This document shows positions 1-59,094 of a stretch of DNA of 59,094 nt, one piece after another; position 1 is the stretch's first letter, and every line of letters starts with the position of its first letter. The notes beneath the pieces are model-generated. The model was given only the letters and a program-made list of their open reading frames with translations. It did no database searches and was not told the DNA's origin. A program made the position numbers and the translations under genes. The DNA lies in contig NZ_QAXS01000016.1 of the NCBI RefSeq assembly GCF_003053565.1, forward strand, positions 1 through 59,094, read 5' to 3'. Source of the stretch: Halanaerobium saccharolyticum (lineage in GTDB: Bacteria; Bacillota; Halanaerobiia; Halanaerobiales; Halanaerobiaceae).

Positions 1-22
1 CAAATAATTAATTCAACGGAGC

Positions 23-42
23 CAGGCAGATGCCTTTTTTTA
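23..42 (+). terminator. Rho-independent terminator of an upstream gene
   Basis: AGGCA-GA-TGCCT hairpin followed by a run of seven T. It would end transcription arriving from left of the window, so the ABC transporter genes that follow need their own promoter. Confidence 0.6.
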
Positions 43-114
43 TTTAGATATTTTTAGATTTACATTTTTTTCTTCACAACATTAATTATACAACCTAATA
101 TTTTTGTAGTAGTT

Positions 115-873
115 GTGTTAGCATTACTTTTAGTCGGTGGAAATGTTATGGCTGAGGATTCCTTAGCTGAAATTAAAGAAAAAGGTACAATGGTAGTTGG
201 ACTTGATGATAGTTTTCCACCTATGGGTTTTAGAGATGAAAGTGGAGAAATTGTCGGTTTTGATATAGATCTGGCTAAAGAAGCAGCCAAAAGAATTGGT
301 GTAGATGTTGAATTTAAGGCTGTAGACTGGGATGGTGTAATTCTAAGTCTTAAAAATGGTATGATTGATGTTATCTGGAATGGTTTAACAATTACACCTG
401 AGCGGGAAGAGAGTATTGATTTCAGCCAGCCTTATCTAGAAAATTCGCAGAGTATTGTGGTTCAGGCTGACAGTGAGATTGAAACTAAAGCTGATTTAGC
501 CGGAAAAACTATTGGTATCCAGCTGGGAAGTAGTGCAGTAAGTGCAGTAGAATCTGAGCCAGAAGTAATGGCCACTTTCGAAGAATTACGTAAGTTTTCC
601 AATAATACTGAAGCTTTAATGGATCTGCAGACAGGTAGAATTCAGGCTGTAGTTTTAGATGTGATTGTGGGCCGCTATTATATGAGTCAGCGTCCAGGTC
701 AGTTTAAAGTTCTGGAAGATGATTTTGGTGGCGAACAGTATGGAGTTGGTGTTCGTGATGGTGCCGATTCATTTAGAGAAGCTTTAAATTCTGCTTTAGA
801 TGAAATGATTGCAGATGGTACAGCAGCAGAAATTTCGGAAAAATGGTTTGGCGAGGACATTGTTCTTAAGTAG
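115..873 (+). CDS. Polar amino-acid ABC transporter, substrate-binding protein (5' end abnormal)
   Basis: Periplasmic solute-binding protein (SBP_bac_3 family) that captures a polar amino acid for the permease and ATPase encoded next. Visible family signs are the start of the mature domain (LAEIKEKGTMVVG), the DGVILSLKNGMIDVIWNG segment and the C-terminal EISEKWFGEDI. Length is typical. The signal peptide is only partly covered: from the GTG start it begins inside the hydrophobic core (MLALLLVGGNVMA, cleavage before EDS). The frame stays open upstream to about base 58 and continues the hydrophobic stretch, but offers no ATG, GTG or TTG, no Lys/Arg N-region and no Shine-Dalgarno sequence. The family call is firm; the start is not. 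It sits 11 bases before the permease gene, in one operon. Confidence 0.85.
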   Translation: MLALLLVGGNVMAEDSLAEIKEKGTMVVGLDDSFPPMGFRDESGEIVGFDIDLAKEAAKRIGVDVEFKAVDWDGVILSLKNGMIDVIWNGLTITPEREESIDFSQPYLENSQSIVVQADSEIETKADLAGKTIGIQLGSSAVSAVESEPEVMATFEELRKFSNNTEALMDLQTGRIQAVVLDVIVGRYYMSQRPGQFKVLEDDFGGEQYGVGVRDGADSFREALNSALDEMIADGTAAEISEKWFGEDIVLK

Positions 874-884
874 GAGGCATTTAT

Positions 885-1529
885 TTGTTTGATTATATAA
901 TTAACGTATCAGGATATATACTGGAAGGTAGCATTGTTACCTTCCAGCTCTATTTTGTAACAGCAATATTTTCAGTGATTGTTGGTATTGCGGGAGCTTT
1001 AGGAAAAATTTCTAAAATACCTCTACTGGAATCAATTCTGTCACTTTATACCTGGATTTTTAGAGGTACACCTTTACTTTTACAGCTCTTTTTTGCTTAT
1101 TATGGTCTGCCTGTGCTGGGGATAACTTTACAGCCGTTTCCGGCTGCAGCCTTAACTTTTATTATCAATTATGGAGCTTATTTTACCGAGATATTTAGAG
1201 GTGGAATTGAATCGATTGATGAAGGTCAGTATGAAGCTGCCAAGGTATTGGGAATGAATTACAGACAGACGATGAGCAGAATAGTAATTCCTCAGACTGT
1301 TAAAAGAGTGCTTCCGGCAACCAGTAATGAAGCAATTAATCTGGTCAAGGATAGTGCCTTAGTTGCTGTTATTGGTCTGGGAGATTTACTCAGATCTGCT
1401 AAAGTAGCTGTAACAAGAGATTTTTCTATAGTTCCTTTTATAATAGCTGCAGTTTTTTATCTAATAATCAGTTCAGTTATTGTTACGGTTTTCCGCAAAT
1501 TAGAAGAAAAATATTCTGTTTACGAATAG
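885..1529 (+). CDS. Polar amino-acid ABC transporter permease
   Basis: Inner-membrane channel subunit of the HisM/GlnP family. It has several hydrophobic spans and the cytoplasmic EAA loop (YEAAKVLGMNYRQTMSRIVIP, about residues 117-137) that docks onto the ATPase. The TTG start at 885 is chosen because a strong AGGAGG lies at 872-877 with correct spacing. It lies between the binding protein and the ATPase in a compact operon, as expected for a three-component importer. Substrate cannot be read from the sequence; histidine, glutamine, arginine or cystine are all possible. Confidence 0.9.
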   Translation: MFDYIINVSGYILEGSIVTFQLYFVTAIFSVIVGIAGALGKISKIPLLESILSLYTWIFRGTPLLLQLFFAYYGLPVLGITLQPFPAAALTFIINYGAYFTEIFRGGIESIDEGQYEAAKVLGMNYRQTMSRIVIPQTVKRVLPATSNEAINLVKDSALVAVIGLGDLLRSAKVAVTRDFSIVPFIIAAVFYLIISSVIVTVFRKLEEKYSVYE

Positions 1530-1538
1530 GTGATAAGT

Positions 1539-2267
1539 TTGGAAATGATAAAAGCAAAAGATATTTATAAAAATTTTGGTGAACTAGAGGTGCTTTCTGG
1601 TGTATCATTTGAAGTGCAGCAGGGAGAGGCAATTTCAATTATTGGTCCTTCCGGTTCTGGGAAAAGTACACTTTTACGTTCACTGATCGGCCTGGAAGAA
1701 ATAAATTCAGGTGAATTATATATTGAAGGAATTTCGGTTAAAGAATCAGGAAAAAAGGCTTACGAAAAAATGGGAATGGTTTTTCAGGGCTTTAATCTTT
1801 TTCCTCACAAAACGGTGCTCGGTAATTTAATGGAAGCACCAGTGATTGTAAAAGGGGAGAAGAAAGCTAAGGCTGAAGCAAAGTCAGAAACACTTTTAAA
1901 AAAAGTTGGACTTTCTGATAAAAAAGACAGCTACCCGGCCCAACTTTCTGGAGGTCAGAAACAGAGGGTAGCAATAGCAAGAGCTCTGGCTATGGAGCCA
2001 GATATAATGTTATTTGATGAACCAACTTCTTCTCTGGACCCGGAGCTGGTAGGTGAAGTTTTAACAGTTATCAGGGACTTAGCGGAAGAGAATATAACTA
2101 TGCTAATTGTAACCCACGAAATGGGTTTTGCCAGAGATGTTTCAGACCGAGTATTTTTTATGGATCACGGGAAAATAATTAGTGATACTGTTCCTGAAAA
2201 AATATTTGTTAACCCTGAATCTGAAAGGATTCAGAGCTTTTTAACAAAAATATTAAGTCAAAACTAA
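1539..2267 (+). CDS. Polar amino-acid ABC transporter ATP-binding protein
   Basis: Cytoplasmic ATPase (GlnQ/HisP type) powering the importer. Walker A GPSGSGKSTL, Q-loop VFQGFNLFP, signature LSGGQKQR, Walker B IMLFDEPTSSLD and switch VTHE are all intact. The TTG at 1539 is preferred because an AGGTGAT ribosome site (1528-1534) sits just before it and overlaps the permease stop codon. A GTG at 1530 in the same frame would lie inside that site, and an ATG at 1545 is another option. The operon ends with a terminator directly at the stop codon. Confidence 0.92.
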   Translation: MEMIKAKDIYKNFGELEVLSGVSFEVQQGEAISIIGPSGSGKSTLLRSLIGLEEINSGELYIEGISVKESGKKAYEKMGMVFQGFNLFPHKTVLGNLMEAPVIVKGEKKAKAEAKSETLLKKVGLSDKKDSYPAQLSGGQKQRVAIARALAMEPDIMLFDEPTSSLDPELVGEVLTVIRDLAEENITMLIVTHEMGFARDVSDRVFFMDHGKIISDTVPEKIFVNPESERIQSFLTKILSQN

Positions 2268-2292
2268 GGCTCCCCTATGGGAGCTTTTTTTA
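2266..2292 (+). terminator. Terminator of the amino-acid ABC operon
   Basis: GCTCCC-CTAT-GGGAGC stem followed by seven T, starting at the stop codon of the ATPase gene. Confidence 0.9.
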
Positions 2293-2414
2293 ATTGATAT
2301 TTGCTTTTAGACTCAAGGCCTGTTAAAATGTTTACAGATAATTAATAGCTAGTTAATGTATTATTAACCTGACTTCTATAAGCTAATAAGTAAATAACGA
2401 AGGGAAGTGTTAAT

Positions 2415-3167
2415 GTGTTAAAAATCAATACAGATCTGCATACTCATACAGTTGCAAGCGGTCATGCCTATTCCACAGTTGACGAGATGGCAAAAGGAGC
2501 TTTTACTAAGGGGATTAAATTAATAGCAATTACTGATCACGGTCCTCAGATGCCTGGAGGTCCTCATATCTATCATTTTGGAAATATATCAATAGTTCCT
2601 GATAAATTATATGGTGTTAGAATAATCAAGGGTGTAGAAGCCAATATTTTAGATAATGGTAGACTTGATCTGGAAGCTGAAGATCTGGACCGACTGGATT
2701 TTGTTTCCGCAGGTTTACACCGTTTAACAGGTCACAATTTAAAAAATAAAAAAGCCTATACTGAGGCTACAATTAAGGCGATGGAAAATCCTTATCTCGA
2801 TATGATTACTCATCCCGTCCAGAAGGAGTATCCACTTGACCTGGAGAAAGTGGCTAGAGCAGCTGCAGAAAATAATGTTATTTTGGAACTTAATGCAAGC
2901 TCATACAGTCCTAAAAAAGACCATACTCGGGGGATAAAGAGTCAGTCACTGAGATTATTAAAACTGGCAAAAAAATATGGCTTTAAGCTGGCCGTAAATA
3001 GTGATGCTCATTTTCATGATGAAATTGGAGAATATTCAAGCCTCAATTTTATTTTTGAAAGTGAAGACTTTGATAAAAACTTAATTATCAACCGCAGTCC
3101 TGAGAAAGTAATCAGTTATTTAAAAAATAGAGAAAAACGACTTGCTCAATTGAAGAAATCAGTTTAA
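2415..3167 (+). CDS. PHP-domain phosphoesterase, YcdX family
   Basis: Cytoplasmic metal-dependent phosphatase-like protein of the PHP superfamily (YcdX group, trinuclear metal centre). Metal-binding motifs are visible: DLHTHT near residue 7, the ITDHGP motif at about 39, GVEANI at about 75, a TH pair near 133 (MITHPV) and NSDAHFHDE near 195. Length (250 aa) fits the family. The GTG start follows GGGAAGTG with acceptable spacing. The next gene starts 11 bases downstream, so the two are probably cotranscribed. The natural substrate of this family is not established. Confidence 0.87.
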   Translation: MLKINTDLHTHTVASGHAYSTVDEMAKGAFTKGIKLIAITDHGPQMPGGPHIYHFGNISIVPDKLYGVRIIKGVEANILDNGRLDLEAEDLDRLDFVSAGLHRLTGHNLKNKKAYTEATIKAMENPYLDMITHPVQKEYPLDLEKVARAAAENNVILELNASSYSPKKDHTRGIKSQSLRLLKLAKKYGFKLAVNSDAHFHDEIGEYSSLNFIFESEDFDKNLIINRSPEKVISYLKNREKRLAQLKKSV

Positions 3168-3178
3168 GGAGTGTCGAA

Positions 3179-4132
3179 ATGGAAGAACCCTATTATAAAT
3201 ACTCACAGTTTTTAAAAGACAAATATGGCAAAAAAACATACAAATTACCTGTAAATCTACCAACAACCTGTCCCAATCGTGATGGTAGTTTTGCCAGTGA
3301 AGGCTGTTATTTTTGTGGAGAAGAAGGGGCAGATTTTGAAATGCTGCCTGATGATATGTCAGTCCGAAAGCAGCTGCTGGAAAACAGAGAATATATAGGT
3401 GAGCGTTATGGTGTTGATCAATTTATAGCCTATTTTCAAAATTACACCAATACCTATCTGCCTATTGATAAGTTAAAAGAATACACAAAGGAAGCAGCCG
3501 AGGTTGAAGGAGTAGCAGCTGTTTATTTTTCCACCAGACCGGATGCAATTAATGAAAGATATATTTCGGCTATCAAAAATTCACTGCTGGAAGTTTCTTC
3601 GGAAATAGAGCTGGCTTTTGAATTTGGTCTGCAGACTGTTAATTATAAGACTTTAAGAAAAGTCAATAGAAAACATGGTCTGGCAGAATTTATAGATGCG
3701 GTTTTAACTGCAAAACGCTTTAAAGTTGAGGTTGGAGCCCATATGATATTAAATCTACCGGGTGATGATCGGGAAGATGTTATCGAAGGTGCCCGAATTT
3801 TATCGGCCCTGGAAGTAAATCATGTAAAATTACACGCCCTTTTTATTCGAGAGAATTCTGTTTTTGCTAAAAAATATAAAGATGGTGAACTTGAGATTTG
3901 TTCACTTGATGAATATATCGATCGAGTAATTTTATTCTTAGAGAATCTGGCTCCAGATATTGCTGTTCAGCGACTAATCGGTAGAGCCCCTGGTGATGAA
4001 TCAATTTTTGAAAACTGGGATACTCCCTGGTGGGAAATTCATGATTTGATTATCAAGAGAATGAATGAGCGCGGCACATACCAGGGAAGATCATATAACT
4101 ATCTAAAAGGAAAGGCCCTGGCTAAGTTCTAA
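3179..4132 (+). CDS. Radical SAM protein, YhcC family (TIGR01212)
   Basis: Predicted radical S-adenosylmethionine enzyme with a [4Fe-4S] cluster. The cluster-binding cysteines are in CPNRDGSFASEGCYFC, the spaced Cys pattern typical of the YhcC/TIGR01212 group, at about residues 31-46. AFEFGLQT and HMILNLPGDD are later family signatures. Length (317 aa) is usual. It starts 11 bases after the PHP gene with a GGAG site, so it is probably in one transcript with it. The biochemical role of the family is not settled. Confidence 0.88.
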   Translation: MEEPYYKYSQFLKDKYGKKTYKLPVNLPTTCPNRDGSFASEGCYFCGEEGADFEMLPDDMSVRKQLLENREYIGERYGVDQFIAYFQNYTNTYLPIDKLKEYTKEAAEVEGVAAVYFSTRPDAINERYISAIKNSLLEVSSEIELAFEFGLQTVNYKTLRKVNRKHGLAEFIDAVLTAKRFKVEVGAHMILNLPGDDREDVIEGARILSALEVNHVKLHALFIRENSVFAKKYKDGELEICSLDEYIDRVILFLENLAPDIAVQRLIGRAPGDESIFENWDTPWWEIHDLIIKRMNERGTYQGRSYNYLKGKALAKF

Positions 4133-4262
4133 TAAAAATATTTAGTTTTAGCTGAAAATATTGGAATTACAGCTTGATTTCTTAAATTAAAAGTAATATA
4201 ATTAAAGATAATCAAAATAAAAACATGAAGTCAATCAGCAGAGTAGCAGAGGAGTGGTTTAT

Positions 4263-4898
4263 ATGACTTCAGTAATTAGAAAGGTGTTTAATAATTTCAG
4301 CAGTGGTCTTTCTGATTTTAAAAATCGTTATAAATTACCGGAAGAGTTTCACAGCTCTCAGGAATTAAAAATAATGCATATTAGTGATACTCCGGAATCA
4401 ATTTATTCTCATATTTATAAAATGTTAAACTACAGCCAGCCGGATGTTATTATTCATACTGGAGACCTGGTTGATAATTTAAAACTTGAAGATGCTGGTT
4501 CTGAAATGATTCCACTTTATCAGAAGAAGTCAGCTGAATTTATCAGTAATTTAGAAAAATTAACATCGGCCAGAATTATTTATGTTCCAGGTAATCATGA
4601 TGACCTAAGTATCATAAAAGATAATACAAAGAGAAGTGAAGTTGTTGCCGAAGGAACAATAATCGATTTAGATGGGGTTAAGATTGGCCTGGCTCATTAC
4701 CCAGAAAATCTTCCTCAGACAGCAGATATTAATCTATTTGGTCATAATAAACAGAGTGAATTTGAGAGTGAAAATAAATATCTTAATGGAATTTTAAATA
4801 TCAATTATCTGCTTTTGCCTTCCAAAACAGATTATAAGGTCAATTATCCCTGGACAGTTGATCAGGGAAGGCAGTACAAAAGGTTTAATATGATTTAA
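4263..4898 (+). CDS. Metallophosphoesterase-like protein with degenerate metal site
   Basis: Calcineurin-like phosphoesterase fold of about 211 residues, recognised from HISDTP (about 38-43), HTGDLVD, VPGNHDD and LFGHNKQ. The canonical first motif is D-x-H; here it reads D-T-P, and the last motif G-H-x-H reads G-H-N-K, so two metal-binding histidines are missing. The protein may be inactive or use an altered metal site. ATG 4263 is preferred over GTG 4254 because GAGGAG at 4249-4254 is then correctly spaced. It stands alone, followed by a weak terminator. Confidence 0.7.
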   Translation: MTSVIRKVFNNFSSGLSDFKNRYKLPEEFHSSQELKIMHISDTPESIYSHIYKMLNYSQPDVIIHTGDLVDNLKLEDAGSEMIPLYQKKSAEFISNLEKLTSARIIYVPGNHDDLSIIKDNTKRSEVVAEGTIIDLDGVKIGLAHYPENLPQTADINLFGHNKQSEFESENKYLNGILNINYLLLPSKTDYKVNYPWTVDQGRQYKRFNMI

Positions 4899-4912
4899 AT
4901 ATGTAATTATTC

Positions 4913-4948
4913 TTAGTCAGATTTGCAAGGATCTGGCTAATTTATTTT
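4913..4948 (+). terminator. Probable terminator after the phosphoesterase gene
   Basis: TTAGTCAGAT (4913-4922) pairs with ATCTGGCTAA (4931-4940) and is followed by a T-rich stretch broken by one A. Confidence 0.5.
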
Positions 4949-5000
4949 GCTTTAAATTTTTAGAAAGTTTAAATAATTATCAAATAACAGGAGTGGTTTG

Positions 5001-6005
5001 ATGAATTTTGTCCGCAGTGGTCCCCGCTACTTATTTTTAAAAGTAAAAGATCCTAATTTGTTTTCTGAGAATCTTTCTCAAAAAACTGAGGTGAGGCGTC
5101 TTAATTTTAAGGCAGCGATTAAACTGGCGGCTGAAGAGTCTGTAATAATTTTCTTAAGTGATCAGCAAAATAAAAGCTTTAAAGTTGAAGACTCTGATCT
5201 GATTTTATATCTGCCTCTTAACTCTACGGCCCTGCTGGCAATGATTTTAAATAATGAAGAATTGAGTCGGGCGGTAAAAAATGTAACTGCTGGCCCGGGC
5301 CAGCTGGTTATGAGAATTCCGGAAAATGGAGAAAAAGTGATTGAGGAAATTATTGAAAGTTACCAGGCAGAGAAAGTTTCAATTCTGGAAGGAATTGATA
5401 GAGGGAGTGCCAACAGCACGATTATTTCCTTTACCGAACAGCCAATTAAATCCAGACTTAAATCTTTAAAAAAAGTTAGAAATAATATTTTAATAGATAA
5501 AGAGTCTACACTTCTTTTTGAGGAACTGCGGCGGGATGCAGTCCGGTATATTACTCACGGACTGGAAGACCATCAGTGGTCAGAACTTAAAATTAATATT
5601 TATGATTCAGATGAGCTTTATGAATTAGAATATAAGAGATTAATAACCATTTTATCAGACCTGGAGGCGGGAATAATTCTGGGAGAATCATGGACTAAGG
5701 ACCATGCCTTTGCCTTATTTTCGATAACTGCTTATCAGGTAAGACTCTTTACTTTTTTATCTCCAATTGAAATCAAAAAAATATTATTTGCTTTTGAATA
5801 TAACAGTTCAGGCGAAAGACTTGTGGATTATGATCTCTTTAATAAGAGTAAAAAAATAAGCTGGTCAGAAATTTTAAATGACAGCAAGCGTCATGACCGA
5901 AAAGAACTGGCTTTTAAATTTAGAGATGAAATAATGCAGGAACTTTCGGAGGCTGCCAAAAAAAAATATTTTAAAATAGAAGCAGAAATTATGAAGGAAT
6001 CCTAA
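5001..6005 (+). CDS. Unrecognised protein, 334 aa
   Basis: I do not recognise this protein. It is soluble-looking, with no signal peptide or membrane span, rich in Leu, Ile, Glu and Lys, with a mixed alpha/beta N-terminal half and a helical C-terminal half (many Glu/Lys/Phe near the end). The only loose motif is a Gly/Pro-containing TAGPGQLVM segment near residue 97. CAGGAG at 4988-4992 supports ATG 5001 (TTG 4998 is an alternative). It is monocistronic, with a weak terminator before and one after. Codon use looks like that of its neighbours, so there is no sign of recent transfer. Confidence 0.65.
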   Translation: MNFVRSGPRYLFLKVKDPNLFSENLSQKTEVRRLNFKAAIKLAAEESVIIFLSDQQNKSFKVEDSDLILYLPLNSTALLAMILNNEELSRAVKNVTAGPGQLVMRIPENGEKVIEEIIESYQAEKVSILEGIDRGSANSTIISFTEQPIKSRLKSLKKVRNNILIDKESTLLFEELRRDAVRYITHGLEDHQWSELKINIYDSDELYELEYKRLITILSDLEAGIILGESWTKDHAFALFSITAYQVRLFTFLSPIEIKKILFAFEYNSSGERLVDYDLFNKSKKISWSEILNDSKRHDRKELAFKFRDEIMQELSEAAKKKYFKIEAEIMKES

Positions 6006-6022
6006 ATTTTAAGAACAGGAGA

Positions 6023-6052
6023 GCTGGCCGGGCTGAGATCTCGGCTTTTTTC
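6023..6052 (+). terminator. Terminator
   Basis: GGCTGA-GATC-TCGGCT hairpin followed by TTTTTT, 25 bases after the preceding stop codon. Confidence 0.6.
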
Positions 6053-6099
6053 TATTGATTTAAAGGCTGCATTGAGACTTTGTATAAATTATCACATAT

Positions 6100-6128
6100 T
6101 TGCGATATATATAATTTTGAGTTAAAAT
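6100..6128 (+). promoter_or_regulatory. Sigma-A-like promoter of the ywlG-family gene
   Basis: TTGCGA, 17-base spacer, TAAAAT, ending 33 bases before the chosen start codon. Confidence 0.45.
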
Positions 6129-6161
6129 ATAGTTATGGATAAGTTTAGAAAGGAGATTTTA

Positions 6162-6710
6162 ATGCAGACAGAGAAAATAGTAGCTGATGTAGAAAAAGCC
6201 ATCAGAGAATTAATAGATATATCTAAACCTGAAGCTGGTTCAATTTTTATCCTGGGTGGAAGTACAAGTGAAATACAGGGTAAAAAAATTGGTTCAGCAA
6301 CTGATTTAGATTTAGGAGATAAGATTATCAAGAAGATAATTTCAATTTTAGCAGAATTTGATCTTCACCTTGCCGTCCAGGGTTGTGAGCACATTAATAG
6401 ATCACTGGTTATTGAAAAAGAGACTCAGACTAAATATTTATTTAATGAAGTAAATGTTATTCCACACAGACGAGCTGGGGGAGCCTTTGCAGCAGCAGCA
6501 TTTAAAGAATTTTCGCAGCCGGTAACTGTAGAAAATATGGAGGCAGATCTGGGAATTGATATTGGTGATGCTTTAATAGGAATGCACTTAAAAAATGTTG
6601 CAGTACCTGTTAGGTTATCAATCAGTGAAATAGGTGAAGCCCATCTTACCGCAGCCCGGACAAGGTTGAAACTTGTTGGTGGAATAAGGGCAGAATATAG
6701 AGATTTGTAA
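6162..6710 (+). CDS. UPF0340 (YwlG / DUF436) family protein
   Basis: Member of the conserved Firmicute family UPF0340, whose function is not established. Recognised from FILGGSTSEIQGKKIG, LAVQGCEHINRSL and NVIPHRRAGGAFA, which are hallmark segments. Length 182 aa is normal. ATG 6162 is chosen over ATG 6135 because AAGGAGA lies between the two and is correctly spaced for 6162. The next gene begins 16 bases downstream and is probably cotranscribed. Confidence 0.85.
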   Translation: MQTEKIVADVEKAIRELIDISKPEAGSIFILGGSTSEIQGKKIGSATDLDLGDKIIKKIISILAEFDLHLAVQGCEHINRSLVIEKETQTKYLFNEVNVIPHRRAGGAFAAAAFKEFSQPVTVENMEADLGIDIGDALIGMHLKNVAVPVRLSISEIGEAHLTAARTRLKLVGGIRAEYRDL

Positions 6711-6726
6711 GCAGGGGGGCTTTAAC

Positions 6727-7227
6727 TTGAAATATTTGCACCATTTAATCGATAAATTTATACTTTCAATTTTAGGCCGCTCTTTTATAATTTTAAAAGA
6801 TAAGGACTCTCGAGTTGATAAAGAATTAGCATATTTACCTGATTACTTTAATATCGCAATTGCTGTAGAAAAAAGTGGAGCTTATATTGTTTTAAAAAAA
6901 GAAGAATCAGAACTTAAATACTGCGGCTATCGTTCTTCACCTGAAAATATAGACTTAAAGATTTATTTTAAAGATGAAGAATTTGCTTATCAGGTTCTGG
7001 CTGCCAAAGAGGGAATCAGACAGGCGTTTTCGGAACATAAACTGATGGTTGAGGGAGACTTAGAGTATGCTGTTTCTGTAATTTATATTCTGGAATTAGT
7101 TGAAGCCTACATTATGTCAGATGATTTTGCTGAGCGGGTTCTAACCTACAATTTCAACAGAGAAATGTCAAGACTGCAGTTGGTTTTGAGTGCGTTATTA
7201 TTGTTTAGAGAAAAGGGTGAAATTTAA
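6727..7227 (+). CDS. Unrecognised protein, 166 aa, in operon with alcohol dehydrogenase
   Basis: No confident family. The middle part (DLKIYFKDEEFAYQVLAAK, about 78-96) followed by an acidic/hydrophobic helix is reminiscent of SCP2-like lipid-binding domains, but this is only an impression. There is no signal peptide. The TTG start follows a strong AGGGGGGC site. Its stop codon abuts the ATG of the iron alcohol dehydrogenase, implying translational coupling and possibly a shared pathway. Confidence 0.65.
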   Translation: MKYLHHLIDKFILSILGRSFIILKDKDSRVDKELAYLPDYFNIAIAVEKSGAYIVLKKEESELKYCGYRSSPENIDLKIYFKDEEFAYQVLAAKEGIRQAFSEHKLMVEGDLEYAVSVIYILELVEAYIMSDDFAERVLTYNFNREMSRLQLVLSALLLFREKGEI

Positions 7228-8418
7228 ATGGAGACTTCGAATTATTTTGAGTTTTTCAGTCCTGTAAAAATTAATTCAGGCGACCAGGCCTTATCGACTT
7301 TAAATTATGAACTGGAGCAGCTGCATGTCAGCAGGCCTTTAATTCTAACCAATCAAACCTTAGATGAACTTAACATTCTAGATCTTTTACTCTCCAGCAT
7401 AACAAAGATAGAGATAAACCCGCGCCAGATTATTAAAACTATTCCCAATCAAGCAACATTAGAAATTGTAAAAAAGGCTTCCCAGCGCTATCGGGACTTA
7501 GGCTGTGATGGAATAATAGCCCTGGGAGGAGAAGCAATTATTGATACCGCTAAAGGGGTTAACTTAATTATTTCAGAGAAAGTTGATGACTTATCAAAAC
7601 TAACCGGTATTGAAACTGCCCATGGTGATATGCAGCCTTTTATTGTAATCCCTACTACCAGTGGAACTGGTTCTGAAGCTGCTTTGAGTGCTGTAATTAG
7701 CGACCAGAAGAGCAAAAACAATCTGGAGTTTATTTCCAGCAAATTGATGCCTGATCTGGCAGTTATTGATCCTAAAATGACCTTTACTCTGCCGCCGAGG
7801 CTGACAGCTTCTACAGGTGTTGATGCTCTGGTCCACGCAGTTGAGGCCTATACTGGACTGCAGACTAACCCTTTAAGTGATGCTTATGCTATTGCTGCTT
7901 TAAAATTAATTGGAAAAAATCTTGAGCCGCTGGTTAATGATGTGAATAATAAAAATTATAGAGTTGCGATGAATAATGCAGCTTTAATGGCAGGGATAGC
8001 TTTTTCTAATTCACATGCCGGTATTATTCATGCCATAGGAGATGCCTGTGAGAAGATTTCTGAAGTTTCCCACGGAGATGCACTGGCAGTTCTTTTACCT
8101 CACGGAATGTTTTATAATCTTAAATTTGAGTACTGCAGAAATTCCTATCAGGATATTTTACTTGCCTTAGAAGACACTGAAAAATTTGTCAATACTAAAG
8201 CAGAGGACCGGGCTTTAATGGCTGTTGATTCTGTAGTAGGTATTTTAAGTGAGCTGAGATTTTTAGCAGGAATTCCGGTTCGGCTGGAGGAAATCGGCGT
8301 TAAGAGATCTGATTTTGATCGGATAGTAGATAAAGCAATGCACAACAGTGCACTTTTAAATTCTGCCGGTCAGGTAAAAAGAGAAGATATAAAGAGTATT
8401 TTAGAAGCAGCTTTTTAA
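7228..8418 (+). CDS. Iron-containing alcohol dehydrogenase
   Basis: NAD(P)-dependent group III alcohol dehydrogenase, cytoplasmic. N-terminal nucleotide-binding part has LGGEAIIDTAKG (about 97-108) and the family signature IPTTSGTGSEA. The C-terminal metal domain has TGVDALVHAVEAY and the two metal-binding histidines in IIHAIG and VSHGDA. Length (396 aa) is typical. It starts on the base after the stop of the upstream gene. Substrate is not deducible; butanol, 1,3-propanediol and lactaldehyde enzymes share this architecture. Confidence 0.9.
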   Translation: METSNYFEFFSPVKINSGDQALSTLNYELEQLHVSRPLILTNQTLDELNILDLLLSSITKIEINPRQIIKTIPNQATLEIVKKASQRYRDLGCDGIIALGGEAIIDTAKGVNLIISEKVDDLSKLTGIETAHGDMQPFIVIPTTSGTGSEAALSAVISDQKSKNNLEFISSKLMPDLAVIDPKMTFTLPPRLTASTGVDALVHAVEAYTGLQTNPLSDAYAIAALKLIGKNLEPLVNDVNNKNYRVAMNNAALMAGIAFSNSHAGIIHAIGDACEKISEVSHGDALAVLLPHGMFYNLKFEYCRNSYQDILLALEDTEKFVNTKAEDRALMAVDSVVGILSELRFLAGIPVRLEEIGVKRSDFDRIVDKAMHNSALLNSAGQVKREDIKSILEAAF

Positions 8419-8425
8419 AAGAAAA

Positions 8426-8500
8426 GGACATTTATTCTACCATATAAAATTTTAATAAAATAATCCATAAAGAGAAATTATTTTATGGAGATAAATGCCC
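8426..8500. repeat. Imperfect inverted repeat before the BTAD regulator gene
   Basis: The left arm 8426-8450 and right arm 8480-8500 match as GGRCATTTAT-CT-CCATA-AAAAT, with three single-base bulges in the left arm. They lie 50 bases upstream of the regulator start. No T-run follows, so it is more likely an operator or mRNA leader hairpin than a terminator of the alcohol dehydrogenase gene. Confidence 0.6.
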
Positions 8501-8549
8501 CAAAGATAAATGTTTAGTAGTGGAACAGTCTTTATTGGGGGTGTTTAAT

Positions 8550-9683
8550 TTGAGTGAAGCAGATTTTAAATTTTATGGTCTGGGATCTTTTTATTGTGAA
8601 TATAAAGACAAGAAGATTGATGGTAGTGACTGGGTTTCAAAGAGGGCTCTTTACATTTTAATGTACTTACTTCAGGAAAGACAGCGTCGAATTAGTGTAG
8701 AAGAGATAGTTGATATATTCTGGCCTGAGTCAGATCTTGAGGACGGAAAAAATAAATTATACAATACTATTTATTTGCTCAGAACTTCTTTAAAAAAAGG
8801 GGGGCTTCCCAAAGATATTGTAGAATCTTTAAATGGTGCCTATAATATCAATCATAAATATAAGATATGGACGGACTGGGATTATTTTGAGCGAAAAATA
8901 AATAATTTAATGCTGGGCAAAGAATATCCTGTCCAGGAACTGCAGTCATTATTTGAAATGTATCGTGGAGATTATTTCAGTACCCTTAAGTATGAAGGCT
9001 GGACTGAATTAAATAGAGAAAAAATGAGAGAATATTTTTTAATTTTGATTGAAAAATTGACAGAGAAACTATATAGTAATGAAAGTTATCGGGATACAGT
9101 AAATTACCTGCATAAAGGTATTGAATATGATCCCTATCGGGAAAATTTCTATTTAATTTATATTAAAGCTTTAGTAAAACTGGGGAGAATTGCTGAAGCA
9201 ATAAACAGTTATAAAAAATGCGAAAGAATTTTAAAAGAAGAATTAAATGTTCCGCCAGGTCAGGAACTAAAAAGCGAATACCAGAGAATCAAAATGAGTC
9301 GGGAGATCACTGAAAAAGTTCAACAAAATTTTAATGCCAAACCCGTAATTGAAAGAGGGGCCATGTTCTGTGACCTCGATGTCTTCCAAAAAATTTATGA
9401 GCTGGAGCTTCGCCATGTTAAGCGTTTGAATAAGGAGTTTGTACTGCTGACAATAGATTTTTCAGAAATAGGATCAGAAATTAACTTCGAAGAACTGATC
9501 CATAAAATTGCCAGTACTTTAAGAACAGAGGATGTAATCTGTTACTGCAGCCAAAAAGTATATATTATTTTAAAGGAAATGGATCTTGTCAATAGTGGAC
9601 TGGTGATGCAGAGGTTTAATAATCTCTATAAAGAGTTGAATCTGACCAAAAAGCCTCCACTGGATATTAAAGAAATCAATTAA
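8550..9683 (+). CDS. BTAD/SARP-type transcriptional regulator, candidate controller of the fibre locus
   Basis: Cytoplasmic DNA-binding protein. Residues about 1-95 form a winged-helix domain of the OmpR/SARP type (ISVEEIVDIFWPES, NKLYNTIYLLR). Residues about 105-255 form the bacterial transcriptional activation domain of TPR-like helices, ending in the characteristic LNVPPGQELKSEYQRI. The last about 100 residues (FVLLTIDFSE, RTEDVICYCSQKVYIIL) resemble a GGDEF fold lacking the GGDEF signature. TTG 8550 is preferred because GGGGGTG at 8537-8543 is well placed; an upstream GTG at 8520 has no ribosome site. It directly precedes the curlin genes and ends with a terminator. Control of that locus is inferred from position. 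Confidence 0.8.
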   Translation: MSEADFKFYGLGSFYCEYKDKKIDGSDWVSKRALYILMYLLQERQRRISVEEIVDIFWPESDLEDGKNKLYNTIYLLRTSLKKGGLPKDIVESLNGAYNINHKYKIWTDWDYFERKINNLMLGKEYPVQELQSLFEMYRGDYFSTLKYEGWTELNREKMREYFLILIEKLTEKLYSNESYRDTVNYLHKGIEYDPYRENFYLIYIKALVKLGRIAEAINSYKKCERILKEELNVPPGQELKSEYQRIKMSREITEKVQQNFNAKPVIERGAMFCDLDVFQKIYELELRHVKRLNKEFVLLTIDFSEIGSEINFEELIHKIASTLRTEDVICYCSQKVYIILKEMDLVNSGLVMQRFNNLYKELNLTKKPPLDIKEIN

Positions 9684-9708
9684 ATTAAATATAATAAAAA
9701 TTTTTCTT

Positions 9709-9734
9709 AAACCACCTGAAAGGGTGGTTTTTTT
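9709..9734 (+). terminator. Terminator of the BTAD regulator gene
   Basis: AACCACC-TGAAAG-GGTGGTT hairpin followed by seven T. It separates the regulator transcript from the curlin genes. Confidence 0.9.
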
Positions 9735-9824
9735 ATGTTTTCGAGGTTTTTTCGAGTATTTTTCCATATTTTTGTTAAATCACTCTGTTATTATTAGAGT
9801 AGAGAAGAGGAGGTGGTGCTGCAA

Positions 9825-10310
9825 ATGTTATTGAGAAAAATAGTTTTAATAATAATATTACTTTTTTTAAGTTTTATTTTTTTGTCATTACCTTTAAGCG
9901 CTCAGGAATTTAATGTTTTTTCGTTAAATAATGACTATCAACTTGAAGATTTAAATACTGGAACTGAGCTGGGACAGATAGATCTGCAGAATTTTAGTTA
10001 TGGTTATGCTTTTGACTATGATTATTACAATTTAGCTAAAAGTGCAGTAATTATCCAGATTGGAAATTATAATTTTGCTCAGATAAAGCAGGGAAGTGAT
10101 TATATTACTATCAGTGCCTCAACCGCTTCTATCTACCAGTATGGAAATAATAATTATGCAGCAGCTGTCCAATTAAATAAAAATAATAATCTTAAATTAG
10201 CTCAGTACGGTAATAATAATTTTATTCAGGTCGAACAGTACCGAAAAAATAGTAATTTATTTATAAGTCAGTTTGGAAATAATGAAAAATTGAAGTTGTA
10301 TAAGTATTAA
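9825..10310 (+). CDS. Curlin-repeat protein, CsgB-like (putative minor subunit/nucleator)
   Basis: Exported amyloid-type subunit. A signal peptide (MLLRKIVLII..., cleavage near LSA-QEF) is followed by a linker and four curlin-type repeats with core Q-x-G-N-x-N: QIGNYN (Q78), QYGNNN (Q105), QYGNNN (Q127) and QFGNNE (Q149), spaced 27, 22 and 22 residues, matching the 22-23-residue strand-loop-strand unit of CsgA/CsgB. The protein is rich in Asn, Gln and Tyr and has no Cys. ATG 9825 follows GAGGAGG; GTG codons at 9813 and 9816 overlap that site. The nucleator role is inferred from being shorter, basic-ended and first in the locus; it could equally be a second major subunit. Confidence 0.82.
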   Translation: MLLRKIVLIIILLFLSFIFLSLPLSAQEFNVFSLNNDYQLEDLNTGTELGQIDLQNFSYGYAFDYDYYNLAKSAVIIQIGNYNFAQIKQGSDYITISASTASIYQYGNNNYAAAVQLNKNNNLKLAQYGNNNFIQVEQYRKNSNLFISQFGNNEKLKLYKY

Positions 10311-10443
10311 ATATAAAAGCTTAGTTTTATGTGATTATATTTTAAAAAAGGAGGTGGTGGGGAAAAGTATGTTAACTAATTGCCGCTTCTTAGTGAAGGT
10401 GTTAATGATTTAAAGGGGAAAAGGTTCAAAGGAGGTAAGTAAA

Positions 10444-10971
10444 ATGAAGAAAATTTTATTTTTAGCTTTTGTAATGATAATGGCTCTTTCAATGTCAGCA
10501 GCAGCTTTTGGAGGAATGGGTATTGGCGGAGATGTTGCAGTAATTGATCAGTTAGGTTCTTTTAATGATGCTTCAATTACTCAGGATGGTTATTCCTGGG
10601 GTGGCTGTGGCTGGGATTGCCCATTATGTACAGATAATATTGCTGTAATCCTACAGGATGGCGTTGGTAACAAAAACTATGTAACCCAAAAGGGTTCTGA
10701 CAACCTGACCCATGCTTTATCCTTTGGATTTGCTAACACAGTAATTCAGGAACAAAATGGACATGACTTAACAGCATTCGCAGTTCAGCACGGTGTATTT
10801 AACCATGCAACCCAAATGCAGTCCGGTAAAATGAATGTAAGTATGGTTAGACAAATTGGTGTAGCTAACAAAGCTTTGACAATGCAGAGTGGTGGAAACT
10901 GCTACTGTGGCGATACAGCTTTAATTACCCAAATGGGCTTTGCTAACAATGCTGAAATTTATCAGTACTAA
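10444..10971 (+). CDS. Curlin-repeat protein, CsgA-like major amyloid subunit with cysteines
   Basis: Exported fibre subunit of 175 aa. The signal peptide ends near SAAAF. About six curlin repeats follow: DQLGSFND, LQDGVGNKN, a variant SFGFANT, VQHGVFNH, RQIGVANK and TQMGFANN. The C-terminus QMGFANNAEIYQY closely resembles the last repeat of E. coli CsgA. Unusually it carries five cysteines, C55, C59 and C62 in a CxxxCxxC cluster and C153/C155 in CYC, sitting in loops between repeats. A strong AAAGGAGG precedes the ATG and a terminator follows, consistent with a highly expressed gene. Subunit identity is well supported by the repeats; amyloid formation is inference. Confidence 0.87.
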   Translation: MKKILFLAFVMIMALSMSAAAFGGMGIGGDVAVIDQLGSFNDASITQDGYSWGGCGWDCPLCTDNIAVILQDGVGNKNYVTQKGSDNLTHALSFGFANTVIQEQNGHDLTAFAVQHGVFNHATQMQSGKMNVSMVRQIGVANKALTMQSGGNCYCGDTALITQMGFANNAEIYQY

Positions 10972-11058
10972 TTAGTATAATTCCAATATTACACTAATAA
11001 CTAATTAGTTAGATCCGACTAAATTGGGGTTAATAGTATCTATTAAATAATATTCAAA

Positions 11059-11102
11059 AAACAGTCTGGGATAATACCCATTTGAATTCCAGACTGTTTT
11101 TT
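11059..11102 (+). terminator. Terminator between the CsgA-like gene and the assembly genes
   Basis: ACAGTCTGG (11061-11069) pairs perfectly with CCAGACTGT (11089-11097), then six T. Partial read-through here would make fibre subunit much more abundant than the assembly proteins. Confidence 0.85.
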
Positions 11103-11139
11103 ATAAATTTAAAAAAAGATTGTCTTAAGGGGTGAGAAC

Positions 11140-11706
11140 ATGACAAACAAAAAATCTTTGATCTCTTCAATGACTATTTTAATGTTGATCTTATTAATAT
11201 CAGTTTCTGCTGCAGCTCAGGAGATTGATAATCCAGAAGCACAGGAAATCGATAGAGAAATGCAGGATAGAATTGAATTGATTCAGGCTTCACAAAGTTT
11301 AACAGCTCAACAAACTAATAAGTCTGCTGCAGGAGTAAGTCTATATCTTACAACCTTTCATTCCGGAGAAAAAGAATTAAACCTTGGTGGTAAATTTGAA
11401 AGTGACTTTTTTCAAAATGATAGATATCAGGGTATAAATCTTGCCTATGTAATTGAAGGAATATATCTAGAAGATGAAGATATTAACCTTGCTGGATTTT
11501 TGTCAATAAAAGCAACATTAAATGACAAATTATTTTCACCATATTTTGGAGTGGGAGCAGAATTTATGGGTAAGGCCGATTATCAGGGCTTTGTTGGTTT
11601 AAACTTAAATGATAATTTTTTTGTGGAAACAAAATTTATAAATGACAAGGATGAACTTGATAATGGAGATTTTTATTCTTCAGTCGGGTTTAAATTAAAC
11701 TTTTAA
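11140..11706 (+). CDS. Small predicted outer-membrane beta-barrel protein of the curli locus
   Basis: Exported protein of 188 aa: signal peptide to about AAAQ, a polar helix-forming segment rich in Glu/Gln (about 30-62), then alternating short strands with aromatic girdles ending in SSVGFKLNF. A terminal Phe after alternating hydrophobics is the usual outer-membrane barrel insertion signal. Eight strands would fit. It occupies the place where csgE would be expected in Proteobacteria, but I see no CsgE similarity. It starts after an AAGGGGTGAG site and lies 20 bases before csgF, probably cotranscribed. Role unknown; a barrel dedicated to fibre assembly or anchoring is inference. Confidence 0.6.
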   Translation: MTNKKSLISSMTILMLILLISVSAAAQEIDNPEAQEIDREMQDRIELIQASQSLTAQQTNKSAAGVSLYLTTFHSGEKELNLGGKFESDFFQNDRYQGINLAYVIEGIYLEDEDINLAGFLSIKATLNDKLFSPYFGVGAEFMGKADYQGFVGLNLNDNFFVETKFINDKDELDNGDFYSSVGFKLNF

Positions 11707-11726
11707 ATGAAGAAGGTGAGTTTAGT

Positions 11727-12155
11727 ATGAATAAAAAAATTTCACTGACCATTTTATTCTTTATCATTCTGATAATATTTTCAAATTTAGCTCTGGCAGC
11801 AAGTGTAACCAGCTGGAAATTTAATATTTTTAATGATCCCGATGCCAGGCAGGTAGCACAAAATATTGCCAGTGCTCAGAATGACATGACCCTGGCGAAT
11901 GATCCAATTGCTCAATTCATATCAGGTATTAATGGCAGAATTATGAATATGATTCAGCAGGATATTGTTAATAAGATGCTGGAAGATAATATTGGTGATG
12001 GTTTAAATTATGAGGTAGGGGATGTAGAGATCGATGTAACAGAAGATCCTCTTACAGGAATAGTTACAATTGTATTGACCAATATTATTACCGGAGAGAT
12101 AACAGTAATTGAGTATGACACAACAGAATGGCCTTCAAGTGAAGACTTTGAATAA
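11727..12155 (+). CDS. csgF: CsgF-like curli assembly factor
   Basis: Exported 142-aa protein resembling CsgF, the accessory factor that lines the CsgG pore and couples secretion to nucleation. After the signal peptide (cleavage near LAA-SVTSW) comes a short N-terminal stretch comparable to the pore-plugging segment of E. coli CsgF, then IASAQND (compare LNSAQAQNS) and FISGINGRIMNMI (compare FTQAIQSQIL). The second half DVEIDVTEDPLTGIVTIVL with the GEITVIEYD end matches the CsgF C-terminal strands. It is followed within 28 bases by csgG. The call rests on remembered alignment plus gene order, so it is probable rather than certain. Confidence 0.75.
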   Translation: MNKKISLTILFFIILIIFSNLALAASVTSWKFNIFNDPDARQVAQNIASAQNDMTLANDPIAQFISGINGRIMNMIQQDIVNKMLEDNIGDGLNYEVGDVEIDVTEDPLTGIVTIVLTNIITGEITVIEYDTTEWPSSEDFE

Positions 12156-12183
12156 GTAAATTATTGAGGTAGGGGGGAGAAGT

Positions 12184-12975
12184 ATGGAAGAAATGATTGC
12201 TCTACTTTTAGTTGTTTCTTTATTTGCCGGGGGCTCGACAGGTTTAATGCCAGAAAAAAATAGAGCAGAAGAACTGGCAGTTGACCCAACTCAGGTTATC
12301 GAAGAAGTTAGAATATCAGCTGATCAAATTATAACTTCTCAAGAAAATGTGACTACGGCGACTCAACTGCTGGCAGCTTTACCAGAGCGCGAAGATAAAC
12401 ATCAGGTAGCTATTTATGATATTAAAGATAAGACCGGTCAATACAGTGAGATTGGGTCGATGGTTGTTTCTCAGGGAGCTACTGAAATGCTAATCACTGC
12501 TTTAATCAGATCAAGGCAGTTTAAAGTCCTTGACCGAGTAAATTTGTCTAATTTCATGACAGAACAGTCTCTGGTAGAGCAGGATAGAACAACTGGAAAT
12601 GATGGTCCAGCAACTGGAGAATTAACAGGTGCTCATTATGTTATAGATGGCGCAATTACTGAGTACCAGATTGATAAAAAAACAGGAGGTCTGGGACTGG
12701 TTATTGCAGGCAAAGGTGGGCAGCAGGAATATGCTGTAGCCAGCTGTGCAGTTGATCTTAGAGTTACAGATACTACTAGTGGAGAAGTTGTCTGGGCAAA
12801 AAGTTTGAAAAAAGAGATAGTTGGAGAAAGAATCAGCTTTCAGGTATTTTCCTTCATGGGAAATAATATAGTGGAATTTGAATCTGGACGCGGCAAACAG
12901 GAAGTTATAAATTTAGTTGTCAGAACATTGCTGGAAGAAGCTGTTTACAAGCTTTCTACAAGTGATCTTTTATAA
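12184..12975 (+). CDS. csgG: CsgG-like curli secretion pore
   Basis: Outer-membrane secretion channel subunit of the CsgG family (263 aa). Conserved stretches include VAIYDIKDKTGQYS (compare VSVYNIQDETGQF), QGATEMLITALIRSRQFKVLDR, HYVIDGAITEY, GGLGLVIAG and AVDLRVTDTTSGEVVWAKS, in the same order as E. coli CsgG. The N-terminus is odd: MEEMIALLLVVSLFAGGSTG has no basic N-region, and where E. coli has the lipobox LLSGC there is FAGGS, so no cysteine can be lipidated. A strong AGGGGGGAGAAG supports the ATG. It is the last gene of the curli part. Confidence 0.87.
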   Translation: MEEMIALLLVVSLFAGGSTGLMPEKNRAEELAVDPTQVIEEVRISADQIITSQENVTTATQLLAALPEREDKHQVAIYDIKDKTGQYSEIGSMVVSQGATEMLITALIRSRQFKVLDRVNLSNFMTEQSLVEQDRTTGNDGPATGELTGAHYVIDGAITEYQIDKKTGGLGLVIAGKGGQQEYAVASCAVDLRVTDTTSGEVVWAKSLKKEIVGERISFQVFSFMGNNIVEFESGRGKQEVINLVVRTLLEEAVYKLSTSDLL

Positions 12976-13091
12976 AAGTGTAATAGTGGAAAAAAGATTT
13001 TTAGTTATTAATAGTTAAAGCTGATGTTTGCATTAATTTACAAAATACCGCTCCTTTAAAAATATATAAGTAAATACTACAGAAATTAAAG

Positions 13092-13132
13092 CTTTTCCAC
13101 TACAAGACAGGAGCTGAAATTCAGCTCCTGTC
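13092..13132 (+). repeat. Hairpin repeat A, copy 1
   Basis: CTTTTCCACTACAAGAC leader plus CAGGAGCTGAA/TTCAGCTCCTG stem. A second copy is at 15072-15110. The stem is followed by A, not T, so it is not a plus-strand terminator. Confidence 0.7.
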
Positions 13133-13146
13133 AAAAAAAACTATTC

Positions 13147-13198
13147 CAGAGCATTAATATTTGCTCTGTTTAACCCTGGCTTAGAAACCAGGGTTTTA
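13147..13198 (+). terminator. Tandem hairpin module B, copy 1 (terminator after csgG)
   Basis: CAGAGCA...TGCTCTG, then TTTA, then AACCCTGG...CCAGGGTT followed by TTTT. The same two-hairpin layout recurs after the usher gene at 19016-19065. Confidence 0.65.
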
Positions 13199-13326
13199 AT
13201 TTAAAATGATTATTTTTCATAATTATATCATAATTTATTTTTTAGAGATTTTTTAGAGATTTATTATATATTTTTTAGAGATGAGATTGTTATTATTAAT
13301 TTAGCGGATAAAGGAGGCGGAAAAGT

Positions 13327-14130
13327 ATGAAATTAAAAATTATTATTATATTAACCATAATTGTTTTTCTGTCCCAATTTCAGGCTTCAGCAGCTGGAGT
13401 TTATCTCGGCAGTTTTACCCCCAAACAAAGTGAAAGCTTTAATTTTTCGATTCCAGTTCAAAATCTGGAAGGAGAAATCATCAGCATCTACACAACTGAT
13501 GATTATTTCAGATCCGATAATCAAAAGATTGGGTCTTCAAATTTAAAGCTGATCAGCAGAGAGAATTCTCTTCCTCTCTCAAGTAGAGATCTTAATATAG
13601 AAAAAGATAGATTGCTTTACAACCAAAATCTCAATTTAGAATTAAATTTAAAAGCAGAATATGAACCAGGTTTATACAAAAACAATCTTTATTTGCGGGA
13701 TGATATTAAAATTATAGAAATAGAGATAATTTTTGAGATTAGACCCTGGATGGAAATCTTAAACGGAACAGCTCAAAATGCAAAAATAGAAAATGTTGAA
13801 AATAGAACAATGGGCCTTTTCAGCTCCGGGCAGCAGAAAATTTTAATTAGATCGAATACTGACTGGAAGCTTAAGGTAATGATTGCTGAGGAAAATAAAG
13901 ATAATCTTTCAATCCGAGTTGCTGCAGATCCTGAGAGCAGATCTTTTGTAGATTACAAGAGTGAATTTGTTAACTTAAATGCAGTGGAAACAGTTATTGC
14001 TAATGGCTCAAACACAGCCAAATTAAGTTCGGGTCAGGTAGAAATTTTTTATCAGCTGAGAATAGAAGATTTTAGAAAAGTAATTGCTGGAGAAAAAGAC
14101 TATCAGATAAGTTTTTCCCTTGAGCAATAA
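13327..14130 (+). CDS. Exported pilin-like or adhesin-like protein of the chaperone-usher locus
   Basis: 267-aa exported protein, signal peptide cleaved near ASA-AGVYL. The mature part is predicted almost all beta strand with an Ig-like look, and the C-terminus (KDYQISFSLEQ after GEK) resembles the last strand of fimbrial subunits of the form G-x-Y-x-x-x-I-x-F. No cysteines. It is first in a set of pilin, chaperone and usher genes, so a tip subunit, minor pilin or second chaperone-like protein are all possible. No specific family is recognised. AAAGGAGG precedes the ATG. Confidence 0.6.
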   Translation: MKLKIIIILTIIVFLSQFQASAAGVYLGSFTPKQSESFNFSIPVQNLEGEIISIYTTDDYFRSDNQKIGSSNLKLISRENSLPLSSRDLNIEKDRLLYNQNLNLELNLKAEYEPGLYKNNLYLRDDIKIIEIEIIFEIRPWMEILNGTAQNAKIENVENRTMGLFSSGQQKILIRSNTDWKLKVMIAEENKDNLSIRVAADPESRSFVDYKSEFVNLNAVETVIANGSNTAKLSSGQVEIFYQLRIEDFRKVIAGEKDYQISFSLEQ

Positions 14131-14217
14131 ACCTGGTTACGTTATCAGCTCAGGCTGATACTTAATATAAAGTTTCAGTGTGGAAAAGGGTTTTAAAAAA
14201 CTAAGGAGGAATTTATT

Positions 14218-15039
14218 ATGAAGAAAATGTTGGTATTAGCTTTAGCGTTGGTATTTATGCTCTCAGGTGCTGTAATGGCGCAGTACAGTGGAACTTTTGA
14301 TGATCATTTTGATGTTGATTTAAGTTCTGAGTTTACAGAGGGAGACTATATTGGTTATGAAGATTTAGACGGCAGTGGTCTGGTATATTTCAACGAAGTA
14401 GATTCTGATAATCCTGGCATATATACTAACTTAGAACAATTTAATCGCTCAGGTTATTATGATGTTAACGGTACAAATGATGACAACAGACAAAAAGTAG
14501 AAATTACTCTTCCTGTAGAAGCCTATATTCCTTGTTTCTTAGAAATGAGATTAACAGGTAACCAGGGTACAACTTCTGCAATCAGTTATGGTCCTGGTGC
14601 ACAGGGTTCAACAAATGCCAGTGGCTATCTAATGGTCTTTGATAATGAATTAGGCGGCTATTTAGATGATGAATGGCAGTCTCTGGGTTATGGAAGCAAT
14701 GTAGCTATTAATCCTGGTGACGATGTTTTTATCGGTTCCTGTGACATCTTTGCAGTAGAAGTTATCTCCAATGATAAATATGCTTATGAGGTTGAGTCTG
14801 ATGTGTTAAATGGAGTTGCTGGAGCAAATGGTGAAACATTACCAATGTATATGAGAACAGATCTTGGTGGTGGCTGGTTAGCAAATGACTTTGTATTTAA
14901 TGCTCCAAAAACTTTCCATCGCGAAAGAAATGCAGGAGTTAAATTAGAAGCACTTCATAACTTTAAAGTTCCTTTCGGCATGAATACTGTTCATGGTGAA
15001 TATAACGGTCAGGTTATCTTTAGAGCTATGACAATTTAA
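14218..15039 (+). CDS. Putative major pilin of the chaperone-usher locus
   Basis: 273-aa exported protein with a signal peptide cleaved at VMA-QYS. The mature part is rich in Gly, Asp, Tyr and Asn and predicted beta. Two cysteines (in YIPCFLEM and IGSCDIF) could form one disulphide as in classical pilins. The end, GEYNGQVIFRAMTI, has the alternating pattern of a fimbrial C-terminal strand. A strong AAGGAGG site and a stem-loop right after the gene (15087-15110) fit a highly expressed subunit whose mRNA is protected from 3' decay, as known for papA. No database family is recognised. Confidence 0.65.
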   Translation: MKKMLVLALALVFMLSGAVMAQYSGTFDDHFDVDLSSEFTEGDYIGYEDLDGSGLVYFNEVDSDNPGIYTNLEQFNRSGYYDVNGTNDDNRQKVEITLPVEAYIPCFLEMRLTGNQGTTSAISYGPGAQGSTNASGYLMVFDNELGGYLDDEWQSLGYGSNVAINPGDDVFIGSCDIFAVEVISNDKYAYEVESDVLNGVAGANGETLPMYMRTDLGGGWLANDFVFNAPKTFHRERNAGVKLEALHNFKVPFGMNTVHGEYNGQVIFRAMTI

Positions 15040-15071
15040 CTTGTGCTGATACTTTAATAAGTTAATACAAT

Positions 15072-15110
15072 TTTTCCACTACAAGGCAGGGGCTGAAAAT
15101 TCAGCCCCTG
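15072..15110 (+). repeat. Hairpin repeat A, copy 2 (after the putative major pilin gene)
   Basis: TTTTCCACTACAAGG plus CAGGGGCTGAA/TTCAGCCCCTG. Relative to copy 1 an A-T pair in the stem is replaced by G-C, a compensatory change that supports a folded RNA. It has no T-run, so mRNA processing or stabilisation between pilin and chaperone is more likely than termination. Confidence 0.7.
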
Positions 15111-15134
15111 AATAAGTAGAAAGGAGTGATTTCT

Positions 15135-15944
15135 ATGTTTAAAAAAAGTTTAATTTATAAAAGATTATTAACAATAAGTTTAATTGTTATTTTAATTATA
15201 TTGATTTCAAATCATGTATTTGCTACTGTTAGGGTTGAACCATCAAGAATAATTTTAAATGCTATAGAAAGAGAACGCAGTACAGGAATTATTGAAGTTG
15301 TAAATAATGGTGAAGAAAAAATAGAGCTAACTACAGTTTTACATGATTGGAGTTTAGACGAGAAAAATTCTGTTGTAGTTTTCGAAGCTGGTGAAACAGA
15401 ATATACTCTTGATGGATTGATTAAGTTTAATCCTAGAGAGTTTACTCTGGCTCCAGGACAGAAACAGATTGTTAGATTTACAGTCTCCAGTCCTGAAGGT
15501 GAAAGCCCAAGAGAAAGAAGGGGTATAGTCTTTGTAGAGCACGAAACAGAACTAATTGATGAGGCTACTGGTTCGAGAGTAAAAACTCAGATAGGTACTA
15601 CAATTTATTATATTCCGGTGGGTGTTAAATATAATTTTAAGTTTACGGGTTTAAGAGTATTTAACAGTCCAGAACCAATGCCGCAGGGTATATCTTTGAG
15701 GATTAATAATGATGGTGATGGTCATATGAGATATTACACTTCTTATAAAATAGTTAATTCTAATAACGAATTAGTTATGGAAGATAAGTTAAGTCAGTTA
15801 TTAATTCTTCCTAAAAATGAGAGATATTTTTCTTTCTATCTTAAAGATAGACTGGAACCAGGAGATTATAATTTTATGTTAGAATTTAGTTTTTATAATA
15901 CAGATCGGGTAGCTGAATATCAGATTCCAATTAAAATAGAGTAG
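15135..15944 (+). CDS. Fimbrial (PapD-like) periplasmic chaperone
   Basis: 269-aa exported protein with two Ig-like domains. The first begins RVEPSRIILNAIERERSTGIIEVVNNGEE, the usual start of PapD-type domains including the conserved Arg. The strand FTLAPGQKQIVRFTV and ERRGIVFVEHE match the F1-G1 region. YYIPVGVKYNF leads into domain 2, which ends with LEPGDYNFMLEFSFYN. This family binds pilin subunits in the periplasm and delivers them to the usher. ATG 15135 is preferred because AAAGGAG (15120-15126) is correctly spaced. It is followed after 13 bases by the usher. Confidence 0.82.
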   Translation: MFKKSLIYKRLLTISLIVILIILISNHVFATVRVEPSRIILNAIERERSTGIIEVVNNGEEKIELTTVLHDWSLDEKNSVVVFEAGETEYTLDGLIKFNPREFTLAPGQKQIVRFTVSSPEGESPRERRGIVFVEHETELIDEATGSRVKTQIGTTIYYIPVGVKYNFKFTGLRVFNSPEPMPQGISLRINNDGDGHMRYYTSYKIVNSNNELVMEDKLSQLLILPKNERYFSFYLKDRLEPGDYNFMLEFSFYNTDRVAEYQIPIKIE

Positions 15945-15957
15945 GTTGGTGAAAAAT

Positions 15958-18900
15958 ATGAAGAACTTAATAATAATTACTCTATTTGTTTTTTTGATTC
16001 TAAGTCCTGTTATTATTGAGGCCCAGGAACTAGCTGAAGACAATTTAGGTATTGAAACTAGTATTGTATTATTAACTTTATTCGATGTAAACAGAGAGCA
16101 GGCCTACGATCAGGATGATTTTTTTGAAATATTTTATTTTAGTGAGGAAGACTATATACTCTTACCGGCTAATTTGATTGCACCATACCTTGAAGTGGAG
16201 CTTAATTTTAACAGAGATTTATCTATGCTGACTATAGAAAAAGGACAGCGTGAAGTAAGAGTTGATCTAACAGCAAAGGCATATATAGAACACCTGGAAT
16301 GGGATGATAGGCCTTCTGTGATTGCTGGCGGTGAGTTTTATCTGGCAAAAGAAGTTTTTGAATATCTAACAGATTATCAAATTAGCTGGAATAATTCTCT
16401 GCAGGAAGTTGTAGTGGAAGGAGAATTTTTTAAAGATATTGAAATAGAAGACGGTCTGGAAGAAGAGGAAGAAGAAAAAGAGAAATTAATCTATCAAGAA
16501 GAAAAAGAGATTTTGGGAGATAAGAAAAAATCTTTTCAGCTGAGTTCTGTCCATTATAGAATTCAATTAAATTTAGAAGAAAGAATTTTTGGTGGTCAAG
16601 ATAAAGAGATTAATGGAGATTTAAATTTTTATGGTAGAACTGGAAACTGGGCTTATTATTTAAATAATGATCTAAAATACAGTATTGACAGCAGTGAAGT
16701 TGATTATGAACTTGATAGAATAAAATTTAAGTATCAGGAAAATAATATGCTAATTATAGCTGGAGATCATGATTTCCGGCTGGAAGAAACTATGGGAAAT
16801 AATGAGATGCAGGGTTTATACTTTTCTCTGCCTGATAGGTTGAGTTATAAATTGATCCCCTATACAAGTGTAACTGTTGAAGTCAATAAAGGTGATCAGG
16901 TTTCTCTTTATTTGAATAATAGTTTATTTAAAAAAAGAGATATTAAAACTGATGGCAAGTACACTTTTGAAAATATTGAATTAAAAGCCAGGTATTTAAA
17001 TAAAATAGAGGTCGTAAAGTTAACCTCTGAGGGTCAAGAAGAAAAGAGAGTACAATATATCACTGGCTCAAGTGATGTTTTAAACTCAAAGGTAAAAGAA
17101 TATGAACTTTTTGCGGGGCGTTATCGTGATGACGATTATTCTGGAGATGGCTGGGAAGGATATTTTGGAGCTTTAAGATCTAACTATGCTTTTAATAAAA
17201 ATCTTTCAGCTCATATAGAAACAGCTATTTATAATGAATCATTAAATCCGGATAGTGAGTTAACTAAAGAAGTTGTTTCTTCAATTAGTGGCTTTTCATT
17301 TAGAATAAATTCTCGAACAGTAATCAATCTCGACTGGTTAATAGCTGGTAAAAAAGATAGCTTAAAAAGCGGAGCTGAAGCCAGTATTTTATATGGTTTA
17401 TTAAATGGTTATATTCAGGGGGTTTATCTATATATTCCTCCAGAAACCGCCAACTTTATGGAAAAAGATGAAGGAGAAAATAAGTCGCTTTCCTTTCGTC
17501 TTGATTTAGCTAATAATATTAGTATTAATCCAACAGTTGGTCAGAGGAAAACACTTGAAGATGAGATTGATGAAAGTGATTACTATACTTTTAAAGTTAT
17601 CTATAATCCTGGTTGGAGAAACTACAATGCTCTATCCCTTTATTATGAGGACAACAGATCTGAATATTCTTTTACAGATCAAAATGATCAAGTATATATC
17701 TTTTTAGGAGATAAGATAAGGAAGGGTATTGGCCTGGAAAATAATATATATGGAAGAAGCTTTAGAGTTTCAAGTGATCTTGCCTATTATGATAATGACC
17801 TAAACATCAGTGATTTCTACCAGGAAAATTATCAGGATTATGAAGCAGAATTAGGAGTGTATAAGCGCTTTGGTGATTATCTCTTACTATCAGCAAATTA
17901 TGATGGTGAAATGCAGCGAGATGATCAGGGGACAAGATATTATGACCGTGAATATGATGGAGAGATTAGGCTATCATTTGGCAGAAGAGCTTCTTTATCC
18001 TTAGGAACTAAAAGAAATGAAGAAGAATCAGAAGCTAGAATTGATGAAGAAAGTAATCTCCGCTTAAATTATTATTTTAATCGAGAATTTAGTCTAACTG
18101 CTGAACTAAAAGATTATCATTCAGAGTTTTTAAATGATTATCAATCAGTAAGTTTGTCGGGTAATTATTATCATCCAAACAATCCTGGCTATATTAGATT
18201 ATTAGGTGAATATATTGTTCCAGATGAAGGAGAGCCAGGCACCTCCTTTAGTGCAGCCTATGATATTATTAGAGATGATGAAAGTGAGATAAAAATTGAA
18301 ATTGGCAGAGAATACGCTGATTTTGTTAATAATGAGTATGAACAATATGCCACTTTTTCTTACTCACATGCTCTTTCATTTATCGGAGAAGAGACCAGAA
18401 AATCTAGATTCACTGACATTGAACCTCGCCCGATTGTAGCAGGCTATGCTTATCTTGACGAAAATTATAATGGAGTTATGGATCCAGGAGAGAGAAAATT
18501 AGAAGATATACCAATGAGGCTGGGTAATATGATGTCTGTTAGTGATGAGGATGGTTTCTTTATCTTTAAACCATATTTTAATGACATATATTTTCTCAAC
18601 TTCGACTACCGCAACCTGATAGCTGATTATACACCGGTTACCGAAGAGATATTGGTAAGAGTTAAGGATAACCAGAATATAATGCAGAATTTTGGGGTTA
18701 CAATTAATGGTACAATTAGCGGCAATGTATTTATTGATAAAAATGCCAATGGTATTAAAGATGAAAATGATGATTATCTGATGTGGGCAGGAATGGAAGT
18801 TGCCGGTCTTAATAAAAAAGATTATACAGATCAGATTGGAGAATATTATTTTCAGAATGTGCCATTAGGATTTCACGAGTTAACTCTCTTAAAAGAATCT

Positions 18901-19008
18901 CTACCAAAAGGAACCAGACCCCTGAACGGTTACACTCAGGAAATTTATATAACAGAGGATCAACTTGATCACCATAATATTGATATTCCAATAGTCTATG
19001 GAGATTAA
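15958..19008 (+). CDS. Usher-like outer-membrane assembly protein with C-terminal SdrD-like repeats
   Basis: 1016-aa exported protein (signal peptide to IIEA-QEL). Residues about 25-160 hold two copper-amine-oxidase-N-like modules (LPANLIAPYLEVELNF, FYLAKEVFEYLTDY). An acidic linker (about 162-180) is followed by a long set of amphipathic strands (about 195-815) typical of a large barrel. It includes an internal domain, YTSVTVEVNKGDQVSLYLNN with TDGKYTFENI, that resembles the usher plug/middle region. At the C-terminus are two SdrD-B/carboxypeptidase-regulatory-like domains with Ca-type loops DENYNGVMDPGE and DKNANGIKDEND. Position after a chaperone gene supports an alternative usher. ATG 15958 is preferred over TTG 15946. 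Confidence 0.75.
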   Translation: MKNLIIITLFVFLILSPVIIEAQELAEDNLGIETSIVLLTLFDVNREQAYDQDDFFEIFYFSEEDYILLPANLIAPYLEVELNFNRDLSMLTIEKGQREVRVDLTAKAYIEHLEWDDRPSVIAGGEFYLAKEVFEYLTDYQISWNNSLQEVVVEGEFFKDIEIEDGLEEEEEEKEKLIYQEEKEILGDKKKSFQLSSVHYRIQLNLEERIFGGQDKEINGDLNFYGRTGNWAYYLNNDLKYSIDSSEVDYELDRIKFKYQENNMLIIAGDHDFRLEETMGNNEMQGLYFSLPDRLSYKLIPYTSVTVEVNKGDQVSLYLNNSLFKKRDIKTDGKYTFENIELKARYLNKIEVVKLTSEGQEEKRVQYITGSSDVLNSKVKEYELFAGRYRDDDYSGDGWEGYFGALRSNYAFNKNLSAHIETAIYNESLNPDSELTKEVVSSISGFSFRINSRTVINLDWLIAGKKDSLKSGAEASILYGLLNGYIQGVYLYIPPETANFMEKDEGENKSLSFRLDLANNISINPTVGQRKTLEDEIDESDYYTFKVIYNPGWRNYNALSLYYEDNRSEYSFTDQNDQVYIFLGDKIRKGIGLENNIYGRSFRVSSDLAYYDNDLNISDFYQENYQDYEAELGVYKRFGDYLLLSANYDGEMQRDDQGTRYYDREYDGEIRLSFGRRASLSLGTKRNEEESEARIDEESNLRLNYYFNREFSLTAELKDYHSEFLNDYQSVSLSGNYYHPNNPGYIRLLGEYIVPDEGEPGTSFSAAYDIIRDDESEIKIEIGREYADFVNNEYEQYATFSYSHALSFIGEETRKSRFTDIEPRPIVAGYAYLDENYNGVMDPGERKLEDIPMRLGNMMSVSDEDGFFIFKPYFNDIYFLNFDYRNLIADYTPVTEEILVRVKDNQNIMQNFGVTINGTISGNVFIDKNANGIKDENDDYLMWAGMEVAGLNKKDYTDQIGEYYFQNVPLGFHELTLLKESLPKGTRPLNGYTQEIYITEDQLDHHNIDIPIVYGD

Positions 19009-19015
19009 GTTTCCC

Positions 19016-19070
19016 CAGGACAGAAATGTCCTGTTTAGCCCCGGTTTAAATGCCGGGGCTTGTTCTTGTC
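19016..19070 (+). terminator. Tandem hairpin module B, copy 2 (after the usher gene)
   Basis: CAGGACA/TGTCCTG (19016-19033), then TTTA, then AGCCCCGG/CCGGGGCT (19037-19060) and a T-rich tail. It has the same layout as 13147-13198 but different stem bases. Confidence 0.75.
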
Positions 19071-19181
19071 TATAAAAACAAACATTTAAAAACTAAATTT
19101 AAGTCTTTAAAAAAGATTAGGCGCTTAAGACTTTAATATATTAGTAAATTCACTAAAATACTGTAAAAATACAAATTTTGC

Positions 19182-19210
19182 TGGACAATTAAATTATTCT
19201 ATTATATAAT
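19182..19210 (+). promoter_or_regulatory. Sigma-A promoter of the CoA-transferase/madLM operon
   Basis: TGGACA, 17-base spacer, perfect TATAAT at 19205-19210. The predicted start of transcription falls within the palindrome at 19208-19244. Confidence 0.7.
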
Positions 19211-19244
19211 TCGACTATGAGTCATATTGACTGGTGGTCGAATT
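19208..19244. promoter_or_regulatory. Nested palindrome overlapping the promoter, candidate operator
   Basis: AATTCGAC (19208-19215) with GTCGAATT (19237-19244), enclosing AGTCA-TAT-TGACT (19220-19232). It overlaps the -10 box and start site, as a repressor site would, or forms an mRNA leader hairpin. Confidence 0.55.
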
Positions 19245-19299
19245 TTTGGATTTGAATAAAAAAATAAGTGTTTTAATATAATTATAGGAGGAGATTTTT

Positions 19300-20505
19300 T
19301 TGGGCGCATTAGATGGAGTAAAGGTTGTTGACTTAAGTCATGTTTTAGCAGCACCATTTGCAACAATGATATTAGCAGATTTAGGTGCAGAAGTTATTAA
19401 GGTGGAGCCACCTTATGGTGATGATTCCAGACAGTTCGGTCCTTTTGTTGAAGATGAACTTGGAAATCAAAAGAGTGGTTATTTTATTAGTATTAACCGA
19501 AACAAAAAGAGTGTTGTTTTAAATTTGAAAGAGGAAAAAGGAAAAGAAATATTAAGAAACTTAATTAGTGATGCAGATGTAGTTGTAGAAAATTATCGTC
19601 CAACTACAATGAAAAAACTTGGTTTTTCTTATCAGGAAATGAAAAAAATAAAAGAAGATATTATCTACTGTTCAATCTGTGGCTTTGGTCACGATGCTCT
19701 AGAAGAATATGCCAGCAAGCCTGCCTATGATATGGTGGCCCAGGCATACAGTGGTTTAATGAGCATTACTGGTCCTGAAGGTGGAGAGCCCTGCCGGGTT
19801 GGAAGTTCAATTGGTGACATTATGGCAGGACATCAGGCTGTAATTGGTATTTTGAGTGCCCTTCGCCACCGAGATAGAACAGGAAAGGGACAGCATGTTG
19901 ACATGTCAATGGTAGATGGCCTGGTATCTGTTTTAGAAAATGCTATTGCCAGATATACAATGGCCGGAGAAATTCCAGGACCTTTAGGTGGAGCTCATCC
20001 GACAATTGTACCCTTCCAGTCATTTAAAACTAAAGATAATTATATTGTAACACCAATCGGTAATGATAATTTATGGCAGAAATTCTGTGAGGCGCTCGAG
20101 ATGCCTGAGCTTGCTGATGATGAGAGGTTTAAAACAAATCCTTTAAGGGCAGAATATAAAAGTGAATTAATTCCGATTCTTGCTAAAAGATTAAAGGAGA
20201 AAACTACTGCAGAATGGGAATCAATTTTTGAAGAATATGATCTTCCTTACTCACCTGTAAATACCGTTGATAAGGTAGTTGAAGATGATAATTTAAAATA
20301 CAGAAAAATGATAGTAGATTTAGAACAGCCAGGTATTGGTAAAGTAAAAGTTGCCGGTTCACCATTTCATCTTTCAGAAACACCAGGTGAAATAAAAAGT
20401 CATGCACCTGCTAAAGGAGAGCATACTGATTCAATTCTGAAAGAAGATCTCGGTTTTAGTGATCAGGAGATTAAAGAGATGCGGGAACAAGGAATTATTG
20501 CTTAA
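19300..20505 (+). CDS. CaiB/BaiF-family (class III) CoA-transferase
   Basis: Cytoplasmic transferase moving CoA between carboxylic acids through an aspartyl-CoA intermediate. It opens with LDGVKVVDLSHVLAAPFATM, followed by LGAEVIKVEPP and LKEEKGKEILRNLI. The likely catalytic Asp lies in SSIGDIMAGHQAV (about residue 173), then GQHVDMSMVDG. Length 401 aa is typical. The TTG start follows AGGAGGAG. It is in an operon with the malonate transporter genes, suggesting that malonate or a similar small dicarboxylate is activated to its CoA ester after uptake. That substrate is inference. Confidence 0.87.
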   Translation: MGALDGVKVVDLSHVLAAPFATMILADLGAEVIKVEPPYGDDSRQFGPFVEDELGNQKSGYFISINRNKKSVVLNLKEEKGKEILRNLISDADVVVENYRPTTMKKLGFSYQEMKKIKEDIIYCSICGFGHDALEEYASKPAYDMVAQAYSGLMSITGPEGGEPCRVGSSIGDIMAGHQAVIGILSALRHRDRTGKGQHVDMSMVDGLVSVLENAIARYTMAGEIPGPLGGAHPTIVPFQSFKTKDNYIVTPIGNDNLWQKFCEALEMPELADDERFKTNPLRAEYKSELIPILAKRLKEKTTAEWESIFEEYDLPYSPVNTVDKVVEDDNLKYRKMIVDLEQPGIGKVKVAGSPFHLSETPGEIKSHAPAKGEHTDSILKEDLGFSDQEIKEMREQGIIA

Positions 20506-20548
20506 ACATTTTAGACAGAAAAAACTATTAAATAGATAAAGGAGTGGA

Positions 20549-20911
20549 ATGATGGAGATTATCGGCATGGGTTTTGTGGCCTTTTTTATGCTGCTTGGCT
20601 CATTTTTAGGTAGAATTTTAGGCCAGTTTATTGGAACTGGTGGCGATGTTGGTGGTGTTGGTCTGGCAATGTTGTTTATGGTTCTGGCAGTTAATTACTT
20701 AGAAAACAAAAGAGGTAGAGTATTTAAAGAAAGAACAGAAAACGGGATTAAATTCTTGAGTGCCTTATATATTCCAATAATTGTTGCTATGGCAGCCAGA
20801 TTAAATGTAGTTGGAGCAATTAATGGTGGTCTGGTCGCTATATTAGCTGGTGGACTGGCTACAGTTGGAGCAATGTTTTTAGTTCCTTTATTATCAAAAT
20901 TAAAAAAATAA
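20549..20911 (+). CDS. madL: Malonate transporter subunit MadL
   Basis: Small membrane protein (120 aa, about four hydrophobic spans) resembling MadL, which with MadM forms a sodium-coupled malonate importer. The segment LGQFIGTGGDVGGVGLAML is characteristic. ATG 20549 and ATG 20552 are both possible; AAGGAG at 20539-20544 slightly favours the second. It is followed after 36 bases by madM. Confidence 0.82.
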   Translation: MMEIIGMGFVAFFMLLGSFLGRILGQFIGTGGDVGGVGLAMLFMVLAVNYLENKRGRVFKERTENGIKFLSALYIPIIVAMAARLNVVGAINGGLVAILAGGLATVGAMFLVPLLSKLKK

Positions 20912-20947
20912 GATATTTAATAAAAATAGAAATGGAAGTGATTTGAA

Positions 20948-21718
20948 TTGTTGACAGATGCAATTAATTCTTTTGCTGGAGCTGATCATTTAATTATTTC
21001 GATAGCTCTGGTAGCTTTGATTATGTATGTAACTAAGAAAATTTCGGTTATGCTGGGCGAAGAAAGAATAGCCTCAGCTCTGGCTATTATAACAGGACTG
21101 GTTTTAGCTTATATTGGTGGAAAGGCTACAGGAGGCAGCAGCGGCCTGGCAGATGTATCAATATTTGGTGGAGCCGGGATTGGTCTTTTAGGTGGCAGTA
21201 TGCTGAGAGATTATACTATTATTTCTACTGCCTATGGAGTTAAGATTAAAAACCTTAAAAAGGCGGGACCGGTTGGAGTAATTTCCCTACTGGTTGGAGT
21301 TGTATTTTCCTTTGCTGTTGGTAGTACTATTGCCATTGTTTTAGGTTATACAGATCCAGCTGAAGTTACAACTATCGGTGCAGGAGCAGTAACCTTTATT
21401 GTTGGCCCGGTAACGGGAACCGCCCTTGGGGTAAGTTCGGAGATTATTGCTATTTCTGTTGCAGCCGGGTTGGTTAAATCAATAATGACAATGGTAATAA
21501 CACCATTCATTGCTAATCTTGTTGGGCTGGATAATCCAACTTCAGCAATGGTCTATGGTGGATTGATTGGTACAACAAGTGGAGTTGCCGGTGGACTGGC
21601 AGCAACTGCCCCCGAATTAGTTCCTTATGGAGCTATGACTGCAACTTTTTACACTGGTCTGGGAACTTTAATTGTTCCTTCAATTGGTTTTGTAATTATA
21701 AGAGCAATTTTGTTATAA
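20948..21718 (+). CDS. madM: Malonate transporter subunit MadM
   Basis: 256-aa integral membrane protein of the MadM family, rich in Gly/Ala-containing spans. Recognised from YIGGKATGGSSGLADV, GAGIGLLGGSMLRDYTI and GVSSEIIAISVAAGLVKS. It pairs with MadL. The TTG start at 20948 follows GGAAGTGA. No malonate decarboxylase genes are in the window, so only uptake and CoA activation are covered here. Confidence 0.85.
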   Translation: MLTDAINSFAGADHLIISIALVALIMYVTKKISVMLGEERIASALAIITGLVLAYIGGKATGGSSGLADVSIFGGAGIGLLGGSMLRDYTIISTAYGVKIKNLKKAGPVGVISLLVGVVFSFAVGSTIAIVLGYTDPAEVTTIGAGAVTFIVGPVTGTALGVSSEIIAISVAAGLVKSIMTMVITPFIANLVGLDNPTSAMVYGGLIGTTSGVAGGLAATAPELVPYGAMTATFYTGLGTLIVPSIGFVIIRAILL

Positions 21719-21748
21719 CATATTATTTATAAAATTTTATCTAATTTT

Positions 21749-21775
21749 ACTCCCCTCCCCCGGGGAGTTTTTCTT
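21749..21775 (+). terminator. Terminator after madM
   Basis: ACTCCCC (21749-21755) pairs with GGGGAGT (21762-21768), followed by TTTTT and a further T-rich run. Confidence 0.85.
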
Positions 21776-21921
21776 TTTTAAAATAATTTATTTCGAAATT
21801 GTTTTAGTTAATGATTTTAGAGTAAAACAGATTATTTAAGCATTAAATTGAACATTGTTTTATTAGAAAGAGATAATCGCATCTGAAGTTCAATTATGGC
21901 TAAAAATATCATAATTACTAC

Positions 21922-21950
21922 TTGCATTATTTTTCAGAATATTTTATAAT
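21922..21950 (+). promoter_or_regulatory. Sigma-A promoter of the ribose operon
   Basis: TTGCAT, 17-base spacer, perfect TATAAT (21945-21950). Confidence 0.75.
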
Positions 21951-21957
21951 CATAAAT

Positions 21958-21986
21958 GTAAACGTTAACGGAAACGTTAACGAAAC
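21958..21986. promoter_or_regulatory. Tandem LacI-family operators for RbsR
   Basis: Two directly repeated palindromic cores AACGTTAACG (21961-21970 and 21973-21982), separated by GA, placed at the expected transcription start. The regulator encoded immediately downstream is of the LacI family, so autoregulation is likely. Confidence 0.7.
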
Positions 21987-22070
21987 TTAATGATTGAATT
22001 AAAACTTAAATTTTTATCTTAATTTATTAAATTAAGACACCAATTCAATCTCTAAATCAGGTGATAATTA

Positions 22071-23063
22071 ATGAAGGTAACAATTAAAGATATAGCCAGA
22101 GAAGCAGATGTATCTGTTACCACAGTCTCCAGGGTTTTAAATAATAAACCTGATGTCGGTGATGATACAAGAGCTAAAATATTAAAAATAATAGATGAGA
22201 TGAATTATAATCCCAACAGTGTGGCCAGAGGTCTGGTAATGCAGAAAACCCACACCATTGGACTGATTATTCCTGATATCAGCAACCCATTTTTTCCTCA
22301 GGTGGCAAGAGCAGTTGAAGATAAAGCACAAAAACTTGGTTATTCGGTTATCTTTTTCAATACAGACAACCATTTAGAGCGGGAAAAAAAGGCAGTTGAA
22401 TTATTTAAAAGCAAACAGGTTGATGGCTTAATTGTTTCTCTGTCGCTGGGAAACGAAAAAATACTCAAAGAATTAAAGTCAACTAATTACCCTGTGGTTC
22501 AGATTGATAGATCTGTACTCAGTGATTCTTACCCTCTGGTCAGTATCGACAACAAAAATTCTGCCTACCAGATGGTCGAATACATGCTCAAAAAAGGCCA
22601 CCGAAAAATTGCTCATATCAGTGGTGATTTAAATACTACTACTGCTCGCGAGCGTTTGGAAGGATACAAGAAAGCACTAAAAAATTATGAAGTAGAAATT
22701 AACAATGATTATATTATTGAAGGAGATTACACCCAGCATTCTGGATTTGAGGCAATGCAAAAGCTACTTAAGCTTAAGGATAGACCATCAGCAGTTTTTG
22801 CGGCCAATGACTTAAGTGCTGCTGGAGTATATAAGGCCTTATTTGCAGCTGGTTTAAAAATTCCTGATGATATAGCGGTTGCCGGCCATGATGATATTGA
22901 CATCGCCTCACTGTTAAGGCCGGAGCTAACCACAATGAGGCAGCCCAAATACAGTATGGGGGAGAGAGCAGTGACAGTGCTTTTAAGGATGATCAACAAC
23001 CAGCAAATAGAGATCGAAGATCAAATTTTAAAAACAAATTTAATTATTAGAGAATCAGTCTAA
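22071..23063 (+). CDS. rbsR: LacI-family ribose operon repressor RbsR
   Basis: Transcription factor, 330 aa: N-terminal helix-turn-helix (TIKDIAREADVSVTTVSRVL, residues 3-22) with hinge NPNSVARGL, then a periplasmic-binding-like effector domain starting THTIGLIIPDISNPFFPQ. The C-terminal AVAGHDDIDIAS is the standard ligand-pocket region. ATG follows AGGTGATAA. Position at the head of the ribose genes supports ribose as effector. It probably represses its own operon through the palindromes at 21958-21986. Confidence 0.9.
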   Translation: MKVTIKDIAREADVSVTTVSRVLNNKPDVGDDTRAKILKIIDEMNYNPNSVARGLVMQKTHTIGLIIPDISNPFFPQVARAVEDKAQKLGYSVIFFNTDNHLEREKKAVELFKSKQVDGLIVSLSLGNEKILKELKSTNYPVVQIDRSVLSDSYPLVSIDNKNSAYQMVEYMLKKGHRKIAHISGDLNTTTARERLEGYKKALKNYEVEINNDYIIEGDYTQHSGFEAMQKLLKLKDRPSAVFAANDLSAAGVYKALFAAGLKIPDDIAVAGHDDIDIASLLRPELTTMRQPKYSMGERAVTVLLRMINNQQIEIEDQILKTNLIIRESV

Positions 23064-23112
23064 ATATAATTACTATTTGAACTTAGCACAAATAAGAAAG
23101 CAGGTGAATTAA

Positions 23113-24030
23113 TTGGCCAAAATACTTGTTATTGGAAGTATGAATATGGATTTAGTAGTAGAAACAGAGCGCTATCCTGAAGAAGGAGAAACTTTAATTG
23201 GCGGCAAGTTTGAACAGATCCCTGGTGGTAAAGGGGCCAATCAGGCTCTGGCAGCAGCCAAACTGGGCGATCAGGTCGAATTTATTGGTGCCTGTGGTGA
23301 TGACAGTTTTGCCCCGAAGTTAAAATCAAGTTTAAAAGCTGGCGGAGCAGAAATTGATAATATTTTTGAGATTAAAGATGTCAGCACAGGTGTTGCAGTA
23401 ATTACAGTCGATAAAAAGGGAAATAACAGAATTATTGTTTCTCCGGGAGCTAACTATGAACTTGACCCTGAGAAAATTGAAAAGATAAAAGATAAAATAG
23501 CTGAAGCTGAAATTATTCTTTTACAGCTTGAGATCCCGGTTGATACTATTGAAAAAATTGTAGAAATTGCTTCAAAAAATAAGACTAAAATTATTCTGGA
23601 TCCAGCTCCTGCTCAAAAGTTACCGGCAGATATTTTAACTAGAGTAGATTATCTGCTTCCTAATGAAGGGGAGTTAGACTTACTGCTGGCTGAAGCTGAG
23701 AATAAGAGCAGATTAGAAAAAATTGAAGCATTACTTAAGATGGGTGTTAAAAATATTATAGTCACTGAAGGTGAAAAAGGCATCAATTATTACAGCCAAA
23801 ATAAGGAGCTTCACCTGGAAACATTAAAAGTAAAAGCAGTTGATACTACAGCTGCCGGGGATGTTTTTGCTGGAGCTTTTGCAGCCAGTCTGATTGCAGA
23901 AAACAATCTAAAAAAGGCTTTGGAATTTGCTGTCCAGGCTGCAGCTTATTCGGTAACCAAAAGAGGAGCTCAGAGCTCTATTCCAGATAAAAAAGAGTTA
24001 AATGAATTCCTTGCAGAAAGGAGTAAATAA
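23113..24030 (+). CDS. rbsK: Ribokinase
   Basis: Phosphorylates ribose to ribose-5-phosphate with ATP, cytoplasmic. PfkB-family signatures: GSMNMDLVVE at the N-terminus, IPGGKGANQALAAAKLG (about 37-53), and DTTAAGDVFAGAFA near residue 252 with the catalytic Asp. Length (305 aa) is usual. TTG start with CAGGTGA site. It is followed after three bases by rbsD. Confidence 0.93.
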   Translation: MAKILVIGSMNMDLVVETERYPEEGETLIGGKFEQIPGGKGANQALAAAKLGDQVEFIGACGDDSFAPKLKSSLKAGGAEIDNIFEIKDVSTGVAVITVDKKGNNRIIVSPGANYELDPEKIEKIKDKIAEAEIILLQLEIPVDTIEKIVEIASKNKTKIILDPAPAQKLPADILTRVDYLLPNEGELDLLLAEAENKSRLEKIEALLKMGVKNIIVTEGEKGINYYSQNKELHLETLKVKAVDTTAAGDVFAGAFAASLIAENNLKKALEFAVQAAAYSVTKRGAQSSIPDKKELNEFLAERSK

Positions 24031-24033
24031 GAA

Positions 24034-24429
24034 ATGAAGAAAAATGGAATAATTAATAGTCAGCTTTCCAGGGTAGTTGCTGAGATGGGACACAAAGACA
24101 GCCTAACTGTTGCAGACTGTGGTCTGCCACTCCCTCAGGAAGTTGAAAGAGTTGATTTATCGCTGACCAAAGGCTATCCAAAATTTTTAGAAATATTAAA
24201 GGCAATGCTCAAAGATTTAGTTGTAGAAAAAGCAATTCTGGCTCAAGAAATTAAGGAAAAAAGTCCGGAATTAGAAAGAGAAATAATTGAATTGCTGCCT
24301 GATATAGAAATTGAGTATATTTCACACGCTGAATTTAAGCAGGAAACACATAACTCCAGAGCAATAGTCCGCAGTGGAGAAACTATTCCCTATGCCAATA
24401 TTATTTTAATCTCAGGAGTTGATTTTTAA
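24034..24429 (+). CDS. rbsD: D-ribose pyranase
   Basis: Interconverts beta-pyran and beta-furan ribose so that ribokinase can use it. 131 aa, with the GHKDSLTVADCGLPLP active-site segment near residue 20 (catalytic His) and the C-terminal YANIILISGVDF. It begins three bases after rbsK and its stop abuts rbsA, so translation is coupled. Confidence 0.93.
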   Translation: MKKNGIINSQLSRVVAEMGHKDSLTVADCGLPLPQEVERVDLSLTKGYPKFLEILKAMLKDLVVEKAILAQEIKEKSPELEREIIELLPDIEIEYISHAEFKQETHNSRAIVRSGETIPYANIILISGVDF

Positions 24430-25929
24430 ATGGCAAATCAAAAAGTTCTGGAAATGAAAAATATCACTAAGACTTTTCCCGGAGTTAAAGCTTTGGACCG
24501 TGTTAATTTTTCTCTGGAAAAAGGAGAGGTTCATGCCCTTTTGGGAGAAAATGGAGCCGGGAAATCAACTCTGATGAAAGTTTTAAATGGAATTCACGAG
24601 CGTGATGAAGGTGAGATCTTTGTAAAGGGTGAGCCGGTAAAATTTCAAAATACCAAAGAGGCTCAGAATGCCGGCCTGGCGATTATTCACCAGGAACTGG
24701 AGTTGATTCCTTATCTAAATGTAGCAGAAAATATATTTTTAGGCAGGGAAGAGCGAAATGGAGTTTTTATTAATTACAAAAAGCTCTATCAGAAAACCGA
24801 AGAGGTTTTAGATCTGCTGGGAGTTGATATTGATCCGAAAGCAAAGATTAAGGATTTAAACATCGGCAGTCAGCAGATGGTTGAGATTGCTAAGGCGGTT
24901 TCTCAGAACGCTGATATACTGGTAATGGATGAGCCGACATCTTCTCTGACTAACCAGGAAATAGAAATTCTATTTGAGTTGATAGAAAGACTTAAAGAGC
25001 AGGAAATTGCAATTGTCTATATTTCTCACCGGTTGGAGGAAGTTTTTGAAATCTGTGATCGGGTTACTGTTTTAAGAGACGGTCAGTTTGTTGGAGAGGT
25101 TAAAACTTCTGAAACTGATGAAGATGAATTAATTAAAATGATGGTCGGCCGAACAATTGAAGATCGTTTTCCAAAAATGAAATTTAACCCTGGTGAAGAA
25201 ATTTTAAGGATTGAGAATCTTTCGGTCCCTGAAGAAATAGAAAATGCTTCTTTTTCTCTAAAAAAAGGTGAAATTCTTGGAATTGCTGGTCTGATGGGTT
25301 CAGGCAGAACCGAACTTGCCAAAGCAATTTTTGGAGTTTTTAAAGAAAAAACAGGTCAAATTTTTTACAGAGGTGACCAATTAAAAATCAATTCTCCGGC
25401 TGATGCAATAGATAATGGAATTTATTATCTCAGTGAAGACCGGAAAGAAGAAGGTCTGATCCTCGGCCTGTCAGTTGCTGATAATATAAGCATTTCTGTA
25501 TTAAAAACAATTTTAAATGCTAATACCTTTATAGATGCAGCTGCCGAAAAAGATCTTGCAGAAAAATATATAAAGGACTTAAATATCAAAACTCCTTCCG
25601 AAAAACAGCTGGTTAAAAATTTAAGTGGAGGAAATCAGCAAAAAGTTGTAATTTCTAAACTACTTTCTACTAAACCAGAAGTAGTAATCTTTGATGAACC
25701 AACCCGGGGAATTGACGTTGGTGCTAAAAGAGAAATCTACAACCTAATGCAGGATTTAATAGATGAAGGAGTAGCAGTAATTCTGATTTCTTCGGAATTA
25801 CCTGAAGTCTTAAATTTAAGCAATAGAATTTTAGTTATGCATGAAAAAGAAATTATGGGAGAGCTGGATGCCGCTGAAGCTGATCAGGAAGCAATTATGA
25901 AGCTGGCAACCGGAAGGAGGAGTCAGTAA
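24430..25929 (+). CDS. rbsA: Ribose ABC transporter ATP-binding protein
   Basis: Double-cassette ATPase (499 aa) of the sugar ABC importer. First half: Walker [13 protein letters not shown], Walker [12 protein letters not shown]. Second half: degenerate Walker [12 protein letters not shown], as is normal for RbsA, with signature LSGGNQQKV and Walker [15 protein letters not shown]. It starts immediately after rbsD and ends one base before rbsC. Confidence 0.94.
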
Positions 25930-25930
25930 A

Positions 25931-26890
25931 GTGAATAATTTAAGCAGTATTAAAGATAAAAGTTTTTTAGAAATTTTGAATAGATTTAAAACAGGGATTG
26001 GACTTTTAGCCCTTGTAATTGTATTATCGTTTATGAGCCCCTATTTTTTAACTGTTCCCAACCTTTTAAATGTAGTTAGACAGGTGTCAATTATAGCAAT
26101 TATTTCTTTTGGAATGACCATGGTAATTTTAACAGGGGGTATTGACCTTTCAGTTGGTTCAATGCTTGCTTTTGCGGGAGCAATTTCGGCCGGGATGATT
26201 GTTAATACAGGTTTGAATGTCTATCTAGCAATCTTAATTGGTCTGGCAGCTGGTACTGCCCTTGGACTTTTTAATGGTCTGGCAGTTGCAAAGGCAAAAC
26301 TGCCCGCCTTTATCGTTACCCTGGCAATGATGACCGTGGCCCGAGGATTTACTTTAATTTACACCAATGGGCGGCCAATTTCTGGTTTTGATGAAACATT
26401 TAGATTTTTTGGTGCTGGTTATATAGGAGCTATTCCGGTTCCAGTTATTATCATGTTTTTACTTTTGATAGTTATTTACATTCTGCTTAAGAAGACACCA
26501 CTTGGACGCTATATTTATGCAATTGGCGGCAATGAGAAAGCTACTAAGCTTTCCGGTATTAATACTGATAAAATTAAAATAGCTGTTTATGCTTTAAATG
26601 GTTTCTTAGCTGCTGTGAGTGGAATTATTTTAACTTCCCGCCTGAATTCAGCCCAGCCAATGGCCGGTGAGGGTTATGAGTTAGATGCAATTGCAGCTGT
26701 AGTTTTAGGTGGAACCAGTCTTTCAGGTGGTAGTGGTACAGTAATTGGAACAATTGTCGGTGCTTTGATTATTGCAGTTTTAAATAATGGTTTAAATCTC
26801 TTAAATGTATCTTCATTCTATCAGTTAGTTGCTAAAGGTGGCGTTATTCTGCTTGCTGTCTTCTTAGATCGTAAGAGTCAGCAGCAGTAA
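25931..26890 (+). CDS. rbsC: Ribose ABC transporter permease
   Basis: Inner-membrane permease (319 aa, BPD_transp_2 family) with eight or more spans. Family marks: ISFGMTMVILTGGIDLSVGS and GRYIYAIGGNEKATKLSGI, then AAVVLGGTSLSGGSGT. The GTG start follows an AGGAGG (25916-25921) inside the end of rbsA. Confidence 0.93.
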   Translation: MNNLSSIKDKSFLEILNRFKTGIGLLALVIVLSFMSPYFLTVPNLLNVVRQVSIIAIISFGMTMVILTGGIDLSVGSMLAFAGAISAGMIVNTGLNVYLAILIGLAAGTALGLFNGLAVAKAKLPAFIVTLAMMTVARGFTLIYTNGRPISGFDETFRFFGAGYIGAIPVPVIIMFLLLIVIYILLKKTPLGRYIYAIGGNEKATKLSGINTDKIKIAVYALNGFLAAVSGIILTSRLNSAQPMAGEGYELDAIAAVVLGGTSLSGGSGTVIGTIVGALIIAVLNNGLNLLNVSSFYQLVAKGGVILLAVFLDRKSQQQ

Positions 26891-26995
26891 TAATATAGAT
26901 AAAGAAAAATAATTAATTCAATAGGAGGTGAGTTTTCACCAGCTTCTTTTGGACAGTATTCATTATTAGAATTAAATTCAAGGAGGAATAAAAAA

Positions 26996-27886
26996 ATGAG
27001 AAAACTTATTGTATTAGCTTTATCTTTAATGTTGGTAATTGGACTTTCTGCAGGTGTTGCAGCTCAGGATGTAAAGCTTGGACTGGCTGTTTCTACTTTA
27101 AATAACCCTTTCTTTGTTGACTTAAAAGATGGTGCTGAATCTATGGCCGAAGAAATGGGAGTAGAAATTTTAACAGTAGATGCTCAGGATGATGCTGCAA
27201 GTCAGTTAAGCAGTGTTGAAGACTTATTAATTAAACAAATTGACGTTTTAATTGTAAACCCTGTTGATGGAAATGCTGTTGTTTCCGCAATTACAGCAGC
27301 CAATGACGCCGGTGTACCTGTAATTACAGTTGACCGTGGTGCAGAAGGTGGAGATGTTGTAAGTCACATTGCTTCTGATAACGTTGCTGGTGGAGAAATG
27401 GCTGGAGACTTTATCGCTGAACAGTTAGGTGAAGAAGGTAAAGTTGTAGAACTACAGGGTATTCCTGGAACATCTGCTGCTAGAGATAGAGGTGAAGGCT
27501 TTAATAAAGCCATGGATAAATATTCTGGTATGGAAGTTATAGCCAGACAGCCCGCTGGTTTTGACCGAGCAGAAGGAATGACAGTTATGGAAAATATTCT
27601 GCAGGGTAACCCAGAAATCGACGCTGTATTTGCTCATAATGATAATATGGCTTTAGGTGCAATGGAAGCTATTGCAGCAGCCGGTCGTTCTGATGAGATT
27701 ATGATTGTTGGTTTTGACGCTATTGATGATGCAAGAGATGCTGTAGCAGAAGGTAAAATGGCAGCAACTGTTGCTCAAAAACCAGATTTAATGGGAGAAA
27801 TGGCTGTGGAAACTGCAATCAAGGTAGCAAATGGAGAAGAAGTTGACGAATATACTCCAGTACCTTTAGAGTTAATTACTGAGTAG
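26996..27886 (+). CDS. rbsB: Ribose ABC transporter substrate-binding protein
   Basis: Periplasmic D-ribose-binding protein, 296 aa. Signal peptide MRKLIVLALSLMLVIGLSAG cleaved near AAQ-DVKLG; mature start LGLAVSTLNNPFFVDLKDG is typical of RbsB. Ligand-region motifs TVDRGAEGG, HNDNMALGAMEA and GFDAIDDARDAV are present. A strong AAGGAGG precedes the ATG. The 105-base gap after rbsC contains a second AGGAGG inside a small hairpin (GGTGA/TCACC near 26925-26938) and may set a separate expression level for the binding protein. Confidence 0.94.
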   Translation: MRKLIVLALSLMLVIGLSAGVAAQDVKLGLAVSTLNNPFFVDLKDGAESMAEEMGVEILTVDAQDDAASQLSSVEDLLIKQIDVLIVNPVDGNAVVSAITAANDAGVPVITVDRGAEGGDVVSHIASDNVAGGEMAGDFIAEQLGEEGKVVELQGIPGTSAARDRGEGFNKAMDKYSGMEVIARQPAGFDRAEGMTVMENILQGNPEIDAVFAHNDNMALGAMEAIAAAGRSDEIMIVGFDAIDDARDAVAEGKMAATVAQKPDLMGEMAVETAIKVANGEEVDEYTPVPLELITE

Positions 27887-27978
27887 TAAATTAATATAGT
27901 GAGAAATCAACTATATAGTCTGAATACCTGGATTTAATTCAATGGACATGTATTAAAAATGCACCAGGTAAATAAAAA

Positions 27979-28008
27979 GGCCCTGCTAGAATTTCAGCAG
28001 GGTCTTTT
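27979..28008. terminator. Bidirectional terminator between rbsB and folD
   Basis: GGCCCTGCT (27979-27987) pairs with AGCAGGGTC (27996-28004). T-runs lie on the 3' side for both strands, so it serves rbsB (plus) and folD (minus). Confidence 0.85.
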
Positions 28009-28026
28009 AAATATTTAAGTTACTTA

Positions 28027-28866
28027 TTATTTAATTTTATGCAGATTTTTAAATGATTTAACAATATTGCGCATTAAAACCTGATTGGTGACAGTTCCCA
28101 CTCCACCTGGTACAGGAGTTATTGCTTTTACCTTTTCAGCGGCTGAATCATAATCAACATCACCAAGTAGTTTACCTTCGATAAAATTGGTGCCGACATC
28201 GATAACTATAGAGTCTTTATTTAACATTTCACCTTTAATCATCTCTGCTCTACCAACTGCAGCTACTACAATGTCAGCATTTTTTAGCTCCCATTCTAAA
28301 TCTCTAGTGCGGGAATGACACATTGTTACAGTAGCGTGTTTTTGCTGTAATAAAATTGAGACCGGTTTACCGACAATATTGCTTCTGCCGACAACTACAG
28401 CCCGCTGACCTTTAATTGGAATATCATAGTAATCCAGGATCTCCATACAGGCTTCAGCTGTAGCAGGATTTAGAGTCTCTAAGCCTACAAAAAGTTTTCC
28501 CAGTGAAGCAGAAGTTATACCCTCTATATCTTTTTGAGGATTTATCATTTCCAGGCTGTCCTTTAATTCAGCAGGAAGAGGCTGCTGAACCATAATTGAA
28601 GTGATCTGATCATCTTCATTTGCTTCTTTAAGACGGGCTTTAAATTTTTCTGGTTGATCAATAAACTGCTGATATTCAAATTCAATCCCAATCGCTTCAC
28701 AATTTTTTTCTATTCTACCTGCATAGGCCTTACTGGCAGCATCTTCACCATACTGCAGAACAATTAGGTGAGGAGCAGCTCCTGTTTGAGCTTTTAGTTC
28801 CTTTACTTCTTTAATAAGAGCAGCTTTAATTTCTGCTGCCAATTTTTTGCCGCTTAATTCTTTCAT
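28027..28866 (-). CDS. folD: FolD-family methylenetetrahydrofolate dehydrogenase, catalytic Lys missing
   Basis: 279-aa cytoplasmic enzyme of the FolD family. The NADP-binding part GRSNIVGKPVSILL and the end PVPGGVGTVTNQVL are intact. In the folate site the conserved motif Y-V-x-x-K reads YAGRI: Tyr48 is kept but the catalytic Lys is Ile52. VQQPLP keeps the Gln, KDVDG has become KDIEG and the usual PCTP is PATA. Loss of this Lys abolishes cyclohydrolase activity in studied FolD enzymes, so this one may be only a dehydrogenase, with the upstream fchA-type gene supplying the cyclohydrolase. Start supported by AAGGAAGTGA. Confidence 0.85.
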   Translation of the reverse strand: MKELSGKKLAAEIKAALIKEVKELKAQTGAAPHLIVLQYGEDAASKAYAGRIEKNCEAIGIEFEYQQFIDQPEKFKARLKEANEDDQITSIMVQQPLPAELKDSLEMINPQKDIEGITSASLGKLFVGLETLNPATAEACMEILDYYDIPIKGQRAVVVGRSNIVGKPVSILLQQKHATVTMCHSRTRDLEWELKNADIVVAAVGRAEMIKGEMLNKDSIVIDVGTNFIEGKLLGDVDYDSAAEKVKAITPVPGGVGTVTNQVLMRNIVKSFKNLHKIK

Positions 28867-28924
28867 TATGTCACTTCCTTTGCTTGATTTATTTATAATC
28901 TATCCAGACGATTAAAAACTAAAT

Positions 28925-29512
28925 TTAATTAGCAAGGTCTATAATTTCTTCTTTAAGGCGGGAACTTTCAGCTTTTAACTTTAAATATTCCTTTTCTATA
29001 TTTGATTTATATTCTTGATTATCTAAACTTTTGAGATTGATTTTAACATTGGCAATTGCACTGCCAACTGCTGCATCTCCTATGTAGGCTGCTACTTCGA
29101 AATCACTGGCCAGCATTCTGTTTCCAATTTCACTAATTTCCAGGCTGAGTCTCATTAATCTGACTGCTTTTTTTGTCATATCCATTGAAAATTCAACTGC
29201 ATCCTGACAGACAGATTTCACTTTATCCTGGTTTCCAGCCTTGTAGCTGTCCAGAATATCAGATAAAATTTTGCTGTCCTGATCAATCATTAAAAGCATC
29301 TCTTTTTTTAGTTCTTCACTTTCTGCTAGAATTTCCTTAGCTTCTGCCTCAACTTCCTTATATTTTTCCTTACCGATTGTTAGGTTGGCAATAAAGCTGA
29401 CAACTGCCGCATTTAGCGCTCCACTTAAAGCAGCTGCACTACCGCCACCAGGAATTGAGTTGCTTGAACTTAAGTCATCTAAAAATTCTTCTATAGTTTT
29501 TTGACCATACAT
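28925..29512 (-). CDS. fchA: Methenyl-THF cyclohydrolase / cyclodeaminase family protein
   Basis: 195-aa protein of the FTCD_C family, which includes methenyltetrahydrofolate cyclohydrolase FchA of clostridia and formiminotransferase cyclodeaminases. Marks: NSIPGGGSAAALSGALNAA near residue 18, LTIGKEKY, and ASDFEVAAYIGDAAVGSAIANVKINL. GAGAGGGG precedes the ATG. It is the first gene of a minus-strand pair with folD, 58 bases apart. Given the altered FolD, a cyclohydrolase role is more likely than cyclodeaminase here; no formiminotransferase gene is nearby. Confidence 0.83.
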   Translation of the reverse strand: MYGQKTIEEFLDDLSSSNSIPGGGSAAALSGALNAAVVSFIANLTIGKEKYKEVEAEAKEILAESEELKKEMLLMIDQDSKILSDILDSYKAGNQDKVKSVCQDAVEFSMDMTKKAVRLMRLSLEISEIGNRMLASDFEVAAYIGDAAVGSAIANVKINLKSLDNQEYKSNIEKEYLKLKAESSRLKEEIIDLAN

Positions 29513-29650
29513 GCTAAAACCCCTCTCTTAGTTAAATAAGATTTTATAAATATTCTAAAAATTTAATCTGACTTAATTTTATTATATAAAATCAGCCGAT
29601 ATTTAACAAGTGTGTATTTGGACTGAAGGCTGTATTTTTTTTATTTTTTT

Positions 29651-29690
29651 GAACCAGGTACAAGTGATAAAAATCACTTGTACCTGGTTC
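29651..29690. repeat. REP-like perfect palindrome 1
   Basis: 18-bp perfect arms (GAACCAGGTACAAGTGAT and complement) around AAAA. It shares the ACCAGGTACAA core with the element at 56457-56492. It stands between divergent genes, with no T-run. Confidence 0.75.
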
Positions 29691-29725
29691 AAATATGTAA
29701 TATAATCCATAACAGAGGTGTTGTT

Positions 29726-30355
29726 ATGGATATTTTAAGTCAGTTAAAAGAAAAAATTATTAGTGCCTGTTTATATTATTATATTGATTTTGTTTATAAA
29801 ACAAGTAAAATTGAAAAAAGTGGGAAACTGGAATATTTAGAAACTGAGCATCCAGACAAATTTATTCTTTTTATCTGGCATGGTGACAGCTATTCTTATT
29901 ATCCCTTTTTAAAAGGAAAGAAGTTAAACATTGTGACAACCCAAAATAAGCGGGGAGGAGTTATCAGCCGAATTAGTAAATATTTTGGCTATGATGTAAT
30001 GAGGTTACCTGATCTGGCCGGTGATGGCAATTATATATTTCAGTTAAAAAATAAAATTAATAAAAAAAATAATGCCAATCTTGTGCTCTCAGTTGATGGA
30101 CCATTAGGACCTGCTCAAGAAATTAAGGATTTTGCATTGATTATGGCACTTTTTTCAAAAAGAAAGATACTACCTCTAACTATAGATGTAAAGCACAGCA
30201 TTAAGTTGAAAAATAGATGGGATAATTTAAAGATTCCGCTGCCTTTTAATAAGATAAATATAAGGGTCAATGATTCTTATCGAGTGGAAAAGCAGGATCG
30301 AAAAGAGGAGTTTAAAACTTTAAAAGCTGAAATAACAAAGGTTATGCTGTCTTAA
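29726..30355 (+). CDS. DUF374 / lysophospholipid-acyltransferase-like protein
   Basis: 209-aa protein of the DUF374 family, related to LPLAT acyltransferases acting on lipids at the inner membrane. Marks: FIWHGDSYSYYPFLKGKK (catalytic-type His), TTQNKRGGVISRISKYFGYD, and LSVDGPLGPAQEIKDF. Family members usually have D-G-P-x-G-P, as here. In diderms they have been linked to envelope lipid synthesis, but the substrate is unknown. ATG 29726 follows GAGGTG; an upstream in-frame TTG at 29678 lies inside the palindromic repeat and is rejected. Confidence 0.75.
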   Translation: MDILSQLKEKIISACLYYYIDFVYKTSKIEKSGKLEYLETEHPDKFILFIWHGDSYSYYPFLKGKKLNIVTTQNKRGGVISRISKYFGYDVMRLPDLAGDGNYIFQLKNKINKKNNANLVLSVDGPLGPAQEIKDFALIMALFSKRKILPLTIDVKHSIKLKNRWDNLKIPLPFNKINIRVNDSYRVEKQDRKEEFKTLKAEITKVMLS

Positions 30356-30363
30356 TGATTGGT

Positions 30364-30418
30364 AATTGGTACCGGGCACCTGGAGAAGATTTCCAGGTGC
30401 CCGGTACCAATTGTTTTT
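30364..30418. repeat. REP-like perfect palindrome 2, also a probable bidirectional terminator
   Basis: 21-bp perfect arms beginning AATTGGTACCGGGCACC (30364-30384 and 30392-30412) around GAAGATT, then GTTTTTAA. It lies between the convergent ends of the acyltransferase and aldo/keto reductase genes. Confidence 0.75.
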
Positions 30419-31235
30419 AATAATCAAATTCTCCCCAGTCAGGATCAATCAAACGGTTATTTTGATTTAGCTGATCCATTTTGTCTACAACTTCTGTCGG
30501 AAGCTCCCAGTCAAAAAGATCAAAATTACTTTCTAAATGTGCTCTGGAACTGGCCTTAGGGATCGCCACAACATCTTTCTCAATTAGCCATTTTAAAGCT
30601 AGTTTTGAAGCTGATTTTTCATATTTATCTGCCAGCTCTTTGATTACTTCATTTTCAAATATTTCTCCTCTGGCAAGAGGACTGTAGGCTGTTAATACAA
30701 TTCCATTTTCCTGACAGAAATCAAGCAAGTCCTTTTGATACAGGGTAGGATGGAATTCTACCTGGTTTACTGCAACTAAGTCAGGTTCAATCTCTATTGC
30801 ATCTTTAAGGTGATTTACTGTAAAGTTACTGACACCAATATTTTTAGCCAACCCTTCTTCTTTAACTTCTTTTAGAGCTTTTAAGCTTTCTTCTAAAGGA
30901 ATATCTTTATTTGGCCAGTGAATTAATATCAGATCAAGATACTCAATCCCCAGTTCATCTAAAAATCTTTGGGTATCTGCCTTTATATCCTCATAATGTA
31001 AGTTTTCAGGTTTGATTTTAGAGGTAATAAATAGATCTTCTCTATTTACACCACTTTCTTTAATACCTTTAGCAACTGCCTGATGATTGTCATAACCATC
31101 AGCAGTGTCGATATGATTATAGCCGATATCGATAGCTTCTTTAACTGAATCTGTACATTCCTGTCCTCTCAACTGCCAGGTTCCCAGACCTAAAAGCGGC
31201 ATCTGATCTCCAGAATTTAGTTTAACATATTTCAT
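30417..31235 (-). CDS. Aldo/keto reductase
   Basis: 272-aa NADPH-dependent oxidoreductase. Marks: MPLLGLGTWQLRG, YNHIDTADGYDNHQAVAKGI (catalytic Asp and Tyr), the Lys of ITSKIKPEN, LILIHWPNKD, GVSNFTVNHLKDA and the C-terminal IPKASSRAHLESNFDLF. The start is set at the ATG at 31235 because a GGAGG sits nine bases upstream; a TTG 15 bases earlier lies before that site. Substrate unknown. Single gene, terminator shared with the convergent gene. Confidence 0.9.
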   Translation of the reverse strand: MKYVKLNSGDQMPLLGLGTWQLRGQECTDSVKEAIDIGYNHIDTADGYDNHQAVAKGIKESGVNREDLFITSKIKPENLHYEDIKADTQRFLDELGIEYLDLILIHWPNKDIPLEESLKALKEVKEEGLAKNIGVSNFTVNHLKDAIEIEPDLVAVNQVEFHPTLYQKDLLDFCQENGIVLTAYSPLARGEIFENEVIKELADKYEKSASKLALKWLIEKDVVAIPKASSRAHLESNFDLFDWELPTEVVDKMDQLNQNNRLIDPDWGEFDY

Positions 31236-31431
31236 TTTATCAGCCTCCAATTTATTATCTTAATTTACGCTTTAAATTAATTATAAGCAAAATAATAATT
31301 ATTATCAACTTTTACTAAGAAAAAAAGGAGATTTAGTAATTATGTTGAAATTAAATGGTAGAAGGAAAATTAGAATTACTAAGGTATAACTAATTATTTT
31401 AATAATAAATTAAAAAGAGGATGTGGCAGTT

Positions 31432-32817
31432 TTGAAGCTTAAATTCCTGCACAATATAGAAAATAAAATATACTTTATCCCATCAATTTATGCTATTTCT
31501 GCTACTCTACTTTCAATAGTGGTAATCTTTATTGAATATAAATATACAAATACTTTGATAAATGTACTGCCATCATATTTTTTTACATCTTATGATCTTT
31601 CAAAAACAATTTTATCTACCATAGCTGGCTCACTTTTTGCGATGATTACAGTTTCTTTTTCAACAATTATGGTAGTGCTGACTATGTATTCTTCTCAGTT
31701 TTCACCGCGAACGATGCAGGACTTTCTCAAAAATAAAGTGACCTTAAAGGTATTGGGGATTTTTATTGCTGGCTTTATTTATTCAATTTTAACCCTGTTA
31801 TTTATTGATGACAGCCTGCAGGGAAGTGGAGAGTCGATTATTTTTTCAGCAATGATTGGTGTTATTGTGGCGATTGTCTGTCTCGGTTATTTTGTTTATT
31901 TTATTCACCATGCTGCAAACTCTGTTCAGGTTAATCTTTTAATTGAGAGCTTAAAGGAAGAAGTTATTGAGATTGTTGATAAAATCGAGGCAAGAAATAA
32001 CAGTAATGATCAGATTCGTAATGAAGCACCTGATAACTTAAAGGAGATGCTAGATGACCGAGAAGTTTGTGAGGTTCATCCAGAACAGAGTGGTTACATT
32101 CAGGTAATATATGATATTGAACTGACCAAACTGGCAGATGAGTATGACATTATAATCAGGGCCGAAAAAATGATTGGAGATTATGTAACTGAAAATACAA
32201 TAGTTTTTAAATTATGGCAGCTCAATCAAGAACAGGAAAAATTTACTGAGGAAGAACTGGAAGAAATTAAAACTAAAATCAGAGGTAATCTGGTAATTAG
32301 TAATGAGCGAAGCAAAAAGAATGATATTGAATTTGGTCTTTTAAAATTAACTGAAGTTGCTTTAAGAGCAATTTCCCCCGGGATTAATGATCCCAATACA
32401 GCTATTTTTTGTATCAATCAACTGGGTTGGGTTTTATCAAGAATTGCAGTTGCCAACTTAGAAAACACTTATTATTACAATGAAAAAGATGAGCTCTGTT
32501 TTATTCTGGAGGATATTTCTTTCTGGGATCTGCTTTACAAAACTTTTTATCAGCTCAGTCACTACGGTAATCAGGATGTATCTGTTGCCGGTTCAATAAT
32601 TGATGCCCTGGTGATTATTGCTGAAGGAAGTCCAAAAGAGATTAAAGAACAGGTCTGGAAATTCAGCCACTATATATTAGGTGGTTTTGATAAAAATGTA
32701 CTGGAGCAGGAAGATAAAAAGTTTTTAAACCACAAAATTTATCGACTGGCAAAGGAAACTGGAAATAAAGAAGAGCGAGAAAAATATTTTCAGGTGGAAA
32801 ATTTTAAGATAAATTAG
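31432..32817 (+). CDS. DUF2254 family membrane protein
   Basis: 461-aa predicted inner-membrane protein: four hydrophobic spans in the first 165 residues, then a soluble domain. FAMITVSFSTIMVVLTMYSSQFSPRT and AISPGINDPNTAIFCINQL are DUF2254 hallmarks. Function not established. TTG 31432 is chosen because AGAGGATG (31416-31423) is then correctly placed; GTG 31423 overlaps it. Confidence 0.85.
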   Translation: MKLKFLHNIENKIYFIPSIYAISATLLSIVVIFIEYKYTNTLINVLPSYFFTSYDLSKTILSTIAGSLFAMITVSFSTIMVVLTMYSSQFSPRTMQDFLKNKVTLKVLGIFIAGFIYSILTLLFIDDSLQGSGESIIFSAMIGVIVAIVCLGYFVYFIHHAANSVQVNLLIESLKEEVIEIVDKIEARNNSNDQIRNEAPDNLKEMLDDREVCEVHPEQSGYIQVIYDIELTKLADEYDIIIRAEKMIGDYVTENTIVFKLWQLNQEQEKFTEEELEEIKTKIRGNLVISNERSKKNDIEFGLLKLTEVALRAISPGINDPNTAIFCINQLGWVLSRIAVANLENTYYYNEKDELCFILEDISFWDLLYKTFYQLSHYGNQDVSVAGSIIDALVIIAEGSPKEIKEQVWKFSHYILGGFDKNVLEQEDKKFLNHKIYRLAKETGNKEEREKYFQVENFKIN

Positions 32818-32897
32818 TAAGCTTTTAACTTAAATAGTTAATGTTTGATGTTATTATCTATAAATACTAAAATAATACATTAGAGAGGTGGTTTGAA

Positions 32898-33419
32898 GTG
32901 AAATTAAAAGGAAAAAATATTGCAATGTTAATTGGTCCGGGCTATGAAGATTTAGAGTTCTGGGTTGTATATATGCGGATGAAGGAAGAAGGAGCCAATG
33001 TTGATGTGATAGGAATGGAAAAGAATAAGGAATACTCAAGCAAACACGGCTGCCTGACCAAAAAAGCTGATTTTACCGCAGCAGAGGTTTTGGATGAAGA
33101 ATATGATGGGGTTTTAGTTCCTGGCGGCTGGACTCCTGATAAAATTAGAAGAGATAAGAATGTAGTGGAACTGGTTCGCAAAAATTATGAAGCAGGAAAA
33201 ATCATTGGCTTAATCTGTCACGCTGGTCTGGTTGGGATTTCAGCTGGAATAGTTGACGGCAAAGCAACAGGTTCTGAAGGAATTAAAGATGATATTATCA
33301 ATGCCGGGGGGAGCTGGGTTGATAAGCCAGCCTTTAGAGATGGGAATATTGTCTGGGGCAGAGTTGTTAAAGACATTCCTGCCTACTGCAGAGAGTTAGT
33401 TTCAGCTCTGGCTGAATAA
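32898..33419 (+). CDS. DJ-1/PfpI family protein
   Basis: 173-aa cytoplasmic protein of the PfpI/YhbO branch (protease or deglycase annotations). It has PGYEDLEF near residue 15 with the conserved Glu, VLVPGGWTPDKIR and the nucleophile elbow GLICHAGLVG with Cys and following His near residue 102. Length is usual. The GTG start follows AGAGGTGG. It probably protects against carbonyl or redox damage, which is family knowledge only. Confidence 0.87.
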   Translation: MKLKGKNIAMLIGPGYEDLEFWVVYMRMKEEGANVDVIGMEKNKEYSSKHGCLTKKADFTAAEVLDEEYDGVLVPGGWTPDKIRRDKNVVELVRKNYEAGKIIGLICHAGLVGISAGIVDGKATGSEGIKDDIINAGGSWVDKPAFRDGNIVWGRVVKDIPAYCRELVSALAE

Positions 33420-33489
33420 TTAAGTTAAATTATTTATTTCTAAATAAATTTTTAAAAAAGTTACTTCAAAATATATAAGAGGTGATCAT

Positions 33490-36234
33490 ATGGCAGAAAA
33501 AGAGTTTTACAGACAAAAAGCAAAAGATGTTTTAGAAGATCTGGAAACATCTAAAAAAGGACTCTCGCAGTCAGAAGCAAAAAAGCGTCTCGAAAAAGAT
33601 GGAAAAAATGTTCTGCAGGCTAAGGCGGAAAAATCTTTAGTTAAAATTTTTCTGATGCAGTTTAAAGATGTACTGGTTATTCTGCTTTTAATAGCAGCGG
33701 TGATGTCATTTGCAATTGGTAGTTACCGTGATGGTACAATTATGGTTATTATTGCAGTAATCAACTCAGTAATTGGTTTTAGACAGGAATATAAAGCTGA
33801 AAAAATTATGGATTCTTTAAATAAATTGGTTAAGTCTCCTTCTAAGGTTATTAGAGATGATCAGATTGGAGAAATTCCACAGGAAGAATTAGTTGTTGGA
33901 GATATTGTCAGCCTGGAAGAAGGAGATAAAATTCCAGCAGATTTAAGGATAATTGAAGCCTTTAATTTACGGACAAACGATGTTTCTCTGACCGGTGAAT
34001 CAATGCCGCAGGAGAAGGAGTCCAATCATATCGAAGAAGAAAGACCGCTGGCTGACCGGGATAATATGGCTTATCTGGGAACAACAGTTGCCTCTGGTTC
34101 CGCGAAGGGTGTTGTTGTCAGAACAGGTATGGAAACTGAAATGGGTAAAATTGCTTCGATGACTCAGGAAGAAGATAAGTCCAAATCTCCCCTGCAGTCT
34201 GAGCTGCAGTCAGTAGCCAATAAAATTGCTGTTTTTGCAGTAATAATTGCTCTGGCTTTATTCGGAGTCAGTATCTATCAGGGCTATGGTTTAGATTTTG
34301 CTTTAATTTATGCTCTGGGGATAGCCGTTGCTGTTGTGCCGCAGGCTCTGCCGATGCAGGTTACCGTTGCCCTTTCCCAGGGAGTTGACCGCCTGGCTGG
34401 CAAAAATGCAGTAGTTAAAAAATTGTCTTCTGCTGAAACCCTCGGTTCAACCAATGTTATCTGTACAGATAAAACAGGTACCCTGACTAAAAATGAAATG
34501 ACAGTTAAAAAAGTCTATTTTGATGGCAAAGAATATGAGGTAACCGGACTTGGTTATGAACCCGAAGGGGAATTACTGGGTGAAGATGGAGAGCCACTAA
34601 CTGAAGAGGAAATTGCAGAAATGGAAATTATCTTTGATGCTGCCACAATGGCTTCTAACGCAGAGATTCATGAGCCTGATGAAGAACACCCCGGCTGGTA
34701 TTCAATTGGAGATCCAACTGAAGCTGCACTAATTACACTTTCAACTAAGCTGGGCACCCGCTCACCAAAAGAAGATGAAGAAAATCCTGAATTACATGAG
34801 TTCAGCTTTGATTCTGACCGTAAGCGGATGAGTTCGATTAGAGAATTTGAAGATGGGAATTATCTTAAAATGAAGGGTGCTTTAGGGAGTGTACTTTCTG
34901 TCTCTAAGCATATTCTAAAAGATGGTGAAGTTGTAGAAATCACTGAGGAAGATAAAGAAAGATTAAATAAATTAAATGAAAAATATTCTAAAAATGCAAT
35001 GCGGGTTTTAGCAGTGGCCTACCGCAAACTGGAAGATGATGAAACTGACTATGTCTTAGAAGAGATTGAAAGAGATGTTATTTTTCTTGGAATGGTAGCC
35101 ATGATCGACCCTCCTAAAGAAGGAGTTAAAGAGGCTATTCAGGAATCACATGCTGCTCATATTGATACTTATATTATGACAGGTGACCATGCAATCACAG
35201 CTCAGGCGGTTGGTAAAGAAATCAGCCTTTCTGTTGATGATGAGGATGTCCCTGTATTTACCAGTGAAGATTTAGAAGCAATGAGTGAAGAAGAGCTGCG
35301 GCAGACTATGGAAGAAAATGAATCACTTATATTTTCTCGGGTGTCACCCGAAAATAAATTGAGAATTGTTAAGAATTTAAAAGAACAGCAGAAGATTGTG
35401 GCTGTGACCGGTGATGGAGTAAATGATGCTCCAGCCTTAAAAAGTGCTCATATTGGGGTAGCTATGGGCCAGATGGGTACAGATGTTTCCAAAGAGGCCT
35501 CAGAACTAATTCTGCTTGATGACAGCTATCCAACTTTAGTTTATGCGATTAAAGAGGGTAGAACTATTTATAATAACTTAAAGAAAACTGTTATTGCCTC
35601 TCTGACTACTAACGGGGCTGAATTAACAATTGTATTACTTGGTCTTTTGGCTGCAGCTCTGCTCGGCACACCAATTCCAATTCTGGCTATTCAGATACTG
35701 TCTATTGATTTAATAGCTGAAATTTTACCGCTGACAGCACTGACTTTTGATCCTGCTTCTGAGCATTTAATGAAGTCCCCCCCGCGAAAACAGGATGAGC
35801 ATATAGTAAACAAGCACAGTTTTAGTGAGATAATGTTTTTAGCTCTCCTGATGGGTGGACTGGCTTTTACCAATTTCTACTTATTTATTAATGGTCAATC
35901 CGAAGCAGTTAGAGAAGGAACTCAGCTTTATGCTCGGGGTACAACAATTTCATTTTTAACAATTGCTTTTTCACAGTGGGTTAATATTATGTCCCGCCGT
36001 TATGAATATAGGAGTATTTTCAACAAGAACTTTTTCAGTAACACAAAGATGATTTATTCTATCCTAATTTCAATTGTAATGGTCTTACTGGTAATTTATT
36101 CACCAATTAATTCTTTCCTTGGTTTTGCCGGAGTAACTCTAGCCGACTGGGGTCGAGTTGTACTCGCGGGAGCTATTTTCTTATTAGGTCATGAAGGAAT
36201 TAAGTTCTTTAAAAGAAAAAATGAAACTGTATAA
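33490..36234 (+). CDS. P-type cation-transporting ATPase (P2-like) with altered ion site
   Basis: 914-aa inner-membrane pump. It has the N-terminal cation ATPase domain, actuator motif LTGESMP, phosphorylation site CTDKTGTLT (Asp327), DPTEAAL, MTGDHAITAQAVG and the hinge TGDGVNDAPAL. The ion site differs from SERCA: the M4 motif PEGLP is PQALP (284-288), replacing the key Glu. M5 keeps Asn and Glu (NGAE), and M6 reads SIDLIAEILP with Asp and Glu in place of Asn and Asp. So Ca specificity is doubtful; Na, K, H or another ion is possible. ATG follows AGAGGTGATC. Monocistronic. Confidence 0.88.
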   Translation: MAEKEFYRQKAKDVLEDLETSKKGLSQSEAKKRLEKDGKNVLQAKAEKSLVKIFLMQFKDVLVILLLIAAVMSFAIGSYRDGTIMVIIAVINSVIGFRQEYKAEKIMDSLNKLVKSPSKVIRDDQIGEIPQEELVVGDIVSLEEGDKIPADLRIIEAFNLRTNDVSLTGESMPQEKESNHIEEERPLADRDNMAYLGTTVASGSAKGVVVRTGMETEMGKIASMTQEEDKSKSPLQSELQSVANKIAVFAVIIALALFGVSIYQGYGLDFALIYALGIAVAVVPQALPMQVTVALSQGVDRLAGKNAVVKKLSSAETLGSTNVICTDKTGTLTKNEMTVKKVYFDGKEYEVTGLGYEPEGELLGEDGEPLTEEEIAEMEIIFDAATMASNAEIHEPDEEHPGWYSIGDPTEAALITLSTKLGTRSPKEDEENPELHEFSFDSDRKRMSSIREFEDGNYLKMKGALGSVLSVSKHILKDGEVVEITEEDKERLNKLNEKYSKNAMRVLAVAYRKLEDDETDYVLEEIERDVIFLGMVAMIDPPKEGVKEAIQESHAAHIDTYIMTGDHAITAQAVGKEISLSVDDEDVPVFTSEDLEAMSEEELRQTMEENESLIFSRVSPENKLRIVKNLKEQQKIVAVTGDGVNDAPALKSAHIGVAMGQMGTDVSKEASELILLDDSYPTLVYAIKEGRTIYNNLKKTVIASLTTNGAELTIVLLGLLAAALLGTPIPILAIQILSIDLIAEILPLTALTFDPASEHLMKSPPRKQDEHIVNKHSFSEIMFLALLMGGLAFTNFYLFINGQSEAVREGTQLYARGTTISFLTIAFSQWVNIMSRRYEYRSIFNKNFFSNTKMIYSILISIVMVLLVIYSPINSFLGFAGVTLADWGRVVLAGAIFLLGHEGIKFFKRKNETV

Positions 36235-36318
36235 TCTAAAAGATATTTAAGCTAAAATAATATATTTAGAAGCGACACGAGTTTGACTAAAAAATCTAAA
36301 TTACTGGAGGGAAGCTAG

Positions 36319-37791
36319 ATGTTCGATATTGATTTAAAAAGAGATGGAGAAGAAAATTTATATACTCAGATCTATGAGGCAATTAGAGCTGAGATATTAG
36401 CCGATAAATATACACCAGATACTAAAATGCCGTCAATTAGAAGGCTTGCTTCCCGACTCAGCGTTAATGCAGAAACAGTGGTTAAAGCGTATGACTTACT
36501 GGCTGCTGAGAATTTAATTTATAAAAAAGAAGGCAGTGGGAGCTATATAGCTCCTGCTGCAGCTTTAAAAAGTAATGGAGATGACCAGCGCCTGAGGATT
36601 TTAAGTTCTAAAAACTTTTCTGCTCCAACTAAAGTTATTGACTTCAGTGGTGCAGAAAGTGAAAAAGAATTTTTAGAGGAGTATTCCTGGGATTTAATCT
36701 TTGATCGTTTCTACTCCAATCTCCAGGGGAATGTTTTTGCAGAGTGTCATCCAGATAATGCCTATTTTAAGCTGCTGCAGGATCAATATTCAGATTTAAA
36801 TAAAAAGAAATTATTTTACAGCTCGCAAATGGAATTAAAGGAGATTTTTAATTCTGTAATTACAAATGAAGCTGAGCTGCTTTTTACCAGCGGAAATAAT
36901 ATTTCAGGATTTAATACTCTTTTTGATTCAGAAGGAGAGATCTTTTCAAATTCTGATTTTCAAGTTGAATCTAATCAGATTAGTTCTGGTCAGGATTCTA
37001 AATCTAATTTTCATCTGAGCCCTGCTGATTATGATAGTCTAATGGATTATCTGGAGGAAAATACAATTGATTATTTGCTGGTCAGTGATGAGTCAACAGC
37101 AGCTGGAATTTTGGACTGGAGCCTTTCTAAATTAAAATCGCTGCTGGAGCTGGCCCAGATGTTAAAATTCAAGCTTATAATTTTAGAGCTTTTTGGACTA
37201 TATTCTGAAAACCCGAAGCTCAAAGAATTATTAAACTCGAAATTTGGAGATCAGATTATTCTGATTCAGGCTCTAACAGAAAGAATTTTCCCTGGTTTAA
37301 AAACAGGACTTATTGTTTTAGACGAAAGTGATTTTTTAAATGAAAAGTCAGGCAAAAAGATTATAAATAATTATTCTTTAAATAAAATTTTAACAGAAAA
37401 TAAATTTTCTGCCGGGGATAATCTGGTTTATAACTTAATTGATTACTATTTTAAAAATGATTATTTAAGTAAAAGAGTTAAGTTCTTAAAGCAGAGATTA
37501 AAAAATAAAAAACTGCTGCTGATAGAAAATGTAAAAGAACATTTTCAGGGAGTACAGGCTGTAGAAAATAATTCGCTATTTTATCTAAAATTAGTTTTGA
37601 ATCAGCCTATAAATCAGCATGATTTTAAAGTCTTTGCTGAGAAGAATTCTATTCTCTTACCTGACTATTCAAATTTTGCCGCTGCAGCTGAAAGCAGTGA
37701 ATTAATTATTTCTCCAGTTACCTTAACACAATTCTCAATAAAACAGGGAGTTATGAGCCTGGCTAAAGTTTACTGGCAGTTTATCAGTTAA
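36319..37791 (+). CDS. GntR/MocR-like regulator with degenerate aminotransferase domain
   Basis: 490-aa protein. Residues 1-80 form a GntR winged helix (YTQIYEAIRAEI, MPSIRRLASRLSVNAETVVKAYDLL). The rest has aminotransferase fold-type-I spacing as in MocR/PdxR regulators, but the PLP Schiff-base motif, normally S-K-T-x-F/A-P-G-L-R-x-G, reads TERIFPGLKTG, so the lysine is Glu. The preceding D-x-Y motif is also missing (ELFGLYSE). PLP binding as an aldimine is therefore unlikely and the effector is unknown. Strong GGAGGG before the ATG. Single gene between the pump and the baeRF-like gene. Confidence 0.75.
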   Translation: MFDIDLKRDGEENLYTQIYEAIRAEILADKYTPDTKMPSIRRLASRLSVNAETVVKAYDLLAAENLIYKKEGSGSYIAPAAALKSNGDDQRLRILSSKNFSAPTKVIDFSGAESEKEFLEEYSWDLIFDRFYSNLQGNVFAECHPDNAYFKLLQDQYSDLNKKKLFYSSQMELKEIFNSVITNEAELLFTSGNNISGFNTLFDSEGEIFSNSDFQVESNQISSGQDSKSNFHLSPADYDSLMDYLEENTIDYLLVSDESTAAGILDWSLSKLKSLLELAQMLKFKLIILELFGLYSENPKLKELLNSKFGDQIILIQALTERIFPGLKTGLIVLDESDFLNEKSGKKIINNYSLNKILTENKFSAGDNLVYNLIDYYFKNDYLSKRVKFLKQRLKNKKLLLIENVKEHFQGVQAVENNSLFYLKLVLNQPINQHDFKVFAEKNSILLPDYSNFAAAAESSELIISPVTLTQFSIKQGVMSLAKVYWQFIS

Positions 37792-37927
37792 AAAATTACT
37801 TTATATTTTTAAAAAATTTGATAAAATATAATTATAGAAAGTTGATTAAATTCTTTTTTAGTTTTGTCTTAGTAAAAGTTAATAAGTAGTGAGCAGTATA
37901 TTTTAAATTTAATAGGGGGTTAAAAAG

Positions 37928-39067
37928 ATGACAGAAGTTAAAATGGATATTTTAAAGGATCTAATTCAATGTCAGGAGAGTCCCTGTGTTTCAATTTATA
38001 TGTCAACTAAGGCAGTTCATAAAGGAGAATTTAAAAAGCTAGAAATTGAGTTTAAAAATCTGCTGCAGGAAGTTGAGGAGAAGTTAGAAAAAAACTGGGA
38101 TTTTAAGCAGCGGGATGTTGATAAATTTTTAGATGAAGCTTATACACTTGCAGCTGACAGCAATTTCTGGCAGGAGCAGAAAGAAGGCCTGGCAGTATTT
38201 ATTTCACCTGATAGATTTGAACATTTTAAACTTGCTGTTGATACCTTTGATAAATCTCATGTAAGCTACAGCTTCAATCTAAAACAGTTAATTGCAGATT
38301 TAAAAGATAATCAGCAGTATTATTTACTTGCCTTAAGCCCTAATCACAGCCAGCTTTATCAGGCTGATCGCAATAATATTAAAGAAATTAGTGTTGAAGA
38401 GATGCCTGCAAGTATTAAGGACTATTTAAATTTAGATGAAGCGGCAGCTGAAAAATATCAGTCAGTTAATACAGCAGGTGGGTCATCAGTTTTTCACGGT
38501 CAGGGGGCAGCCTCTGATGATGATAACGAAGATTTAATTCATTATCTTAAAGAAATTGACCGAGTAATTAATCAGGAGTTAAAAGAATCAGACAGTTATT
38601 TAGTAGTAGCTACAGATGACAGTCTATTTAGTTTTTATAAAAATATCAATAATTATGATAATCTGCTTGCAGATAATCTGAGTGGGAATTCCAGACAGAT
38701 GAATAAAAAAGAGCTTCGCGAAAAAAGCTGGCAGATTGTTGAGCCCCACCTTCATGACTATTTAAACAAGGATAAAGAAAGATATCTTGAGCTTCAGGCA
38801 ACTGAAAAAACAGCTGATAATTTGGAAGATATAGTGGAAGCATCACATTACAGTAAAATTGATACCTTATTTTTAAATAAACGGGCAGAAAAAGATGGTA
38901 TCTTTGTTGAAGAGGAAAATGAAATTAAAACAATGAATAACAATAAAGATTATGATCTTTATAATTTCGCTGCAGTTGAGACCCTGATTAACGGTGGAGA
39001 AGTTTACCCACTAGAAAGTGATGAAATGCCTGCAGATGGTGATGTGCTTGCTATTTTTAGATACTAA
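37928..39067 (+). CDS. baeRF-family protein (eRF1-like, translation-associated)
   Basis: 379-aa protein resembling the bacterial archaeo-eukaryotic release-factor-like families: N-terminal CVSIYMSTKAVHKG (about 18-31), a central RNase-H-like eRF1 domain 2 core, YYLLALSPNHSQLYQAD, and a C-terminal eL30-like part with YSKIDTLFLNKRAEKDGIF. Family knowledge suggests a ribosome-associated role, possibly rescue or hydrolysis on stalled ribosomes; no experiment is known to me. A GGQ-type motif is not evident; a GGSSVFHGQG loop lies near residue 182. GGGGG precedes the ATG and a strong terminator follows. Confidence 0.6.
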   Translation: MTEVKMDILKDLIQCQESPCVSIYMSTKAVHKGEFKKLEIEFKNLLQEVEEKLEKNWDFKQRDVDKFLDEAYTLAADSNFWQEQKEGLAVFISPDRFEHFKLAVDTFDKSHVSYSFNLKQLIADLKDNQQYYLLALSPNHSQLYQADRNNIKEISVEEMPASIKDYLNLDEAAAEKYQSVNTAGGSSVFHGQGAASDDDNEDLIHYLKEIDRVINQELKESDSYLVVATDDSLFSFYKNINNYDNLLADNLSGNSRQMNKKELREKSWQIVEPHLHDYLNKDKERYLELQATEKTADNLEDIVEASHYSKIDTLFLNKRAEKDGIFVEEENEIKTMNNNKDYDLYNFAAVETLINGGEVYPLESDEMPADGDVLAIFRY

Positions 39068-39120
39068 TTTGTAATAGTTTTATTCTAATTATAAAATAAA
39101 AATTAAACTTTAAATAAGAA

Positions 39121-39158
39121 GCATCAGCTTCAGGTTTTCCTGGCAGCTGATGCTTTTT
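39121..39158 (+). terminator. Terminator after the baeRF-like gene
   Basis: GCATCAGCT (39121-39129) pairs with AGCTGATGC (39145-39153), with an inner CAGG/CCTG, followed by six T. Confidence 0.9.
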
Positions 39159-39261
39159 TAATTTTTTTTCTTATTTAGTAGTTAAATAGTTCTTAAAATT
39201 GATTAAAGTTCAAAATTATGATTAAATAGGCTTATAGAATAAATAATGGGGGGGATAAGTT

Positions 39262-41355
39262 TTGTTTAAAAAAACAGAGGAGAAGAGTAGTTTTAGATTT
39301 AATTTAAATTATAAGTTGATATTTATCATGCTGGCGATTAGTTTGATTCCAATTGCACTGCTGGGATATATAATTACTAATCAGAGCAGCCAGGCACTTA
39401 GAGAAGCAAATTTTAATCAGCTCAATTCAATCAGGATAAATAAAGCAAATCAAATTGAAAGCTTTTACAGTGATCGTAAGGGTGATGTTAATGTTTTAAG
39501 TAATACCCCGATTGTAATAGATGCTTTTAATAATTTTAATAATGCTTTTTCATCGGGTGGGACTGAAGGAGTAATGTACGATATTTACATAGAACAGTTT
39601 GGACCCTATTTTAATACATATGCTGAGGAAAATGAATATAAAGATTTATTTTTAATTAATCTAGAAGGAGATATTATTTTTTCTCAGGCTCAGAACAGTG
39701 ATCTAGGACAGAATTTAATTGAAGGAGATTTAGCAGAGACAAATCTTGCCAGAGCATATAATGAGGCTCTGGAAGGTAGTGTTTCTCTGGTAGATTTCAA
39801 ATATTATGGACCGGTGGAAGCTCCAATTCAATTTGTGGCTGCTCCAGTCTTTGAGAATGAAAAAATAATTGGAGTTACTGCTCTGCAGATTTCTGATCAG
39901 CCGATTAATAGGATAATGGGTGAACTTTCCGGTTTAGGAGAAAGTGGAGAAACATATCTTGTTGGAGCAGATAAGTTAATGCGCTCTGATTCTAGATTTA
40001 CTGATTCAAATGATATTTTAGCAGAGGAAATTGACACTGAAGCTGTTAATCAGGCTCTAGCCGGTAGTGAAGATAGTCAAATAATTAATGACTACCGGGG
40101 GATATCAGTTTTAAGTTCTTATTCCAGCCTTGATATTACAGAGTTTGACTGGGCAATTATTGCCGAAATTGATGAAGCTGAAGCTTTTAGTGAGATTACT
40201 GCGATGAATAATAATGCCTTAATGATGACAGTAATTATAGCTCTGCTGGTAATAATTATAGCTTATTTTTTCTCTAAGAAAATAACAAATCCGATTTCAA
40301 AGGCGGTTGAGATGGCTGAAGAAATCTCTGCCGGTAACTTATCTGTTTCTAAGCTTAAAATTAAAAGTAACGATGAGATTGGTGATCTGGCAGACTCTTT
40401 AAATAAGATGCTGACAAATTTAAAAGTAATAATCAAAAATGTGTCGGATATAGCTTCTAATCTTGCAGCCTCAAGTCAGGAATTATCTGCTTCCGGTGAG
40501 GAAGTGGCAGCTTCTGCAGATCAGGTTGGAGATTCAATCCAGCAGGTAGCTTCTGGTGCCGAGGAACAGTCCGCCCAGGTTGAAGAAGCAGGAAGTATTA
40601 TTAAGCAGCTTATAAATCAGATCTCTGAGATTAATGGCATTTCTACTGCTATGAATTCACAGGCTGATTCCGTAATGAACAATATAGAAACGGGAAGTAG
40701 TTCTGTTGAGAATTCAGTTGAGCAGATAGAAAATGTAAAGGATAATTCTGCTCAGGTTGCAGATGATATTAATTATTTAGGGGAGCTTTCTACAAAAATA
40801 GGTAATATAGTGAAGTTAATTAATGGAATTGCCGAGCAGACTAATTTGCTTGCTTTAAACGCAGCTATAGAAGCTGCCAGGGCAGGGGAAGCAGGTAGAG
40901 GTTTTTCAGTTGTAGCTGATGAAATTAGAGAATTAGCTGAAGAATCATCAACAGCAACTGATCAAATAAATTCCTTAATTAAAGAAATTCAAAGTGGTGT
41001 AGATAACGCAGTTTCTAAAATGGATAATACAGAAAAAGTTGTAGATAACAGTGTTGAAGCGATTGATCAAACTGGAAGTTCTTTTACAAAAATTAATCAG
41101 GCAGCAGCAGAATTACAAAACCAGATTGAAAAGATTACTCAAAAGGCAGAACAGGTTAATCAAAATAGTAAATTTGTTGATTCTACGATTACTGAAATTG
41201 CAGCTGTCAGTGAAGAGGCGGCCAGTAATTCAGAAGAAGTAGCCGCCGCCAGCGAAGAGCAGTCTGCGTCTACAGCAGAAATTGTTAACGCAGCTGATCA
41301 GCTTTCTAATATGGCAGATGAGCTTACAAAAGCTATAGCTCAGTTCAATCTATAA
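39262..41355 (+). CDS. Methyl-accepting chemotaxis protein
   Basis: 697-aa transmembrane chemoreceptor. First span about 17-38, a roughly 270-residue extracellular double-Cache-like sensor domain, second span about 318-336, HAMP ([18 protein letters not shown]), then a long coiled-coil signalling domain whose hairpin tip contains [20 protein letters not shown]. Glu/Gln-rich methylation stretches flank the tip. TTG start behind a GGGGGGGA site. Its last six bases overlap the convergent flavoprotein gene. Ligand unknown. Confidence 0.92.
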
Positions 41356-42576
41356 TCGCTTACTAAGTTCACTCCCGGCCATAAATGCTGTGGCAAAGGT
41401 AGCCTGAAGGTTATAGCCGCCGGTATCACCATCAATATCTAAGACCTCTCCGGCTGCAAAAAGGTTATTGGTGATTCTGGATTCCATAGTCTGGGGATTG
41501 ATCTCACTGAGGTCGATCCCTCCTTTAGTAACCATAGACCGATTAAAATCAGCTAGAGACTTAATTTCAAATTCTAAACTAGAAAATAGGTCGATAATTT
41601 CTCTTCTTTCTTCTTTTCTTAAGTGAGCAGCATTCTGACTGCCATCTATATCAGCAATATCAAGTATTTTTTCAATCAGCCTCTGGGCCAGCGGATATTT
41701 AATGAGAAGATTAAGCAGATTTAATCTGCCTTCTCTTTCAATTTTTTTGATTAAATTATTTTCTAATTCTTCTTTAGAATAATTTAAGAGTTTTATTTTT
41801 ATAATATCTCCTTTTTCCATATAGCGCGAATAATTAATTATACCGGGACCTGAAAGACCTTGGTGGGTTAAAAGTAGATCATCTTTCCAGCTTTTTAATA
41901 GCTCATTATTTCTCCAGAGAGAAATTTCTTTAACTCTGAGAGAAATTCCACTCAACATTTTAAATTTATAATTTTTAATAACCACAGGTGCTAGGGCAGG
42001 ACGGGGTTCGATAATCTTATGGCCCAGACTGCGTGCAATCTGAAAACCATCTCCCGTTGAGCCAGTTTTTGGGAAAGATTTACCTCCCACTGTAAGTAAA
42101 AAATAATTACTTATATAAGTTTCAGCGGCTGTTTGAACTTCAAAATATTCATTTTGCTGCTTAACTCTTCTTACTTCTGAATTATATATTATATCTATAT
42201 TTCTATTTTTAATTTCTTTTAATAAAACATTTAAAATATCGGAGGCCTGATTTGATTCTGGGAAAATTTTACCGCCTCTGACTTCTCGAAATTTAATTCC
42301 TCTATCTTCAAAAAACTGCATCAGCTTTTGATTATCAAAAGTATAAAGTGCCCCCATTAGAAAATTATAATTTTCTCCATAGTGGTCGAAGAATTGTGAA
42401 ATATCTCCTCCATGTGTCAAATTACACTGACCGGAGCCGCTGATCAGAAGCTTTTTGCCGGCGCTAGAATTTTTTTCTAAAATTAATATTTTTTTATACT
42501 TATTATTTGCTGCAGCCTGAACTGCAGCAAAAAGTCCTGCCGGTCCAGCACCTGCAATAATTAAGTCAGCTTTCAT
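41350..42576 (-). CDS. BaiN/HI0933-family flavoprotein
   Basis: 408-aa NAD(P)/FAD-dependent oxidoreductase. FAD-binding Rossmann motif [17 protein letters not shown] at the N-terminus, then [21 protein letters not shown] (family signature is G-R-C-N; here G-Q-C-N), [18 protein letters not shown], and the C-terminal [19 protein letters not shown]. Related proteins reduce unsaturated steroid or other substrates; the role here is unknown. Strong GGGGGCAGG before the ATG. Confidence 0.87.
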
Positions 42577-42626
42577 TTTCCTGCCCCCATATTCTTAAAT
42601 GTATTATCAAAATTTACTTTTCAAAC

Positions 42627-42652
42627 TAAAAAAATCTCCCAAACAGGAGACT
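42627..42652 (-). terminator. Terminator of the tRNA-Leu gene
   Basis: On the minus strand TCTCC-TGTTTG-GGAGA is followed by TTTTTTT, 30 bases downstream of the tRNA 3' end. Confidence 0.75.
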
Positions 42653-42683
42653 TTAAAAATTGCTATAATCGTTGATATATAAA

Positions 42684-42771
42684 TGGTGCCGAAGGCGGGG
42701 GTCGAACCCGCACGGCCGCAAGGGCCACTGGATTTTGAATCCAGCGCGTCTGCCAATTCCACCACTTCGGC
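42684..42771 (-). tRNA. tRNA-Leu (anticodon CAA)
   Basis: Class II tRNA with encoded CCA. Acceptor GCCGAAG pairs with CTTCGGC. Anticodon stem CTGGA/TCCAG encloses loop TTCAAAA with anticodon CAA. A long variable arm (TGGCCCTTGCGGCCG region) and T-loop GTTCGAC are present. It reads UUG leucine codons. Confidence 0.96.
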
Positions 42772-42857
42772 ATCAACACCAATTATTTTAACATAGAAAA
42801 TTATTAAAAGCAAGAGTTAGCATTTTAAAATTAAATTATAAACTTTAAGTTAAATAC

Positions 42858-42886
42858 TTGAATTATTTATCTGCCTTTAGTACAAT
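42858..42886 (+). promoter_or_regulatory. Sigma-A promoter of the riboswitch transcript
   Basis: TTGAAT, 17-base spacer, TACAAT; predicted start near 42893, just upstream of the GEMM aptamer. Confidence 0.65.
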
Positions 42887-42913
42887 ATAATTACAAATAG
42901 AAGAAAATATTTC

Positions 42914-42996
42914 AATTGAGGGCAAAACTGCTGTAAAGCAGTGACGCAAAGCTATGGGTCTTACTGAGACTGCCAGGCTGCAGACTTTAGTGCCCG
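42914..42996 (+). ncRNA. Cyclic di-GMP-I (GEMM) riboswitch aptamer
   Basis: Conserved core elements appear in order: GGGCAAAAC, the short hairpin ACTGC-TGTAAA-GCAGT (42928-42943), the invariant GACGCAAAGC (42944-42953), helix GGTCT/AGACT (42958-42972), then TGCCAGGCTGC (42972-42982). This order matches the GEMM-I consensus. A terminator follows at once and the regulated gene encodes an EAL-domain protein, so ligand and target agree. Confidence 0.9.
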
Positions 42997-43019
42997 GCCA
43001 TTTGTGGTCGGTTTTTTTA
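42995..43019 (+). terminator. Riboswitch expression-platform terminator
   Basis: CCGGCCA (42995-43001) pairs with TGGTCGG (43006-43012), followed by seven T. It sits directly against the 3' edge of the aptamer, as for a ligand-controlled terminator. Whether c-di-GMP turns the gene on or off cannot be decided by eye. Confidence 0.85.
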
Positions 43020-43066
43020 TTACCAAAAATATACCACCAGTCGGTATTAGGATAGGAGGGTCAGCA

Positions 43067-45055
43067 ATGGAAGTTATCGAAAAATTAAAAAATAAAATAG
43101 AAGAATATGACCCATCTCAGGCCAGCTTTATTTTGATTTTAAAGTATCTAATTGTTGGATTTATCTGGATTGCTTTATTTGAATATTTTATTGACATCTT
43201 TATACCTGCTGATCAAATACACAGTTTTTTTCATTTTGCAAATAAGGTTATTTTTATTATTTTTTCTGCAGTACTAATTTATTTTTTAATACGCAGGACC
43301 TTAAATGCTAATTATAAGATAAGTAAAAGTATTATAGATAAGGCTGAGGAAATAAAAAATGAAGAAGATAAAATTAAAAAATTTAATTTAATTGAAGATA
43401 TGATAGATGTTGGAATTTGGGAATATGATCTTCAGAGTGGTGAATTATATCTTTCTTTCTGGGCTCAAAACAAATTAAATATCCATCAAAAATATACCAG
43501 TCAGGGACCAATAGAATCAATAAAAGAATATATTCACCCGGATGACCGGCAGGAAGCTCAAAACAAATGGGAACTTTTTTTAGAGAATAAAAATAAAAAG
43601 TACAGTAATATATTTCGAGTTGAAAACAATTCAGAATATATATATATCAAACACAGCGGTCGTTTTTTAAAGGATAGTGATGATTCAGCAGTTAAAGTAA
43701 TTGGAACTACAACCGAAATTACCAGAGAAAAGAAGCTTGAAGATAAATTATATCAGCTTGCTTATTATGATGATTTTACCAGTCTGCCTAATGAAAAATA
43801 TTTTTTAGATAAACTGGAACAGCAGATTAGAGCTGTTGAAAATAGTCAAAATAAGGATGGCTTTTCAGTTTTTTATATTGAGATTATGGACATGGATAAT
43901 ATATCTAATCTAGATGGCTCACTTCACGGCAAAGAGACAGCACAAAAAATCGCTGATACCTTAAATAGGGATCCAGAACTAGAATTAATAAGCCACTATT
44001 ATGGAGATAAATTCCTGCTTTTATATAACAGAATTTCAGAACAGAAAAATATCAAAGCTAAGGCAGAAGAAATTTATCAGTCAGTGAGAATGCTCTGGAA
44101 AGAAAATAAAATCGATTATTTTTTAGATTTTAAAATTGGGATTACTGTTTATCCCTCAAATGGAAAAGATGCTAAAACTTTAATTAGTAGAGCTCACCAT
44201 GCCCTTCATACAATTGAAGCTAGTAATCAGTTTTATCAAATTTATGATAAGAAAATTTATTATGCAAAATTGAATAATATACAGTTGAAAAATGATTTAA
44301 GAAAGGCTGTCGAATCAGAGGGCTTAAGTCTTGTATATCAACCTAAAATTGATCTAAAAAATGATGATATTGTTGCTCTTGAGGCTTTACTTCGCTGGCA
44401 GCATCCTGAATTTGGTCAGATTTCACCTGGATATTTTATTCCGATTGCTGAACAGAGTAATTTAATTACTCAAATAACGCGCTGGGTGATTAAAAGGGTC
44501 ATTAAAGAATTCTCTGAGAACAGGATTTTACGGGAATCAGAAAAGATTATTTCGATTAATCTATCTGCCTATGACTTAAAAGATGACAGTCTAATAACCT
44601 TTTTAGAGGGATTAATCGCTGACGGAAAATTATGTCCTCATCAGATTGATTTTGAGATTACAGAATCTGTGTTTTTGGATGCTGAAAAAAGAGACTTAGA
44701 AAATCTTAATAAATTAAAAGAGGCAGGTTTTTATATCTCACTCGATGATTTTGGCAAAGGATATTCTTCACTTTCTTATCTGGCTAAACTTCCAATTGAT
44801 ATGCTTAAACTTGATATGTCTTTTATTCGTAATCTAGATCAGAAAAGAAATAGAATTTTGATAGAAAAAATTATTGAATTATCTCATGAGCTTGATTTTC
44901 AGGTTGTAGCAGAAGGTGTAGAAGAAAAAATTGAACTGGAGATATTAAAAGATCTCAATTGTGATTATGTCCAGGGTTATTATTATTACCGTCCGAAGCC
45001 GCTTGCTGAACTTGAGTCTATCATCTGCTATGATTGCAATATACAGCATTTATGA
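43067..45055 (+). CDS. PAS-GGDEF(degenerate)-EAL c-di-GMP phosphodiesterase
   Basis: 662-aa inner-membrane signalling protein. Two membrane spans (about 23-45 and 52-76), a PAS-like domain (about 100-215; DMIDVGIWEYDLQSG), a GGDEF-like domain (about 225-385) and an EAL domain (about 400-655). The active-site GGDEF reads YGDKF, so cyclase activity is probably lost. The EAL site looks complete: EALLRW, INLSAYD, FEITES, LDDFGKGYSS, LKLDMSF and AEGVEE. It is thus likely a c-di-GMP hydrolase under control of a c-di-GMP riboswitch. ATG 43067 behind AGGAGGG; upstream frame positions lie in the terminator. Confidence 0.9.
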   Translation: MEVIEKLKNKIEEYDPSQASFILILKYLIVGFIWIALFEYFIDIFIPADQIHSFFHFANKVIFIIFSAVLIYFLIRRTLNANYKISKSIIDKAEEIKNEEDKIKKFNLIEDMIDVGIWEYDLQSGELYLSFWAQNKLNIHQKYTSQGPIESIKEYIHPDDRQEAQNKWELFLENKNKKYSNIFRVENNSEYIYIKHSGRFLKDSDDSAVKVIGTTTEITREKKLEDKLYQLAYYDDFTSLPNEKYFLDKLEQQIRAVENSQNKDGFSVFYIEIMDMDNISNLDGSLHGKETAQKIADTLNRDPELELISHYYGDKFLLLYNRISEQKNIKAKAEEIYQSVRMLWKENKIDYFLDFKIGITVYPSNGKDAKTLISRAHHALHTIEASNQFYQIYDKKIYYAKLNNIQLKNDLRKAVESEGLSLVYQPKIDLKNDDIVALEALLRWQHPEFGQISPGYFIPIAEQSNLITQITRWVIKRVIKEFSENRILRESEKIISINLSAYDLKDDSLITFLEGLIADGKLCPHQIDFEITESVFLDAEKRDLENLNKLKEAGFYISLDDFGKGYSSLSYLAKLPIDMLKLDMSFIRNLDQKRNRILIEKIIELSHELDFQVVAEGVEEKIELEILKDLNCDYVQGYYYYRPKPLAELESIICYDCNIQHL

Positions 45056-45095
45056 TATAATTTTACTATAATAAGTAAAAAAGGTAGGGGTTAAA

Positions 45096-47066
45096 ATGTT
45101 AAAGTCAATCAAAGCTAAAATGCTCTTTGCAATCTCAATATTAATTTTATTAATTGTTGGTGGTACAGCCTTAACATTATATAATCAGTCAACAGATATT
45201 ATGGAAGCTACTATTATGTCAGGTGCTGAAGAAAGCGCTCGTCAAAATTCTAATACAATTAATGAGTGGCTAACTGGAATGGAAATTTTCTTAAAAGATT
45301 TAGCAAATTCAAATGATGTTAAAACTATGATGTGGAGCAGTCAGGAAAGATTCCTCAAAGAGGCCGATCATCCTGAATTAGAAAATATTATAGTTGCCCG
45401 AGATGATGGTAGAGCAAATGTGGTTGGTGGAGAAAATATCGATGTTTCTGATCGAGAATATTTTAATAGAGCAATGGAAACAGGAAAGATAACATATTCG
45501 AATGCCAGGCCCAGTGAGTTAACAGAGGGAAATGTTATCTCAATTGCTGTCCCGATAATTGATCTGGGAGAACAGGTTGGAGTCTTAATTGGTACTGTCT
45601 CTACAGAATATCTGCAGCAGTTAATTACTGAAATGAATATTAACGGAGCTGGTTATGGTTGGATAATCAATCAAAATAAGAATACTATAGCTTATCCGGA
45701 AAAAGATTACATAGCAAATAGTGAGCTTGCAGATAGTAATCAGGATTTAAAAAATATTAGTCAAAATATGGTGGCTGGAGAGAGTGATGCAGTAAACTAT
45801 AACTTTAATAATCAGGAAAAAATTATGGCCTATCATCCTGTAGAAATTAATGGCTGGTCCGTAGCAATGACAGCAGATCGAGCTGAAGTGATGAGTGGAC
45901 TAAATAATTTAAGAAATACTAGTCTGGTAATTGCAGTTATTGCTCTAATTTTTGGAATGATTGTTACAATAATTATTGCCTCCTATATAGCAAATCCTCT
46001 TAATTATGTCACAGCTGCTGCAGAGAAAATTGCAGCAGGAGATTTTACCTTAAATATTGATGATAAATATTTAAAACGTAAGGACGAAATTGGAAGCTTA
46101 ACAAATTCATTCTCAGAGATGATTACTAATCTGAAAGAAATGATCTTAGATGTTAAGAATGTTTCAGATCGAGTTGCAGCCTCCAGCGAAGAATTATCAG
46201 CCAGTGGAAACCAGGTTGGTGAAAGTGCTGATGAGGTTAGCAGAGCTATTCAGGAAGTAGCCTCTAATACAGAGGAACAGTCAGCTCAGGTTGAAGAAAC
46301 TACAGCTACAATGGATGAGTTAATTAAACAGATTACAATGATCAATACTTCCTCTGAGGCCATGGATAGACAGGCTGCAGATGTAATAAAAAATATTGAA
46401 AAAGGTAATCAGTCTATTGACAAATCTGCTTCCGAAATTAATAAAGTTAAAGACAATTCGCAGAGTGTGGAAGAGTCGGTCCACTCTCTGGCAGATTCTT
46501 CACAGAGAATTGGAGAAATAGTGAGCATGATTAAAGATATATCTTCTCAGACTAATCTGCTGGCTTTGAATGCAGCAATTGAAGCAGCCAGAGCAGGAGA
46601 AGCGGGCCGCGGATTTTCGGTAGTTGCTGATGAAATTAGAGAACTTGCAGAAGAATCAAACAAGGCTACAGATGAAATCACTGAATTAATTGAAGGTATT
46701 CAAAAAGATGTAAATGCTTCTGTAAAAAATATGGAAGAGACTGGAGAGGTAGTTGAGTCAAGTGTTAGCTCCATTGAGGAGAGTGGAAAAGCATTTGAAG
46801 AAATTGAAAATACTGCTGGAGTTTTAAGTAGAATTATTGGAAATATAAATAGTAAGGCTGAAGAAATGGCTGCCAACAGTGATGATGTAGAAATAGCGAT
46901 CAGAGAAATTGCCTCTGCAAGCGAAACTGCAGCTGCTAATGCTGAGGAAGTTGCAGCTTCCAGCCAGGAGCAGAATGCAGCTACAGATGAGATTATTACT
47001 GCTTCACAGGAACTGGCTGAAATGGCAGAAGAATTATCAGAGTCGATTTCTAAGTTCAAACTTTAA
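45096..47066 (+). CDS. Methyl-accepting chemotaxis protein
   Basis: 656-aa chemoreceptor. Span about 8-28, an extracellular Cache domain (about 35-270; [37 protein letters not shown]), second span about 277-297, HAMP, and a signalling domain very similar to that of the chemoreceptor at 39262-41355 (same tip [20 protein letters not shown]). The two are diverged paralogues in their sensor parts. It lies 40 bases after the EAL protein gene and could be partly cotranscribed, although a TATAAT-like box near 45054-45061 suggests its own promoter. Confidence 0.92.
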
Positions 47067-47102
47067 AAACTTGCTGCTTAATTCTTATTAAAAGTTAATA
47101 CT

Positions 47103-47130
47103 AAAAAAAGGAGCCTTTTGGGCTCCTTTT
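47103..47130. terminator. Bidirectional terminator
   Basis: GGAGCC-TTTTG-GGCTCC with TTTT on the plus side and seven A (T on the minus strand) on the other. It serves the chemoreceptor and the convergent antiporter-like gene. Confidence 0.8.
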
Positions 47131-47163
47131 GCATAACTGGGTAATTTAACTTTCAAGTTATAA

Positions 47164-48429
47164 CTAATGTTCAATTCTTGACATTATTGGAAAACGAATT
47201 AGATAGGCAACAACTAAATAAATTGCTGTTGTAGTTAAGCCGCTTAGATAATGAAAATCAAACTGATGTCCCAGATAAATATTTGTCGTCACAGCCAGTA
47301 AAATAAGCGACAGTGCAGGAATCAAGATTGAAATATTTTCTAAAATACCTGGTTGATAATTACTTTTTACTTTTGTTTTAAAATTGAAATTAGATTCTTT
47401 CAAGTCTTTGAAAATTATTACCCATAATATCTTTAAAGAATAAGCAACTGTTAAAATACTGCCAAGATGCAGCAAAAATTCAAACATTGGAATGGCACTA
47501 AGCGAATATTTAATTAGATGTTTGCTGCTGTAACCAATAAAAAAAGGAAAAGCCATTAAGGATAGAAAAGAAAGTATAGTACTTAATGCATTAATTTTTT
47601 GCCGCAGTTCACAGCGTTTAAAATCAAAGATGGAATTTGATTTGAATTCTTTAATCCAGCTGCCGGCACCATTAAACAGTGTTGACTTTGCCAATGCATG
47701 AGCTATAATGTGGAGTATTGCACCATAGTATCCGTAAATATTTCCACTGCCAATGGCCAGAGTTATAAATCCAAACTGACTGATCGAACTATAAGCTAAA
47801 ATAAGTTTGTAATTTTTTTCTTCCAGAGCTTTAATTCCACCATAAAAAATCATAATCAGGCCGAGATATAAAAGCAATCTATTTCCATTAACAATAATTT
47901 TTAAGAGTGAAATATAACCAAGTTTGGCAACTAAGCCAGAGGAAAGTGCACAAAATGCTGTTGACGCCTGTTTATAAATGTAAGGAACCCAGAAGTGGAA
48001 GCCAATAACAGCACTTTTTACTCCCAGACCAACAATAAACATCAGCTGCAGCCAGAATTCTTTAACCTCCCCTACATTTTGATAACCATTTGTATAAGCG
48101 GTTAAAACAGTGAGAATTAAAAAACTCCCACCTATAAACTGAATCACAAAATACTCCCAGGCAATATTCTTGTTGTCCCAGGCCAGCATCAGAGAAGTAG
48201 TTAATGTTGCAAGTTCCCAGCCAATCATAAAAATAAACCAGTTATTTGTAGTGACTACAAGACTAAAGCTGATTACAAAAAATACTGTAACTAAAAAAAA
48301 TAAGGACCGGTATTCTTTGATTTTTCTCCAGTTTGAGATTAGAGTGAAAAAAGTTACTAAAAAGCCAGTGCTTAAAAATAAGATATTAATATTATTAAAG
48401 ATAAAATTACTGGAAATAAATACCTGCAT
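47164..48429 (-). CDS. Orphan MrpD/NuoN-like proton-translocating membrane subunit
   Basis: 421-aa protein with about 12 membrane spans of the Proton_antipo_M family. Charged residues of the ion path are kept: Glu in IGWELAT (about 71), Lys in GVKSAVIGF (about 137) and Lys in LVAKLGY (about 168). The usual W-L-P-D-A-H motif after the first Lys is changed to WVPYIYKQAS. No other Mrp, Nuo, Hyc or Ech gene is next to it, so its partner complex must be encoded elsewhere or it works alone. GAGGAGG before the ATG. Confidence 0.75.
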   Translation of the reverse strand: MQVFISSNFIFNNINILFLSTGFLVTFFTLISNWRKIKEYRSLFFLVTVFFVISFSLVVTTNNWFIFMIGWELATLTTSLMLAWDNKNIAWEYFVIQFIGGSFLILTVLTAYTNGYQNVGEVKEFWLQLMFIVGLGVKSAVIGFHFWVPYIYKQASTAFCALSSGLVAKLGYISLLKIIVNGNRLLLYLGLIMIFYGGIKALEEKNYKLILAYSSISQFGFITLAIGSGNIYGYYGAILHIIAHALAKSTLFNGAGSWIKEFKSNSIFDFKRCELRQKINALSTILSFLSLMAFPFFIGYSSKHLIKYSLSAIPMFEFLLHLGSILTVAYSLKILWVIIFKDLKESNFNFKTKVKSNYQPGILENISILIPALSLILLAVTTNIYLGHQFDFHYLSGLTTTAIYLVVAYLIRFPIMSRIEH

Positions 48430-48509
48430 ATAACTGCCTCCTCTGTCAAAATTATATCATAAGCGTTAAATAACTGAAAGAAAAAAATAAGCAATTGAGT
48501 CAGAAAAAT

Positions 48510-48538
48510 TTGACAAATGCAAAAACTGATGATATATT
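48510..48538 (+). promoter_or_regulatory. Sigma-A promoter of the cold-shock gene
   Basis: Perfect TTGACA (48510-48515), 17-base spacer, TATATT (48533-48538). The leader of about 60 bases contains CTGAGTA/TACTCAG (48546-48552 with 48571-48577), a possible temperature-responsive fold. Confidence 0.8.
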
Positions 48539-48604
48539 TAAATCACTGAGTATTCTAAACTAGTTACACTTACTCAGGTTAAATTTTAGGAGGAAGATAT
48601 TAAT

Positions 48605-48808
48605 ATGGTTTACACAGGAAAAGTTAAGTGGTTTGATGAGAAAAAAGGTTATGGCTTTATTGAAAGAGAAGATGGCGACGATGTATTTGTACATTTCTCT
48701 GCACTGCAGCAGGAAGGTTTTAAAACCTTAGAAGAAGGTCAGGAAGTTGAATTCGAAATTGTTGAAGGAGACCGTGGTCCTCAGGCAGAGAATGTTGATG
48801 TTATATAA
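48605..48808 (+). CDS. Cold-shock protein (CspA family)
   Basis: 67-aa single-stranded nucleic-acid-binding protein and RNA chaperone. RNP1 KGYGFIE and RNP2 VFVHFSAL are intact, as is the opening [12 protein letters not shown]. Strong AGGAGGA site, strong promoter and its own terminator indicate high independent expression. Confidence 0.95.
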
Positions 48809-48827
48809 TTAAAGATTACGGAAATTA

Positions 48828-48858
48828 CCCTGACTATTAATTTAGTCGGGGTTTTTTT
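48828..48858 (+). terminator. Terminator of the cold-shock gene
   Basis: CCCTGACTA (48828-48836) pairs with TAGTCGGGG (48843-48851), followed by seven T. Confidence 0.88.
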
Positions 48859-48969
48859 ATTTTATAGATAATTTATTATATTAGTTGATTTTTATTTTTA
48901 ATAAAGATAAAATTGTATAAAGATAATTAAATAAAATGATGACTTAAAAACAAATATTGGAGGTAAATT

Positions 48970-49806
48970 ATGAAATTCAAAATAATAGTTGACAGCTGTT
49001 GTGATTTGACAGATGAAATCAGAGAACGATTTGATATATCAACTGCTCCTCTATCGATAGATATTGGAGATAAACATTTTGTTGATGATGAAAAACTGGA
49101 TAGAGAAGAGCTGCTGACTGCAATGCGCAGCAGCGATCAGGCACCTAAAACTGCCAGCCCCGGTCCGGGACCTTTTTTAGATTTATACAAAAAATATGAA
49201 AATATCTTTGTGGTGACTCTATCTAAAGAATTAAGTGCAACCTACCAGAATGCAGTTCTGGCAAAAGAGATGTTAATGGAAGAAGCTGAAGATAAATTTG
49301 TAAAAGTTTTTAATTCTTTCAGTGCTACTGTTGGAGAAACAATGATTGCTTATAAACTGGGTGAGTTGATTGAGGCCGGTTTAAATAGAGAAGAAATTGT
49401 ATAAAAAGTTGAAAAATATGTAGAGGAAATGCAGACTTTATTTGTGCTTGATTCGCTTGATAATTTAATCAAAGCAGGAAGAATGGGAAAATTAAAAGGT
49501 AAGATAGCTTCCTTTTTTAATATTAAACCTGTTTTGGGTGCAACTGAAGAAGGTACTATAACTCTAGTTGATAAAGCTAGAGGCAGCAAAAGAGCTATCA
49601 GAAAACTTGTAGATAAAATTGGAGAAAAAGGTGAGAATTTAGAAGAAAAAGTTCTTGGTATTGCCCACTGTAATGCTTTAGAGAAAGCAGAATATATAAA
49701 AGAAAAAGCAGCAGAAAAATATAACTTTAGAGAAATTATTATAGTGGAAACAGCCGGAATCAGTACTGTTTATGCTAACGAAGGTGGAATAGTTCTGGCG
49801 TTTTAA
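48970..49806 (+). pseudogene. degV-family fatty-acid-binding protein gene interrupted by an in-frame stop
   Basis: One continuous reading frame encodes a whole DegV protein except for a TAA at 49402-49404 (after EEIV, before KVEKYVEEM). The first part (144 codons) has IVDSCCDLTDEI and TASPGPGPFLDLYKK; the second has LFVLDSLDNLIKAGRMGK, FFNIKPVLG and the C-terminal part of the fold. The frame is kept on both sides, so this is a single nonsense change, not a frameshift. Restart at ATG 49429 has poor spacing to AGAGGA. It is a recent pseudogene, read-through product or sequencing error. Confidence 0.8.
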
Positions 49807-49814
49807 AAAAGAAA

Positions 49815-49889
49815 GCCGGTGTAGCTCAAAGGCAGAGCAGTGGTATCGTAAACCGAAGGCTGCAGGTTCAAGTCCTGTCACCGGCTCCA
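49815..49889 (+). tRNA. tRNA-Thr (anticodon CGT)
   Basis: 75 bases with encoded CCA. Acceptor GCCGGTG pairs with CACCGGC. D stem GCTC/GAGC. Anticodon loop ATCGTAA with CGT. T arm GCAGG-TTCAAGT-CCTGT. The anticodon stem GTGGT/ACCGA has a G-A mismatch at its outer pair and a T-G wobble. It starts eight bases after the broken degV gene. Confidence 0.9.
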
Positions 49890-49937
49890 TAATTTCATTT
49901 TTAGTGACTGTATAATTGATAATAATTTTTACTCAAT

Positions 49938-50666
49938 TTATTCTTTCCAGGCTTCAACAAATTTTGTTAATCCCTGCAGGAAAAATCCGCCTGCAACCCA
50001 GTAGTATACAAGTTCCGGGTTAGATATAATTAACATTCCAACAACAATATAAATTAACCCCGAAAAAATCAAGGTAATCTTACTGGTATTATCAGCTTCT
50101 TGGGCCAATTTATCCACCCCCGAAATTATAGTATTTGAATTATAATGTCTTAAAATTTTATTTTTAGGATTGAATTCTCCTAAATGAGTTCGTAGATCTT
50201 TCCAGAAATCTGGGAAAAAGATGATGTTTAAAAATATTCCTCCAAGCAGCAGACTGAGCAGATAAGTAGTACTGTGCCAGTAGTCTCCCCAGCTTAAAAG
50301 TAGTCCGATTTCGTCCATAAATAATCCGAGACCAATTCCATAGATTAAGGCATTATCTCTGCGGTCAATAAATTTTGTTCTGGTAATTGAAAACCAGCCT
50401 GCAAGAGCGATTAATGCAATACCAATATATAGATGATGAATGTGATAACCAAAAAGTATAATGTTTGAACCGATATAAAATTGTATATCACCAGCTTTAG
50501 CAGCGGTAGATGCTGCACTACCCGCTGAGCCAGCTATTAATACAGCCAGTCTAATAAACAGAAAGGACAGAAGGTATGCACTGCTAATAATAAATGGAAT
50601 TGATTTATCTTTCTCTTTATTTGTTTCATTTTCTTTTTGTTGATTAGTAATTGGCATCACCTCCAT
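49938..50666 (-). CDS. Unrecognised polytopic membrane protein with HHxxxG and DE motifs
   Basis: 242-aa protein with a charged N-terminus and about six membrane spans. Within the membrane part are HIHHLYIGIALIALAG and IYGIGLGLFMDEIGLLLSWGDYW, a His pair and an acidic pair that recur in a widespread uncharacterised integral membrane family. The C-terminus has two more spans. The start is uncertain: ATG 50666 lacks a ribosome site, while ATG 50657 is only one base from GGAGGTG. Function unknown. Confidence 0.6.
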   Translation of the reverse strand: MEVMPITNQQKENETNKEKDKSIPFIISSAYLLSFLFIRLAVLIAGSAGSAASTAAKAGDIQFYIGSNIILFGYHIHHLYIGIALIALAGWFSITRTKFIDRRDNALIYGIGLGLFMDEIGLLLSWGDYWHSTTYLLSLLLGGIFLNIIFFPDFWKDLRTHLGEFNPKNKILRHYNSNTIISGVDKLAQEADNTSKITLIFSGLIYIVVGMLIISNPELVYYWVAGGFFLQGLTKFVEAWKE

Positions 50667-50888
50667 TTATTTAACTTGTTTTAAGTATAAGAAAAAGAAT
50701 ATTTTATTTCAAGTTTATTTGAACATTGTTATATTAAGTTTTTGTGAACGAAAAGGTCTTTAACTGAAAAATTTGCTGTTGATTTAAAAAAGACTTTAGT
50801 TTAAACACATAATATAGAGGAAAATAATTATTAACCAAGAATATAAAATAATAGAGATATTGAAAAAGATAAAATATTTTTTTGATTT

Positions 50889-50912
50889 CGTTATGTGAGG
50901 TTAAGTATAACG
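50889..50912. promoter_or_regulatory. ModE-like palindrome upstream of modA
   Basis: CGTTATGT-N8-GTATAACG. Half-sites CGTTAT/ATAACG resemble those known for the molybdate regulator ModE; spacing is within a base or so of the known operator. It lies 28 bases before the modA start. No modE gene is in the window. Confidence 0.5.
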
Positions 50913-50940
50913 TTTATTATTTTTAGTGAGGTGGAGCTAG

Positions 50941-51735
50941 GTGTTAAAGAAAAGGTTACCAAGAGTAATTTTTATTATTGTTATCTTAATAATTGGCTTT
51001 ACCATAGAACTAACTGCTGCTTCAACATATAGAATAATGGCTGCTTCAAGTCTACAGGAGCCACTAAATGAGATAAAGGAAAAATATGAACAAGAATATA
51101 GGGATTATGAGCTTGACATTAATTATGCCGGGAGTCAGGTTCTCTTCAGTCAGATAAAAATGGGAGTAGATTTTGATTTGTTTTTATCTGCCAATCATGA
51201 CTATCTAAAACAGTTAAAAAAGGAAGATAGAATTAAAGCAGAAACTATCTTTACAAAAAATGAGTTGTTGATAATAATAAATTCGCAAAAAAATAGAGTT
51301 GATAATCTGGAAGATTTAATGAGTAGAGGTTATTCGTTATTAATAGGTGTAGAATCTGTTCCGGTAGGCTCATATACAATTAAAATGGTTGATAACTATG
51401 TTAATTCAATTTCTAAAAAAGCAAAAAAAGATAAATTTAAGTCAGATTTCAATTCCCTAGTCGTTTCCAGAGAATTTGATGTAAAAAGTGTACTGAACAA
51501 GGTTAAACTTGGAGCAGCGGATGCAGGAATTGTTTATTTAAGTGATTACAATCAGGATCAGGATTTATATCAAGTTAAGATTCCAAAAAAATTTAATGTG
51601 GAAGCAAATTATTATATGGGTTTAAATAAAAATTCTTCAGCTGGTTCAGAGAAAATTTACAATTATATTCTCAGTAGTTCAGCACAACAAATATTTTTAA
51701 AATATAATTTTAAGCGAGTGAAAAAATATGAATGA
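50941..51735 (+). CDS. modA: Molybdate ABC transporter substrate-binding protein
   Basis: 264-aa exported binding protein of the ModA family. Signal peptide ends near ELTA-ASTY. Oxyanion-site segments: AASSLQEPLNEI, NYAGSQVLFSQI, DLFLSANHDYLKQL, GVESVPVGSYT and AADAGIVYLSDY, in family order. Molybdate is the usual ligand, tungstate also possible. The GTG start follows GAGGTGGAG. Its end overlaps modB by eight bases. Confidence 0.88.
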   Translation: MLKKRLPRVIFIIVILIIGFTIELTAASTYRIMAASSLQEPLNEIKEKYEQEYRDYELDINYAGSQVLFSQIKMGVDFDLFLSANHDYLKQLKKEDRIKAETIFTKNELLIIINSQKNRVDNLEDLMSRGYSLLIGVESVPVGSYTIKMVDNYVNSISKKAKKDKFKSDFNSLVVSREFDVKSVLNKVKLGAADAGIVYLSDYNQDQDLYQVKIPKKFNVEANYYMGLNKNSSAGSEKIYNYILSSSAQQIFLKYNFKRVKKYE

Positions 51736-52585
51736 TAATTCAGTTTTGAAGCAAAAAAGTAAAAGTGAAAAATATCAACAATCTGCTCTGCTACCAGCAG
51801 CCTTTTTTTCAAAGTCTGCAGATTCGTCATTTCCAGTTCAGTTATCAATTTATATACTTTCAGCTTTAAACATTTCCTTTATATTTCTTATAATACTTTC
51901 ATTATTTATAGAAAGCTCAGCTGTGGATATCCTAAATATATTTAAGAATATGAATGTTTTATCTGCTTTTAAAATCACTTTTTTTTCACTTAGTATTTCT
52001 GCTCTACTGACGATTATTTTAGGTGTTCCTTTTAGCTATTTGAGCAGCCGCAAAAATGGATATGTTAATAAAATGATAAATATTTTGATTAGTCTTCCGC
52101 TTCTTCTTCCTCCCAGCATTACAGGGCTGGCCTTGCTTTTAACCTTTGGGAATCGAGGGGTTTTGTCATATTTAACTGGAAATCTGGCTTTCACTTTTGG
52201 TTCCTTAGTTATTGTTCAAAGCTTTGTGATGCTGCCTTTATTTATTCATACTTTAAAAAATTCCTTTGTTGAAATCAATAAGAATCTTATAGAAGCGGCT
52301 ATGGTGGAGGGGGCAGCAGAAAATGATCTATTATTTAAAGTATATTTACCTCTAAGCCGGCGGGGGTTTACTACTGCCTTAATTATTTCAATCTTAAGAG
52401 CAGCCGGAGAATTTGGGGCAACAATTATTTTTGCAGGTAATATGAGTGGAAAAACTCAAACTTTAACTACTGCAATTTATAGTTTAAGCCAGACCAACCT
52501 TTCACAGGCAATCGCACTGGCAGTGATTATGCTGAGTGCTTTTTTGCTGCCTTTATTTTTACTGGAATTTAAGATTAAAAAGTGA
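51728..52585 (+). CDS. modB: Molybdate ABC transporter permease
   Basis: 285-aa inner-membrane permease with five to six spans. The segment LPLLLPPSITGLALLLTFG and the EAA loop EAAMVEGAAENDLLFKVYLPL with RAAGEFGATIIFAGN are ModB hallmarks. The N-terminus is longer than usual (about 45 polar residues before the first span). It starts inside modA (overlap ATGAATGA), so translation is coupled. No modC ATPase gene follows; the next gene is an amylase. Confidence 0.88.
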   Translation: MNDNSVLKQKSKSEKYQQSALLPAAFFSKSADSSFPVQLSIYILSALNISFIFLIILSLFIESSAVDILNIFKNMNVLSAFKITFFSLSISALLTIILGVPFSYLSSRKNGYVNKMINILISLPLLLPPSITGLALLLTFGNRGVLSYLTGNLAFTFGSLVIVQSFVMLPLFIHTLKNSFVEINKNLIEAAMVEGAAENDLLFKVYLPLSRRGFTTALIISILRAAGEFGATIIFAGNMSGKTQTLTTAIYSLSQTNLSQAIALAVIMLSAFLLPLFLLEFKIKK

Positions 52586-52622
52586 TTTAACCCGATCTGT
52601 TAATTTGATTATTTGGAATTTC

Positions 52623-52649
52623 TTGACTTTTGACCGCTGATTATATAAA
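52623..52649 (+). promoter_or_regulatory. Possible promoter of the amylase gene
   Basis: TTGACT, 15-base spacer, TATAAA. The spacer is short, and a second weaker candidate lies at about 52663-52685. Confidence 0.35.
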
Positions 52650-52695
52650 ATAATAACAGTATTCAAAATTTTTATGATATTATTTTTTTAATTTT

Positions 52696-52714
52696 GTGCA
52701 ATCGTTTGCGCATT
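52696..52714. promoter_or_regulatory. LacI-family (MalR/CcpA-like) operator before the amylase gene
   Basis: GCAATCGTTTGC at 52698-52709, flanked by GT and GC, is a near-palindrome around a central CG, the shape bound by LacI-family sugar repressors. It is 23 bases before the start codon. Confidence 0.55.
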
Positions 52715-52732
52715 GAAACAAGGAGGGCCAAG

Positions 52733-55057
52733 ATGAATAAAAAATTTAGAAAGTATTTATTTAAAAATTTAATTTTAGCTATTATTCTGATGCTTCTGCT
52801 TAGTTTTTCAACAACTGTACTGGCAGAACAGGTTAAATTTTCTTTTAATCCAGAAGAAGTTGATTTTGAGGGGGAAGTGAATGCAGTATATCTTGCTGGT
52901 TCATTTAATGACTGGCAGCCAGCTGCTGAAAAGATGAAAGGGCCGGATGCAGATGGTAATTATATTTTAGAATATAATCTGCGCCCGGGTGAGCATCAGT
53001 ACAAATTTGTCATCAATGGTGAACACTGGTTTCATGATCCAACTAATGAGCTGACAACAGCTGATGGACACGGAGGAAAAAACTCAATCATTAATATTGG
53101 TGAAAAAGACATAGAAGAAGCTCAGGTCGGTGATGGTGAGATTAATAAAGAATTTGTTTTACATAATCCCGAAAATAGAGTGTATTTAAATAAATTTAAT
53201 GAGGATAAAGTTGAGATCAGGCTGGAAACCAGAAAAAATGATGTAGAAACTGTAGCTTTAATGACCAAAATTGGTACTGAGAGAAACCAAAAACAGATGA
53301 GTCATTACAGTGCAGATAATAAAATTGACTACTGGACAGTTTCGCTCGACAATTTGGATGAAGCTCTGGAGTATACTTTTTTAATTAAAGATGCTGATTC
53401 CGAGCTGCTTTATCATCAAAATGGCAGCGGGTTTAATAACTTAAAATATTTTTTCTATGATCCTTCTGAAGTAGAGAGCTTTAAAACTCCAAAATGGGTG
53501 CAGGATGCTGTTTTTTATCAAATTTTCCCTGATAGATTTTATAATGGAAATCCAGCTAATGATCCAGAATTAATTGAAACCTATAAAAGCAACGAACAAA
53601 GATATAAAAATATAGTTCCAGAATGGTATCAGGGAATTAAAGAGAGTGAGAGTCATCAGCTTAACCCAGATAATTTTACTGATTTAGATCCATCAATTCA
53701 CCCTAAATCAGGCTGGCATGTTTTCTATGGTGGTGACCTGCAGGGAGTTGAGCAGAAATTTAATTATTTAAAAGAGCTCGGCATTAATGCAATTTATTTT
53801 AATCCAGTTTTCGAAGCAACTGCAAATCACCGCTACAATACAGCTGATTATGGAAAAATAGATGATAATCTGACAGTAAAGGGAGATTTTGAAGCTTCTG
53901 AAGCTTATTTTGAGAAGTTTATAAAAAACGCACATCAAAATGGAATTAAAATTGTACTGGATGCAGTTTTTAACCACAGTGGTTTTGAGTTTTTTGCCTT
54001 TGAGGATGTGGTAGAAAACGGAAAAGACTCAGAATATAGTGACTGGTTTTATATTGAAGATTATCCAGTGACCACATTATATGAGCAGCGCACTGAAAAC
54101 ATAGAGCCAAATTATCAAGGCTGGGCAGGCTATGGAAATCATCCGGTTCTGAATTTAGATAATCCCGAAGTAAAAGATTATATTTATAAAATTACAGAAA
54201 AATGGATGGATCCTAATGGTGATGGAGATCCCAGTGATGGAATTGACGGCTGGAGGCTTGATGTTGCAAATGACGTTAAAGCCAGACACCCGGAATTCTG
54301 GCAGGAGTGGAGAAATTTTGTTAAAGAAATAAATCCAGCTGCCTATATAACAGGTGAAATTTGGAATAATGCTGCTCAGTATCTGCAGGGTGATGAATTT
54401 GATGCTGTTATGAATTACCGCTTTAGAGAGGCAGTCCTTGCATTTATCGCTGAAGAAAGAATAGATGCTCAGGATTTTATTAATAGAATTAATGAACCAA
54501 ATTTAGATTATCCAACTCAGGCTGTTTTCAGTCTTCAGAATTTAATTGACAGTCATGATACGGAAAGATTTTTATACAGCTCTGGGGGTAATAAAGAAAA
54601 GCTTAAAATGGCTGCAGCTCTCCAGTTTACCTATCCAGGGGCTCCAATGGTCTATTACGGAACTGAAGTTGGCTTAAGTGGCGCTTCAGACCCGGATACA
54701 CGCCGTACAATGCTCTGGGAAGAAAGACCAAATGGAAATAGTCCTGATCAGGAGCTATATCAATATTACAGCAAATTAGCCAAAATACGAAAAGAAAATA
54801 AGGTTTTACGAACAGCAGGAGTCCAATTTGAAGCTGTAGATAGTGAACCAAAAGTCGTGATTGTAAAACGAGAAGATGAAAATGGTAAAATATATACAGT
54901 TTTAAATACATCCCAAACAGCTAAAGAGATAAATTTAAAGCTTAAAAATGAAGTGCGGGCTATAGATTTACTGTCTGGAAAAGAACATCAATCTGATTCA
55001 GAAGAGTTAAGACTAAAATTAGAAGGTTATTCTACTGAAATCCTAAAAATTAATTAA
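52733..55057 (+). CDS. Secreted GH13 alpha-amylase / neopullulanase-like enzyme with CBM48
   Basis: 774-aa exported glycoside hydrolase. Signal peptide to about VLA-EQVKF. CBM48 at about 30-105 (VYLAGSFNDWQPA, GEHQYKFVINGEHW). A second beta domain at about 120-235 is followed by the GH13 barrel: QIFPDRFYNG, region I DAVFNHSG, region II GWRLDVAND with the nucleophile Asp, region III TGEIWN with the acid/base Glu, region IV LIDSHDTERF. The SHDTERF form is common in neopullulanase/cyclodextrinase types. It probably degrades starch or maltodextrin outside the inner membrane. ATG 52733 follows AGGAGGG. Confidence 0.9.
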   Translation: MNKKFRKYLFKNLILAIILMLLLSFSTTVLAEQVKFSFNPEEVDFEGEVNAVYLAGSFNDWQPAAEKMKGPDADGNYILEYNLRPGEHQYKFVINGEHWFHDPTNELTTADGHGGKNSIINIGEKDIEEAQVGDGEINKEFVLHNPENRVYLNKFNEDKVEIRLETRKNDVETVALMTKIGTERNQKQMSHYSADNKIDYWTVSLDNLDEALEYTFLIKDADSELLYHQNGSGFNNLKYFFYDPSEVESFKTPKWVQDAVFYQIFPDRFYNGNPANDPELIETYKSNEQRYKNIVPEWYQGIKESESHQLNPDNFTDLDPSIHPKSGWHVFYGGDLQGVEQKFNYLKELGINAIYFNPVFEATANHRYNTADYGKIDDNLTVKGDFEASEAYFEKFIKNAHQNGIKIVLDAVFNHSGFEFFAFEDVVENGKDSEYSDWFYIEDYPVTTLYEQRTENIEPNYQGWAGYGNHPVLNLDNPEVKDYIYKITEKWMDPNGDGDPSDGIDGWRLDVANDVKARHPEFWQEWRNFVKEINPAAYITGEIWNNAAQYLQGDEFDAVMNYRFREAVLAFIAEERIDAQDFINRINEPNLDYPTQAVFSLQNLIDSHDTERFLYSSGGNKEKLKMAAALQFTYPGAPMVYYGTEVGLSGASDPDTRRTMLWEERPNGNSPDQELYQYYSKLAKIRKENKVLRTAGVQFEAVDSEPKVVIVKREDENGKIYTVLNTSQTAKEINLKLKNEVRAIDLLSGKEHQSDSEELRLKLEGYSTEILKIN

Positions 55058-55208
55058 TAGTTCAAAAAAAGAGGCTGTACTGTTTATTTAACGATAATCA
55101 CTTTAAATCACAAAATTAAGTGCAGTCTCTTTCAACAATTAGCTTGACAATCTCCTATAAAAAGTTATAAAATCTATATTAGACCGTAAAATTGTGGGAG
55201 TGATTTTT

Positions 55209-56345
55209 GTGAGTGATTTATTAATAATGACACCCGGCCCAACTGAGGTCAGCGAAGAGGTTAGACGGGCAATGAGCCGCAAAATTACCAACCCAGATCT
55301 TGATCCTGAATTTTTTGATTTTTACCTTGATGTCAGCTCAAAACTGCAGCAGGTATTGAAGACAAAAAATGATGTGATTATTATGAGTGGGGAGGGAATT
55401 TTAGGTCTTGAATCTGCCTGTGCTTCTTTAATTGAACCAGGGGATAGGGTTCTGGTCCTGGATAATGGAATCTTTGGCAGAGGTTTTGCAGATTTTGCTG
55501 ATCTTTATGGTGCAGATGTTACAAGGTGGGAATTCCCATATAAGCAAGAGATTGATATAGATAAATTAGAAGCAAAGTTGGCAGAAGAAAATGATTTTAA
55601 ATTTGCTACCTTTGTTCACTGTGAAACTCCTACTGGGGTAATAAATAATGCAGAAGAAATTACTAATTTATTAAATAAAAATAATATTTTATCAGTTGTA
55701 GATTCTGTTTCTGCAATTGGTGGTGTACCTATTGAAGTTGATGAATGGGGGATTGATATTATACTTGGTGGTTCTCAAAAATGTTTATCGGTACCACCAG
55801 GACTTACATTTATGAGCGTTAGTGATGCAGCCTGGGAAGCAGTTAATAATCGTGAAACAGCTGTTAGAGGTTATTATACCAATCTTCAACTCTGGCAGAA
55901 CTGGTATGAGGAAAAATATTTCCCCTATACTCAGGCAATTAGTGATATTTATGCTCTGGATGCTGCTTTAAATAAATGGCTGGCAGATAAAGAAGTTTTT
56001 CAGCGCCACAGTAAAATTGCCGGTGCAGTAAGAAGTGCTATAAAAGAATCCAATCTAAGTTTATATGCAGAAAATGGTTATTCTGACACAGTAACAGCGA
56101 TAGAAATACCTGAGGGGATAAGCTATCAGGAATTAAATCAGCTGATGACAGAAAGTCATAATGTAATGATTGCAGCTTCACTGGGAGAATTCGAAGATAA
56201 ATTAATTCGGATTGGTCATATGGGAGAAAATTGTTATGAAGACAAACTTTATCGAACTTTAAAAGCATTTGATCATAGTTTAAGAGAGCTTGGCTTTGAT
56301 CTAAATGTAGCACTACATAAAATTTTTGTAAATGAAATGGATTAA
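55209..56345 (+). CDS. Class V aminotransferase, alanine-glyoxylate/serine-pyruvate type
   Basis: 378-aa PLP enzyme. It opens LLIMTPGPTEVSEEVRRAM, with GEGILGLESACASLIEPGD, VHCETPTGVIN, VVDSVSAIGG and the Schiff-base Lys in GGSQKCLSVPPG (about residue 193). The PTG and SQK forms match alanine-glyoxylate aminotransferases. GTG 55209 is chosen because GGGAGTGAT precedes it at the right distance. It is followed by several hairpins and a strong terminator. Partner amino acid and keto acid are not deducible. Confidence 0.88.
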   Translation: MSDLLIMTPGPTEVSEEVRRAMSRKITNPDLDPEFFDFYLDVSSKLQQVLKTKNDVIIMSGEGILGLESACASLIEPGDRVLVLDNGIFGRGFADFADLYGADVTRWEFPYKQEIDIDKLEAKLAEENDFKFATFVHCETPTGVINNAEEITNLLNKNNILSVVDSVSAIGGVPIEVDEWGIDIILGGSQKCLSVPPGLTFMSVSDAAWEAVNNRETAVRGYYTNLQLWQNWYEEKYFPYTQAISDIYALDAALNKWLADKEVFQRHSKIAGAVRSAIKESNLSLYAENGYSDTVTAIEIPEGISYQELNQLMTESHNVMIAASLGEFEDKLIRIGHMGENCYEDKLYRTLKAFDHSLRELGFDLNVALHKIFVNEMD

Positions 56346-56390
56346 GGGGATGGAGCACCCCCTTTAACCACTGTTAGATGATGACAGTTG

Positions 56391-56441
56391 ATGGCTCCTA
56401 TCTAGTTAGGGATTTCCCTATCTGGATGGGAGCCTTTTTTT
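56391..56441 (+). terminator. Terminator after the aminotransferase gene
   Basis: GGCTCC (56393-56398) pairs with GGAGCC (56429-56434) around an inner AGGG/CCCT hairpin, followed by seven T. Two smaller hairpins, AAGGGG/CCCCTT (56344-56364) and ACTGT/ACAGT (56370-56387), precede it. Confidence 0.88.
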
Positions 56442-56456
56442 ATTTCTTATTCGTTG

Positions 56457-56492
56457 GTACCAGGTACAAAACGGCCGTTTTGTACCTGGTAC
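56457..56492. repeat. REP-like perfect palindrome 3
   Basis: 36-base perfect palindrome starting GTACCAGGTACAAAACGG, with CGGCCG at the centre. It shares ACCAGGTACAA with the element at 29651-29690. Confidence 0.75.
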
Positions 56493-56526
56493 AGGATAAA
56501 AAATTCACAATTGAGGAGAGATTACT

Positions 56527-57717
56527 TTGGCTTTAAGTTTAGCATTAATTATTCTATTTGCTTTATTATTTGGGAGATTTTTTGATCGCTTAAAACTTCC
56601 TGCTTTACTGGGAATGCTTTTAATTGGTATTTTACTGGGGCCTTATGGTTTTGATTTAATCAGTCAGGATATCTTAAATATTTCTTCAGATTTGAGGATG
56701 ATTGCCTTAATAGTGATTTTGATTAGAGCTGGTCTGGGGATAGAAAAAGAAACACTAAAAAAAGTAGGAGTACCTGCAGTTAAGTTGAGTTTCATTCCTG
56801 GTTTAATGGAAGGTGCAGCAGTAATAGTAGCTGCTGTTTACCTGCTCAATTTCGAGTTCATTGAAGCAGGAATTCTGGCTTTTATCATTGCTGCAGTTTC
56901 ACCAGCAGTAGTGGTTCCTCAGATGTTGTCCTTAATCGAACAGGGGAAGGGGGCAGCCAAAGGAGTTCCAACACTTGTTTTGACAGGTGCTTCGGTTGAT
57001 GATGTAGTTGCAATTACTATATTTTCAGCCTTTTTAAGTATTTATGGTGGGCAGCAGATTAATATTTATAGACAGATATTAAATGTACCTCTCGCCATAT
57101 TTTTAGGAATAATTTTGGGCACAGTAATCGCCTTATTTTTAATCTATATTTTTAAAAAATATCATATTCGTGATACTAAAAAAGCACTTTTGATTTTAAG
57201 TTTTGGTATTTTAATGAACTCCCTGGAACATTTTTTAGAAGGAATTATTCCGATTGCTACTCTGCTTGGAATAATGGTAATTGGGTTTGTGATTCAGGAG
57301 CGTTATTCAGTTTTAGGGAAAAGACTTTCTTCTAAATTCAATAAAATCTGGGTTTTTGCAGAACTAATGTTATTTGTTTTAATAGGGGCTGAAGTTAATA
57401 TTCAGCTTGCATTTGAATCAGGACTTTTAGGTTTAATCATCATTGCAGTTGGTCTTACTGCCAGATCGGTCGGTGTTTTAATTTCTCTGATGGGGACAGA
57501 ACTTAATTTAAAAGAGCGGGGGTTTTGTGTTCTTGCTTATACACCAAAAGCAACAGTTCAGGCGGCAATTGGTGCAATTCCGCTGGCTGCTGGAGTAGCT
57601 TCTGGAGAATTAATTTTAGCACTGGCTGTATTATCGATTGTGGTAACAGCACCTCTGGGCGCTGCAGCTATTAAAACTGCAGGTAGACACTGGTTGAGTG
57701 GTAATCCTAATACTTAA
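56527..57717 (+). CDS. Cation/proton antiporter (CPA superfamily)
   Basis: 396-aa inner-membrane protein with about 12 spans, Na_H_Exchanger fold. The N-terminal repeat has LPALLGMLLIGILLGPYG; the transport site is the Asp pair in GASVDDVVAITIF (about 158). FIIAAVSPAVVVPQML is the discontinuous-helix region. It probably exchanges Na or K for protons, useful for a halophile. TTG start after GAGGAGAG. Monocistronic. Confidence 0.85.
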   Translation: MALSLALIILFALLFGRFFDRLKLPALLGMLLIGILLGPYGFDLISQDILNISSDLRMIALIVILIRAGLGIEKETLKKVGVPAVKLSFIPGLMEGAAVIVAAVYLLNFEFIEAGILAFIIAAVSPAVVVPQMLSLIEQGKGAAKGVPTLVLTGASVDDVVAITIFSAFLSIYGGQQINIYRQILNVPLAIFLGIILGTVIALFLIYIFKKYHIRDTKKALLILSFGILMNSLEHFLEGIIPIATLLGIMVIGFVIQERYSVLGKRLSSKFNKIWVFAELMLFVLIGAEVNIQLAFESGLLGLIIIAVGLTARSVGVLISLMGTELNLKERGFCVLAYTPKATVQAAIGAIPLAAGVASGELILALAVLSIVVTAPLGAAAIKTAGRHWLSGNPNT

Positions 57718-57838
57718 TTAAATTTAAAAAATAAAGTTGCAGATTTGTGATTTGCCTCACTGACTGTTTTTGAACATTTGATTATAATAATTTTATAAGA
57801 TAAAATATTGTTAATAGGTGTCAGCAGGAGGTTAAATT

Positions 57839-58315
57839 ATGATAGCAGCAGTGATTAATATATCTGCTTTAGTTTTAGTTCTATTTTCATTGATTAAAGA
57901 TAAAGAAAAATCAAAACAGGCGTTAAAAATTGCAGTTTTAAAAGGATTAGGCCTGGCTCCTCAGCTTATTTCTTTGGTTGCAGTAATTGGTATTATTTTT
58001 TCATTTTTACCGCCGGAGTTAATTAAAGAATTTTTAGGAGGAGATTTTTCTTTGATACAGGTTGGGGGAGCAGCATTATTTGGAGCAGTTATGATGATTC
58101 CAAGTCTGATAGCCTTACCTTTAGCAGGCTCTTTAATTGATGCAGGGGCATCTTATACACCGGTAGCAGCTTTTATTACTACTTTAACGATGGTTGGTTT
58201 TGTGACAATACCAGTTGAATTAAAAGAATTAGGTAAAAAGATAACAATTTATCGGAATGGACTGGCTTTAATTTTTGCAGTGATAATTGCTTTTATGATT
58301 GGGGTGTTTATTTAA
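57839..58315 (+). CDS. Permease half, COG0701/ArsP-like (subunit 1)
   Basis: 158-aa membrane protein with about five spans. GGAALFGAVMMIPSLIALPLAGSL and AFITTLTMVGFVTIPVELKELG match half of the two-repeat permeases of COG0701 (PF03773). The gene ends on the first base of the next gene's start codon, so the two halves are coupled and probably form one transporter. Substrate unknown; relatives export organoarsenicals, but that cannot be assumed here. AGGAGG before the ATG. Confidence 0.75.
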   Translation: MIAAVINISALVLVLFSLIKDKEKSKQALKIAVLKGLGLAPQLISLVAVIGIIFSFLPPELIKEFLGGDFSLIQVGGAALFGAVMMIPSLIALPLAGSLIDAGASYTPVAAFITTLTMVGFVTIPVELKELGKKITIYRNGLALIFAVIIAFMIGVFI

Positions 58316-58914
58316 TGGCAGCAGCAAATAATTTAGAGAATCAAAACAAAAAAAATAAACAGGAAAAAATGGCGGCTGAAAAAAAACAACAAAAATTTAA
58401 TCAAAATATTAAAAAGACAATTAAGACTATAATTTTCTGGGGAATAGTACTGGCAGCTTTTAGATATATATTTCCAGATCGCTTTCCCGCAGCTATTTCG
58501 ATGTCGTCCCGCTATTTAAAAGAGATGATTTTTGTTTTTCCAGCTGTTTTAGTAATCATGGGGCTGGCTGATCGCTGGGTACCAACGTCAATGGTAGAGA
58601 AATATCTGGGGCATAATTCCTCATTTCAGGGTAAATTTTTAGCAGTATTTTTAGGAACACTACCAACAGGACCAATGTATGTCGCTTTTCCAATTGCTGC
58701 AGAACTTCTGCGAAAAAAAGCAAGTCTCTCCAATGTGATAATTTTTTTAGGGGTTTGGGCTTCACTAAAAGTACCTCAACTGGGAGTAGAAATTCAATTT
58801 GTAGGGCTTAAATTTTCAATTCTGCGGTTTATATTTACACTTATTTCAATTTTTATTATTGGTCTTTTGATGGAAAAAATAATTGATACTTCCGAATTTA
58901 CTGGAGCTGAATGA
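58315..58914 (+). CDS. Permease half, COG0701/ArsP-like (subunit 2)
   Basis: 199-aa protein. A very polar, Lys/Gln/Asn-rich cytoplasmic N-terminus (about 1-38) precedes about five spans. VEKYLGHNSSFQGKFLAVFLG and LPTGPMYVAFPIAAELLRKKAS form the second-repeat motif of the COG0701 permeases. It overlaps the previous stop codon by one base (TAATG). The charged N-terminus is an addition relative to the core domain. Terminator follows. Confidence 0.75.
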   Translation: MAAANNLENQNKKNKQEKMAAEKKQQKFNQNIKKTIKTIIFWGIVLAAFRYIFPDRFPAAISMSSRYLKEMIFVFPAVLVIMGLADRWVPTSMVEKYLGHNSSFQGKFLAVFLGTLPTGPMYVAFPIAAELLRKKASLSNVIIFLGVWASLKVPQLGVEIQFVGLKFSILRFIFTLISIFIIGLLMEKIIDTSEFTGAE

Positions 58915-58934
58915 TAAATATTAGCTTGAATAAG

Positions 58935-58962
58935 AGTCAGGATAAATTTCCTGACTTTTTTA
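58935..58962 (+). terminator. Terminator of the permease pair
   Basis: AGTCAGGA (58935-58942) pairs with TCCTGACT (58948-58955), followed by TTTTTT. Nothing further is recognised to the end of the window. Confidence 0.88.
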
Positions 58963-59094
58963 TATCAAGAACTTAGTATAAATTCAATATTTTTATATTT
59001 AGAGCTTTTTGCTTTGTACAATTTTTTCTTAAAAAAGAATAAAAAATTTGCAGTAAATATCTCCAATAATAATTAAAACTCTTCATTTCAGACA

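Follow-up and report, generated by a model that had tools for sequence, protein, structure and literature searches.

The window analysed here is a 59,094-nucleotide stretch of Halanaerobium saccharolyticum DNA (contig NZ_QAXS01000016.1). The host is a salt-loving, double-membraned relative of Clostridium, and the presence of Omp85 agrees with the diderm envelope assumed in an earlier note on this DNA. Four intact plus-strand ORFs at positions 13327-19008, referred to here as the cassette, lie 3′ of a curli operon in the order p267, p273, chaperone and usher-like barrel. The features of the locus are as follows:

8520-9683, + strand: transcriptional regulator of the SARP/BTAD family that may control the locus (PF03704, 6e-21)
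9709-9730, + strand: terminator-like hairpin after the regulator gene
9813-10310, + strand: curlin-repeat protein, CsgA-like (PF07012, 1e-8)
10444-10971, + strand: curlin-repeat protein, CsgB-like (PF07012, 8e-14; best NCBIfam match CsgB at 6e-20, below its cut-off)
11140-11706, + strand: 188-aa exported barrel-like protein within the curli operon, kept in other curli operons
11727-12155, + strand: CsgF (PF10614, 8e-7, above cut-off)
12184-12975, + strand: CsgG (PF03783, 3e-40)
13172-13195, + strand: terminator-like hairpin between curli and cassette
13327-14130, + strand: p267, 267 aa, product of the conserved first cassette gene; exported accessory protein, candidate for a minor or tip subunit
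14218-15039, + strand: p273, 273 aa, candidate main fibre subunit
15126-15944, + strand: two-Ig periplasmic chaperone, 272 aa
15946-19008, + strand: usher-like outer-membrane protein
16057-16422, + strand: usher N-terminal domain, residues 38-159, Cu_amine_oxidN1-like
16861-17067, + strand: plug-like domain from the model, residues 306-374, after six barrel strands
18424-19005, + strand: two C-terminal beta-domains, residues 827-1020, SdrD_B-like
19037-19060, + strand: terminator-like hairpin 3′ of the cassette, after the usher

The Pfam searches confirmed the curli assignment made in the earlier note, with curlin repeats, CsgF and CsgG all present, while CsgE had no match among the proteins of the curli cluster; the sole Firmicute in PMC3521004 is likewise without csgC, csgD and csgE. 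The 188-aa protein of the curli operon had no family match above cut-off. Inside the cassette the intergenic gaps measure 87, 86 and 1 nt, and all four products begin with a Sec-type signal peptide, as read from the sequence. The usher-like protein is 1020 aa long from a TTG start, and the 1016 aa stated earlier correspond to an internal ATG at 15958. Curli and cassette are separated by 351 nt holding a strong terminator-like hairpin (13172-13195), and because of this hairpin and gap a single curli-chaperone-usher operon was rejected; the two are probably separate transcription units. The side-by-side position of curli and pilus-type genes reported earlier thus stands as adjacency, probably without a shared transcription unit. 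In related genomes the curli module is found without the cassette and the cassette without curli, and the SARP/BTAD regulator gene adjoins the cassette in genome G015 and curli in G011 and G017. The two therefore appear to be exchangeable modules of one surface-fibre locus, a pattern which bears out the composite locus proposed before and suggests a dedicated surface-fibre site in Halanaerobium.

The product of the third cassette gene had been described as a PapD-like chaperone, and its AlphaFold2 model (pLDDT 92) indeed showed the two-Ig PapD-like fold. The structural matches were WxLIP (Z 15.8, the best), CfaA (14.2), YadV (13.3), CsuC (13.2) and FimC (13.1), and sequence-profile matches were obtained to EcpB and to WxLIP (E 0.0035). 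Using hhalign, the cassette chaperones matched those of a set of DUF4402-linked loci at 5e-21 and archaic chaperones at 8e-18. A comparison with FimC/YadV gave 1e-5; an assignment to the classical systems from profiles was rejected, since an in-cassette control (chaperone versus p267) scored as high, at 3e-6. Two of the three positions of the CsuC carboxylate anchor (Arg89, Arg174 and Tyr196) are kept: R117 and R202, aligned to the two arginines, are invariant in 18 of 18 cassette chaperones, and position 226, aligned to Tyr196, is V, L or I. The donor-strand pattern is conserved together with these anchor residues. The rank of WxLIP among the structural matches, with its profile match and a weak score for the family model WxLIP_PGBD, speaks for another reading, that the protein is WxLIP-like and holds p273 at the cell wall, the barrel being an unrelated outer-membrane protein. 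This Pfam score among the window proteins, however, is below cut-off (E 0.023; 15.2 bits against 27.3), and the chaperone model terminates in a beta-strand (262-271), with no C-terminal membrane helix of the kind that WxLIP has (PMC10599100). Given also that the usher match of the barrel is specific and that the barrel is found together with the cassette, we regard a WxLIP-type display system as quite improbable.

In the AlphaFold2 model of the fourth product (pLDDT 83), a plug domain interrupts the barrel after six strands; the remaining barrel strands follow, and then two beta-domains at the C-terminus. The usher-like middle part recognised in the earlier note is supported by this plug after strand six and by ushers being the best fold matches, and its expectation of a plugged barrel with more than 20 strands agrees with about 29-30 strand-length barrel segments (DSSP), compared to 24 in FimD. 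When the model was searched against the PDB with Foldseek, FimD/PapC ushers took the first 18 places (E 2e-26 to 2e-10), and the first non-usher followed at 7e-7; TM-scores to FimD were modest. In VIA-align 2, FimD was aligned over 532 residues, and other barrels among the matches listed over at most 376, but by score the ushers did not come first and were tied, at Z 14.5, with porins and TonB receptors; we therefore relied on the Foldseek E-values and aligned length. Profile comparison by hhalign linked the cassette ushers to the DUF4402-linked ushers at 8e-27 over 794 columns (porin control, 0.27), the match to the classical FimD profile was 1e-5 (P 81), and the plug-like stretch carries a direct profile match to archaic ushers that spans 136 columns. 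Searches with single cassette proteins in Pfam, NCBIfam and PDB sequences found no usher or pilin. The family searches proposed earlier gave nothing above cut-off, whether with the Pfam usher, PapD or pilin models, SCPU included, for any of the four proteins. A tblastn search of plasmids with the usher-like protein found nothing.

The four-gene order is repeated in related genomes, at identities down to about 35-50%, and in other Bacillota families, and the cassette is therefore not chance ORF noise. In a sample of 398 genomes of the phylum, p273 and the usher mark the identical 14 genomes, and every usher-positive genome carries the outer-membrane marker Omp85; genomes G083, G187 and G358, whose weak usher-profile matches span the N-domain alone, were left out of the usher count. 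This distribution bears on the possibility that the cassette is an ordinary archaic or alternate chaperone-usher operon recently gained from Proteobacteria, a reading in line with the archaic-chaperone profile match and the two retained anchor positions. However, the Pfam Usher model (PF00577), which finds a Psychrobacter archaic usher used as a control at 7e-33, had no match in this genome or in the usher-like protein, and the subunits are not SCPU by profile. Recent transfer was rejected because of the depth of the cassette within the Bacillota, where usher identity across several families falls to about 20-25%, and because its GC content (33.1%) is close to that of the window (34.5%). We consider such an origin highly improbable.

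The first two genes had been put forward as encoding two pilin-like exported proteins; export is supported by their signal peptides, but neither p267 nor p273 matched any known pilin family. The p273 protein has a cysteine pair (Cys106/Cys175) and a C-terminal beta-strand motif resembling pilin ends. No subunit family was assigned, because profile comparisons of p273 with SCPU subunits (hhalign P 7) and DUF4402 subunits (P 0.8) gave nothing significant; in Pfam, there was no SCPU match for p273 and no DUF4402 match for p273 or p267. These features and its co-occurrence with the usher make p273 the candidate main fibre subunit; for p267 an accessory or tip role is possible. The missing pilin match, the length of p273, which exceeds that of the DUF4402 and SCPU subunits compared here (mostly 140-200 aa), and the presence of orphan usher-like proteins in genomes with no chaperone match, which suggests that such barrels may serve non-pilus uses, would all suit a system derived from chaperone-usher secretion that displays p273 and p267 on the surface as monomers or in some other non-fibrous form. 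Against this, polymerising subunits need just such a partner, a dedicated chaperone with two Ig domains in which donor-strand pattern and anchor residues are conserved, and the C-terminal motif of p273 resembles pilin ends; secretion of this kind without a polymer seems to us unlikely.

We favour, as a likely reading, that the cassette specifies a divergent chaperone-usher machine which builds a surface fibre from p273; the computational support covers the fold of the chaperone, the plugged, usher-like fold of the barrel, the conserved gene order and the co-occurrence of p273 with the usher. Points against it are the absence of Pfam usher, PapD and pilin matches above cut-off, the strand count and modest TM-scores of the barrel model, its Cu_amine_oxidN1-like N-domain, the missing profile link from p273 to known subunits and the residue other than Tyr at position 226. 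The four products would be exported by Sec, after which the chaperone would capture p273 by donating its G1 strand and hold the C-terminal carboxylate of p273 near R117 and R202, as conservation and the CsuC mechanism suggest. The chaperone would then hand p273 to the usher-like barrel, where, judging from the fold match, the N-domain and C-terminal domains may act as docking sites and the plug may gate the pore. Subunits would be joined and threaded outward as a fibre, with p273 as the main component and p267 as a minor or tip component, and the cassette would probably act as its own transcription unit beside the curli operon within the modular locus.

A chaperone-usher system widespread in Omp85-positive Bacillota would bring this pathway to the diderm Firmicutes and would show that current family models overlook a clade. 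The likeness of the chaperone both to CsuC/CfaA and to WxLIP makes a connection between pilus assembly in Gram-negative bacteria and WxL display in Gram-positive ones open to test. Tentatively, we also put forward a wider possibility: the cassette might be one branch of an undescribed fourth chaperone-usher clade, unseen by family models and spanning diderm Bacillota and Proteobacteria (perhaps Deinococcus), with a chaperone that links pilus chaperones to WxLIP, such that diderm donor-strand assembly and monoderm WxL display would share an ancestor. In the sources consulted, classical and alternate systems are reported from beta- and gamma-Proteobacteria only, whereas the archaic ones are known from Proteobacteria, Cyanobacteria and Deinococcus-Thermus (PMC4654587). 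Our literature search, which did not extend to subscription papers and preprints and is weak evidence of absence, found no earlier description of chaperone-usher systems in Halanaerobium or diderm Firmicutes; a search on DUF4402 with the same reach found no prior description of such a system.

Among known systems, the nearest relatives outside the Bacillota are loci of Sphingopyxis, Novosphingobium, Polaromonas and Pseudoalteromonas in which a DUF4402 gene is followed by genes annotated as 'molecular chaperone' and 'carboxypeptidase regulatory-like domain'. These share with the cassette the order subunit-chaperone-large barrel, the usher and chaperone profile matches given above, and an usher also missed by Pfam Usher; they differ in a DUF4402 subunit with no profile link to p273, in having no identified p267 homologue, and in being found here in Proteobacteria. 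By profile they connect to the canonical archaic pili. The archaic (sigma) systems such as Csu share with the cassette the chaperone profile, the positions aligned to Arg89 and Arg174 and a subunit gene ahead of chaperone and usher, whereas in the cassette there is no Pfam Usher or SCPU match, the usher profiles match over just 136 columns, the plug among them, the Tyr196-aligned position is not Tyr, and the usher gene is not followed by one for a tip adhesin. With classical systems (FimC/FimD, PapD/PapC) it shares a two-Ig chaperone and a barrel that a plug interrupts after strand 6 and that two domains follow at the C-terminus; its usher has a larger predicted barrel, an N-domain resembling Cu_amine_oxidN1 rather than PapC_N, and about 10% identity in structural alignment. 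The label 'alternative' used in the earlier note was not upheld in its strict sense: the chaperone fold is close to CfaA, yet the alternate (CS1/CFA/I) usher and subunit families of Pfam gave no match to the usher family or the window proteins with E values as high as 1 allowed, and by profile the cassette is nearest to the DUF4402-linked set and then to the archaic systems. In the WxL/WxLIP clusters of Gram-positive bacteria, a strand of WxLIP is predicted to insert into the beta-sandwich of its partner (PMC10599100). WxLIP is the best structural match of the cassette chaperone, but it carries a membrane helix at its C-terminus, attaches to WxL domains at the peptidoglycan and works with no usher; its family score here was below cut-off. 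Curli (type VIII secretion) is unrelated to the cassette in proteins and mechanism, and resembles it as a surface-fibre system encoded immediately next to it on the same strand.

The cassette follows a SARP-family regulator gene and the curli operon (curlin repeats, CsgF, CsgG) and comprises genes for p267 and p273 (exported proteins of 267 and 273 aa), a chaperone and a large usher-like protein:

13327-19008, + strand: cassette, four intact genes for exported proteins

Since the 351-nt gap between csgG and the cassette contains a terminator-like hairpin and a second such hairpin lies 3' of the usher gene, the cassette is probably its own operon; its internal gaps are 87, 86 and 1 nt. The closest named full-length relative is in H. 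kushneri (usher-like protein 82-83% identical). Within the curli operon, at 11140-11706, lies a gene for a 188-aa barrel-like exported protein that gave no family match above cut-off, is conserved at 29-98% identity in five loci, inside the curli operons of Halanaerobium and its relatives, and may fill the role that CsgE has elsewhere.

No cassette protein scored above the Pfam gathering threshold for Usher, PapD_N or a pilin, and the Usher model had no match in the whole genome; as a positive control, it found an archaic usher of Psychrobacter at 7e-33. Among relatives, PapD_N matched weakly in 2 of 8 chaperones (best 0.0027), and the large protein carried an N-terminal Cu_amine_oxidN1 domain and C-terminal SdrD_B/CarboxypepD_reg domains. 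An AlphaFold2 model of the usher-like protein, built with 24 homologues (mean pLDDT 83, pTM 0.62), began with an N-domain at residues 38-159 and a linker of low confidence. Six strands (198-295) came next, then a compact beta-domain (306-374) and some 24 more strand segments (384-813), and the model ended in two C-terminal beta-domains. Insertion of a plug after strand 6 is a hallmark of ushers such as FimD and PapC. The first 18 Foldseek matches were all FimD/PapC chains (E 2e-26 to 2e-10), the next being a non-usher at 7e-7. Because the TM-scores were modest, not exceeding 0.40 by query length and 0.52 by target, the likeness of the predicted model to FimD/PapC is topological rather than a close superposition. 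VIA-align 2 gave ushers and other barrels equal Z-values, with FimD aligned over 532 residues (197-971) versus at most 376 for the other barrels listed.

The chaperone was modeled as a two-Ig protein (pLDDT 92) whose best structural match was E. faecium WxLIP (Z 15.8), followed by CfaA (14.2), YadV (13.3), CsuC (13.2) and FimC (13.1), and its sequence profile matched the fimbrial chaperone EcpB (E 0.001) and WxLIP (0.0035). In CsuC, Arg89 and Tyr196 hold the subunit carboxylate and Arg174 supports them (PMC4654587). R117 and R202, invariant among 18 cassette chaperones, fall in the Arg89 and Arg174 regions of archaic chaperones, an equivalence read by motif from an alignment that left out CsuC itself, and we infer that they anchor the subunit carboxylate; the position matching Tyr196 is V/L/I. 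Strand 151-163 has V/I at alternating positions (152, 156, 160), as would be expected of a donor strand. The protein p273 is conserved, with Cys106 and Cys175 each shared by 14 of 16 relatives, and its terminal strand, of the type G-x-Y-x-G-x-V-x-F, resembles the ends of DUF4402 and SCPU subunits; profile comparisons with these subunits were not significant. Position, co-occurrence and this strand motif suggest that p273 is the fibre subunit. p267 weakly resembled the chaperone family (P 88) and very weakly the C-terminal part of p273 (P 16).

The gene order p267-p273-chaperone-usher was found again in Halanaerobium and in further families of Bacillota, namely f17, f30 and f102 (whose contig starts within p273); some genomes carry it twice. 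In an evenly drawn phylum sample of 398 genomes, strong p273 matches occurred in 14, the identical 14 with strong usher matches (Fisher 4e-26, ignoring phylogeny). Omp85 was present in 15 of 15 usher-positive genomes, a weak one (G033) counted, versus 102 of 398 overall (Fisher 6e-10, likewise ignoring phylogeny); the cassette was therefore seen only in genomes that carry an outer-membrane marker. One genome (G018; L024, L025) holds a decaying cassette with p267 split into two ORFs, p273 shortened and the usher broken near residue 892 by an apparent IS256-type transposase. In MAG 5-U2 (L034:7600-9350), a group II intron with reverse transcriptase lies directly downstream of the usher gene. Orphan usher-like proteins (about 1011-1032 aa, 24-27% identity, plug-like segment kept) occur at L017 and L026-L030 (genomes G019, G025, G024, G013, G011 and G030), where no chaperone or subunit gene adjoins, L017 being a short contig. 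A chaperone match was absent from 5 of these 6 genomes, and CsgF was present in 6 of 6 versus 5 of 32 (Fisher 1.7e-4, ignoring phylogeny).

The earlier note had proposed that a chaperone-usher locus and curli form a composite surface-fibre island. This idea was supported, with exchangeable parts: in G015 the cassette directly follows the SARP gene without curli, and CsgF was not found in that genome; in G011 curli alone comes after the SARP gene; and H. kushneri has curli and the cassette side by side with a WxLIP-like/secretin module. This six-gene module (L133:615-7371; G012:C42), located between curli and cassette, codes for small exported proteins (two or three, of which one is weakly similar to p273), a secretin (PF00263, 5e-36), a barrel-like protein and a WxLIP-like protein of 507 aa. 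Comparable ORFs of 505-515 aa with a double chaperone domain occur across Halanaerobiales.

Outside Bacillota, a tblastn search of plasmids with the chaperone as query led to annotated loci of Sphingopyxis, Pseudoalteromonas and Deinococcus, and to a single canonical archaic locus, that of Psychrobacter. In the proteobacterial non-canonical loci a DUF4402 gene is followed by genes for a protein annotated as 'molecular chaperone' or hypothetical and for a 'carboxypeptidase regulatory-like' protein of about 900-960 aa, which the Pfam Usher model did not match; this arrangement was also found in Polaromonas and Novosphingobium; at the Deinococcus locus, similarity was limited to the chaperone and C-terminal domains. 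At a locus in Halanaerobiia (L081:6579-12856, G331), a chaperone gene accompanies genes for small DUF4402-like subunits (1e-5 for the best of three matches) and for a protein of 1011 aa, to which the usher profile of the proteobacterial DUF4402-linked set matched at 2e-52. With hhalign, the DUF4402-linked set matched the window usher at 8e-27 across 794 columns and the window chaperone at 5e-21, and gave 2e-11 against ushers and 6e-12 against chaperones of the canonical archaic type. Compared directly with archaic proteins, the window usher gave 5e-7, only within 136 columns, plug included (porin control 0.27), and the window chaperone 8e-18. The evidence does not establish the cassette as a member of the classical, archaic or alternate families. 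A separate chaperone-usher clade, its chaperone bridging to WxLIP, is a possible if somewhat doubtful reading. Computational evidence gives good support to the view that the cassette acts in the manner of a chaperone-usher system, and we rate it as a variant of the chaperone-usher kind.
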